Below, piece by piece: positions 1-64,000 of a stretch of 64,000 bases of DNA; position 1 is the first letter of the stretch; each line of letters opens with the position of its first letter. The stretch is from Dermatophagoides farinae (Eukaryota; Arthropoda; Arachnida; Sarcoptiformes; Pyroglyphidae): assembly GCF_024713945.1 (NCBI RefSeq), contig NC_134681.1:3088001-3152000 (forward strand), written 5' to 3'. A program made the translations under genes and the position numbers. The notes under the pieces were generated by a model, which worked only from the letters and a program-made list of their open reading frames with translations, was not told the DNA's origin and did not search any database.

Positions 1-1
1 A

Positions 2-211
2 CCAGCATTACATTGGCGATTAATTCAATCATTCAATCATTATGATATTTATGATAATGATGCTAATGATGATGATAATGATCGACAATCAATTATCAAT
101 CAACAACAACAACAACAACAACGAAAACAAAATTTTCTATTTGTATTACTCGTTGATCGTATATTATTGATCATATTCCTGATTATATTCTTTATATTTC
201 ATAGATTTTGA
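2..211 (+). CDS. Cys-loop ligand-gated ion channel subunit, C-terminal exon (partial)
   Basis: An open frame of 69 codons runs from the window edge to a TGA at 209-211. It ends in a hydrophobic helix (about residues 44-66) containing V-D-R-I-L-L-I-I-F. This resembles the fourth membrane helix of nicotinic acetylcholine receptor-type subunits, where a conserved Asp-Arg pair starts TM4 and the chain ends soon afterwards. Before it lies an Asp/Asn-rich and Gln7 stretch, as expected for the variable M3-M4 cytoplasmic loop. Such subunits form pentameric transmitter-gated channels in the plasma membrane. The pore, ligand-binding domain and 5' exons lie outside the window, so the subunit type is open; the absence of the anion-channel TM4 pattern favours a cation-type subunit. 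An AATAAA at 261-266 fits the 3' end. The call rests on one short motif. Confidence 0.5.
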   Translation, partial: PALHWRLIQSFNHYDIYDNDANDDDNDRQSIINQQQQQQQRKQNFLFVLLVDRILLIIFLIIFFIFHRF

Positions 212-1953
212 ACGCCCACATACACATTGAACAAAAAATTAGACTATGAAATCACGTACGAATAAAAAGAATTGTGTACGCCATTCAATAATTGCATAAA
301 AATTATTCTTTTCAAGATGCTATTGTGAAAAAGGCTACTGTTTCTCACACCAATGGAAAATATCGTATACGGCCAATTCACAATGGCAAAACGGGTAGAC
401 GCAGATCAATATTTCAAAATAGCGCCTGGTGGTATACATATATGAATTACGGCTATATTAAACCGAAATAACCACTATATATGTACTGGTATAATTTTAA
501 TAAAATACCGGATCGGACCGTACGGATAATTTATTTTCAATCATCATCATCATCATCATCACACACACACACACACACAAATCGTATATTCAGAATGTTC
601 TCTGTTCGATCCATGATGGAACGCAAGCGTTGAAAATGATGAAAATTTTATTTTTTTTATTTTTTCGGTTCACAATTCAAACGAACGTCATTGAATCATT
701 TTTTTCGTTTGGAGTCGACTCGTTGTGATTTTCTATTTCTTTGGTTTGTTTTTATTTATTTTGAAGATATTCACTGATGATCACCCCTATGGGTTTTCTC
801 CTTTTTTCGAATCAAATTATCCTTCATCTATTTTTCTATACAAAAGTTTTCTTTTCTCTTTTTTTCTCCTTGGAAATTTCACTGGATACACTTGAATCGT
901 AATCAAATTACCACTACCATCTCACCACCAACTCGTACTATATAACGATTACAATGGTTGGGTACCCGCTCCATGATTTCCCTGGAACGATGTAGAAGAA
1001 AAAGAAGAGAAGAAATCACCAAAAAGGAGAATGCGCTTATTTGAGCAAACTATTTCTTCTTTTTCATATTCACTTTTTGCTTTTTGGTTTTTTTCCAGTT
1101 CCAAACAAAACCAAAAACGAGTCAAGTGCAAGTGTTATATATTCTTTTTTTTTGCGTTTGTTTTGTTCGATTACCGTTCCTCCGTCCGCGAAAACGTTTT
1201 CATAGCTCACCATCATCATCAATTGATGTTTTTTCGGATTTTTTTCCGATTTTCACACTATTTAAATATATTTACTCTACATATCGATCAGCATTTTGTT
1301 TTGCATGTTTTCTCCTGTTTTGATTTTTGATTCGATTCAATTTTTACAACTAAAAATAAAAACACCCAATAAATAAATGTAGTTGTTTTTTTTTGCTCTT
1401 CAAAAACTGTGTGTGCATGCCTATCGAATTGCAAGCAACAAACAAATTCATCTCCTGGTTTACTCATTCAAACAAAACTAATAATTTAAACTTTAAATTT
1501 AATTCAAAAATAAAAAAAATCAGCCACTGAAACCATTGAACATTATTCATTAATCGTTTCATCATCATTTTGTTTGTGCGTGTCTATGTATGCGAGTGTT
1601 GGATTAATCGATCAATTAACAATCAATGATCATCATCATTGATTTGATTTGAAAATTTTTTTTTTCTTGTTCTCTCTGTGTGTGCGTATGATTTTATTTC
1701 AACAACAATCTCTGCGTGTGTTTTATGTTTTCGCGTATTTTTTGCTGCCAATTTTTGTGTATGGATGTAATTCGATCAATCGATCAATAATCGTCATCAT
1801 CATCCTCATCTTCTGAATATTATTCAAATTTGTTTTTTCATTTGGTAAATACCAATCAATTTTTTCGGGCGTTTTCATTCAAATGAAATAATCTCTTCAT
1901 TTTCACTGTTGTGATTAGCTTATATTATTAACAAATCAATTAATTTAAAAATC
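212..1953. other. Intergenic: 3' UTR of channel gene and upstream region of synaptophysin
   Basis: No convincing gene. The stretch holds an AATAAA at 261-266, a (TCA)n/(CA)n microsatellite near 541-580, T-rich tracts, and presumably the promoter and 5' UTR of the synaptophysin gene. I could not identify a specific promoter element. Short open frames here encode low-complexity Phe/Ser/His-rich peptides and look like chance. Confidence 0.6.
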
Positions 1954-3042
1954 ATGGATCCCCAACTGCAACAACCAACAGGAACGGCAGGTATGATGAA
2001 CGTGCCACCATACAATACACGTGTAATTAAAGAACCACGTGGTATGATTCGCATTATTCAATTGGTGAGTTTTTGAGTTTTTTTGTGTGATTAAAAAATC
2101 TAAAAAAAATTTGCTCAATTCTTTTCAGGTATTTGCTATATTAGCATTTAGCATAACAACATCATTCGATACCGAAACATCATTCACAATATCTTGTTAT
2201 CAAAGTAAAGCGGCAACAAATCAAGTAAGATATCAACGAAAATCAACGTATCAAGTAGAATATCCATTTGATATGAGTCAAACGAAATTGACATATTTAG
2301 AATCCTGTAATGAAAATGGTGATGAAATGAAAGATAAAATGTTTGATATTGACTTTTCATCATCGGCACAATTTTTCGTTGCAACCGGTATTCTTTCATT
2401 TGCATACACAATATGTTGTCTATATGGTTATATTAAATTATGGCATCTTTATGAAAATAATCCATTCTTTCCTGTTGTCGATTTGGTTATAACGGCAATA
2501 TTCACCATATTCTGGTTAGCTGGTGCATCAGCATGGGCTGCTAATGTATCGGATCTTAAACATTATACTGGGCCACGTTATTTAATTGAACAATTACCAC
2601 ATTGTAATCAAACTATACAGGATATTGAATATGATTGTTTCTCTGAATCTCCGGGTAAATGGTCGTCATTATATATTTCATTGGTATGTTTTCATTTTCA
2701 TTTTCATTTTTTATTGATTTATTGCTAATCTATCCAATTGTTAATAATGTTTAGATATTTGGCTTTGCCAATCTATTCATATGGGGAGCATCTATTTGGT
2801 TTGTATTTAAAGAGACACATTTTCATCAACGTACCATGCAACCAATGATGATGGGTAGTGGTGGTGCTGGTGGTGTTCATGGTGGTATGCCACCAATGAT
2901 GAGTGCTGGCGGTGGTGGTGGTAGTATGATGACACAACCGATTGGAACAAATCAACAACAACAAGCCTATCCAAACCTTGGTGATCAAACAACAATTGGA
3001 CAAATACCAACAGGGAATCAATTTAGTACAAGTGGATATTGA
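1954..3042 (+). CDS. Synaptophysin family protein (MARVEL domain, synaptic vesicle)
   Basis: Three exons, 1954-2064, 2129-2683 and 2755-3042, joined in phase 0 at GT-AG borders, give 317 residues. Four membrane spans are visible: about residues 33-53, 115-140, 153-180 and 222-243. They match the four-helix MARVEL domain of synaptophysin. Family landmarks are R-V-I-K-E-P before TM1, the V-F-A-I-L-A-F start of TM1, S-S-S-A-Q-F-F-V before TM2, A-S-A-W-A and S-D-L around TM3, and W-F-V-F-K-E-T after TM4. Paired Cys in both lumenal loops are present. The cytoplasmic tail is Gly/Met/Gln-rich, unlike the Tyr-Gly-Gln repeats of vertebrate synaptophysin but similar in character. The family is an abundant membrane protein of small synaptic vesicles that binds synaptobrevin. 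The start is the first ATG of an intact frame and gives the conserved cytoplasmic N-terminus. Synaptogyrin is less likely because of the R-V-I-K-E-P motif. Confidence 0.9.
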
Positions 3043-5078
3043 TGATAACAATAACAACAGCAAAATAAACGCCAAGCATTTGTGAATCATCGTGACAGAA
3101 AAAAAATGAACAAATCAACGTCTTTTAAAAATTCAAATTCATCTGGATCAACATTGTTATATGATCATCATCATAGTAAAATTTTTCATATTTTTCAGCG
3201 TGTGTTTGTGTGCGTGTGCATGTTTTTTTGTCAGATGTTCATAGAAAATCTTGTGTGTGTGTGTGTGTGTGCGTTCGTGTATTTTCGAAAAAGAATTGTC
3301 AAGAAATTTTATCCTCATCAACGTGAATTCTGCAAGCAATACGTTTACTCAAGAAACAAGCAAAGAATTATTACATTACTATAACCATACACACATTATC
3401 GTTTTTTTCTGGATATTTCATGTGTGTGTGTTCATATCTCACATCATCAATTATACTGGAACGAAAAATTGAAACCAATAATGGCGCCCACTGGTTGTCA
3501 ATGTTGGAAGTTACAATTATCCCAAACAACCCAAACAAACACAAGAAATTGTTGATTGTTGAATTTAATTTATTAAGAAAAATATTAATACTAATACTAA
3601 TACTAATCATTAAGTTTTAACAATAAAATAATGAACTACACACAGGTAAATATCACCAAAAACAAAATCACCGTCACGCCTCTCTTGTTCTTTCTTTTTT
3701 TCCTTCAAATAATAATATCTTGCCTATTTCCATACTTTGTTCACATGAGATTAACACATTCCAGACACTTGAAAATAAGAATTTATTCTAACAAACAAAA
3801 AACAATCTTTTCCATTGCATTTACCTTTACATTGATTCTTTTATCCACAAATTGCATACATATATTACACACAAACCCATTTACATTACTTATGATGATG
3901 AAAACAAAATACAAATTGTAGATGTTTTTACAGTATAAAATTCACACACAACCTTTATTTATTTTTATTCATAATCCATAATTTATTGTTGTCATGTGTG
4001 TGAGTATGTGTTGCATATGTAAATCATCATATGAAACAAAATTATCATATTCAATTTGATTCTGTTGTTGTTTTTTTTGTTTCAAATGAAAATTATTCCT
4101 CTTGTACCTTTTTTTCTTTTCACTATAAACCAATTAGATATATGATATATAATCAAGAAAAACGACTTGACCACATTAATGTCGAAACGGACTACAACCA
4201 CACACATACATACACAAGTTCAAGCGGGTAAAATTAGATGGATTAGCGTGTTTGCTTTTTTTCCTAAAATGATCATGAAAACAACAGCAGCAATTTTGAT
4301 TGATTGATTCAATCAATTAGTAAAATTTCATTTTTGTATCCTTTCGTGTAATTTGTCTAATTTTTACACATTCTGTACATTATGTAATGTGTTGCCACAA
4401 ACAAACAAAATTCAAACAACAACAACAACAACAACAAAATAAAAAAAAATCTTCCCTACATAATCATAATCATTGTAGACATTTATCGTTAATTATTCGT
4501 TATCTATTTATTTATTTATTTATTTATATATCACCATTATATAGAAACTAAATCATAAAATTTGAATGAATGAATAATAAAAAATTTCAATCAATTTTAT
4601 TTGTATGTTGTAAATATCGATTGTATCGCGCGATATATTCGTTCACATCATCTTCATTCAAACATAATTTCAATTTTTTTTTCTGTCTGTTATTTTTTTC
4701 TCTTTCGATACTAACCACATCATCATCATAGCATCATAGCATATATATATAACAGCAACCCAGCATTCCTCATTTGAATTCAGCATTTAACAAAAAATTG
4801 AAATCTAAATTGTATTTAGTCAGTGTTGAAATTATTTCTGAAATTAAAAAAATTTTCAATAAATTTTTTTTGTCTTTTTGTGCTTCCATCCGATTGTTTT
4901 CTTTTCGCTGCATAATACCATACAAAAAGTACGGTAGTGTGTTTCCTATTTCAGTTTTCAGTTTTTATATATATTTAGTAATTAAAAAAACAAATTGTTT
5001 TTGCTGTGAATTTATTCAACAATTCATTCATTCATTCATTCGTCATTCAACAGGCAAACGAAAAAAAAAACACTGACA
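3043..5078. other. Intergenic: synaptophysin 3' UTR and zinc-finger gene upstream region
   Basis: No gene seen. AATAAA occurs at 3064-3069, directly after the synaptophysin stop, with further copies downstream, so the true polyadenylation site is undecided. (TG)n runs lie near 3253-3271 and 3421-3430, a (CAA)n run near 4416-4436, a TTTA tetranucleotide run near 4506-4530, and a TATATATATAA tract near 4741-4752. That tract is about 330 bp before the next start codon and could serve as a TATA-type element. Short frames here are low-complexity. Confidence 0.55.
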
Positions 5079-6136
5079 ATGTGGCCATCACGATTTTTAA
5101 CACGTGAATTTCATCTTATCGATTCATCGGATCAAATTCAACGTGAATATTCATTGGCAGAATTGCGTGAAAAAAGTCCTGGTTATTCAATCAATTGTTT
5201 TATTTGTTCGCGATCGATTGTAATGGACAAAATTACCCATCATTTGATGGATCATTTGGATCAAAAATATCAAATTGAAAAGAAACGATATCAATGTTGT
5301 CATTGTTTGCAAATTTTTCTCAATCGTTATCAGCTCGAATTACATCAACAATCGGTAAGTGAAATGGTCATATCATTTCATTCATTCATTCATTCATTTA
5401 ATTATTCGAACAGATTCGAATGAAAATGTTGTCGGATAAAGATCTGTATCCAAACAACATGGATAAATGTCTACGGGAATTTGATTCGAATCTAACATTG
5501 CGACGAAATTCAAAATTGAATCAGGAACAATTACAATTGCCGTATCGTTGTACGAAATGTCAATTTCGTTCCACCACTCATCGACAATTGATTGAGCATT
5601 TTGATTTGGTAATATTTCAATTGGATGTTTTTTCGCCTTTTTCATTCTTTCGTTCATTGCAGATTCATCAACTTATTGTTTGTCAATTCTGTTTGCACCA
5701 GTTTGATCTTTATCGATGGGCTAACATCAAATTTCCGAATCCTGAACAAATTGAAAATGAAATGGAAAATGTTTTGAAACATTTTAAAAAACATTTAAAT
5801 GTTGATCAAGATTTGGTTAGCTGCGCCAAATGTAAGCAAACATTTTTGCATCAAAATCAACTTGATTATCATTTGCAAGCGGATCATAATCCGTATGAAT
5901 TCAAAGTAAAAGGTATGTGTTTGGGTGAATTTTTGTAATAATTGATGATTTTCATTTTGAATGAAATAGACTTGGACAATATTCGATTCTTTCGCCAAGA
6001 TCAAATGACCGAAGCCGATATTGATGATGCATTGGATGTTATTCGTGAAAATTATCTCGAAAATTCTTGCCTGTTTTATGGTGAAAATCATGGAACAATC
6101 TGTTTGGAAACTGTTCAAAATTGTTCAATCATTTAA
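5079..6136 (+). CDS. C2H2-type zinc-finger protein of unknown function
   Basis: Four exons, 5079-5354, 5414-5608, 5663-5912 and 5970-6136 (phases 0, 0, 1), encode 295 residues. I count four C2H2-like modules plus one half module. C40-x2-C43 pairs with H55-x3-H59. C73-x2-C76 has H89 but no second His. C138-x2-C141-x12-H154-x4-H159 is canonical, and its last His lies just past an intron. C164-x2-C167 is followed by an unusually long spacer before H197-x3-H201. C211-x2-C214-x12-H227-x4-H232 is canonical. The fingers are widely spaced and lack TGEKP-type linkers, so tandem DNA binding is not obvious; RNA or protein binding is equally possible. The C-terminal 55 residues are acidic with no recognised domain. 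AATAAA at 6286-6291 marks the likely 3' end. I do not recognise an orthologue. Confidence 0.75.
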
Positions 6137-6732
6137 CAGAACAGTAAAATATCAAGCAAAAAACAACGAAATATTTTTATTGACAAAATTGTTCTTTTTT
6201 TCGCGACAAAAAAAAAGTTTTCAATCTTTTTTTACTGGTTATTTTCTCAAAATTAATTTTCAAAAAAAAACGATTATTTGGTTTGAATAAATTTTATGAA
6301 ATTTGAGATGTTTAACAACGAATGAAATTTTATTGTGTTCTTGCTATATGATGCAGTGGTAGCAGCATATATTAGTAATGGAAACATCATTTGGATGCGC
6401 AAATCAAGAAATATTGGATAGCGCGTTTTTTTACCGCTCAAACGATATTTGAATTTTTTTTTTTGCTTTTTGTCGAAATCATCGACATATGACGTATGGT
6501 AAGTGGTCTGTTCATCTAAAAAAAAAAATTTAAACTGTGACTGAGTTTTCTACACGTGAACAAAAAAAAATCTATTTAAAAACAAAAGCAAAAAATTGAT
6601 TTTTTCTCATTTCTCATTTTTAAATTATTTCTTCATCTTTTCAATTGTCGTTTGTGTTTGTGTTTGTGTTTGTGTTTGATTTTATTTTCGTTGATTTTTA
6701 TTGACTGTTTTCACTCATTGTTTGATTGAATC
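6137..6732. other. Intergenic: zinc-finger 3' UTR and tubulin promoter region
   Basis: About 600 bp without a gene. It contains the AATAAA at 6286 and a TTTGTG hexanucleotide repeat of about 4.6 units at 6651-6678, some 55 bp upstream of the tubulin start codon. The repeat may fall in the 5' UTR or core promoter. No TATA box was recognised. Confidence 0.5.
6286..6291 (+). terminator. Polyadenylation signal of the zinc-finger gene
   Basis: AATAAA 150 bp after the zinc-finger stop codon. It is the first canonical hexamer downstream on the plus strand. Confidence 0.55.
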
Positions 6733-8223
6733 ATGCCTGAAATAATTAATCTTCAAGTTGGCCAATGTGGTAATCAGATTGGCGTCAAGGTATTCAAATT
6801 GATTGTGTTTTGTTAATTAATTGAATCATGTTTTCTTAATTTGATAGTTTTGGGAAGTGATTACCGATGAACATGCTATTAAATCCGATGGTAGCTGTGA
6901 TAGTGATGGTTATCGTTCACAATTGGATCGTAAAAATGTTTATTTTAATGAAGCATCGAATGGGAAAATATGTTCCACGTTCGATTATGATTGATTTAGA
7001 ACCCGGCACAATGGATGCCGTACGTGCCAGTAGTGTTGGTCAATTATTTCGACCAGATAATTATATATTTGGCGACACCGGTGCTGGTAATAATTGGGCC
7101 AAAGGACATTATACTGAAGGTGCTGAATTTGTTGATGACGTAATGGAAAAGATTCGAAAAGAAGCAGAAATTTGTGATTGCTTACAAGGATTTCAATTTT
7201 CACATTCATTGGGTGGTGGCACTGGTTCCGGTATGGGTACGCTGTTAATGTCGCGTATCGGTGAAGAATTTCCCGATAGAATGCTTGCATCATTTAGTGT
7301 ATTACCATCGAAAAAAGTATCGGACACAATCGTTGAGCCATATAATGCTATATTATCGATTCATGAATTGATTGAAAATACAAATGAAACATTCTGCATT
7401 GATAACGAGGCGCTTTATGATATTTGTAATCGTTCATTGCGTATGAAAACACCGACATATAATGATCTTAATCATCTTATATCAACGACAATGTCCGGAG
7501 TGACGACCTGTTTACGTTTTCCTGGACAATTGAATGCCGATTTACGGAAATTGGCAGTAAATATGGTACCATTTCCACGATTACATTTTTTTATGTCAAG
7601 TATTGCACCACTTACATCAACTGGTTCACAATCATTTCAAGCACTTAATGTGTCTGAATTAACGCGACAATTATTTGATGCCAAAAATTTAATGGCTGCT
7701 TGTGATCCACGTCATGGACGTTATCTTACCGTTGCTGCACTATTTCGTGGCCGTATGTCAATGAAAGAAGTTGATGAACAAATTGTGAACATACAGAATA
7801 CGAATAGTTCACATTTCATTGAATGGATACCAAATAATATTAAAACAGCTGTTTGTGATAAACCACCACGGGGTTTAAAAATGGCTGCAACATTTTTATG
7901 CAATTCTACCTCCATTCAGGAATTGTTTCGCCGTATTTTTGAACAATATCAATGTAAGTGAATGATTAACAACTATTTCGCTTTTAATCTGACGTTTTTT
8001 TTCATTTCATTCCATTTTTGTAGCCATGTTTCGACGAAAAGCATTTCTTCATTGGTATACTGGTGAAGGGATGGACTTGATGCAATTTGATGAAGCCCAT
8101 TCTAATGTTCATGATTTGATCAGTGAATATCAGCAATATCAAGAATCAAAAGCTGATGATGATATCGATGAGGATTATGATAATGATGATAATTTAGAGA
8201 TTATTCAACCCAACTCTAATTGA
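6733..8223 (+). CDS. Divergent beta-tubulin with an apparent +1 frameshift
   Basis: Exons 6733-6789, 6848-7953 and 8024-8223. The first intron falls after codon 19, a position I recall as conserved in animal beta-tubulins. Visible landmarks: Q-C-G-N-Q-I-G, the GTP-binding loop [20 protein letters not shown], the beta-specific stretch [23 protein letters not shown] and E-Y-Q-Q-Y-Q. With one extra base discounted the length is 453 residues, normal for the family. Exon 2 changes frame at 6962-6968: the upstream frame meets a TGA at 6992-6994, while the rest is open in the +1 frame. Beta-tubulin pairs with alpha-tubulin in microtubules. Two oddities: the N-terminus reads M-P-E-I, not the conserved M-R-E-I, and the tail is Asp/Asn-rich and ends I-I-Q-P-N-S-N. 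A tissue-restricted isotype, a young pseudogene, or an assembly error on an ordinary gene are all possible. Confidence 0.88.
6962..6968 (+). other. Apparent 1-nt insertion in the beta-tubulin gene
   Basis: At GGGAAAA the reading frame of residues N-E-A-S-N-G-K switches by +1 to Y-V-P-R-S, exactly where beta-tubulins read on without a gap. No GT-AG intron can be placed here. One surplus base in either homopolymer explains it. Confidence 0.8.
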
Positions 8224-8433
8224 ATCAATCAATCAACAAAATAATTGGAAAATATTCATTTGAATGAGTCAATGTTCTCATGTTCATGCTGTTTATGGCT
8301 TATCATCGAAATTCATTGGAAAACATTGGACATAGCATAAATCAACAAATCAGAACAGAATCGTTATATTTACTTTGTTCATCTTATTTCTTAATTCATA
8401 ATTGTCTCTTTGTCATTTTTGTTCTTTAAAATC

Positions 8434-8439
8434 AATAAA
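8434..8439 (+). terminator. Polyadenylation signal of the beta-tubulin gene
   Basis: AATAAA about 210 bp after the tubulin stop, in an A/T-rich context. Confidence 0.55.
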
Positions 8440-8494
8440 ATCAACTATTTAAACTAACTATTCAATGAACTAGATATTCATAGTAGGAGTAGTA

Positions 8495-8500
8495 TTTATT
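8495..8500 (-). terminator. Polyadenylation signal of the glutamate-receptor gene
   Basis: AATAAA on the minus strand about 135 bp downstream of the receptor stop codon. Confidence 0.5.
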
Positions 8501-8633
8501 CATTTTTGATTTTAATAATTTTTTGCCCTGGTTTTAGTTTGATTCTATGAAAGTGCTGCCCACTGTTAATAGTGAAAAGAAATACTATTCAGCTATTTTG
8601 GACCATTCGATTGAATTGTAATAAAGTGTGACA

Positions 8634-11600
8634 CTAGTAGATGTCCGCAGCATTGTCATAAATGTTATTAGACATCATCAATAATTGTGGATGTTGTTGT
8701 TGTTGTTGATGATGATGATTTGGGCCATTAATACTACCACTGGATGTGATTCCAACACCACCACCGCTACCACTACCAATAGTTGCAGCTGGAGTTTGGC
8801 TTAAACTTTTCATACTTCGACGTTTCAATGATTTTGTCGATTTTTGACATGATAAAACAAATTTAAATTCTTCACAAAGATCTTTTGGAAATGTTGTCTA
8901 TAGAGAGAAAGAGAGAGAGAGAAAAAAACAAAAGACAATAGTTTAAGGATAGAATCGGATCGAATCGAATCAATATTACCGAATCATTTGTCGAAATCCT
9001 GGTTTTAATAACAAATTCACATATCCCAAAGATTAATGCAGCCAATGATCCAACGACGAGTACAACGAAAACACCACCAAGATTTTTCAAGCCCAATTCG
9101 TTTAACGGCGTTGATGGTGCCGCAACACATTGACCACCACCTTTTTGTTTCCACCAACGATCTTTTAGTTGTTGTAATACACCGGTCTCTTGTAGTTTCA
9201 ATATCACTTCAGATAATGATGCACGAATTTTAGCACCTTTTCGTGTGGCTACTCCATATCCTTTTGAATCGAGTAAACCACCAACCTGTGTTAGATTACA
9301 ATAACGTTCAGTAATATATTCAATCGTTGCCGATTCCATAAAGAATGCATATTTTCCATTTTGTTTTTCAACCCTTTCCCGGCCCATTGCATTGCTTGGC
9401 ATCAATACTTCAGGATGTTGTTCCATAAATTCAGCCATTTTTCTATATAATGGAATTTTCGAATTCTAATAACAAAAACAACGAAATGTTTGTTGTATAA
9501 ATTAATCTAAGAAACCAATCATTTCATTAACATACGGCAAAAAATTTATGTGTAGCACCATTTTTTAGACAACCATATTTGATTTTTGTTTGTTGTGCCA
9601 ATTGTTCTACATTTTCAAATGGAAATGGCACTTTTTCCACGGTTAAAAATGCAGCTAAATTGGCTGTGTATGATGAAACGATGATTAAAGTGAAAAAATA
9701 CCAAATGGCCGAAATGATTCGTGTACTCATTGCTCTTGAAGATAAAAAAAAAGATTGAAATTCTTAAATATACAGAATTTTGAATGAACTTACTTGGGCG
9801 CAACATCTGAACCTTGTTGCATCAATGAACCAATAATACACCAGAAACTATTACGCATATTACATTGATTTTCGAGAACAGGCTCATGATGTTTACATGG
9901 ATGTGGATCACACCATTCGTACGGAGTGAAACGTCCAACATAGAAAAATATCAATGATATACTGACAATTGCAGCTAATAAACAAATCCAAACGACCATA
10001 GAAAATGGTGATAAAAATGACCAAAGGGATGTTTCTTTCGTCGTCGGTTTTTTATAAATGATCGATATACCAGTAGACATGAATGGATAGGTAAAATCAA
10101 CAGCTAGTTCACGATTTGAATTAATCGTCAGATCAGCAACGGCAATATCGGCTTCACTACGTATTACTTCACCAATCATACCATTCCATTCATTTGTCGT
10201 GGTATTGATTAATGCACCATATGCACCATCTTTTACAAGATTGATTTCAAAACGAACGTTCAAGGAATTTTCCAATTTCTTTCATCATATCGACCACAAA
10301 TCCTTCATAACGATCATTACCATGTAGTTCTTTTGAACTTTTTGCATTCATAACGAATGGATCATTCAAAACAGTTGTAACACGAATCAATGGCATCTTT
10401 GCCTGACTAGGTAGATGATAATACCAACGTTCAGTTTTATGTACAACGCCATTTTTCCAGAATCCAATTTGTTCGAAATCATTTTCAGTCATTGTGACAA
10501 TATCAAATGTAAGATTCGCGCGGAAATCCGGATTCATCGAAACCAACCCAACCGGTAATACCTTCGGTAGCAACTTGTCGTATATAATTGATTAATGTTG
10601 TACCATATTGCCATGCATCATGATTGGATTGACAATCAATCGATATTGTATCAAATTCATTCAATTCTAATAATGCCGTGGTTAAGATTTCCATTCCATC
10701 GAATATCATGGCCGATATACTCTATAAATTGAATATAGATTTTAGCAAACAGAATCGATGAAAAAACTATTGGACAAACCTTCACATGTCTAGCATTGGG
10801 ATCGATCAGATCTTTACCACCAACGAATCCAAGATTATTTTTCGCTGTTGTCGTCGTCGTTGTGGTCATTGTGACATATTTATTCCAATTTTCCATATTT
10901 GGATGTTGTTCTTGCACAATACGTAATGATGTAATATTTGTGCGCGAATGGCGAAAATCTTCTAAATCTAATGTATGTAGGTCCAGTGATGTGATTAGAT
11001 ATTTATGTTTTTCACTTAAAATACCAACTTGTTGTGCTTGTTTCATTACTTCAATAATATGTTCGGTTTTAACATCTAATACAATGTGTAAAAATTCTGT
11101 TTGTTTCACTTGCCACAATATTTCACGATAAGGTTGATCTGGTTGCAATTGAAATATTCGTACTTCCCAATTTTTATCATGTGCTTGTTTCAAATATTGA
11201 CTAAAATGTATAATACTTTCAGAATCTTCATAAACAATAACGAACATGTGCCAATCAAGCGTTTCGATCAAGTCACCAAATACTTTGGACAATATACTAT
11301 GATGTGGATACATGTTGATCGAAAGATCAGTGCGGGAACCAAAATCCACCAACATCCTGGCTTCAATATGTGGTATTTCGTAATTTTCACAAATTGATTG
11401 TAATTGTTGAGCACCATAAGCATTAAATGGGCCAAATATAGCTACTGGTGATCTTTGTAGCAGTTGACAAACATCACGATAAACAAGAAATGCATTCTCA
11501 ACATCAACAATTTTGATTATTGGTTCAAAACTGCTATTGTTATGTCCTAAGTTTGTCGAAAAACGTTCAATAGCCATATGGAATGCTTGTTGTTCTTCCA

Positions 11601-11766
11601 ATTCATTTGATGAAAATATTGCACCAACCGGTATGACATGAGGTAATGAATATACATTTTCAATGAAAATTATTGACAAAATAATCCAAATAATCATAGG
11701 ATATCGATGATTATGCTGACGATAATTAGTCATTTTTTCACAGTGGAAAAAAACATTTGAAAACAT
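8634..11766 (-). CDS. Kainate-type ionotropic glutamate receptor subunit, two apparent +1 frameshifts
   Basis: Exons in coding order: 11766-10780, 10721-9794, 9734-9536, 9465-8980, 8897-8634, about 953 residues once two surplus bases are discounted. Layout: signal peptide, amino-terminal domain, ligand-binding half S1, M1, pore loop with M-Q-Q-G, M3 with [12 protein letters not shown]2, M4, short tail. Ligand-contact residues are kept: Arg in N-S-N-R-E-L and Glu in M-E-S-A-T-I-E-Y. The genome-encoded Q/R site is Gln, typical of calcium-permeable forms. R-F-T-P-Y-E-W after M1 and [11 protein letters not shown] in S2 are kainate/AMPA-like, not NMDA-like. It forms tetrameric glutamate-gated cation channels. 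The first ATG (11766) is followed by Mets at 11733 and 11697; a start at 11697 would give the cleanest signal peptide (M-I-I-W-I-I-L-S). The last exon encodes a Gly/Ser, His and Gln-rich tail. Exon 2 holds both frameshifts (10524-10526, 10261-10267); all other exons are in phase. Confidence 0.9.
10261..10267 (-). other. Apparent 1-nt insertion in the glutamate-receptor gene (S1 of ligand-binding domain)
   Basis: Coding-strand TTCCTTG joins K-E-I-G-K-F-L to [12 protein letters not shown] only after a +1 step. Family alignment by eye shows neither gap nor extra residues once one base is skipped. The unshifted frame stops at once. Confidence 0.8.
10524..10526 (-). other. Apparent 1-nt insertion in the glutamate-receptor gene (amino-terminal domain end)
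   Basis: On the coding strand a TTT run follows G-F-D-E-S-G. The frame then needs +1 to continue as F-R-A-N-L-T-F-D, matching the family at that point. Without the shift a TGA follows seven codons later. No intron can be placed. Confidence 0.8.
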
Positions 11767-13471
11767 TAATAAATCCAGTAGGATGCTAAATGTTGTTCAT
11801 TAACCAACAAAAAAAAACAACAAAAAAACAGAAAAAATACACAATGAAGAATTTTTTCCGAATCAAACAAAAAAAAACCTACTTACTATTAATGTTTTCG
11901 TTGTCGTAAACTATGGTGATGTTTGATATTCACACACCCACATACATAAAGAATTTAATTAACGAAAAAAAAAAATAGAAAACCCATGTGTCTATTATAT
12001 TTATTTTTTATGCATTTTCACTCTTTTTTTTCCTCTTTTTTTCGTTGGCATAAAGCCTGAGATATATTGCTATTTTTAACAACAACAAACGTGGTGATTA
12101 GCATCAGTTTTAAAAATGAAAAAATTCTTCAATGCAACAAAAGAGAGAGCAAAATGTTTTTTTTTCTTTCTTTCTCGATGATGATGGCGATGATAACATG
12201 AGAATGCAGCGAAGACCACGAATATATTGCATTCACCGATTTAATCATCATCATCATCATAGAATCGTAGCATTCAAACGAGTTGATGCTTATGATAATA
12301 AAAAAAAACAAGACACACACACAGACACAGACACTGTGTCACTGTATTATTATCATAGACCATTGATTTTTTGCACAGAAAAATGTCGCCATAATAATAA
12401 TGTGTGGAATAATATGAAATTATCAATGAATTGAATTTATTCATCATTTATATATATAAATTATAATAATAATAATAATAATATTCAAAGCAGGAATATA
12501 TTTAGAAAAATGCAAGAAGAATAATTATATATGATACAAATAATCATAATCATCATCATCATCATTTGTTATGATTGATTGATGATAAAATGTGTGTGTG
12601 TGTGTCTGTGTGTTTTGTTTGGTGTAATTTGGAGGAATGAGGGAGTTGTTCATAAAAATCATCATTTACAAGAGATGCGAAATGATGATGATTTGTGATA
12701 CAATAAAATCTATAAATGTTTATGTGTGTGTGGGTGTTTGGATCACGAATATTATCGATTAAAATATTGTGTAATGCATGCTTCGGGATTATTATTATAT
12801 ATTCAAAAATGCATAGATTCAATAGTTTTATGCACAAAAATTGTACAACAAAGCGATATAGAGGAAATACAAATTACAAATTAATTAATCCACATATAGA
12901 ATTATAAAATGAAAAAAAAAGATAAAAGAGATCCATCAAGACAATTAGAAGAAGAAGACAAAGAAATGTCGAGGAAATTGAAATCGATCGTGTGCTTTGT
13001 GTGTGAGTGTGTGTGTGTGTGTGGTGGAACCTTATTGATTTTTTTGATATTTAAAATGATTATATTTTTTTGTGGAAAAAAATTATTAGAAAAATAAGAA
13101 AAATCACAAAGAAAATAATTGAGAGAGAGAATGAGATGTTTTAGAAAAACAATGCATTTTTGTGTCATGCGTGTGCTTAGGTAAATTGATTTTTCTTTAT
13201 ATTGTGATAATATTGGTGAGCTGTTTTTTTTCAAAAAAGAAAAAAAAAAGAAGTGTGTGTATAATTCATCTGTGTTTTGATCGATGATGATTGAATTGAA
13301 TTGGTTTATGGCTGTGTGTGAGTGAAAACAAACATTTAAAAAAGGAGGATTGAGAGAAAGAAACAAATATCACAATTATTATGATGATGATGATGATGAT
13401 GAAAACAAGAAGCGAAAAAAATCATTGAAACCATGAGAATCATTGTTTTTTTTGTTTGTTTGTTTTAGTTG
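11767..13471. other. Intergenic: receptor upstream region and plexin 3' UTR
   Basis: About 1.7 kb between two minus-strand genes, so it must hold the receptor promoter (right of 11766) and the plexin 3' UTR (left of 13472). It contains CAT/ATG repeats (12243-12260, 12551-12567, 13381-13400), TG/CA runs (12593-12612, 13011-13022) and poly-A/T tracts. No further gene and no clear polyadenylation hexamer for plexin was found. Confidence 0.5.
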
Positions 13472-16400
13472 TTATAATGGATCGGTAATTGATGCGTTAC
13501 CAGTAGCTCCACTACTATCCATTGTATCATAAACACGTTGTAATTTGGCCGGTAAATTATTACGACAGGAAAATTCATCTTCACGCAGTATTTGTAATAG
13601 CTAGAGAGAAGAGAGAATATTGAAAAATTTAGAAAATTTCAAAAAAACAAATAAACGAAAATTATACCTGATCTTTGTATTTGAATGCATATTGATATAG
13701 CTGTAATAATGAAACATTGGCATTAAATTCATGAGCATGTTGCTAAATATCGAAGAAAGAAACGGAAAATTAGTCGAGTGATTGAAAAAATTGACATTGA
13801 ACTCACCCTTGATTCTTCACATAACATTGCATTCATATCCTGGTCACTGATTGCTGGCATTGTTTCAATTTCTTTATAATAACGTTCAACCCATTCTTTA
13901 TAGATTGGTATATCTTTTGCATATAATAATTTTGATGACGGTGAATCTTTGCCCAGACGATGATCCGATGTGGAACATGCATCCATGAATGTTTGTGCCA
14001 CAACAGACAAACATGAATCAATGGTTGGTGATTTATTTATATCAAATACAAAATTTGGATTCTTAATCAAATTCACCCAAAATCGTAATGGTAATGAATT
14101 TGATTTCCATGTATGTACAACTTCACTATCATTAATACCATGATGTTTAGCTTGATCATCAAGGAAATCAAACATATATTTGATTGCCAATGGCAATGAT
14201 GATCCACGATGTGCTGTCGAGAATATTGTTTCGAATAAATCATCAACATATTTTTGTAATGTTCCTTTCGTAGCCAATAGACGTGTTAAATAAATTTCCG
14301 ATACCATTTTATTACCACGTTCACCTTCTTTACCATGGTCAGCATCATGATGTTTAACTAGATGCCATTGACGTTGATGATAACCATTATTTTCATGATG
14401 ATCATGATGATGATGATGATGATTTGTTGGCGGTGATGTTGGACGACTCAATGATGTCGGCGGTGATGATGATCCTCCTAAGAGGCCACCAGTGGAGGTA
14501 TTTGAATTTTTCAAAAAATTCAATGGTTCATAACGGTGTTTATCGGTAGCAAAACCACTGGAAGAACTTGATGATCCACCACCAAGTGTACCAATTTTTT
14601 CACTCATAATAGCACCAGACAATGGTGCACCTATACCACCACCACCAGGGCCATACATATAATCGATTGAATTATAAAGTTGTTTAGAATTAGGCACTAA
14701 TAATAAGCTAGCACAATCTGGCACTTTATAATGTGCCAATGTATTCAGCCGGCGCCATTCACCAGAAACACGACTAGTTGTATCATCATTTAATAGTATG
14801 ATTTTACCACTATTGCCAGTACGCCATTCTAAATCTAATTCGTCATCACGAAATGGTCGCATTGAAAATGGTACACCACGATAAATAGTATCCATTGATT
14901 TTTCTTTCACCTGACTAATTGTATCGCAATCTAATACTTTAACAGGTACTGTTAGATATTCTTGTTGTTGTACATTCGCCGTTTGTGGCGCTAATGGATG
15001 ATGATAATGATGATTATATAACGGTGAATCTGGTCCACCATAGATATTATTATTATTACCCGTTAGAATAAGCTGTGCAAGTGGACCCATATGTGGTGGT
15101 GGTGGTGCTGATTGTGGTGGTTGCGCACCAATTGTTGTTGTTAATTGACCATATGGTTGATCATATGATGTTGTTGTTGTAAAATAATTCGGAGGGGCAT
15201 ATGCCTGATGTATTGATACATAAACAGTCATTGACTTATAATCAATTTGTTGGCGAATTAATTTTTCTTCTGATAATGAATATCTTGCTTCCGATGTGAT
15301 TTCATCCACAGGACCTTTATCAACTTGATGTTTGATAGCAAAATAAAGCAGATATAATGGTTCACCAGCGCATTCTTTTAAAAATTTATATAATAAAAAT
15401 GTGAACCACGATGAAAGCATTTTTTCCGCCACTGATTCAGTACGTCTGAGCAATAGTTTTGGATGTGATTTACCATCAATACACTTTTCAATCAAATCAG
15501 CTAATAATGTTTTCAATATCGAGGTACAATATTCCATACGTCCTTGCAATGTGACCATAATTAATGAGGCAACATTAACACGGTCACGCATCGAAAAATA
15601 ACGATTCGATTCAAGTGTACGAATGAATAATAAGAGGAATGTTTTGTTTAATATTAATTGTCCAAACATTGTTAATGCTTGTTCAATGTGGCCACGTTCA
15701 TTTGGATCTAACGCCAATTCTTTTAAGACAGCATGATTATTATTTTCATTTGGAAACAATACTTTCAATGTATAAAGGCGATAATCCAAGAATGGTATAC
15801 CACCGATATTAATTTCAGCTGTTATGTCAGTAATTTCTGTTTGTAATTCAGCAAACGCTTCTTTAGCTTCCGATGCAACACGAAGCTCAAGAACATCCAT
15901 CTGTTCTTGCATTGTTTTCAATACACGTGATGATTCTGTAGATTTACGACGATACAATATCAATATAACTACGACGACAACAAATAAGAAACAAATCGCC
16001 ACTACAATAGCAATGAAAACATGTTTATATAATGCTCCAGAACTTGACCCGGATGAAAAAAAGAAAAATGATCCCGATGACGATGAATCATAGCTCATAA
16101 ATCCAAGGGTTTTATTGAAACGTTTTCCAACACCAACAATTACCGCAGGTAATTGATCATAGGTTTGATGATAATTTTCATCTTCTGCCATTGGACGTTG
16201 TGCAGGTAGACGGCATGTGAGTTGCACTTGTGAAAATGATGTTACATTACAACGTTCCGATCCTATCCATACATTGACGTCGCTTGATTGTATAATACTA
16301 TCTAGATGATTTCCCTAATGGAATGAGAAAACATGAAATAAATAAATAAATAAATGAAACAAATTCAATGAATATGAATATAATTACATTAATTGTCAAA

Positions 16401-19400
16401 TATTCTCCACGATAATATTTAATACGATCAGATTCGGAAAATTCATGAAAATCCGGCAAACGATACATTCGAAATTTTGGAAATGGTGGATGATCACGAT
16501 TACCACCACCAATTCGTGGTATTGTCAATGATCGAACTGAATGAACATTATCCATAATAAAACCATAATCAAGTTCAATATATTCTTGACGCGTAAAATG
16601 TAAACGTTCAATAGGAACAGCCGGTGTTTCACAACGCATATCGGTACCTTCCACATTCAATACAGAACAATTTGATACGAACCATTCACCATCAACATCA
16701 ACGTAGATTTTTGGCTCTTGAATTATATTAAAATTTTGTCCACGAACACGTAAATGAAAACCGCCGCTTGGTATACCTTTTGGTTGTTGTTGTTCACCAC
16801 CACGTTGTATCATCGTCGATGGATCCAATGATGTGGAAACATGTGTTAATTGTTTATGTGGACCGATAATACGATTTGTCGATGTTGACATTGATTCACT
16901 TGTGACAGATTCAATTTTTGGATCTTCAGCATAAAGATAATTATAATATTCAAATACACGAATCCCATTATCAAAATGAACACTAAGTAATTCTTCACCG
17001 GGCATCAAACGTGCCGATGTAATACATTCAGCATGATTCATTTCTCGTTTAGTAACGTTACAGGGCAGATCACCAAGAAATGCTGAAGCACTACTGCCAG
17101 CATTCATATTTAGACCTTCAATCGATAATAATGTACCACCAGATACTGGTCCTTTCGATGGATTTATCGTCAATATTTTCGGATTAACAAACATGTAATG
17201 ATCACGTGATTTAGCAGTGTATTCTTTCAATACTTGAACAACAACTGGGCCAGATATAGATTTCATTGATGGATCAGCTGACATATTTCGTCCTTGTATA
17301 CGACATTTAATACGTGATGTTTTTAAATAATCATTGCGATATGGATAACATGGTATTAAGCTAATTTGTTGGCCATTCAATTCATGTGATATACCGATAC
17401 CATTTTCAATATCTTTAAATATACGGCCCAGATTAATGCCTTCGATTGTTAGATTTGTACCACCTTCATATGGACCAGTTTTTGGATAAAAATCTAATAT
17501 TCTTGGATTCGGACAGATTTGTTGTCGATTCAACCACATTGTATTATGATGTTGACATTGTTCCTGTACTTGACAGCTTTCACTTTGTTGACACCAGCCA
17601 CATTTATATTTTTCATCCAATTCAAGACAAAATCCACAATTATTTGCTAAGCCAGAACATCGATATACTAATACTGTTTGGTTAGGCGAAAACAAAACAT
17701 CAGATGACTGAGTATTAAAAAATTGAAAATAATTACCATGAATATTATCCGGATTATCCAGTGGTTTATTACCATCCCAAATAACGGCAAATTCTGCCGT
17801 TATATTCGTTAGATTTGTGAAATAATTAAATTGTAATGATTCACAATAGATTGTGTCGGATAATAGTTGTGCATTCACTTGTTTCACACGTCCTTCAATA
17901 TTGAATTGACAAACAAAACGAATAGTGATTGCTTGTGGAATATTCACTACTTTCACCGATATACGTTTCGACATTCCATTCGGTACAAGAACTAATGAAA
18001 AAAACAAAAAAAAAATTAATATCGAATTGAAAATAACACTTTCATTTCGCTTACCTTCAGTAGTACCACTAACAGTGGAATTAATACGTGGACAAAAACT
18101 TGGACCAGAACGTATTGAACGTCCCATTGATTTAATACCAGTGACAAGTATCTCATTACGACAATGTTCACCAGTATCATGTGTACAACGATGGCCACCA
18201 ACACACCAATCGCATGGAAATAAGCTCGAAACACATTCTGTACACGATGTAAATGATGAACAATCATAGAAGGTAAAATTCGTGGCCACAAAATCTGGTC
18301 CATCACGCATTCGTACTGATAATTTTGCTGTAAATGAATCTAAAATGTGGAGAAAAAATGTCGAAAAAAAACAAATTAACGAAGTGGATAAAAAAAATAT
18401 CATCATAACACACATTGATTGATTTACAAGAAAAATTTCCCTTTTCAAACACTGAATTTTCGAAAACATTTCAAAACAAAAAAAAATGACCGAAAATTCT
18501 CTTGAATTTATTTGTTTGTTTGATTTTATGTTTTTTTCGCTCATTTTTTTTTGTTTTCAAGACTTTTTTTTGCCAAAAATTCATTTCGGATGAGAATTCT
18601 GTTTGTTGCAAATTCCAGTTTTACGACAGAAAAAAAAAATCGAAAACAGTTGACATAAATGGATTCTCAGGAATTCTTTTTTTTCGTTTTGACCTTTTTT
18701 CTATTGGGCCATCATAATAGAGAAAACACTTTTTCGTTTTTCTCTCTCTCTCTCTTTTTTTTGGTAATTTATGTAATAAATTATTAAACATAACAATGAC
18801 AACTATGATGATGATGATGATCCAATTGGAACACACACACACACACGGGCAAACATTTTCACCTAAAAATTTTTTTTCTTTCAATTTTCAACAAAATAAA
18901 GAAAAATGATCATCATCATGATTATCACCACTTCGTGTCCAATGAGATCAAGTCAGACAGAACAAAAACATAAAAAAACCAAACCTTTACACAAATACAA
19001 TGACAATTGGCAGAGAAACAAAACAGAAAAAAAAGTTCAATTCACAATTGACAAACAAACAAAAAGTTTATTTTCACTGGAATAAATGGCGATCATCATC
19101 ATCATCATATGATCCAATGATGATGATGATCACTTTTTTTCTGAAAATCGAATAAACGAAAAAAAACTTTAAATTATTATATTATTATATGCTGAATGGA
19201 TGGGTGGCAACACAAACTCGTTTCTCTGTTTCATCTACAACTGTCATCATCATCATCATCATTAGAAAGGTTGGTGTGATCGATTTTCATTTCTACATTC
19301 ATTGATCATCATCATCATCATCATGGATGATGTGGTCCATAGAGTCCAACTAACAACCAACCAGATAACTAAATGAACCGATGACAAGAAAAAAAATATT

Positions 19401-22400
19401 CCATTTTATCATGATGATAACTATTGCTTTGTCATTACCAATTTTGCTGGCATAGCATCATCTAGTTCTTGAATTTTTTTCCATTTGAAAGAATTAACTC
19501 CTTTAATTCCACTTTGTTATTGCATCAACTATTTCATATGTGCGAAAATGTGTCAACATATTTGACTTTATACCGCAAGTTTTTCTTATTTTTCCTGGTC
19601 TAAATATTGGATGATGAGAAAAAAATATGAAAATATTCTGTGTTTCCATTTAATCTATACATTTCGACTGTAGTAGTGTAACCACCATAATTGAATTTAT
19701 TATTATGACCGCATTTTTTTTCGTATTCATTCATGGTTATTGTATTCAAAACGAAAATTTTGATTGACAGATTGACGTACACAAGACTGAGACAACAACA
19801 ACAACAACAACAGCCTAAAAAGAAGTAAAAATTCTAGGCTCAACATGGTGAAGAGTATGAATATTAGAGAGAGAGAGAGAAAGAGAAGAGTGAAAATAAA
19901 TCAAGTAGACACATACGCTCACACACACACACATACAGCAGAAACGATATTCCGGAAATTCATTCAATCATTTGAAAATTAAAATTTTTCGGGTAGCAAA
20001 ATGAATTGAAATTCCAAAAAATTCCATAGATTAGATTGGTGAATTAAAAAAAAAAATCAGAAAAGAATCATTGATGATGAATATCATAATAATAACCGAT
20101 TCAATTCATTCAAAAGAAGAAAATTTGTTGAAAAATGAAAAAAAAATTTAATTAAATTGTTATTAGTATGATGATGATGGAAAAATCGTTAAAACCCGTT
20201 TATTTAACATGAAAAAATGACGGTTACGGTATTTCAAAAAAAAAATCATCATCATCGCTAGGAAGGAATCATTTTTTTTTCTTCAGGAAAGATTGAATAT
20301 TTCTATTATCCATATACAGAATTATTGTGTGATGGAATCAGGTTTTTTTTTTTGCTATTCTTGCACACACCGACAAACATGATACAAAATCATGATTTTA
20401 AAAAAAAGATTGAAAATTAATTTTTTTCGTCGATCAAAACGAATTTTTTCTTTGTATTTTTCATGATTTACACACTGCGCTACTACTACTACTACTATAA
20501 CAATTACGAAATGTTAATGTTTTCGTGAAAATTTTTTTCTCTTTTTTTTATTTCTACAAATGACTAACCCATACACACACACACACATACTGGAATTTAT
20601 TGAAATTATTCTAAATCATCATCATTAAATAAATTCTTTGAACAACAACCACCAAAAAAAAAAAAAAATAAACCAAACGAATTGAATGAAAAGCAAACGT
20701 GACGTGAGCAATTGAAAATGATGATGATGATGATGATGAGATTCATTCATTTTCGGGTCGTCACATTTTGGATCATGATCATGTTACGATGATCGGTCGT
20801 TCGTCGTTTGTAGTTGTGGTTGATTTTTTTTCAAGAGAGAGGGGAATACGGGGTGGGAAATGGTTTTTTCAGTTCAACTAAACAAAAAAAAAATGAGGAA
20901 ATTAGATTATAGCGAAAAAACCAAATGGCTAGAATATAATGGAATTAAATAATTTTTGGTTTTTTCTTGGTTTCGAAAAATGAAACAAATGAGAAACCAA
21001 CACCACATGTCAGAAGATGAGTGAATAACAAAATTATTTTTAATTTTGGTTTTCGTGTGTGTGTGTGTGTGTGTGTTTAAAACCGAATCCATATGTGTAT
21101 ATGAAAGGATACACGGTATTTTGTGCCAGATTCTTTTTTTTTTGTACGAAAAAAAAAATTGTTCAATTTCTTGAATTGAGCTTTTTTCATCATTCAGCTT
21201 TCATTCAAGGACCTATGATGATGATGATGACAATGAAAAAGATTCCTAAATAAAAATCGTATCGATCAAACAAGAAAAAAAGGCATGGATACTATTACTA
21301 CAAAAACCAAAAAAGAAATCATTCAGGCTCATCACACATATGATGATGATGATGATGACGGAAATAAACTCTGTATATGTGAAACGACGAACGAGAACTA
21401 AATTGATAGTTAAAATAAAACGGAGAAAATTTCTTTCGTTCATTCATTCATTCATTTTTTTTATTCTCTTTTATTCACCGCTTCTTTTTCTGCTGCAAAC
21501 ATTCATCGTTATTATTATTATTGTTACATCATCAATCATCGGTTGGTCATATCCAGCAAACTTTCAGCAGCAGCAGCAGCAGCAGCAATAGCAGAAGAAG
21601 CGGTATCCAAACTACAATCACCACCAACAAGATGACTATGGCGTCCAGCTAAACATAAAAGCAACAAAAAGAAACGATCCACATAAATAAAATTATGAAA
21701 CAACAAAATGGGAATGAAGAGCAAAAATTTTTTTCTTTTTTTTTGGTCCGTTGGTTGGCCTTATAAACATGTGATACATGTATCGTAAATAGAAGTGAAC
21801 AAGAATTTGATGACCATCATCATCGTCATAATCAATAAGAATTGAATAAAATGAATTGAATTGGAAATTCAAATTGCAAATTCGTATGATTGGAAATCAT
21901 TCACTTGACTTTTGCCTTCGGTTTTTTTTTCGTACTAGTGATGATGGTCAATCAAACATTTATATAAGGATGCAGATAAGTATCATGACAACTGCAACAA
22001 CCAACTGAAGAAAAAACCCGGACAAACAAGAATAACCAAAGTGGCGAAAAAAGTATGGTTCGGTTGCTTTTTATTTGTTTGCCTCTCTGTGCGTGTGTGT
22101 GTGTGTGTTTTCTATGTATGTACGATTTTTGAACAATTTGCTAAATTAAAAAAAAAATAAAAAATTTCATTTCATTTAATGAATGAAACCAAACAAGGAA
22201 AAATGAGACTAGATAGATGGACCAAAAGAGAACACAATATATTTACTATATATTCTCAATCTTGCGATTGTCCATCGTGGTCATCATCATCATCATCATG
22301 TCTTGGATCATAGATCTTGCATCATCATCATCATCATTTCATCATCATGTCTTGGATCATAGATCTTGCATCATCATCATCATCATTTCATGAACAACAA

Positions 22401-25400
22401 CAAAACAAAACTATAAAGTAATAAATACGGTCCGGTGCATTCGGTCGGGTTCATTTCATTTCAGTCATTGAAATTGTTATATATTTACTTCCATTCTTTG
22501 AAAATTTCATGCTGGAATTGGACAACAATTTTTTTTTTTTTTGAACGACGACGAATCGAAATGAAAAATTTGATAATGATGATGATTTTTCGGTGAAAAA
22601 AAAAATGAAGCAGCAAATATATGATGAGTGTACGCCAAACACCAATTGGGGCCATATGTGTGCGAGCGAAAAAATATGAGGCTCAAAAACAATCCTTGTA
22701 TGCAATGTTTATGGGAGGGGGGAAAAAGAATTCGTAGACAAAGACAACAACGTTAAGAAAAATGAGAACATCTATCTAATGAAATCCAGATGTTCCAAAA
22801 GATGTTGTGTCTGTGTGTGTGTGTGTTAATCACTAGAAATATGAAAAAAAATTTGTTTCTTTTCTAAAGTGAAAAAAAAAATAAATTGTCAATTTTCGGG
22901 TCACACACAAGATAGGTATGTGCATGTGTGTGTGTGCGTGAGTATGTCCGTGACAAATTGTTTAACATCCACATTCGTTCAACCATCACTAACTCATTAT
23001 CAAAATCAAAAGTTGGACAAGAGAAAAAAAATTTCTTTTCTCATTATTTTTCAAAAGAAAAATGACTAACGACGATAATGATGATGAAACACTTGAAACG
23101 CATATGAATCAGAGATGAGAATGATGATGATCATGACAACAACAAAGTTCATTGCTTTGATTTTCATTGTTAATTCGTATATATCCACTTCAATTCTGGT
23201 CTTTCTATCTCAGTTTTTTTTTGGCTGGTTGATGCATTGAATTTGTATCCAAATGCGATAAGCAGATGAAAACATTGCCAAAGAAATGAAAATGAAACAA
23301 AAATAAATAAATTAGCTGCAGACAAAAACAGACTTTTTTCCTGATCAAGAAAAAAAAAACGAAAAAACGAAACCCGTGAATATCGAAAACTTTGAAACTA
23401 AAAACTAACTTAATAATGGCTAACCAAGCCAACTACAGCCAGGAAAAATTTGTAGTTATTTTGTTTTCTGGAACAAAACAAAAAAAACAAATTTCAAAAA
23501 CAAAATTAGACCCGAAAAAGCTGTTGAAAATTAATTAATAATTTATTTACAATAAAAGAAGAACAGAACGCAAAATGCAAAACCACGAATCTAATAATGA
23601 CACACACAGAAAGAGAGAGACAGAAAGATAGCAAATGGTTAGCTAAAAAAATAATGAGACAGGAGCATTAAGCAAAACAAAAAATAGTTACAGAAAATTA
23701 CTTCAAGTCGACACACGCAATGGAAAAATGCATTGCTTTGGATTGTTCACACACACACAAACAAACAAACCATTGAAGATGATGGCCAAGTTTACTTTCT
23801 GGCCGAAAAGAATTCTATATGATGATGGTAAATCATAATAACAATAATGGAATGAAACTGAAAACAAGTCATCTCCAAAAAAATGATGATGAAATTTTTG
23901 TTAAATTTCTTAATTTCTAAATGTTTCATTCATTCATTCTTGTCGGTTTTTGTTTTCATTGATTAAATTGAATCGATTTTTTTTTACAAAAAAAAAATTG
24001 ATGCTGCCACCACCATTGGCGAAAGACAGACAGATTGATTGAAAATCGATTGTGTTTCATACATGGCACAATGTTTGGTGGCAATATTATTAGCCGAACC
24101 CAAAGAGTTGTTGGTTGGTTGGTTTGAGAAAACCAAAAATTGCAAACTCTCATTGATCATTGGCAAAAAAATGGAATCTTTGTGAAAACAAAAAAGTCAG
24201 CAGAAAGAGAACATTTAGATCGATAATGATGATGATGATGAGCAAAGGGAAATAATTAAAAAGTTATTATATAAAATGTACATAAAATAAATGATGATGA
24301 TGATGATCAGGAGAATCTCAAGAGATCAAATGAAATGAACCAAAAAAAAAGAAGAAAAAAAACATTTACAAATTCGAATCATCATTCGAAAGTTTCATTT
24401 CATTTCATTTTATCATCAGGGAAAAAAGTCAACTTTTCATATAACTAGGGCAAAACCGGGGTGGTGACGATACCAGTTTCAATTGGAACACACTAAACAC
24501 ACATACACACACAATACAGCAACGAATGAATAGGGATCAAACAAAAAAAATTAGGAAAGCAAAGCAAAGCAAAAAAAATACTAGACAGGAAATAGTCAAA
24601 ATCTTTTTTTTTTGTTTTACAGACAATTTTTTTTTGTTTGAAAAAAAAACTTTTTTTCAAAATAGAAAAAAAAATCACAATGGACGAAAAAAAAGAATAT
24701 GAAACATTTCATTTGACATTCATATATTCATGTATACCGGGTGAGGCTATATTTTCACAAGGAACTAAAAATCATTTTCTTCATCTAGGAATCGGAAATT
24801 TTTTTTCGGAATCTTTTTCAGAAAAAAAAACTTTTTTTTATGAGCCAAAAAAAAAATAGTGAAAAACAACAGGCCGGGTAAATTTTTTTTTCTATATTTC
24901 CAAGGACAAAAAAAGTTTTGTTTTTCTGTCATCTCTCTCTCTCTTTGCTTATTGTTTTGAAGTTTTTTGGTTCATCCACAACATCATCATAAAGAAATCA
25001 ATGATCGAATGTGTGTGTGTGTGTGATGAATAGAAATAGCAAAACACCAATGATGCGAAACAAAACAACAACAAAAACAGAAAACAAAGTTGTTGTTGTA
25101 GTTGTTTTGTTTGACATGACTAAACTTTTAGGGAACCATTTTTATTGGTTGGTTCAATAGTTTATATTCGATATGAATGATGATGAATAGATTCTTCAGA
25201 AATAGATTTATTGGAAAAACTTAGAGCAGAGTAGTGAGCTCACAGAAAGAAAAGACGCAAACTTCTCTCTCTCTCTCTCTCCCTCTCTTCTATTACTATG
25301 CTATGGTATTATGAAATGGTTTTTCTGTAATAAAATTGTTAAAAATGATAATAAAAATGTTTTCGAAAAATTCGTGTCAAAAACAACAACAACAACGACA

Positions 25401-28400
25401 ACTTACGTGTATCCGTCTGTATTAATGGTAATGTATCGGTTGATGGTGTTGGACAAAATACACCGGTTGGTGAACGTGTTGCATTCGTTGTCTGTGATTT
25501 ACCATACATTGTGAATACACAAAGATAATGGCCATTCTCTGTCATTGGTAAATTATCGATGACAAGATTGAGCTATATTTTTTTTTGCAAAAAAAAAAAT
25601 TGAAAATTGAATGATTATGTTTTGTTTCATCACCAATTCACGCACACACAGACACACACATACCGTTCGTGTTGTTGTTCGTTGTATTTGAGCGGGATTT
25701 ACATTTGAAATTGTTGTACATTTACCGCTTTTATATGAAAGCCAATATAACGGATCGGATGTTGCTTCGGCACAATCATTTCGAATGGAACATCTAAAAT
25801 GAACGAAAGTTAGAAATTCAAACCACATATCTAAAGAGGAAATATTAAAACAAAAACATACTTATTTTCTAATGAACACCAACCACAATATGGATCACGT
25901 GCACCAAGACAGTCCATACAAGTACGATGTTGATGACATTCTTGTACTTTGACCATTGTCACTCGCCTGGTTGTCATGACATAAAGATAACCATGAGCCA
26001 CGAACATATCCGGATTGATACGATGTCCTTGTTGTATGACGATATCGGCAAATTCATATGCTTTTATCGATACACGTGATTGATCCATATTAATCTGGTG
26101 ACGTTGTCCTTCAATCACTACTTTTTTCAAATGTCCATCATTGGTACCCAAAAATGCGACTGAATAATCATTAGTTGCAGTTGCAGCCACTGATGTAAGT
26201 AGCACATTATCAAACATTATTGCTGGTTCGGTTTCAATTGGATTTGTTGTTCCTAATGGTTGATTGACATCCATACCACAAAAATCTTCTTTTATTTGTA
26301 CTTGCTGTATTTTCCATTAGAAAAAAAAGAGAGAAAGAAAAATTCAAATTAGTGAAAATGAAAACCAAATGAAAAATTGGAATGAAAGCAAAGGATTGAG
26401 AAAATGGAAACAAATTGAATTAACAAACAAAGGAAAGAAAGAAAAAAAACCATTATGAAAATCATCCTATTGTAGAATGGATATCATGAAGAGAGAGAAA
26501 GAAAAATAGAAATAATCAAGTGGATTGATTCTCGAGAAGATTCTCTCTCTCTCTCTCCGTGTGTTAATGCATTCATTCTAGTTACAGTTGTTGTTGTTGT
26601 TGTTGTTGTCGTTGAAACTCTTTTTCTTTCTCTCTCAAAACGATATATATTGTTCCTGGAACAAAAAACGTGTTGTTGTTCATCTTAATATAAACAGTAG
26701 AGAGTGAAACACTTGAAAAATAATTGTAATAATTAACCCTTTGCTCTCTCTCTCTCACTTTTGCTGTCCGGGTATATTTTTTTATCCAAAAACAGTGAAA
26801 AATACAAAAGTCTGTACTTTCAAATGTAATGAGTCGGGTGATGTATGTTTGTTCGTTTTTAAATTGGTGAAAAACATACACCGATTACACACATAACATC
26901 CGAACATTTTTTTTTTTTGGAAATTATACAGACAAATTATTATTATTGTTATGCGACAACAATAATAAAAAAACAAACAAACGTGGAACAATTGTGAATT
27001 GAATATTGAATGAGTGAGTGTGGGTGAACGAATGAAACAAAACGGAAAAAAAATTCTGGACCAATCATAAAGTGACATTATGATCGTGGTGAGGCTGGTT
27101 CAATGGGTAGCAAGAAAAAAAAATTTATTGCATATTCAGCAAATGATTTTGTTTATAGAATATATAGAGTATAGAACGTACGATGGACATCAAAAGAAAT
27201 GAAATGAAATAACCGAGAATAATAATTTTTCTGCTGACATCAATAAGAACAAGAAGAAAAAGAATTTATCCAGAAATTCTTGTGTGTGTGTGTGATGATT
27301 TTTTCTATTCACTCAATTCTTTTGTTTGCTATTTGCTTCTCTGCAAATCGCGTGTCATCAAGGATTATCGAGTGCTTTTTTCTTGCCCCAGCCGTTTTTA
27401 TTTGCCTATTCTTAATCGACATTCTAAAAGAGTGTTCCGTACCAAAAAAGTAAAAAATTTTCATTTTGTTTGATTTCCAATGAAACAATGACGTAAAAAA
27501 CCGTAATCGTATGAATGAAAATGGATGATGAGGATGGTGATGTTTCCAAATATTTTCAAATATATAGAGAGACACGACGAGGGTATATTATTTTTGAGTA
27601 TCTAATTCTGTACACAAACACACACACATATTGGACATTATCTTAGCGCTGGTCAATGGAAATGGCTGGCTGCTTTTATTGAAAACTTTTTGGTTTTCGA
27701 TTTTTCGTTTTTGATGATTAAGACAAGGATGATGATGTTGATGATGATCACAAATCGAAATGTTAAAATTCTAATGATGATGATGACCAACGATATATAT
27801 ATATAGTCATAGTCATCATTGGGTAATAATAGTGAAATTCAATTGAGTAAGCAAAAAAAAAAGGGAAAAAGAAGATAGAACTTTCTCTCGGTGGCTTTAT
27901 CGTCGTCGTTATATCGTGACAATAGCGCAATGAAAAACAAAGCAAAATTTTCTATCCAAATGATGATATTTAAAATAAGAATCCTGATGGAAAAAAAAGA
28001 AAGAAAAGAACAAAAATCCAATAATGTCATCAACGACAACATTCATTTTCATTTCATTCTTGATCATCATCATCATCATCGTCATCAAAACCATAATAAT
28101 AAAATAAACAACAACAACGAAAAAAAACGCAAGAAGAACAAAAACAAAATAACAAAACAAAAAACAAAACAGAAAATTTGAAATCTTCGTCACACACACG
28201 ATAATGGAAACATTTTTGGAGTCTGTATGATGATGATAATTCGTTTAATTATAAATCGATTTTTTTTTGTTTTGTTTCACACATTCTTATCATCATGAAT
28301 GTATTGCTTTGAAAAAAGAAACAACAAAAATGATGTGAACAAGAGAATTCAATATAATTCAAGAATGGAATATTATAATCAATGTAAATGGATAGATAGA

Positions 28401-31400
28401 TAGAACAAACGAAAAAAATTTTAGGAAATTTTCCCGGAAATTTTTTTGCCCATAAATTTTTAGGATAAAAATTTTTAGGGAAATTTGGTTTTTTTAAACC
28501 ACGCGCCGGCGGCTACTGCACTAGTTTAAACTGGAAAATATTAGGTATATGTGTGTGTGTGAGTGTGAAAATTTCTCTTTTACATAATATCCAGGTATGG
28601 GTGATTATTTCACATTCATTATGATCATCATCACCATAATTCACACACAATAAACAGACATAGACATTTACTAGACATATACCAATTCAAAAAGAAGTAG
28701 CATCAATGCAGACGATGTTCGAATTCGACCAGTCCATCATCAATGGTATAAATACCGACATTCGACAACATCAAACTGTGGTAATTTGGTGGTTTAATGA
28801 CAGAAGAAAAATATACAGTTTTAAATTTAACGTGAAAAAAAACTTTTTGTTCACCTGTATCGGATTTCAATCATCTATTTTTTTCTGTTTCGAGAGAGGT
28901 AAGAAAATTTTGACAAATACCCAAGTTTTCATCAATCTAAACATATAATTTTCACCATCTTATTTGGTGATGTTATCTATTTTGAAAAGAAGAAATTTGA
29001 AACCACGAACGAAGATGAAGTTCAAACGAATTTTGGGTCGATTACGACATTCAATTCGTCGTCGTCGTCGCAATCATGGCTACTATAATGACGAAGATAA
29101 TTGTCAATTACAAAATATATTTGAAAACGAACACTTACAAGATGGATTAATTTTTCCTAAAGAAGAAAAACAAAAAGTTCCACCGAAACCGAAGCCTATC
29201 ATTACTGATGATAATGATAAAAAGGGTTTGCAAATTGTTCAATTGAAAGAACAACCACATCATTGTTATTATCGTCATTGTTCAGAAAATTATCGATTAT
29301 TCATTCGTGATCGTTATTCAAATGAATCGTTTCTGATCAATGGTGGCTCAGATATCTCATTGTTTCCAAATGAGATTCAATTTTGGAATCATTATCGATC
29401 GAAAGAATTGAAAAAATGGCAAAAACAATGCAAAAAACAGTACGGCGTTCAAATCAATGGTGCCAATATGGTATTTGGCGAAAGCCTTATTGGCACTGGT
29501 GATGATTGCAAGAAACAAGAACAAATGAAAATCACTGGAAAATTTTTCATTGCATTGGATTTTGGTTTTGGCCATGAATTTGTTTTTGAATTTTATCTTT
29601 GTGAAACTGAGTACCCGGTGATTGGTGCAGATTTTCTTGCTCATTATCATCTACTGCCGGATTATCTTTGCCAACAATTGATTGATTTTGATTATCATCG
29701 TAAAGTTGATTGCCAACTATTTCCTACAGTAGTGGATCGACGTAATGTACGTAGTTTGGTGAACATTCGTCAACCACCAAGCGAAATATGAACGAAACAC
29801 GAAAATTTTTCATCACAATCGCGTGGCCTTTGAAATTTGATATCGATCGATCGAATGATTTTTTTTCAATTTCAATTCAATTCATGTCAATTTTTATATT
29901 CTTGACCTCTAGTAGTTTGTAGTTACAATAATAAAAATCAAAATTCAAAATTTATGTGTCAAGATGATTTTTTAATAAAAAACAAATTCTTTTTGAAATA
30001 TTTATGTTCACTCCATTCGAGTAGTCGTGTTTTCCCTGCACTAGAATAATGCGGAAATTAAATGAATTGTAAACAGAAGAAACGAACGAACGAACCAACC
30101 ACCACCTCTTTCCTTCCTCGAGTTTGTTCTCGGTTTCTGAATATTGAGAATTGCTTTTTTTAGTTAGCTTTCTCTCGCTCTCTTTTTAAATCAAGAGGCT
30201 GACGATTGAATGAATAAAAATGAAATGAAGCCAACTGGAATAATTGTCAATTCGAGTGAAAAAATGCATAGAACCTGTATTGTTGTTGTTGCTGTATTGC
30301 GCCGATTAAAGAGAATTTGCCAGATACAACACAGACACACAGTGAAAAAACGATTCTTGAAACTTTTTCTTCTTCTTCCTCAAAGCTCTAGACAGTGATT
30401 CTGATCAAAGAAGAATAAATGAAATTATTGAAAAAAAAATAAAAAGAAAAAAGTCTTCACGAGACGTGTTAAACGTAATAACGATGAATTTTCTTTCTTC
30501 GAATAATTTTTAGTCTCACTATTAATTTAATATTGATTGACATGCGAAAGTAGGCAAAAAAAAAACGACAAACGCACGAACACATAAACACACACAAAAA
30601 AAATGAGAATTCTAAATCAATTTCATGTGTTCATTTTGGTCTAAGTATGTATCACAGCAAATGAAATAATAAAAAAAAAGTTTCAATGTAAAAAAGAAAT
30701 TTGATCCAAAAACATAAGTTGAAGCTCCGTTTGTCAAATTCATATGTACAACAACAATAATTAATTAATTCAATTCACATATAACGTAATAAAATGGAAT
30801 ATATATAAATAAACGAAAACCTCGATTTCGGGATTTCAGGATTTCGGTTCGTTTTTTTTTTATTCTGGTGAAGGACATAAAGCAAATAAAGCTAATAAAT
30901 AATGAAACTGTTAATATGTATGAATGGGAATTGAATAGAAAAAAAAACGTAGTAAAGTAAATACATTCTATCTACAATCCACCACAACCACTGCTAGATT
31001 GATTAAAAATAAACGAAATTGATCAATGTTGATCAATGATGATTGAGTGTATGGAATATTAACCAATTTCAATGTTTGATTATTTGTTTTTTTCTCAACA
31101 TATAGAATTATGCTTGAATCAAAAACTCATTATTGATTCATATGTTTAATTTCTTCACTTTCATTCATTACGGTAGTAGTGCCGTTTATATATCATTGAT
31201 TTTCAATGATCCATACTCAAAAACAAGAGTAAAAAATTTGGCTAATTTGATTTTCATTTGATACAAAAATCACAGTTGTTGTTGTTTTTGTTGTTGTTCT
31301 TAAATTGCAATTGATTTGACTATTTCGTTTGTGTGCGTTATGTAATATAATAATATGATCCTTGTCGAGCTGCAATGACAATCAATGGTCAATGTGGATC

Positions 31401-34400
31401 GTAGTTTTTATAATAATAACTGTGTTGTTAGTGTGTAACCGAATAAAAAAGAAATATAACACACACACAGAAACAGAAACAGAAAAAAGCAAGATTTGTT
31501 TTCGACTTTGAAATATAAAGAAAATGATTTTTCTTTCCTTTTTCTGTTTTCGCTCATTTTCGACATCGACATAATCATCATCATCATCATCATCGTGCCC
31601 GTGTATCGAATATAGAGATTATCGAATAAGTTTTCTATTCCCGTTTTTTTGGGTATTGAATTCATGTCTGTATTTGTTCTGTTTCGAGCAAAAAGAGAGA
31701 GAGAGAGAGAAGAAAAAACGATCCAGACCCAAAACAGCAACAAACTTTGAATCAACATTTTTTCGGAAAACATGGAATCAACCAGAGAAATTTGAGCGAA
31801 TAATATAAAGTGTGTGTGTATGTGTGTGCATGTGTGCACCAATTGGACAAATCAACACAACGAAAAAGAAAGAGAGAGAGAGAAACCTAATTATTAGCGA
31901 AACCAAAAAACGAAACAGAGAATGGGAAAATAAATATCACAAGGAAATGAATAAAAATAACAAATCCGAGACAGAGAAAAAAAAATCTCGAATAACAAAT
32001 TAATCAATAATAACGATAATAATATTGAGCAGAATCGAAAATGGCAAAATCAAATCAAATTCGAATCATGGTCTGGTTCATGAATTTCGAAATGAAATGA
32101 AAGAATGATCCAAATGTGAATGTGTGCTATTTATTTTTTTTTTTGTTGCATTGCATTCATTAAACGATGCCGTTTGTTTTGTCAGGATCATGGAATCTTT
32201 TTTTTCTGTTTGTCTAATGAATATTCCATCATTCATTTCACTTAATGATGTTTTGAATGTTTCCAAAAAAAATCATCAATCGGATTGAAGAAACAAAAAA
32301 AAGAACGAATGTAATGATGATATAGCTTCAGGGCTATTCATATAGAATGGAAAAAAAATTTCACCCGGTTTTTTTATTCATTTAACAACACAAATCTAGA
32401 CATCCACCAAAAAAAATCATTCATTTCAATTCATTAATTCAACATTTCACAATAATAATCGATCACAGAAAAAAAACCACAGACAACAAAAAAAAATTGA
32501 GGCTAATCGACGAAACAAAAAAAAAACCGAAAGAGCAAAGCTTCAAAAAAATCATTATCATTCAATTCAATTCAATTCGATTTGATTCGATTTTTCGTCA
32601 TTTCATTCACATCATCATCATCATTTTCGCGGGTAAATGAAAAAGTTACGATCGGCCCGGAAAAAAATTCGACGGATATATTGATTTGATTCACTAGAAA
32701 TAACAGAACCGATCAGGAGAAAAAAAACCATTCCATTCAAAAGCTCCAAGTTTACGAGAACATTTTCTGTTGGATCAAAAAAAAAAACAGAATAAAAGAA
32801 AAAAAACAAAATCAACAAAATTGTGACAAGTTTTTCTTTGGCGACGACCCCATTTGACAACCGAAACACATAAAAAAATCAATATCATAAATCCCATTCA
32901 AAGAGTCAAATCAAATAATAAAAAAAAGGTTTGAGTTTTCGGTGCTTGATCTTTTTTGATACTACACATACACTATCATCATCATCATTTTTTCAGGCTA
33001 ATTTATTTGTTCTTGTCGTCGTTTATCGTCCATCACCCGTTTATTGTGTGCGTGGATGATGGAATGAAAACAATAACGAAAAAAAAACCGAATAATTGTT
33101 AATCAGAATGTTGAACAAATTGGCCGCATGCGTATAGAGAGAAATATAAAAAAAAGAAAGTTTTTTTTTCATCATTTATCGATTCGATCAAAAAGTGTGA
33201 TTGACACGAATCGAATCGATAAATAGAAAAAAAAATTAAACCGGGTATTGTTTGATTTGTCGGAAACATTTTCTGTGTTTGTTTCTCGTTTTTTTTTCAT
33301 GGTGAAAAAAAATTCACAAACACCGTGGTAATTTATCTCACATCGAATGAATATCTTGTTGCCTTTCTGTTGTTACACTTTTATTGGAAAAAAATATGGA
33401 AATAACTTGATTAGACTTTATTTTTTATTTTGATCAAGATTATTATTGTTATTATTAAGGAAGAGGATCTCTGTTTCCACCAAACGATCCAGGATCAACA
33501 ACAACAACAGTGAAAACAATTTGGAAAAACAATTCTAAACACACACACACACGGAATTGAGGCAATGAACCAAACCGTATGTGATAAAAAAACTTTTGCA
33601 CATGAAACACATGAAAAGTCAATGTGTATTTGTCGACTAGAATACAAACGGCCATATTATTGTTATTTTGGTATTCGCAGTTGTTTTTTTTTCAATTTTG
33701 AATATACCATTTGTTTGTGTGTCACAGCTGAACTGAACGATAGTAGTGGGGAGGTGGTATATACACATTATTTTCATTGTTTTTCCACATAATATGGTTA
33801 TTAAATTTAATTTAATTTTTCAAAAAAAAAAATTATGATAATCAATCGAACCAAGGAGAAACAACACAAAAAAAATTATCATCCACAAAATTACGATTAA
33901 TTGATTGATTATCAATTGATGAAAAGTGGATTTGGAAATCGAGATCTCGTCTCAAAACACTATCCAAAAAAAGATAAAATTTTCAATTTCAATAATAACA
34001 AAAGACTTGACTAATCAATCAAGAAGGATTATAAAATGATCATCATCATCATCAAAAGCTCAAAGAATGATAATTGATGAAAAAAAAATTGAAAACATTT
34101 TTAACCATTCATAAGTGCGATTGATTCTTTTTTTTGTGGTCAACAAAATTTGTTTCTCTAACTCTGGAGAAAAAAAATGTATTCCATAATCATCAAAAAT
34201 GTCCACAATTGTGTCACCATCTTCATATTGATGGCCATCATCGTTACGCAAGGTGAGTGTTGTAAATTGTTTTCAATTTAAAAATTATAAAAAAAAAATT
34301 TCATTTCATTTACAAAACACAGTACAACAAGCAAAAGCAGCCACCACAACAGCCGAAGAAGATAAAATAAAACAACAATATCTTGATGAGGCTGAAAAAA

Positions 34401-37400
34401 TTGATGAAAAAGCAAGAAAATTGATTGAAAAATTTGAAAATAATAAAAATATCCAAAATCAAACTGATTTAGATGATCAAATATGGCGTTTGAAAACGGA
34501 AATAATTGAATTGGAAAAATCGATACGATTCATGAAAGAAACCGATATACGACAAACTGATCAATGGAATTTTTCAATCAAACAATTGAAAAAACATGAA
34601 ACCAATGTCAACGATATGATTGAAATGCTACAACATCATTATAATTTGGCTTTTTCCCTATTATTGGATCGAAAATTATTAGCCATCACCATTGTAATAA
34701 TCATTGTTTCATCAACATTTTTTTGATGAATTGACAAAATAAATAGCTCTTATTATAGAGAGAAAAAACAAAGATTACTCAAAAAAAAAAAAATTTTTTT
34801 GACATTGGATTCCGGTTCATTAATGATTACTAATCAAATAAATAGATAAGGAAAGGTGTTTGATTGAAAAGAGATTGAGTGTGATTGTCGTTGCTTGCTA
34901 TGTATGATATTGAAATCGTATGCGTATGCGTGTGTGTGTGTGTGTGTGTGAGTGTATGATCAATAAATCTGATAATCTCATCCATCAATAGTTGGTGAGA
35001 TAAATAAATCACTACCACTCAAATACAAGATCATTCTACTATTTGCAACCATACATTAAACATCATCAAAATCATAATTATTTTAAAAATTTGTGAGAAA
35101 AAAATGATGAAAACAAATTTCATTTTGGTGGCCACCGCCATAATTATGGTCATTTCATTGGTTACAGTCAATGCTGCCAATGGTAAGTGTGTAAGAAAAA
35201 AATTCTTGTTTTTTTCAAACTAAAATTTTTATTGTTTACCCAAATCAAAACCGAATACCCCTCAAAAAAAAGGAGAACAAAAAATGAAAGAAAGACAAAA
35301 AAAATTACTCGATGAAGCTAATGATATGGTGAAAAAAGCAAATGACTGTTGGAATGAAAAGGGTAAAGGCAAATTTGATGAAACAACATCAACATATAAA
35401 GAATATTATTTGCAAGTAATGGAAATTTCGAAATATGTTTACGATATTGAAAAAACAACTGATGACAAATATCTTGATATTTATGAGAAAGATATGCATA
35501 ATGATGAGGATATATTACGTGGTCGAATGTCTGATTTAGGCTGTTCAACCGGTGGTGGTACTATTGCAATCAATCTCAACACAATGACCGCTATGATTGC
35601 TATTTGTATGATGATGGTAATGAATTTTGTATTTTAATTCTGAACAGAAATATCTTGAAACTTTAAAACTGAAAATTAAAATAAAATTTTCCTTTATCGT
35701 TTTATAATGTGATGACGTTGTTTAATTTCAAAAAAAAAAATCGAATCAAACTCAGATTTATAATCAGAACTTGAATGTTGATGTTCTATTGATGTTATAT
35801 CAGATTACATTTTTCATATTAATCTCCAAGCATCATAAAAAGAATATAATATAATATATACATCGATGAAAAATGAAAATCACAGCCATGATAATAATCC
35901 ACATCAACGAAAAAAATGTAGAAAAAAATAGTGATTCACTTCACTTCATCCTCATTTTAATTAGCCAAAGAGATTTTCGAAAAAAGATTGGATCCAAAAC
36001 GAAAAAAAAATCCACAAATAATCATCTATTGGAACTATCAATCTCGATGTGATCGGTATCTAGTATCTAGTGTCACTATGACGACGACTATTATTACATA
36101 CCAGAAATGAAAATGCTAATACTCGCTTTGTGTGTTTGTTAGTCTGGGTGCGTATAATAAAAAAAAAATGCAATATAGATCTTTATCCTAATAATAACCT
36201 GGGCTGCAATAATAATAATAAAGATGAAAGTTAATCTCTCTCCTTTTTTGTAATGAATGTCGTAGTCGTCCTAGTCGTTATTTGAAAAACTGGATAAGAA
36301 AGATTGAGAACCACAAATAGCAACAACAACAACGACAACAACAAAATGAACTGAAGAATCGAGAAATTGAATGTATTCCATATTTTTTTTCAATAAAATG
36401 GAACATGTGTTTTCTCTCTCGTGCACATTTGATGTAAAACTTTTAAATGTTTGAAACGTGTCGACTATAATACGTGTATATATGTGTAATGTTCATCAAA
36501 CAGCAACTAGAAAATCGGATTTTCATTCATTCATATTTTTTTTTCTTTTGATTCTAGCTTATTGACACAAATGTGAATAATGAAAAACAAAACGAAAAAA
36601 CATTGAAATTCCGAATTGAGAAAAAAAACAGACATAGAATTTCAGTCACAATCACACACACACACACACACATAATGCTTCTTCTATTTGGTTTTCAATT
36701 TCATCATCATCACCATACATAATATCCATGATGATGACAATGGGTTTTTTCTCATTTCCCATTTTTAACAACAACAACAACAACAGCAGCAGTAAAAATG
36801 ACTTTTTTTTCTGTCATTGGAATTCATTTCCTGTATGAAAATAAAGCTCAAAGCTCAACAAACAAAAAACACAGACACAGCAGCAAAAGAAAAATATATT
36901 CTTCATTCTTCATTACATTTTCTTTCTCTCACAGCGTGTTGATAATGTTTATATTTCACAGTGAGAATATAAATAAATACCAATATCAGACACACACACA
37001 CACACACACACACACACGACAGGATATTGTTATTCTACCTGATTTAATTCAATTTGAAATGTTATATTGTATTGTGATGTGATGGATGAGAATAAAATGG
37101 ATGATGGTATTGTGTGTGTGTGCAACATAGCAAAAGAAAAAACCAACCAACTCACTCGCTCGAAATAAAACATTTTCATCCATCCAACTTTAGTTTTTTT
37201 TTAATAGTTACTAACACATAGTGGGGGGTGTCAGATAGGTAGGTAAAAAGTTGTATTTTCATTTTAGTTCCAACAACAAATCGCTCTCCTGATTCCTGTT
37301 TGATTTTTTTTTTTTTTTTTGGTAACATCAAGCCATGATAAAGCAAAAAAAAAGTGCACAGCATTTTGTAATATTTATATAGGCATCTTGTAATGATAAA

Positions 37401-40400
37401 TCAATGATACAACGTCCAAATAATTATTGTAAACAAGTGGAAAAATTTGAAAATGTAAAACTTGCACTAATAATTCAAAAACAACAACAACAATATTAAT
37501 GCAAAGATCAATTTGTTGTTCATTCATGTAAATTCATCGTGTTGTTGTTGGATATGAAAGAATTTAATACCAAACGCACACACACACAAAAGCACGAGTG
37601 CATATCATCATATCATGTAAACCAGGCGTCGGCAACCTGCGGCCCGCGGGCCGCATCTTCCATAGAGCTCTATGGGAAATGCGGCCCGCGGGCCGCAGGT
37701 TGCCGACGCCTGATGTAAACCAATAAAAACCAAACAAATATATAGCGGGCAACATCAACCGAAAAAAATACATGATAATAAATCATTGAGTGAAGACAAG
37801 GACTGCTTAGTTTGTTCTGTGTTTTGAAATAATGAAAATCATGGCTTTTTTTGAAAAAACAGACAGAAAAAAGCACTATACTAGACGTTTGAAGATTATC
37901 ATCATCATCATAATGATGAGAATAGGGATATCGATTGTAGTGTGACAGTTAATTTTCACTCATTCTTTTTCTCAAACAACAACAACGGCGACAACGAAAA
38001 CAACAAAAGGTAATTGAAAAAAGAATCGATAGAATGGGAAAAAATCGTGAAAATTAATAAAAATTGAATTATTTTGAATGTGAAAATTATTTTAGCAAAA
38101 TGTAGAAAAGAATTTCACAACTCACCGTAGGAACACATTTCTGCACGATGTTGATGAAATCCAATCCTTGCATTCCATTGCCATTGAAACAATGTTGGAT
38201 ATTTTTCGTAAATTGCCGATGAATGGTCGACAATGGATATACGCATAATGCAGAATGACTAGCAGGTCGTGGATCTTCCATGGTTTGTTCATCCACGGAA
38301 CGTGCAAATACCACATATAAATGATCATCATCATATCGTACGCCCGTAATATTGGCCAATTTCAATGATGGCCGTCCAATGAATGCAGCTTGTGCCAGAT
38401 TGAAATGTTTTTGTTGATGGCCTTGATGACGACATACCAGTGGTACTTCGGTATATGAATAATAATCCGGATCATTTTGACAAATACGCACTATTTGAGC
38501 AAATGAAGAAAAATAAAACAAATCAATGAATCAATCAGTTAACCATTACATTGATACATTACCTAATTTAGACATAAATGCCGATTGACCAGTATTACGT
38601 TTTTGAACGGTCAAAAAATAGCTAAAACCACGTGAATGAAATCCATAAATATATGTGATTGGATAACGATCACGTGCATATGCATTTATGATCAAACGGG
38701 TCCCGGTGCTAACACCAACCAATGCCAATTGGAATAAATCTATGAAAGAAAATAGAACAAAAAGAAAACGAATTAATAAATTGTGGATTTAGAAAACACA
38801 ACATCACAAATGAACTCAATTGAAATCCAATTCAATCGAATCGAATTCAACTAGCTGGTTTTAGAGTATTTTTTTTAATGATGTCGTCGTTGATCCAATA
38901 ATAATAGTGTTTTTTGAAACACAAACGAAAAAAAAACTAAAATAAAATTCAAGGATCATCATAATGATCGTAATAACGTTTTTTTTTTGTTTGCAATATT
39001 TGGTAAAAAATAATAAAAGTTAGCAAAGACTTACTTGTTTCAAATAATGATCTGGAACTAACAACGGGTAAATCGGATCGATATGATCCGGCGGTATAAG
39101 TGGCACCAACATATAATACTTGTTTATGTGGATCTGGACCCGGAGCAATGAATGCAACCGTCGATGCGGTGGCATTGTTCGCCACTACCGGTTCTTGTGG
39201 TTGATCAATGATACGCGAGATATTATATAAACTGTGAGCGGTACATGCACCTTGAAATAATGAACCACACGATATAAGCCATTGATGCATTTGATCCAAA
39301 ACCAATGCTTTATTGTAATAATTTGATAAACGCTTCTGCACCTCTGGCGCACAACCTTTCGATATTGGACAATCATTCGAATCTTCATATGGACCCATGG
39401 TAATTTTTTCCAATAATTTCAAACGTAAATTTAATTGATAAATCGTATTCACACCACCGATATATACAAAACCAATTGTTTCATTGATAACCATATGTGA
39501 AAAATAAATTTCCGTATTCGGTTCTTCAAAATATGTATAATTTAAATCGATAGCCCTATTAATCGATGATGTCAAGCCATTATTATTACCACCACGAATC
39601 AATGATAGTGATTGGTGTTGTTGTTGTTGTTGCTGCTGCTGCTGAGATGATGATCTATCAGCACCAGCACCAGAACCGCCGAAAAGACCATAACGATCAA
39701 ATAGGCCACGTTTAATAATTGTGTGATTATTATTATCATCATCATGATGATGATGATGATGATTCAAACATTTATTGCCCATATCATTCCAATCGCCATT
39801 TTCATATGCCATAACCAACATTGTTGATGATGATGGAAATAATTGCTGAAATGATAATATCCAAATCATTGTAATCATCGTCATCGCTGCTGAACTTTTT
39901 GTTTGTTGACGACGATTAATGATTTCAGCATTATGATGATGATGATGATGATGATATTTATTATTATTTTTCAATTCTGAGAATTGAAATTGCCGTTTTC
40001 GTTGATGATTTTGATGATCATGATGATGACTGGATTTATTATTTAACATTGATAAATAATATTGATATCGATATCGATGATCAAGATCAAATGATGTATG
40101 ATGATGGCACCAGATGAAAATATTGACAATTTTCATTAATAAATAATTTAAATTATTATTAATGATGATCAAGTAATAATGAGAATAGGCATTGATAAAA
40201 ACAACACATTTACAAAGGTAGAAAAATGTCGATAATGATGATGAAAAGGTGTTAATTAATGTTTTCATCATCATGATTATTATTATTATTGGGCACACTG
40301 TTATTGGTGAAATTGGCTTCATTTGCATAATCATTTTAAATGTTTGCAATGGCCAAAATAATAATTTCTTTATCGATCGATCTTTAATTTGATGATGATG

Positions 40401-40841
40401 ATGATGATGATATGTTTGTTTCAATTGTTTATGATGATGATGAGGATTGTTCATAAATGACGTATTCGTTCTATTATTGATATCATCATGATGAATTTTT
40501 GGCCTTTTTTGTTGTTGTCGCCTATTATTTGTATTCATTTCATCATCATTAGTATTGAAATCACGATTAATTTGATCAAAATCTGAGTAATAATTGTTGT
40601 TTTTATAGTTGAAAATTTCGTCATTATGTTGGATTTGTATTTTTGGACTAGAATTTTGTCGCTGATATCTCTGTTGTAGTTGTTGTTGTTGTTGAAGATG
40701 ATGAAAATTATCATCATCTTCTTCTGTTTCCGTATTCATCATCATTGTATTATTATTATGGCTTGTCGTTGTCGTCGTTTTCGATATCTGATGATGATGA
40801 TCATCATCATCATCATATAATGATGATGGTCTTAATTTCAT
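13472..40841 (-). CDS. PlexA: Plexin A, semaphorin receptor, 11 exons
   Basis: Exons in coding order: 40841-39035, 38739-38563, 38490-38126, 26304-25862, 25793-25664, 25572-25407, 18339-18055, 17991-16388, 16314-13807, 13742-13668, 13600-13472. All phases fit, so no frameshift in 7.7 kb. Domains: sema domain (exons 1-4), three PSI Cys clusters ([33 protein letters not shown]), IPT/TIG repeats, one membrane helix (about 16035-15960), then the split R-Ras/Rap GAP domain with both catalytic Arg regions ([20 protein letters not shown]) flanking a Rho-binding domain. Plexin A transduces semaphorin signals in axon guidance. Low-complexity inserts flank the Rho-binding domain. The first ATG gives 2562 residues; a signal peptide starts only at Met320 (39884), giving 2243, nearer the family size. 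A-type rather than B-type is judged from the sema-PSI sequence. Confidence 0.93.
18340..25406. other. Plexin A intron, 7.1 kb, no nested gene found
   Basis: Bounded by a minus-strand donor (GTAAGT, complement of 25401-25406) and an acceptor AG at 18340-18341. The content is simple repeats: many (ATG/CAT)n runs, (CA)n such as 18831-18846 and 20574-20587, (TG)n near 21055-21077, poly-A/T, and a 49-bp tandem duplication at 22300. I see no protein or RNA gene on either strand. Confidence 0.65.
22300..22391. repeat. 49-bp tandem duplication with an embedded CAT tract
   Basis: A unit beginning GTCTTGGATCATAGATCTTG is followed by a CAT run and repeats once 49 bp later (22300 and 22349). The second copy matches for about 43 bp. 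This looks like a recent slippage or unequal exchange event within the plexin intron. Confidence 0.85.
26305..28969. other. Plexin A 11.8-kb intron, first part: no gene
   Basis: From the acceptor side of plexin exon 4 to the nested retropepsin-like gene. Contents are (GTT)n near 26588-26608, CT/GA runs, CAT/ATG repeats and the mixed element at 28416-28520. Short frames here translate only simple repeats. Confidence 0.6.
28416..28520. repeat. Composite element: repeated AAATTTTTAGG plus GC-rich core
   Basis: AAATTTTAGG at 28416-28425 is followed by two exact AAATTTTTAGG copies at 28454-28464 and 28469-28479. About 20 bp later a GC-rich block at 28498-28520 contains CGCGCCGGCGGC, and PmeI-type palindrome AGTTTAAACT follows at 28523-28532. 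Composition is unlike the flanks. It sits about 450 bp upstream of the nested plus-strand gene. I cannot assign it to a known family. Confidence 0.45.
28970..29791 (+). CDS. Gypsy-type retropepsin-like protein with degenerate active site, nested in plexin intron
   Basis: Single exon, 273 residues, plus strand, inside a minus-strand plexin intron. The N-terminus is very basic (residues 7-36, with R-R-R-R-R) and the middle Pro/Lys-rich. Residues 105-245 read like the aspartic protease region of Ty3/Gypsy retroelements: Y-R-L-F-I-R-D-R, then [13 protein letters not shown] (121-133) where the family has its catalytic D-T/S-G-A/S, and finally [11 protein letters not shown] (216-226) for the I-[IL]-G-x-D-F-[LM] motif before the flap-distal helix. 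The catalytic Asp is Asn124 and the next residue Gly, so proteolysis by the usual mechanism is not expected. No reverse transcriptase, integrase, gag or LTR is seen nearby, yet the frame is intact. Ancient remnant or domesticated host gene are the alternatives. The start is the first ATG; Met16 (29015) is possible. AATAAA at 29930-29935 follows. Confidence 0.75.
   Translation: MLSILKRRNLKPRTKMKFKRILGRLRHSIRRRRRNHGYYNDEDNCQLQNIFENEHLQDGLIFPKEEKQKVPPKPKPIITDDNDKKGLQIVQLKEQPHHCYYRHCSENYRLFIRDRYSNESFLINGGSDISLFPNEIQFWNHYRSKELKKWQKQCKKQYGVQINGANMVFGESLIGTGDDCKKQEQMKITGKFFIALDFGFGHEFVFEFYLCETEYPVIGADFLAHYHLLPDYLCQQLIDFDYHRKVDCQLFPTVVDRRNVRSLVNIRQPPSEI
29930..29935 (+). terminator. Polyadenylation signal of the retropepsin-like gene
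   Basis: AATAAA 139 bp after the stop codon, consistent with a transcribed gene of its own. Confidence 0.45.
33174..33224. repeat. Perfect 15-bp inverted repeat, 21-nt loop
   Basis: ATTTATCGATTCGAT at 33174-33188 is the exact reverse complement of 33210-33224. The loop holds a further 4-bp GTGT/ACAC stem. Each arm carries a TATCGATT-like motif, close to the TATCGATA element bound by DREF in flies. A transcript would fold into a short hairpin; the stem is short for a microRNA precursor. Confidence 0.7.
34177..34726 (+). CDS. Small helical secreted or membrane-anchored protein A (nested in plexin intron)
   Basis: Exons 34177-34252 and 34323-34726, phase 1, give 159 residues. Residues 1-25 form a hydrophobic leader ([12 protein letters not shown]), though a charged stretch precedes it. 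The body (about 30-135) is Lys/Glu-rich, strongly alpha-helical and probably coiled-coil, with no Cys. The last 18 residues ([15 protein letters not shown]) are hydrophobic and end the chain, so a GPI-type or tail anchor is likely. The gene lies 380 bp upstream of a second gene with the same exon plan and a similar first helix (L-D-E-A...K-A), so the two are diverged tandem duplicates. The general form recalls small helical mite proteins such as group 5/21 allergens, but those lack a hydrophobic tail and I see no specific match. Function unknown. Confidence 0.75.
34738..34743 (+). terminator. Polyadenylation signal of nested gene A
   Basis: AATAAA 11 bp after the stop codon, unusually close, which argues for a very short 3' UTR. 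Confidence 0.5.
35104..35637 (+). CDS. Small helical secreted or membrane-anchored protein B (nested in plexin intron)
   Basis: Exons 35104-35182 and 35273-35637, phase 1, give 147 residues. Residues 1-24 are a textbook signal peptide, with likely cleavage after V-N-A. The body is helical and charged, with [13 protein letters not shown] near its start, and has two Cys (one in N-D-C-W, one in G-C-S-T-G-G-G). The final 20 residues are hydrophobic ([13 protein letters not shown]), preceded by small residues C-S-T-G-G-G, a pattern fitting a GPI-anchor signal. The acceptor at 35271-35272 has a poor pyrimidine tract but is the only one keeping frame with the leader. It shares leader-intron-helix-tail architecture with its upstream neighbour and is probably its paralogue. 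No known family recognised. AATAAA at 35680-35685 marks the 3' end. Confidence 0.78.
35680..35685 (+). terminator. Polyadenylation signal of nested gene B
   Basis: AATAAA 43 bp after the stop codon of the second small nested gene. Confidence 0.5.
37615..37720. mobile_element. 90-bp palindromic hAT-type MITE with 8-bp target-site duplication
   Basis: The element spans 37623-37712 and is flanked by exact copies of ATGTAAAC (37615-37622, 37713-37720). The 34-bp outer arms (37623-37656, 37679-37712) are perfect reverse complements; the 22-bp centre is palindromic except for two base pairs and contains CCATAGAGCTCTATGG. Ends are CAGGCGTCGGCAACC and its complement, with the CAG...CTG termini of hAT elements. 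The 8-bp duplication fits the hAT size and both the nTnnnnAn and nnnTAnnn preferences. Arm GC content is 27 of 34 bases, against AT-rich flanks. There is no coding capacity, so movement would need a transposase elsewhere. Confidence 0.9.
39885..40841 (-). other. Possible non-coding or unusual N-terminal extension of plexin
   Basis: The first 319 codons of plexin exon 1 are open but almost entirely Asp/His/Asn/Gln/Thr runs read from (ATG/CAT)n and (CAA)n repeats, with one Ile/Met-rich hydrophobic patch near residues 175-245. A typical signal peptide begins afterwards at 39884 ([11 protein letters not shown]). The open frame may be a by-product of stop-free repeats in the 5' UTR. Confidence 0.55.
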
Positions 40842-43800
40842 CGTTTTTGTTTTTTTTCTTTCTGGATCGATCCAAAAAAAAAAAATAATTTATTCATTCA
40901 TTTATTCATCTTCATTAAATGGATATTATTATTTCTATTTAGTTGGTTGGTTGATTCTTGTTGTTCTAGTAGTGGTCCAGAAAACGAAAGTTGGAGAAAA
41001 AAATATTTATTTATTATAACGATGATGATAATAATGTTTTCGTGGTTTTTTGTTGCCGCTTTTTTTTCTTCATTCAAGGATCGATATCATCATCATATCA
41101 TAAAAATTTATTATGGTAACGACAATTTTCTCTTCACGGTTTAATAGCAAAAACGAACAAAAACAAAAAAAATTGATTCCGTATTCGACCCCGTATAGTG
41201 AACGATCTCGAATAAACCAACAAAGATGAAACAAAAATATTTCCCGTGGCGAACGAAGAAAAAAAACCTACAAACAAACAAACAAAAGAAAAAAGAAAAG
41301 AATATGAAATTAGAATTCTGTTTCAAAGGAATTCTCAGGCAAAAGAAAATTTTTTTTCCTTACAAATAATGCAATTGAATCGAAATGAAATGAATGAATC
41401 TCATACATAACAAATACGCACACACACAAATGAATTATTCAATTTTCTTTTTACACACACACACACAAGAAATGGAACCTCAAAAATTTTTGGCATGGTT
41501 GGTAGAAACAATTTTTTTTTCCATTGGAACCTGAGTGTGTGTATCATGAATGCAACAAACAACAACAACAACAGAAAAAAATGGATAGATTTGATTTATT
41601 TTATTCTCTTTGCTCTCTCGTCTCAACAATCAGAATCTGAACAACAATTCACACAAACGAGAAGAAAAAAAAACCAAAAAATATCCAGAAATAAAGCAAA
41701 ATGATACAAGATGGATGGATCATAAAATGAGAAAAAAAAAGAAACGATGATGATGATGATGAAATTCAAAATCAAAATTCGTCTGATATTTATTTTCATT
41801 TCTCCATAAATACATGTGTGTGTGTGTGTGTGCGTTTTAGAGAGTCAAAAATTGAAAAAAGGGCGAGTGTTATTTAAATTTTAAATTTCAAATTTTTTTT
41901 ATTTGTTTTTCGCTTGTTTGTCTGTTGTTACAGGAACAGGAAAAAATCATTGCAGATGTGTGCCACAAAAAAAAATGCTGTCTGGCCGAATGAATTGAAG
42001 ATGGAAACAAATTATTTTTTTGATTCCACACACACACATACACACACACACGTTTGAAGCATTGTGTGAAAATGAAAAAAAAAACATTCTGTTTACACAT
42101 CTCTCACTCACTGCCACCGAAAAAGAAAACATCAATAAATTCCGCATTGACTCTGAATTTATTGATATTTTTTTTTGTTTTTCATTCTCTGAACAGAAAA
42201 AAATTCAGTTTCAAATTTGATACATTGGAAATATTTTTATACAAGCATCAAGCTTCTTCATTTTCATATTCTCCAGCCATTTTTTTCAACGACAAAAAAA
42301 ATAATGATGGTGATAATTTAAATGGAAAATTCATTGAAATGAAACACGAGAGAAAAAAAAATTTAAAATCATAGCCCGAAGAAGAATAATTTTGTTCAGC
42401 TATGAAAATTGCATATCTAGTTCTTCTTATTTTTCATTACACAGTGTGTGTTTTGAGAACATGAATTTTACACATGAAGCTTGAGAAAAAAAAATTTCTT
42501 AAACGAAAAAAAAAAATAAAAACTCAAGAATTTTACTTTTGAACAACAACAACAACAATGATCCAGAAATGTTTCTCTGGAACACAAACACCAAGGCACA
42601 CTTTTAGAAAAGCTGAAAAATGGAAATATTTACGGTTTTATGACTTTGAAACTAATATTAAAATTCGTGTGTGTACGATGCGATACGATACTTTCATCAT
42701 CATCGGTAGTAGTATTACCGTTTTTAGAGAAAAAAGAAAAATTCCAGACAAGCAAAGCAAAGAAAGCAAGCATCATCATCTGTGTGTGTGTGTGTGTATG
42801 TATGACTATAGGGACATCAATTTTCATAAATTTTTTTCCTATTCTCATGATTCTCTCTTTCTCTATTTCGATTATATGGTGCCCCGTTAGAGCCATGGTT
42901 ATAATATGGGCAACAGTACCAGCAGCACCACTTAGCAATGATGACTTTTTGCAAAGAATCTTTTGCTATTATGTCAGTGTGTGAATAGTTTATACATGGC
43001 GTCTTGGAAAAAAAATGATAGGATAGTATAGAAAATCTATAATAATAATTCAAGAAGTGGAAAAAAAGAGAAAAAACATCAGAATAAAAAATGAACTAAA
43101 CCTAAAACGAAAATGAAAACGAAAATGAACCAGAAAAAAAACGAAAAAAAAATTCCAGTCCAAAAAATGTTCTAAAGAATTTCAAGACATACACACAGTG
43201 ATGGGATTGCATTTCTCATAATCATCCAAGAAACATTAGCGAATCGCACGAATATTCTGAATCAATCCAAATAGGTGAATTCTCTTTATTCGCAAGTAAA
43301 GTTGCATTTTCTTTTTTCCAAAAAATCTCCGAATCATTCGTTATGCATATACAGAGCATCATTATTATTAATTAGAAATTATTTTCATTATTATTCTAGC
43401 CAATTACTAAATCGGTCACACATAAGGAAAATGGTAGCAGCAACCCAGAAAATAAAATCTAAACGCATGGCTGTTTTTTTTGGAGGGGAAAAAATGTGAA
43501 GCCAATTAGAAACAAAATGGATCCAGAAGAAAAAGATTTCCATTTTTTATCATTTATATTAACATTTACTGCAATTATAATATCAAAAACTCCACTAATT
43601 GATTTTTCCTTTCCATCTTCTTTTTTTACCATTTGAAATTCAAGCCGCTTAATAATAAAAAAACAAAACAAAACAATAAAAAAATTCAACTCAAGCCTTT
43701 TCATTTTATTTCAATTCTGTGTCACACACACATACACACAAAATCATTATTAATATCGGCATCATCATCATTATATAATCGGATCCGAAACAAATTCCAC

Positions 43801-45308
43801 GGAATAAAAAGAGCGAACAAAAACGATATTACAATGAATACAATGAGGCGTGTTGATGATGGTGGTGTTTCAATCGATTTTAATAAGTATAACGATCGAT
43901 CAATCAATCAATCGATGTTCAATATCTACGTTCTAATAGATTTTTTTTCTCCATACACAGCTTTCGCCATTGTGTATAATATTGCTTCAAACATAGATGT
44001 CGCTATTGGTAATAGGCCATTATAATTATTTATTGAAAAAATTTATTAATATTCAACAACTTGCATTTCCATCTCATCATCATCAATTTGATTTCGATTC
44101 AAATTCATTCATTGTCTGTATTGAAAAAAAAATTTGGGATCGCCATATTTCTCTTTCTCACAACCAATATGAATACATTATTACACTCTGGTGTTAGACA
44201 TTCACATAACCATAACAATGATGATGATGATGATGAATAATAATAAAAAAAAATCATACCGAGTTTTCTCAGGTGGTGAACCGAACATTTTTTTTTTGTT
44301 TTTGTTCTTTCTATAGAAACCCGAGAACACCAATAATCATCATCATTATTATTGAGAATCAAATTTTTTTTTTAATATTGATTCATCGTTTCGTTTCGAA
44401 AGAAAAATAATGATGAACTTATGTTTTTTTCCACTCACACACACACACACATATTTAAATCCGATATACAAAACTGTATAACGATTCAACGATAAAAAAA
44501 AAGTAACAAAAAAATCTAAAATGTTAACGAAGCTTATTATTATTTTCGTTAGTTGCATCAAACATTTGTATCAAAAGTTGAAAAATCAGACTGAAATGGA
44601 AAAAAAATGTTCCATTTCCATTTCTACTCTCACTAGTTGTTGCCGATTTTTATCATCAATCGACGCCATTTCTCTTGACAACAGCAACAGCAGCAGCAAC
44701 AACAACAACATCTAATAAACTTATGGAACTTTGCATTATTTGTCGGTTGTGTCAAAAAAAAAAATCATGACAAAACATAAAACATCAAATGAAAAAAAAT
44801 GGAAAAAGTGAAAATTTCATTTCACACAAATGACAGCATTGAACAGAGTGTCATTTTCACACACACACACACACACACACATCTGCTTGTGTGGAATGGT
44901 ATGCGTTTCCCAAAATTAACGAAAAAAAAAAAATTTCAAAGGAGTGGAATCCAACAACAGAAATATAATCCAGGTGTGATGGGAAAATTTTACCACCATG
45001 GCCAACACCATTCTATATATGAAAAAAAAATAATATGGACACACCATGGAGATTGCAATACATGACCATCATCATCTCAAAACACGATAATGATGATGAA
45101 GAAAAATCAAATCAAAAATAAAATCAACACAAAAATAATAAATAAATAAAATAAAATAAAAAAAAATGGAGAAAAAGATTGAAAACTGAATTTCATTTCT
45201 TTGATTTTTTTCCCGAAGAAGAAGAAGAAGAAAAAAGGAAAGCAATCAAAAAACAAAAAAAAATTGATTCAATTTTCCGCTAGATAGAAAACAAACCAAA
45301 CAAACAAA

Positions 45309-45355
45309 CAAACAGCCAGAAAATCAATTTCAAATATTTTTTTTCTGGCTGTTTG
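45309..45355. repeat. Perfect 15-bp inverted repeat, 17-nt loop
   Basis: CAAACAGCCAGAAAA at 45309-45323 is the exact reverse complement of 45341-45355. It is partly non-repetitive (CAGCCAG) and lies in the gene-poor region. A hairpin RNA or an old small element are possible. Confidence 0.65.
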
Positions 45356-45828
45356 ATATTGGCTTTTATTTATTTTTTTTTTTTTTGTTATCATCATCAT
45401 CATCATTATTATTATGATTTCGAGAATGAAAGAAAAACAAAAACAAAACAGAAAAAAAACAGAGAGAAAACGAAATGATCTGCACACAAAACAAAATATA
45501 ATAATATCAATTCGATCATCAAAATTGAAAATGATTTCGGAAATATAGACTATATATACACACACAGACCGACACACAAACAGCAGTCAGCATCTCCTTT
45601 GGGAGATCATGGATTCTAGATAGATCCACACATGATACACGTCAAACCATATATATATAAATCGGGATGGAAAAAAACAAAAAACAAAATTTCAATGACG
45701 ATGAAGAAGACACGCAAAATCATACATCCGTTTGATTATTGATTTTCTCTTTTTTTTTCACCAGAAGGTGTCAAATGAAAATTGAAAAAAATAAAGATTT
45801 TTGAACCTTGACACATGACACATGAGAC

Positions 45829-45851
45829 ATGTACATGATGATCATGTACAT
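45829..45851. repeat. 23-bp palindrome
   Basis: ATGTACATGAT, one central G, then ATCATGTACAT. It is perfect apart from the odd centre. It could be a dimeric transcription-factor site or a slippage product. Confidence 0.7.
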
Positions 45852-46228
45852 TATACAATCATCAACATATGGAATAAACCAAAAAAAAAAAAAAAAAAAA
45901 CAAGACAATCACAATGATGGTAGCGGCAAGAAAAAAAACTATAAAGAAAAGAACAAAAATACACCCTGATTATGTCGACAGCACGACGATAAATCTGGAT
46001 CATCATCAAGCAAGCGAAACATCATTATTCAAGAGATTATGGTTGATTATAATTGCCAATATTATCATAATCATCATAATCATCATCATCGGCTTTTACT
46101 GACTTTAATCTTCTCCATCCATTCACTCAACACTATTTATTCACATTTTATGCATAATAATCACATATACATTGCCCATTTAGCCATGTTAACAATAAAA
46201 TTATGATTATCATCATCATCATCATCGT

Positions 46229-46279
46229 TTGTACAATGTACAAATTGTTGAATTTCACATAAAAAAAATTCAACAATTT
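46229..46279. repeat. Two adjacent inverted repeats
   Basis: TTGTACA-A-TGTACAA at 46229-46243 is directly followed by AAATTGTTGAATT (46242-46254) and its exact complement at 46267-46279 across a 12-nt loop. They overlap by two bases and could form alternative hairpins. Confidence 0.6.
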
Positions 46280-49200
46280 CTCACTTACTGTGTTTATCAT
46301 TATTAAATAGGCTGAAGGTATTTTTTTTTTGACCTAACGGGTTTATAACCCACATCACATTGAAATCAATCAATTCAAAGAAAATGAAAAATTTCAAGAA
46401 TCAAAATCAAATAAAATTTTTATTTTCAACCAACCAATCAATCAATCAATCAATCAATCGTGGACAAACAAACAAAAAAAAGAAATCATTTTTTGCAATC
46501 ATGAAAAGAGTATGAAAGAAAAGAGAATATTTACATATGAATCGAGCAGAAAATTTACCAGAATTGGGAAATATGAATTTTTTTCTCTTCTTCTTTGACA
46601 TTTGATTATTATTAATGTTCGGGAAGAAGAAAAAAATAGGAATATTTTGGTTATTATTGACATGCAAAAAACACAGCATGTGAAAATCTTATATGTAAAC
46701 AAAATACATCATCATCATTTTGAAAGAAAGAAAAACGATCCAAAGGCGTTGTTGTTGTCGTTGTTTGAAAGTTTGATTTGGAAATTTTTTAATTTTGATT
46801 TTCAAATCCCATAAATTCAGACAGCCAAATTCAGCCGGAATGAAAATTATAATAACAACGAGCTACAGGATTTTTGATCAGCGTTTTCTGTTTTTTTTTT
46901 TTTTCGCCATGAAATAAAGATTATCAAAGATAAAGATGATGATGATGATTAACCTTGTGTAGTAATGTCTCACAATCTCACCAACAACAGCAACAACAGC
47001 AATATAAAATGTATCAAAAGTAGAAAAAAAAAATTTCTCAACTCAGACGATTAATCGATTAGATACAAAATATCGAAACAATTTTCCTTGTCAATAAATT
47101 GTTGTTGTTGTTGCTGTTAATGTTGTTGATATACAAACACACAGACAAAATCCATGATAATGATCCATAATAATGATTATGATGACTTGTTGTTGTTGTT
47201 TTAAACATCAACAACAACAATGTTGTTGCTGTCCATTCAATAATAATCGATTCAACATGATGAAAAAAAAAATGTTTGACCAAAAAGACACAAACAGTGT
47301 GTGAGTGTTCACTACACTACCACACGATAATCGATTTAAATTTTTCAAAAATGAAAAAAAAAATTTTGAAATTTAAATTTTTTCGATTGATTGTTTGTAT
47401 TTAGATTCAAAACGAAAATCACATCCTTTTTTTCAGAAAAAAACATATGCTCCAAGTTTGACATTATCAAACTAATTGCTTTTTGTTTCATTAAAAAAAA
47501 CGTCTATGAAAATACCATCATCACCATTAATAACAGGAAAATTTACGGAAAAAAATGAAAAGATATCCCGCCATTAAATTTCAATGGCTAGACATTCACG
47601 CATACACAAACACAAATGAATAATTTTCATCTATCAATCCATCTAGACAAGCCTCTAGATCTATAACAAACATCTAGATTATCATTACATAATGATGATG
47701 ATGATGATGATGATGATAATGATTCACCCAACGAATGATCATCATTATTTCAAAAACATTGTATTCGAGAAGAGAAGAGAGTAGAGTGAAAAAAAACCGG
47801 GACGCGAAATTAAAAAAAACGGCAAATTTTTATATTAGTAAACAAGAGCAATAAAAATGAATGAAATGAAATGAAATGAATTCATTTTGATCAGATTTCC
47901 AGAAAAAAGAGGTAATTTTCAGTGTTGGTAATGATGATGAAAATTTTAAAATTCGATAGATTAACAAACAAATTCATCATCATCATTAGTGGGCTGGACA
48001 AAAAACAAATTTTAACCCCTTAATGATGATGATTATAGATGGATCAATGTAATGAATGAATAAAATGGTTCTCTTGGGTGATGTTTTTCATCATCATCAT
48101 CATGTATGTCCACAACAAGGTAGAATCTTGTTATTTTGGAAAAGTAAAAAAATTCTTTCCTCACTCACAAAACATAAAAAATGGTACCCTTCACACACAC
48201 ACACACACACAACAAGAATAGTAGAAGTAGTAGTAGTCAAACCGTCGACTTTTCATTCCATTCATTTTTCTCAATTATCAATTGCACAATACAACCAACC
48301 AAGTAAACTGAACCAGAAAAAAATAACCATTTTCCATTTACTAAATGATGATCATCATTATATACTCGCTCACACACATACACAAATACAAGATCAGGCA
48401 CGATTCATAAGAAAAAAAAACGGTAACAAACATCATCAACATTCAAACATTAAAAAACACACAACAAGAGTAACAAACGCCAAACAACACGCCAACGCAA
48501 TAATACTACACACAAGTTGGAAATGTTATATGTGATGTGCATACAATTTTCTTTTTCTTTTTTTTCACTTCAATCCAATTTAGAATGGTGAAAAAAAAAA
48601 TTTTGCCAGTTACCTCGACCATATATTATTATATTTTCCGGTAAATTCGATTCAAAAAAAAACTTTTTTATACATCATCAAATGTGGGGAGAGAGAGAGA
48701 AAAATGTTCTTCATTCCTCACAAAAAAAAAAAAAAAAAAATTACAATTCACTTCACCATCATCATATCATAGATAGATGATCATTTCGTCAAATGACCAT
48801 CGGACATTGCACATATCATCGATGCATCGTCGATGATAATTGATAGCCATCAATCTTGTGTGTGTGTGTGTGTGTGTGTGACCAGAAAAAAAGTCTAAAC
48901 ATTCTATATAACAAAGTGAAGCAAAAAAAAAAAAAAAAACAAAATCAGCCTCACTACACCACATAACCTTTTGTGTGTATGTTGAGACTATTTTCAATGG
49001 TAGAATTTTTTTTCATTGTAAAAAAAAGAAAAAATTATGTTCTCGTAGAGCGAGCAAAAGCAAAACTACTATTATTGTCGATTGAAAAACACTATCTATC
49101 TATCTATCTATCTGTGCTGCAATACAATACACTCACACACACACACACACTCGCTAGGATTGTAATATTTTTATTCGGATCGATAACAAAAAACGGTTCA

Positions 49201-52200
49201 AAATGAAATAAAATTCAATTGAATTGAGAAAAAAATTTGTATAACCAACACACATACACAAGCATCACATATCATCATTTTTTTCGGGAAAAAAAAGCAT
49301 GATTTATCTACACACACACACATCTGCTACTACTACAACAAGGTTAACTCTTTTTTTTCTTTTTGCATTTTTCAAGATAATGGAATTTCCAATGAAAATA
49401 TCTATCTATCTCTACGAAAATGAAGAAAAAAAAAATTTTGTTAAATTCATGATGCACAAAAAAATATACATTCATTCATTGCGATTGATTGACCATTGGA
49501 GCAAGAAGCAAGCACTGGTGATAATATACGATTGATTTTCACGCATCCAGCATATACATAAATGCATACACACACATACAAGTATTGCTTAGTTGTTTGT
49601 TGTTGGCTGAAAAGATGAATATGGATGACTAATCGACATCCATTACAACCACCAAACACATACACACACACACTTCATAATCATTTTTTTTTCAAATGAA
49701 AAACTTCTTCTTGTTCACAGAAAAAAAACCTGATTTTCTTGCTTGTTTTTTTTTTGCTGCTACCACGACAACCACCATCCAAAATATAGCATCATCATCA
49801 TCATCATTAATTCCACCAAAAAAAAAAAATGGATTAATCAAAATGATAAAGTAGTGATTACCACCATTTTCATAAAACGAATCATCAAATGACAACATAA
49901 TTGAAATTTTTTTTTTTGGTGAGAAAAAAAAATTTGATTTAAATCAAAAAAAAAAAAAAAAAAAACAATTCAAATCAGCAAAAAAAAAATCGACCACTAC
50001 ACCATTTGTCATTAACCTAATACTACATTTGCGAGTGAATTATTTTTAGCTACAAACACCAAGAAAAAAAAATACAATACAATACAATAACATTATTCAA
50101 TTGAACGAACAAATCGATATCATCAATGACAGACACACACACACACAAAGACAACACGTGAGAATGAAGAGAAAAACAATTGAGAATTCAGTATAGTAAT
50201 ATGGAAAACCGAAACAAAATTACGAAAAAAAAACAATTCCAATTCAAATCATTGAGAAAACAAAACCAAATCTGGTAACCAGGTAATTTAGACCACCAAC
50301 AAAATTTATTTCTATCCGATTAATAAAATAATGATGATGATGATGATGATGATTATATTTCATTTCCATTCCATTCCATTCAATTCAATCGAATATATCG
50401 TGATTGTCGCGTCGGGTAAATAATGGGGTTAACAAGAAGAAAAACAACAACAACAACAACAACAATTTCAGTAACAAACAAATAAACAATGATGATAAAC
50501 TCTAGATAAGTAGATTAAAAAAATGATGAATGTCCAAATGATGATATATTTGTAAGTAATGGTGCAACTAACACACAAACACACACACAATAATCGAATA
50601 TAAAAAAAACAAGGTCAATTTATTTCGATAATTATCTCATTATATTTATCCCATATCATCATCATCATCATTACATCATAAACAAAACAAAACAGCAAGC
50701 TAAAAACACCCAAAGATCTATTTCGTTGTTGTTGTTGTTGTGCCTATACATTACATAACAAACAAAAAAAAAAGATGAGAGAAAACAAAACACAAAGAGA
50801 GAGAGAGAAAGAGAGAGCAAGATCAGTTTACACACACGAAAAAATTCCATTGGATAATGATCGGGATTGATCGACATCAACAACGATCATCATCGATATA
50901 TAAATGGTATTTCGGTTACAACAACTAAAACGACGACGATAAAAAGCAAAAGGGTATTTATATCATCAAAATGAAAAGCTAAAATTATCCAAAACGAAAA
51001 AAAAAAATTTATTGATGTTTTGACCCCCATTCATTGATACTATTATTTCAAACAGATACACAGAAAACATTGTCATATTACTGGATACTGTACTAAATTC
51101 GTCTCACTTTCAAAAACAAACAAACAAACAAACAAACAACAACAACAACAGTTTCCAAGAGCCAAATAAACAAACACAAAACAAATTGTCCGAAAATATC
51201 TTTTTTTTACAACGGTTACAAAGGTAGAGAAGAAAACAAAAGAAAAGTCAAACACACACACAACAAGAAACCAATCGAATACAATTGATGAAAATACGCA
51301 CGTACAATGGACACAACAATTTGAGAGAAAAAAAATATTCGATTTTTGTGTGTGTGTGTGTGATAAAAATAACTTGCAACAACAACAAATGACAGAGAAA
51401 TGGAAATTGGGAAAAAAAATCACAAAATATCGATACTCAATTCATTTCAAAAAAAAAAATAATCATAGTGAAAACCGATAAACTAAAATTGATTCGTATC
51501 AATCAATCAAATTTCAAAATAATGGAGAAACGGAAATCCGTATCCGTGATATGATATGGAAAAAAATAGTGATATGGATCATCATCATCAATCGAAATTG
51601 CTGTAATATGGCCGAATTTTGGAAAAAAAATTCAACTTTTTCCGCTGCTGCTGCTGCTACTCAAAAAGGATGATAATAATGTGCAATTTGCACAAAATTT
51701 AATTAATCACATATATACAACAATGCAAACAACAGCAGAAACAAAACAAATATATATAAATCGAGTCCATTCACGTATGACGTAAATTTGTTTTGAATCC
51801 AACAACAACGAAGCGAAGAAGACATTAAAAAAAACTAATTTTAGCTGCAGATTCAAAATACGAAAAAAAAAAATGAAATAAGCCTATGTGTTCATCATAC
51901 AAATATATGAAGCACGATTTTCACATCCAAAACGAAATGGAACAAATTTGCACACCGTCGCACATGTATTTTTTTTTGTTGTTCGGTTCTCGAATATAAA
52001 ATCCTTGGGATTCAACAAACAACAAAATGAAAAAATAAAAAACATAATTCCCACACACACACACACACACATAAACGAATAGAAAAAGCTAGCCAGCCAG
52101 CCAAGAAAAAAAATATGATGAAGAAATAAAAAACAAAAAATTTTTGGTTCGTTGACTTTGAAACTTTGGTTCGCTGGTTCGTTGTTGTTGTTCCAGAATT

Positions 52201-52277
52201 GAATTTGCTTTTTTTTGCTGCTGCTGTCATAATCACACCAAACTAGAACCATCATCATGATCATCATCTCATCCTCC

Positions 52278-52299
52278 CACACACACACACACACACACA
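52278..52299. repeat. (CA)n microsatellite
   Basis: A pure CA run of 22 bp, one of dozens in the window. Others of similar length lie at 36991-37016, 48857-48880 (TG), 53339-53361, 55556-55581 (TG) and 57821-57840. Confidence 0.9.
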
Positions 52300-55200
52300 T
52301 TAATATAGACGCCCAAAAAAAAGAAAAGCTAAATGTTTTAGTACAACCAACGACAACAAAATGGATCATATTCATTCATTCATTCATTCATTCAGTTTTT
52401 CTTATTATTATTTGATAAATATAGCCTGAATCCACAGCCAAAATAAACCAAGCGCCTAAAATAATAATAACAACATCAGGCCATCATCATATTGTGGAAC
52501 AAAAAAAAATTCGGCTTTTCACACACACACACACAAACACACAGAATGACATTATTATTATCATGGAACCCGTAAGAAGGCAAAAAATCCGGGTTATTTC
52601 AATGTGATGGAATAATAAAACAAGTGGATTGAATGAATAAAACGGGTACGATCAGAAGAAAAATCTTTGAATCGACAAAATAAAAATAAATAGCCTCAAG
52701 TTATAAGAACATTTAGCATCGACAACAACAACAACGATAATGATGATGATAATGATGATGACAATGGAAAAACAAACATACGAAAAACTAAATTGAATGG
52801 AAATGAAAATTAAATATAAAAAAAACTGAGAAAAAAGAGAGGAAAACATTACATTTTCTATGGAAAATGAATCCCAATAGAGAATACAAACGAATAATAA
52901 AGGTCGCCGGAAGCTTAGAAAGCCGAGAAAAAAAATATGTTTTGATTGATTTGATTTTTCACTGAGGAGAGAAAAAAAATGATTGTGATAATCAAATCCC
53001 ACATGTTTTTTGTGCTTGTGATGATGATGATGATGATGATGAAAACATAAGTAACACAATCATTCAGTGAGTGAATGAAAAATTGTTACATTTTTTACAA
53101 AAATCAAATCAAATCAAACAACATTTCCATTTTCTTCAGAATTCAGGAAAAAAAAACCGATCGAAATTGGTTTATCATTGGGCTAAAAAAAACGGGATTT
53201 CAATCTATTCAAATTCTGTTTCGAAATTGTTTTTTTTATACTTAATCTCACAGCATTCATTCAATCTGTTGTTTCTATGTGTGGTATTTTCTTTCACAAA
53301 AAAAATTGTTTTTTTTCTGTGTATGCAAAAATCTAATCACACACACACACACACACACACATAAGATGTTTGTTTGGTACAAATCTCTCATTTTTCTTTT
53401 GGGAATATGTGGAAGCAAAAGAAATTTTTTTTTGTTGTTGGAAAATCGAAAACAGACAAACAAATCATTATAATCAACAATAACATTATCATCATCATCA
53501 TCATTGTTGACCTGTGTGTGTGTGTGTGTGTGGAAATAAAGTTTATGCTCCAAATATTATCATCATCATCATCATCAAATAAACCTGTGTAATTGTGCTG
53601 TTAAAAAACATTTTATTCACCAATTTGATAAGTGATGAAATAATGATGATGATGATGATGATTCAAACAGAAGTGAAATATTTTTTTTTGTTATAAATCT
53701 TCTCTATCGTTTCATCGTTGTGGTGGTGGTGGTGGCGGTGGTCTACACGATTTTAAAGTCGCGGTCAGTTTGTTTTATTTTTCGAAAAATGAAAAAAAAT
53801 CCATCATCATTCAACATTAGCATCAAAAGTGGATTTTTCTCTCTCTCTCACAATGCTCGCGGTCAATTTATATTTTTCATTTGCAAATAGAAAAAAAATG
53901 ATGATGATGATGATGATGTTCCAGAAAAACAAACCATCATGATGACATTAGAGACCGAGCGAATAAAAATATTGAAGAAAAAAAAATATTAATATGGATC
54001 ATCATCACAATCATAATCATGGCCATAAATGGTTAAACAAAACAACAACAACAACAACATTTTATGGCCCATAATTTGTGTTGTTCCAATTTTTGATCAA
54101 ACAAACAACGAAAACAACAACAAATGGATGTTTTGTTGTTGTTTTCTGTTGTTTTGAATGAGAGAAAAAAAACTACTTAAAAAACATATGAAAAACAAAT
54201 GAACAGCAAAGACTTCTTTTGGCCAATACAAAACGGATATTGTTTTCTAATCAATCCATAACAAACAATGCACACAAAAATCAAAAGTTTGTCGTTGACA
54301 ACAACAACTTTATGTGTTCATTTTATAATAATCATCAATAAGTTCAATACACTCTCAACCAACCAAAAAAATACAAACTTTTAACACTTTTTCTTATGCA
54401 ACCAATACGGTATGCATATTTTTTAGCATCATTAGCAACAAGAATCTTGTCGAAAAAATCGATGAAAAAAAAACAAAAAAAAAAATCATCATCTCAATAA
54501 ATTACTTAATCCATAAAAAGAAAGAGTAAAAGATTAAGAGATTCTCCTAAGTAACGACGAGTTTGTTTGAAAAAAGATTGTAAATCGGAATTTTTTCTTA
54601 TCATAACAGGCACTGTTTGCTTCTTTTTTTTCTGGCGTCAAATGACACATCAAGGCGTCAAGCAATCAACGAAGAAAAAAAGTGTAACTTGATTAAATGG
54701 AAAAGAAAAAAAAAATACTTGATCAAAGTGCACACAAGAAGCCAGCGAAAAAAAAAGAAAAAAAAATCAACTATAATTCACATTGGATTGCGCCTGGTTG
54801 GATGACTTGTTGTTGATGTAATGTGTGACATGATCGTAAAGAGAAAAAAAATACTCGTAATCCGATAGTGTTAATAAACGAAAAATCTAAAAAAAGCTGA
54901 AGAAGCCGGTAAACAATTTGATGATGATGATGATGATGATGACATGGCCATGAGATTATTGATCAGGCCAGTAGCCACACACGTTTTCGGATATAATCCT
55001 GAATGAGAATCTTTGAATAACAGAAAAAAATGAGCAAATTGTCAAACATCCAGGAGAATAAAGTGTTTCATTTCATTTTTGAAGGCCAAAAAATGAAAAC
55101 AAAATGTAACTTTTTTTTCATTTAAAAATCCACAATATGTGCCACACACACACACACATTTTGAATATTTCAACGAAATATTGTCAAATGCAATTCAACA

Positions 55201-55360
55201 ATCATTCACCGAGATACAAAAAACTTGAATCTTATCCCTCTTTATTTTTCTTTTCGTCAACCAATCGAACATTTAAACAACAACAAGATATGTAAAGCAT
55301 CATCTTCTTGAAATCTTTGATAAGCAACGAAAAAAAAAATTCAAATCTATAAGCCCAAAA

Positions 55361-55386
55361 GAGAGAGAGAGAGAGAGAGAGAGAGA
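55361..55386. repeat. (GA)n microsatellite
   Basis: A pure GA run of 26 bp, the longest of its type in the window. GA/CT tracts are potential GAGA-factor sites in arthropods, but length alone suggests slippage. Confidence 0.9.
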
Positions 55387-58300
55387 AGGAAACAAAAATT
55401 TCGTCTTTTTTTCAATCATCAATAATCAATCGATCGATCATCGAATAAAAAAAAAATCTGAAACTCTGATGATGATTTTTTTTTCGTTGTTGTCTGTACT
55501 TGTAAATGAAAACTTTTTCCTTTTCTTCTTCATTTTGATGATTGACAGTTTCACTGTGTGTGTGTGTGTGTGTGTGTGTGTAGTATACTACGCAAGCAGA
55601 AAAAAATTTTGAATGAAATTTTCTAGCATTTTTTTTCGGTGGATAAATGGTTTTTCTAGGATAATTTTTTTTTCATTCAACAACAACAAGGTCATGTTTC
55701 ATACAAGTGTTAGTTTTTTTCAAGTCAAAAAAAAAATTCAGTAGTTTATTTCGGCCATTTCAAGAATCATCATCAGAAAATACGTGTGTGTGTCCTGATG
55801 ACCAACGATGATGATGATTGATTGATTGATTAAATGAATGAATGATCATTATTATCGTAGATTAAATCAAAAATCATCATCACTCTACAATGGATCATTG
55901 TGGCTGTTTAATGGATAGAAATCCATAATGATCCATCTGATGAACTCAAACAATAACAACGATGAATACAAAAAAAAATGAAAGTTGTAAAAAAGGTAAA
56001 ACTTTTATTATTGCGAACGGTGTGTTAAGTCGAATAAAAAAAAACTACTTAGAACTAAAGTGTTAGTTTTTCACAGTTTCCTATATATTGCAAAATGTGC
56101 GGAACATACATACACACACACACAGTATGTATATTTTATTCAAATTTTGTCGAAATTTTAAATTTTTTTTTTTCATTTCAAACCAAATCATGCTGTTTTC
56201 TCTGAAATAATTTGAATGATGATGATTTGTACAGATTTGATCAGAAGTTCAGGTTATGTTCAATCAATCAATTGATGGACCGAAATGAATATAAAAAAAA
56301 CACAATGAATGAATGAATGGATCGATTGCATCATCAATCAATCAATCAAAAACAAAAACAGAAAAAAAAGTCAAACCATGGCAGGTTTTTTAATTGTCAA
56401 GAGAGTGAACGACTACATTGCAAATAACATCATCATTACCATTGCACCAAAGAAAGAAATTAACCATTTTTTGGCTTGATTAAAAAAGCGTCCCATTTGG
56501 ATCATCTCAAATTATTGCATTTGTTTAATCTATACCTGGATAGGAAAAAACAACTTACTAACCATTATTAGTACCATATCGTCATCATTGTTCTATATCT
56601 CTAATCTAAGTAAGAAAGAAATTTTAGACAAACAAACAAACAAATGATCAAAATATTGAAGACATTTTTTTGTGGCAATTATGGTGGCAAATGATGTGGT
56701 GAAAAAAATGTCACAATCATCACCAATCATATGTGGATGTTGAACGGAAGTGAAAAATGAATGAAATACCAACCATATTATCATGATGGATATTTGTCAT
56801 CATTATTCCAATTGTATCATCATCATCATTAAATTGGAAAACCGCAAATTACTCTATTACAATTGAAACGTTTTGAATGTGTGCAAAAAAAAAACATTCA
56901 ACAATTTGAATAGAATTAAAATTCAAATCAAAAAAAAAAAAAAAAAAAAACAGATGACCCACCCTTGTTATATGATGACCAGCGAAATCATATCAATTGT
57001 GATCAATTGGTGGTCGTTGTTGTTGTTTTTGATCCAACCAATAAACCAAACCAACCAAAACAAAACAAAACAACCAAACACACATATAAACAAAAAGATT
57101 TTCCGGCTGAATATCGAAAAAACGAAACAAAAACAAGTTGAAATCACGAATTATTTTGAACCAAATAAGGACATTTGTTGTTTTTTTTCACCAGTTATTG
57201 CCGCATTCATTCATTCATTTCATTCAAATCAATTTCAAAAATTTTCAATTTTCATAAAAACTTACCCTTTATAATTTTTAATAATGGGCCAAAATGAATA
57301 AATTAAAAATCGATGAAAAATGTTCGATGATGATCAATATCAAGAAAAAAAATCACAATAAAAAAACACATACACACAAACACTGAAATTGATTGATTGA
57401 TTTTTGGCACTGGAAAAAAAACACGCACACAAAACACCAAAAAAAAAAAACAACACAATCGTTGTGGCTTAGGTCACCATCACCACCACCACCAACAACA
57501 ACAACAACAGTATACGGTAACGTCTTATGTTATTAATTGTTTTGTAGGGTTGCTATTAGAGATTCTGATGATGATGAGTAAAACAATAACAAAATAAAAA
57601 AAAATTGATCGAGTCAAGATGTGTGTGACATCAAAACACACACACAACAATGAAATAAGACGTATTTTTTCAAATGAATTTATTTCAAGTTGAAAGTAAT
57701 TTTTCTAATAAAAAAAATCAATGAAAATGGACATTGTCCATTGGATATGAATTTATTTCATTTTTAAAAACAATGTTTTTTTCAATAAAATTTCCAATTG
57801 GAACATTAACACAACTCAACACACACACACACACACACACCACCAATTGATTTGATTTTTCATTCCATTTTTAACATGATGACAATTGTAATTTATTTGG
57901 CCAAAGGATCCATGAATAATCACCAATAAAAAAAACGGTGGCGTGGACAGAATGTAAAAATGAAGGAGTGAAAAAAATTGAAGTATTTTCTGGTCGGAAA
58001 TTCAACGTCGTCGTCGTCGTCGCCGTTGTTTGAGATGATGATATATCAATAGGCCGCGCCATAAAAGTGTATGGTGGTGGTCATCACGGCATAATAATAA
58101 ATCGGAGTAGACGTCAATTCCATCGCGTGTGTGTCAAAATAGAGAGTTTGGTTTCGCCTTATGTTGTTGAGATTGTTTCAGAAATATTTTCATAGTAGTG
58201 GTATAGCCAGACAATATTTTTTTGTTTTTTTTTTAATTTCTGGAAATCCTACCTCATTCTTATGCTCAAAAATATCTACAAAAAAAAGAGAGAGGGTGAG

Positions 58301-60834
58301 CAGAAAAAAATGTGAAATCCATGATACAAACATTTTGGTAGAAGCATATAGAAGTGTGTGACTTAGTGTTGATTGGTGATTCAGCGGTGGTGGTCGATCA
58401 AAGCTCAAAAAAAAAAAAAAAAACAAAAATATCACATCAAAGCACGCATGCCACAAACGAAGGAACAAAGAAAAATTTCATTTACACACACACACACATA
58501 AGTGTGTTTGAGAGCAGCTAAGATGAATGATAATAAGTTTTTACACACAAACACATTTTAGCAAAAAATTTGTAGCCATCGACAAATGGTCAACATACAC
58601 AATATATGGTTAATAGTAGTGGCAAGTGACAGAAGCAAAAAAGAAGAAAAGGCGCGGTTCGATCATGGTTGCGGTGGTAGTGTGATTGCCAGATGATTTG
58701 TATGTATACTAGGGGTATATTTTTTTTGTTAGTTGAAGAAGGTCACCGATTTTTTTTTCATTTGCCCATCATCATCATCATAAAGCAAGAACCCACTACT
58801 ACTGCTAACTGCCATCACCAAAGTTCGTCGTACGATGAACGACGACGACGACGGCGACGTGTGTTCAATGTAAAAATCAAATCCAATGTGTCAATTTTTT
58901 TTCGTTGTTATGAATACGCATGCGTGTAGCAATTTTGAAATTTCCAATTTTTTTTCATTCTTTTTTTCATCATTTCATTCTTGATATAGCACCCTCTTCT
59001 CTCTCACTCTATCTATCTATTAGCAGATGATTGTATACGATTTGGACTTGTCCACGATACATTATCATGGATCATACACGCACACGCACATTTTACAGAG
59101 AAATTCTTTTAAACTTTTTTTTTATTATTTTGTTCCATTGAATTTTCGGTTTTTTTTTGTGTGTTGTTTTTGCAGTTGTTGAAATGATCAGTACACTTCT
59201 TGATTTCGGTATATATCTTAATCGGTAATAGCATTATTTAAACAAACACACACACACACACACAAAAGAAGGCACACTGTGTGTATATGGTGTTGATCTA
59301 AGAAAAGAGACCAACCACCAAGTGGTCCGGTCGTCGTCGTCGTCATTTGAATCCATTAACCGTGGTGGTGTTCCACAAGGTTTCAAAAAGAGAGAGAAAA
59401 GAAAAGAATTAGGGAAAATTTTTTTTTTCATAATTTGTCTTGAAAATAAGAAGAAAAAAACAATGGAAAAAAAGCTCTTTACCGATCGACCGATTGGATT
59501 ATGAAAAAAAAATCATCCATATAACATACGGTCGTCGTTTTCCATTATCATCATCATTGATGATGACCACCATCCACCCACCCACACACACCAAATGCAT
59601 GCACACGGTTGGTGTGCGAATCATTTCATCGTCGTCTTATCTTATACTTTGTCTAATAAGAATAATAATGATGATGATGATGATAATAAAGATGATTTTT
59701 TGGTTCGTTTTTGTTGTTTTGAGATGATAAATAATAATGGGACCACCCAGCGGAATCATTTATATGTACCGTACCATTGTGTCCATCTAAACCCAATGTG
59801 TATGTGCGTGTGTGAGTGAGAGAGAGATAAAGATAGAGATAGCCATTGTCATCTTAATATTTTCTGTGGATAGTAGTGGATGCGGCTGATCGACTTTATG
59901 AATCATTCATCTAAGTAATATTTTTACACTGCATGTGACATCAAAAATGAAACCAAAAAAAAAAAAAAAAAATTTTATCGAAATCAAATAATTGAAAAAA
60001 CATGGTGTACGTATCGCCATCTGGTTACAACCAGTCAAAACCTTTTTTCCAATTTTTTAAATTGAACAGAAATTAAAAAAAATTAAAATTTTTCTGTGTC
60101 AATCAATCAATCACACAATCATCTTGATCATTAACAGGACATTTTAAAAAGAAAAAAAAATTAAGCATTCACCCACTCACAAAAACTTACATTCCAGAAA
60201 ACACATCAACTGGATTTCTAGATTAGAACAATTGTGTGTGTTTGTGTTCACAATTTTTTTTTTTTTTGCTGCAACTTTAGGGATTAGTCATTTTTTTTAT
60301 TTTGAAGAGAAAGATGATGTTTGGTTTTATCAACGAAAACTGATAATCACTTGATGTATAGTAAAAACAATTGTCAATCATAAAAAAAACTGATAAAATC
60401 ATAGACATACACAGGCACACATACACACACATATACATACAATAATAATTTGTTCCAATGTGATAAAATGTCTATCACACGAATATCCAAACACAAACAT
60501 GAAAAACAAAATAAAGTATAAATTTTATCTTTGTCTATCAATGGAATGTGTGTGTCTGTGTGATGCATCGTATAACGAAAAATCGAATCTATCATATTTG
60601 ATGATGATATCGATGGCGATCAATCAATGATATGCTAATATAAACAGCCATTTTAACGAGAAAAATTGATTGATTGATTGATCCATACAAAGCAGCAGTG
60701 GTTTTTTTTATTGTTGTCGTTGTTTTTGTTGTTCAATTTGATGTGAGATACGCACACACACAAGCAAACAAACACGCATTTCATATGTGAAAATTTTTTT
60801 GAAAATTTGGCTTTTTTGTTCAAAAATAAAATTT

Positions 60835-61847
60835 ATGATTATGAATTCCATTAGATTATTACTATCATGTGGTTTATTTTCAACAATAGTAATTGATTCG
60901 ATTCAATCATTATCGATTAGCAGCCGCACATCAATGAATCAATGGGCATCGGAAGAGAAATTCTGTGCAAATATTCTACAACCATGTCAATGTTTTGTCA
61001 ATGCAGAAACAAATCTATTGAGGTCAGTTTTCAACGACAATTGGCTCTTTTTCTTTCAATTCTTTTTTTTCAATTTTTTTTTGACCAGATAGTGTCCATT
61101 GTAAAGGTGATGAACGAATCGTTAATAATAATTTGGATCAGATATTGATACGCATCGCTCAAACTGTTGATGATATTCAATTTGATGAATTAATTTTGGA
61201 AAATTTTACAAAAATCCTTGCAATAAATTTCACCAAAATTCAACGGGTTCCGGTGAAAACAATTCGTATATTTAATTGCCAACATTTGGAACGTTTTTCT
61301 GGTGATGATCGTTTTAATTTAACTTCAACATTAGCTCAATCATTGATTGAAATTGAATTATCCGGCAATAAGGCCATTGATTCGGATCAACTATTCAAGG
61401 TAAACTAAAAAAAAAAAATCTTAAAAAAGTGATTATTAATTGATTGATTAGTTTCTTTACACACAATTTCCTCGGTTACAATCAATAATTTTAAGCTCAA
61501 TAAATTATCAACAAATTCCGGTATTTAATCGGAATCAGAACAATAAATGTTTACCATGGAAACGTCTGATATTCAATCATCGTTGCACAAGTCCAGAACA
61601 ACAACGACAACCAATTATTATTGAACAAAAAGATCAATTTATTGATCTATGCAACGTACGATGGTTAGATTTGTCTTGTATGAATCTCAAACATATTAAT
61701 CAGATGGCCATAATGAAACTTTGTCAAAATCTAAATGTGACGTCGACGACAACGAATGGTAGACAATTACATGTGGATTTAAGCTATAATCCACTATTGA
61801 ATATTGATCAATGGACCGGTGATGATGATGTTCACATTGAATTTTGA
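60835..61847 (+). CDS. Secreted LRR-like protein (Oplophorus-luciferin 2-monooxygenase non-catalytic subunit type)
   Basis: Exons 60835-61022, 61093-61399 and 61452-61847 (phases 2 and 0) encode 296 residues. The N-terminus (Met1 or Met3) is hydrophobic and looks like a signal peptide or signal anchor. Then comes C-A-N-I-L-Q-P-C-Q-C-F followed after a gap by V-H-C-K-G, the Cys pattern of an LRR N-terminal cap. Irregular leucine-rich segments follow: I-Q-F-D-E-L-I-L-E-N-F, I-R-I-F-N-C-Q-H-L, I-E-I-E-L-S-G-N-K-A-I, W-L-D-L-S-C-M-N-L-K-H-I, L-H-V-D-L-S-Y-N-P-L-L. The cap plus weak repeats is what I recall of the arthropod proteins often labelled as this luciferase subunit; such names do not imply luminescence. 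Likely extracellular, binding partner unknown. It converges on the sorting-nexin gene. Confidence 0.7.
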
Positions 61848-61926
61848 TGAAAACATTTTCATCATGCAACCAAAAAGCAGATCTCGAAACAATCAAACCT
61901 GGTTTTCTTTTGTTTTTTATTTTGCA

Positions 61927-61932
61927 TTTATT
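61927..61932 (-). terminator. Polyadenylation signal candidate of the sorting-nexin gene
   Basis: TTTATT on plus reads AATAAA on minus, about 157 bp past the nexin stop codon. It is left of the opposing signal, so the two transcripts would overlap at their 3' ends. Confidence 0.45.
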
Positions 61933-62005
61933 CATACAAATAATAACATTTTTATCAACATTACACATCTATAATAATCAATAACACAAGAGCAATATAA
62001 AATTA

Positions 62006-62011
62006 AATAAA
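62006..62011 (+). terminator. Polyadenylation signal candidate of the LRR-like gene
   Basis: First AATAAA on the plus strand after the LRR stop, 159 bp downstream. It lies beyond the opposing gene's candidate signal. Confidence 0.4.
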
Positions 62012-62088
62012 AAAATTCCTGGAAAATGAGTGTATCACAGTAATGATATGCAACGCTAATTATCATCAACCGATTAATTTTTTTTGTT

Positions 62089-63999
62089 TCATTTGGAAAG
62101 TTTACGAAATTCTGGAAAATATTCCAACATGAATGCTTCAATGAATTCCTTTTTTTTGGTGTTAAAAGCAAAAGAAAAAGAGAGAGGGAGAGAGAAAAAA
62201 AATTAGAAAAAAATGTTCCCGGTAAACAAAACACAAACGCACACACACACACTTACATAAATAAGATGTTTATTAAGTTTTTGATATTGTAATATATCAA
62301 AACATTTATTCAGGCCACGATCAATATTTTGTTGCCCAAAAAGATGATTAATGATTGTGGGTACAGCGGCAAACAGAAGCTGTTTAGCGAGAATCTGTAA
62401 TTTACGTTCTTTAATCGATTCATCCGGATCTTCAACTAATGATGATGAATCATGATTTTCGATTTTTTTGCCAATATTTTCTGCTGCAATTTTTTCATCA
62501 TTTCTTGGCATTGATGTTGTTGACATCATTGCTTCTAATGAATCCGATGATGATGATGATGATGATGACGAAGACGACGATGGTCTGTGAGGTTGTTGTT
62601 TGGATTCATTTTGATCCATCATCATCATCATCATCGGTGGTGGTGAATGAATTGATGGATCATTTTCAAACGTCATCATTGTAGGTGTTGCCGGTGTTGT
62701 AGGTGTTGGCGGTTGATTTTCTAATGAACAAAGCAAATGATTCAATTCTTCTAGATAGCTATCAATTTGACTAGTTTCATTCATTTTCTTCTTCTGCTGC
62801 TGCTGCTGTTTTTGTTGTTGTTTGAAAATTTTTTCAGATTTTTCCATTGGTTCATTCTTCCGTTGATTTTCTGTTGAGGATAAATTTTCTGGCGAATTTT
62901 TCAACATTTTCTCCAGATGTAAATCAATCTGTGATAATAAATGGAAAACATTTTTCTCGGTAAATAATGATTCAAGAAATTGTTTATATGGACGTGACAT
63001 TTTTGATGAACCAAAAAATAATCGTGTGACAAACATTAATAAACGCCGTAATGTGCGTGTTACAGTATTGCCTTTTAACTCAAATATCTCAATGACAAGC
63101 TGAAAAAATGGCTCCAATAATTGAGTTTCATCTAATGACATCAACAGTAATGGTGGTTCATCATTTAATCCAGCAATCATTGCTTCATTCAACAAGATGT
63201 CAACATCATCATCAGTGGTATTTGTTGTTGCTGTAGTAGATTTTGTTGATGATTGACGAAACAGATTGGTAAAAATACCAATATTGCCGGTATTAAATAC
63301 CGTATCGAAAAGATTTGTTGATGATGAAACGGTTACTTGATCATCTTGTCCGGTTTGTTGTTCTAATATCTGTGCGTTGAATAGACGAAATTTCCGATTT
63401 GGCGACAACGATGATGGTTGTGTGGATAATGATGATGGTTGATTATTGGTGGTGGTCGATGACAATGAAATCTTTCGATTCTTGGAATGGTGACAATTCT
63501 TGCATGAGAATGATTCATTTTTTTCAAACATTTTCAATTGATCTAGACAATAATCAAAACAATCACGGGATGTTTTCTCCATCAATAATGAACGCATTTG
63601 TGCAAAAAACAATCGATTAGTTAGACTGTGCTTATTTATTATTGCAGAATCATCAAAATCATTCGCATTTGTTTCAGATTCAAAAATTTCATTATCAATC
63701 GGTTCATTCGATGATGATGATAATGATTGATCGGAATGTGTAATTAAATGTCCAATTATTCGATCCAATGATTCATCCAGATCATTATTAGGATCGAATA
63801 ACATACGAAACATATAAATCTGAACCAATTGATTAAGGCCGGAATCTTCATTCAAATCAAAAAGATAATCAACAAGAAAACAACGAATACACTGGATGGA
63901 ATCAATATCATTTTTAGCTGATGTTGACAATTTTGAATCTTCACAATCATAGCCAACAAGTTGTAGAAATCCAATCGATTTGACAACCAATTCTTGTGC
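62089..63999 (-). CDS. Sorting nexin with C-terminal Nexin_C domain (5' end outside window)
   Basis: Two exons are visible: one from the window edge to 62257 and a last one at 62148-62089, phase 0, together 600 residues. About 280 residues past the edge the sequence reads F-F-Q-L-V-I-E-I-F-E-L-K-G followed by L-R-R-L-L-M-F-V-T-R-L-F-F-G. After a long Gln/Pro/Ser-rich insert it resumes with L-L-F-A-A-V-P-T-I-I-N-H-L-F-G-Q-Q-N and R-G-L-N-K-C-F-D-I-L-Q...L-N-K-H-L-I-Y, ending E-Y-F-P-E-F. This is the Nexin_C domain of the SNX13/14/19/25 group, split by the insert. These proteins carry PXA, RGS and PX domains upstream and act in endosome, ER or lipid-droplet membrane contact and sorting; none of those domains is in the window. 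Which paralogue it is stays open. C-x2-C-x-H near residue 165 is present but isolated. Confidence 0.75.
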
Positions 64000-64000
64000 A

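Follow-up and report, generated by a model that had tools for sequence, protein, structure and literature searches.

We regard the 273-codon open reading frame (ORF) at positions 28970..29791 on the plus strand of the window, the 64-kb stretch of Dermatophagoides farinae DNA analysed here, as probably coding for a domesticated, catalytically dead retropepsin-like protein of a host gene. A domesticated pseudoprotease had already been suggested for this locus in the preliminary description, and this reading gained weight from the lack of a second copy, the host-like codons, the conserved columns retained in the protein, and the simulations of neutral decay. The features concerned are as follows:

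28970..29791, plus strand: single-exon coding frame of a retropepsin-like pseudoprotease, 273 aa (ORF, simulation, codon scores, HMM)
28970..29089, plus strand: basic arm, residues 1-40, with a net charge of +16, a pI of 12.0, and a run of five Arg (computed from the sequence)
29282..29719, plus strand: retropepsin-like domain, from about residue 105 to 250 (alignment; E = 2.6e-25 with the HMM built on five Gypsy proteases)
29339..29347, plus strand: N-G-G replacing the catalytic D-T/S-G, codons AAT GGT GGC (alignment, HMM)
29387..29530, plus strand: remodelled stretch, residues 140-187, with Lys-rich residues inserted ahead of the flap, which itself is longer by about 16 residues (alignment)
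29621..29638, plus strand: I-G-A-D-F-L, the second conserved retropepsin element, intact (sequence, alignment, HMM)
28747..28754, plus strand: TATAAATA, candidate TATA-like core promoter, one of three such sites on the plus strand of the intron (weak, by consensus only)
28896..28903, plus strand: GAGGTAAG, candidate 5' splice site for an intron in the leader, the sole one on the plus strand of the intron (weak, by consensus only)
29930..29935, plus strand: AATAAA, candidate poly(A) signal, weak as the intron contains 37 of them (consensus)
25834..26316, minus strand: plexin exon covering the end of Sema and PSI, one flank of the host intron (Pfam Sema, 6.7e-11; PSI, 4.6e-9)
38090..38530, minus strand: plexin exon covering Sema, the opposite flank of the host intron (Pfam Sema, 5.3e-6)

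The frame and its surroundings

The frame proved to be intact and nested in a plexin intron as initially described: it is open throughout 28970-29791, belongs to a stop-to-stop run of 280 codons, and is flanked by the two plexin exons on the opposite strand. The longest open run in 900 simulated introns (Markov models of orders 2, 3, and 5, n = 300 each; 11.8 kb with the composition of the intron) comprised 244 codons. A chance ORF was ruled out by these simulations together with the match to the Gypsy protease HMM. The basic N-terminal extension mentioned in the same description is the arm of residues 1-40 listed above. No match to Rfam was found within positions 26000-39000 of the window.

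In-frame ATGs are present at 28970 and 29015. Considering TATAAATA at 28747 and GAGGTAAG at 28896, the true start may be the ATG at 29015, which would give a protein of 258 aa. The AATAAA noted near the frame was located at 29930, and another one at 29974. The promoter-like site, the splice-like site, the ATGs, and AATAAA would form a compact nested gene of ~1.2 kb, a picture to which we assign little weight; an out-of-frame ATG at 28797, between TATAAATA and the start, is a small point against it.

Two more open frames with positive coding scores were found in the same plexin intron (34232-34726 and 35224-35637 of the window, plus strand). Both appeared by eye to be charged and to have hydrophobic C-terminal tails, and neither matched a Pfam family above the cut-off. 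The former frame, subjected to a genome search as a query, yielded itself alone. Separately, a 366-aa frame at 6861-7961 (plus strand) of the window is tubulin-like, as recognized by eye only. Elsewhere in the genome, one locus matches the allergen Der f 2 at 241 bits and Der p 2 at 222 bits over 108 aa, in keeping with D. farinae; two further loci belonging to that family show far weaker matches to the allergens of both species, as expected of paralogues.

Homology to Gypsy proteases

We built an HMM from five Gypsy proteases of the same genome, from which the window protein was excluded, and searched 279 frames of the window with it. ORF 28970-29791 was matched at the E-value given above, and the match falls in two stretches separated by extra residues of the window protein. 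None of 500 shuffled window proteins was reported against this HMM at E <= 10. The core of the window protein is 34-40% identical to those of the five nearest Gypsy proteases (L002-L006 in our locus list), and the blocks R-L-F, G-S...S...P, I-G-x-D-F-L, and LID occur in the same order in the window protein and these same-genome Ty3/Gypsy proteases. The stretch LLPD...LID is retained, and the motif I-G-A-D-F-L, already pointed out in the preliminary description, stands at 29621-29638 with the hydrophobic-hydrophobic-Gly pattern. Compared with L002-L006, the window protein bears additional residues before and at the flap, as well as the basic N-terminal arm.

A profile including the window protein matched Retroviral-like aspartic protease 1 chains in the PDB with an E-value of about 2e-6 and, weakly, DDI1-type chains (E-values of about 0.02 to 1.8). 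The window protein alone retrieved no PDB chain at E <= 10 in phmmer, and no Pfam family, RVP and its kin included, at E <= 10. The Pfam retropepsin models are regarded as insensitive here because, among the five nearest Gypsy proteases, L003 alone reached the cut-off of RVP. As two runs of AlphaFold2 from the single sequence gave mean pLDDT values of 41 and 44, we infer the retropepsin fold from homology only. No relative was found in the IMG/VR and GTDB genomes scanned.

The catalytic site and the flap

The replacement of the catalytic D-T/S-G held up on alignment: N-G-G is encoded at 29339-29347, and the catalytic Asp is missing. Asn124 occupies the position of the catalytic Asp in the Gypsy protease alignment, whereas Asp is present in all of the 11 Gypsy protease loci examined in the same genome. 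Four of the five nearest loci possess D-T-G and the remaining one, L006, possesses D-C-G; six further loci, which are part of 16 additional reverse transcriptase (RT) loci, possess either D-T-G or D-S-G without exception. Two codons differ between N-G-G and D-T/S/C-G, and thus one base error is insufficient as an explanation; a sequencing error at the catalytic codon is unlikely for the same reason, as judged from the assembly-level sequence. As for L006 itself (1300-1761; the protease of the element in L030), the D-C-G triplet is found in a 1473-codon open frame accompanied by identical repeats.

Residues 140-187 differ from the Gypsy proteases before and at what we take to be the flap. Retropepsins are homodimers, in which one Asp is contributed by each chain, so that no cleavage is expected of the mite protein. 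A catalytic loop without its Thr may make for a weaker dimer, which is a point against the reading we favour. HIV-1 D25N serves as the inactive form of the protease in PMC13411501.

Copy number and Gypsy elements in the genome

Searching the whole of the single assembly with both protein and DNA queries revealed no second copy. The protein search retrieved the window gene itself and five Gypsy loci, and the DNA of 28500-30000 matched itself alone in a search that skips simple repeats. Many near-identical copies with LTRs, named in the preliminary description as an outcome that would speak against domestication, were thus not seen in either search. The earlier remark that no gag, RT, integrase, or LTR lies nearby also agrees with our results, as no remnant of these parts was found in the 64-kb window with the five nearest Gypsy copies as the sole queries. 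When these copies were compared in pieces with the window by tblastn, only protease matches (29249-29734) appeared before E = 0.15, and the best match obtained with their four LTR-like repeats was of 41 bp with E = 0.022. Among the repeat families listed (20 of 24), none forms a long pair of direct repeats enclosing the gene. Altogether, the window gene is present in a single copy in this assembly and has lost the parts required for mobility.

All but one of the five nearest Gypsy copies (L026, L027, L028, and L030), each found once, bear very short direct repeats of 182, 119, 111, and 135 bp, respectively. The two repeats of each pair are 99.5-100% identical to one another and enclose open frames. 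We take these repeats to be LTRs, and the insertions appear to be recent. The published repeat table of D. farinae in PMC11074847 gives far less, recording only 8 LTR elements and 370 bp. The fifth copy, the truncated Gypsy fragment L029, with 592 open codons and no direct-repeat pair found, keeps the catalytic DTG, and its protease is 85% identical to that of L004/L028. The RT search of the genome gave at least 28 matches at E <= 0.001, including five with stops and one that sits in a 252-codon frame. Recognizable decayed Gypsy copies are few in this genome.

Codon usage and constraint

The synonymous codon usage of 17 host segments was modelled against Gypsy and noncoding models. The host segments comprised five plexin, one tubulin-like, and three glutamate-receptor-like frames, plus eight stop-free trypsin matches; the tubulin-like and glutamate-receptor-like frames were recognized by eye, and most of the host frames in the window run from stop to stop and thus take in some intron. 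The ORF scored +0.037 in the host/Gypsy comparison and +0.100 in the host/noncoding comparison. On the host/Gypsy score, 15 of the 17 host segments were positive, with 8872-9465 (-0.024) and trypsin L034 (-0.188) as the exceptions, and all of the 12 Gypsy frames were negative, six of which were outside the model building (the nearest at -0.035). The score of the ORF was attained by none of 4000 versions recoded under noncoding usage and by none of 4000 recoded under Gypsy usage, while 2.8% (host/Gypsy) and 8.8% (host/noncoding) of the versions recoded under host usage scored equally or lower.

The share of CGT among Arg codons in the ORF (11/21) is to be compared with 0.55 in host, 0.26 in Gypsy, and 0.16 in noncoding sequences, although CGT is also frequent in two of the six Gypsy frames that were outside the model building (22/42 and 29/60). 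The GC3 of the ORF, 0.238, is intermediate (0.197 for host, 0.291 for Gypsy, and 0.301 for noncoding sequences). Taken by themselves, residues 1-97 were neutral in synonymous usage (host/Gypsy, -0.004) and tended towards Gypsy in whole-codon usage (-0.080), whereas the domain of residues 98-250 scored +0.046. The shift of the ORF towards host usage is not complete.

In the alignment, the window protein keeps 23 of the 29 columns that are invariant in the five Gypsy proteases and carries one of their letters at 26 of the 74 variable columns. The six invariant columns lost are the catalytic D and five with mild substitutions, namely L to I, A to G, I to M, A to C, and S to A. As a recently severed fragment would keep conserved columns as well, this retention counts only in combination with the codon evidence. 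Neutral change without indels was simulated in 17 Gypsy pieces of 273 codons, 100 times for each piece; with 0.1 changes per site the frame was still open in 0.9% of the runs, and with 0.2 in none of 1700. The earlier supposition that a dead fragment should have decayed is borne out in that even slight change (0.1 per site) adds stops. The re-equilibration of codons would require more change than these levels. Much synonymous change, an intact frame, and conserved positions together would be the pattern left by purifying selection, an indirect argument that presumes an ancestor with Gypsy-like codons. Codon usage, conserved columns, and the neutral simulation indirectly indicate constraint at the protein level following the loss of mobility.

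Proposed history and alternative explanations

We propose that a Ty3/Gypsy protease domain gave rise to the gene, which lies antisense in the plexin intron and would be maintained for its protein. With Asn and Gly substituted for the catalytic Asp and Thr/Ser, and with the flap enlarged, the protein most likely acts other than by cleavage, and a dimer of the retropepsin type may bind a peptide or protein partner in the altered cleft. The strongly basic N-terminal arm may direct the protein to nucleic acid or the nucleus. That the scaffold positions are kept and the catalytic loop and flap are changed would suit a binding role, and the charge of +16 over the first 40 residues would fit a nucleic-acid or nuclear role. 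We infer the expression of the gene and the fold, dimerization, ligand binding, and arm role of its product; our confidence in any particular function is low.

The dead subunit could instead be a dominant-negative restriction factor, which pairs with active Gypsy proteases or Gag-Pol, or masks cleavage sites, and blocks maturation. Such a role would suit the conserved scaffold combined with the altered active site and flap, as well as the genome itself, in which, among the five nearest Gypsy copies, four have open frames, bear near-identical repeats (111-182 bp, 99.5-100%), and were each found once; moreover, engineered HIV-1 protease monomers were reportedly trans-dominant in the work of Babe et al. 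in 1995. We consider this role unlikely, however, as the core identity of only 34-40% makes pairing with Gypsy proteases doubtful and the low copy number of Gypsy elements may stem from siRNA or deletion instead. It is similarly improbable, in our estimation, that a captured and disarmed transposon protease shields a piRNA-less mite by poisoning the protease activation of recently active Gypsy families. To our knowledge, a restriction factor of this kind, if true, would be the first natural one against transposons that is based on a protease. Dust mites are reported to be without piRNAs and to use siRNAs against transposable elements (PMC5805368), and additional layers of transposon control could thus pay. 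The link to transposon control is testable, as this genome, reportedly piRNA-less, harbours recent-looking, single-copy Gypsy elements, and dsRNA soaking or feeding is effective in D. farinae (PMC5805368).

An ordinary relic, namely a Gypsy fragment whose catalytic residue disappeared after truncation and whose frame is open by luck, would be in keeping with the truncated open fragments in this genome, such as L029 (592 codons) and the RT match in the 252-codon frame, and the small number of RT matches with stops (5 of at least 28) suggests that open Gypsy copies are the rule. Nevertheless, none of the Gypsy copies found in the genome is close to the gene (40% core identity at most), the codons of the ORF lean towards the host unlike those of L029, and neutral change of 0.1 per site leaves little chance of an open frame (0.9%). 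In addition, the loss of the catalytic Asp implies that some change came after the release from an active element. Codon usage, the conserved columns, and the simulation led us to discard a decaying relic as the preferred explanation, and we judge it unlikely. Two other explanations seem very improbable. Because Asn occupies the position of the catalytic Asp and Asn-Gly is the dipeptide most prone to deamidation, N-G-G might turn into D-G-G and act as a slow, self-timed aspartic protease; nevertheless, D-G-G is devoid of the Thr/Ser in the catalytic loop, the flap is altered, and deamidation yields much isoAsp. Equally remote is an old host gene akin to DDI1 or ASPRV1 that was not derived from Gypsy. 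ASPRV1 and, weakly, DDI1-type chains match the profile including the window protein, but no PDB chain is retrieved at E <= 10 by the window protein alone. Its strong matches are to the Gypsy proteases of the mite genome, and they include the R-L-F and LLPD...LID stretches.

Comparison with known systems

Regarding the window gene as a probable domesticated pseudoprotease, we compared it with the known genes bearing retropepsin domains. Gypsy proteases, both the nearest ones and the more distant Ty3/Gypsy proteases of the same genome (L043-L048), reside within polyprotein frames and possess D-T/S/C-G, whereas the window gene is solo and possesses N-G-G. Mammalian ASPRV1 (SASPase) is likewise a host gene with a retropepsin domain of the retroviral type. 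Nevertheless, ASPRV1 retains D-S-G in the alignment and is reported to be a self-processing enzyme, in contrast to the window protein without Asp, and the nearest kin found for the mite gene are Gypsy copies within the mite genome. PEG10, RTL1, and RTL3 are also host genes derived from LTR elements and equipped with a protease domain (PMC11011659); unlike the solo window gene, they are tied to gag/capsid genes, and PEG10 is reported to keep Asp-Ser-Gly. The RT and RNase H of RTL1, which PMC11011659 describes as likely inactive but structurally conserved, provide a parallel in another domain.

Among the open-licence papers listed in our searches, none describes an arthropod retropepsin that is both domesticated and catalytically dead, and the domesticated retropepsin genes that we met (ASPRV1, PEG10, RTL1, and RTL3) are all mammalian. 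Pseudoproteases such as iRhoms are reported to be protease relatives devoid of catalytic residues and retained for non-catalytic roles. iRhoms have the Rhomboid fold, which is unrelated to retropepsins. A solo, dead retropepsin in an arthropod, if true, would show that the retropepsin fold can persist for binding alone.
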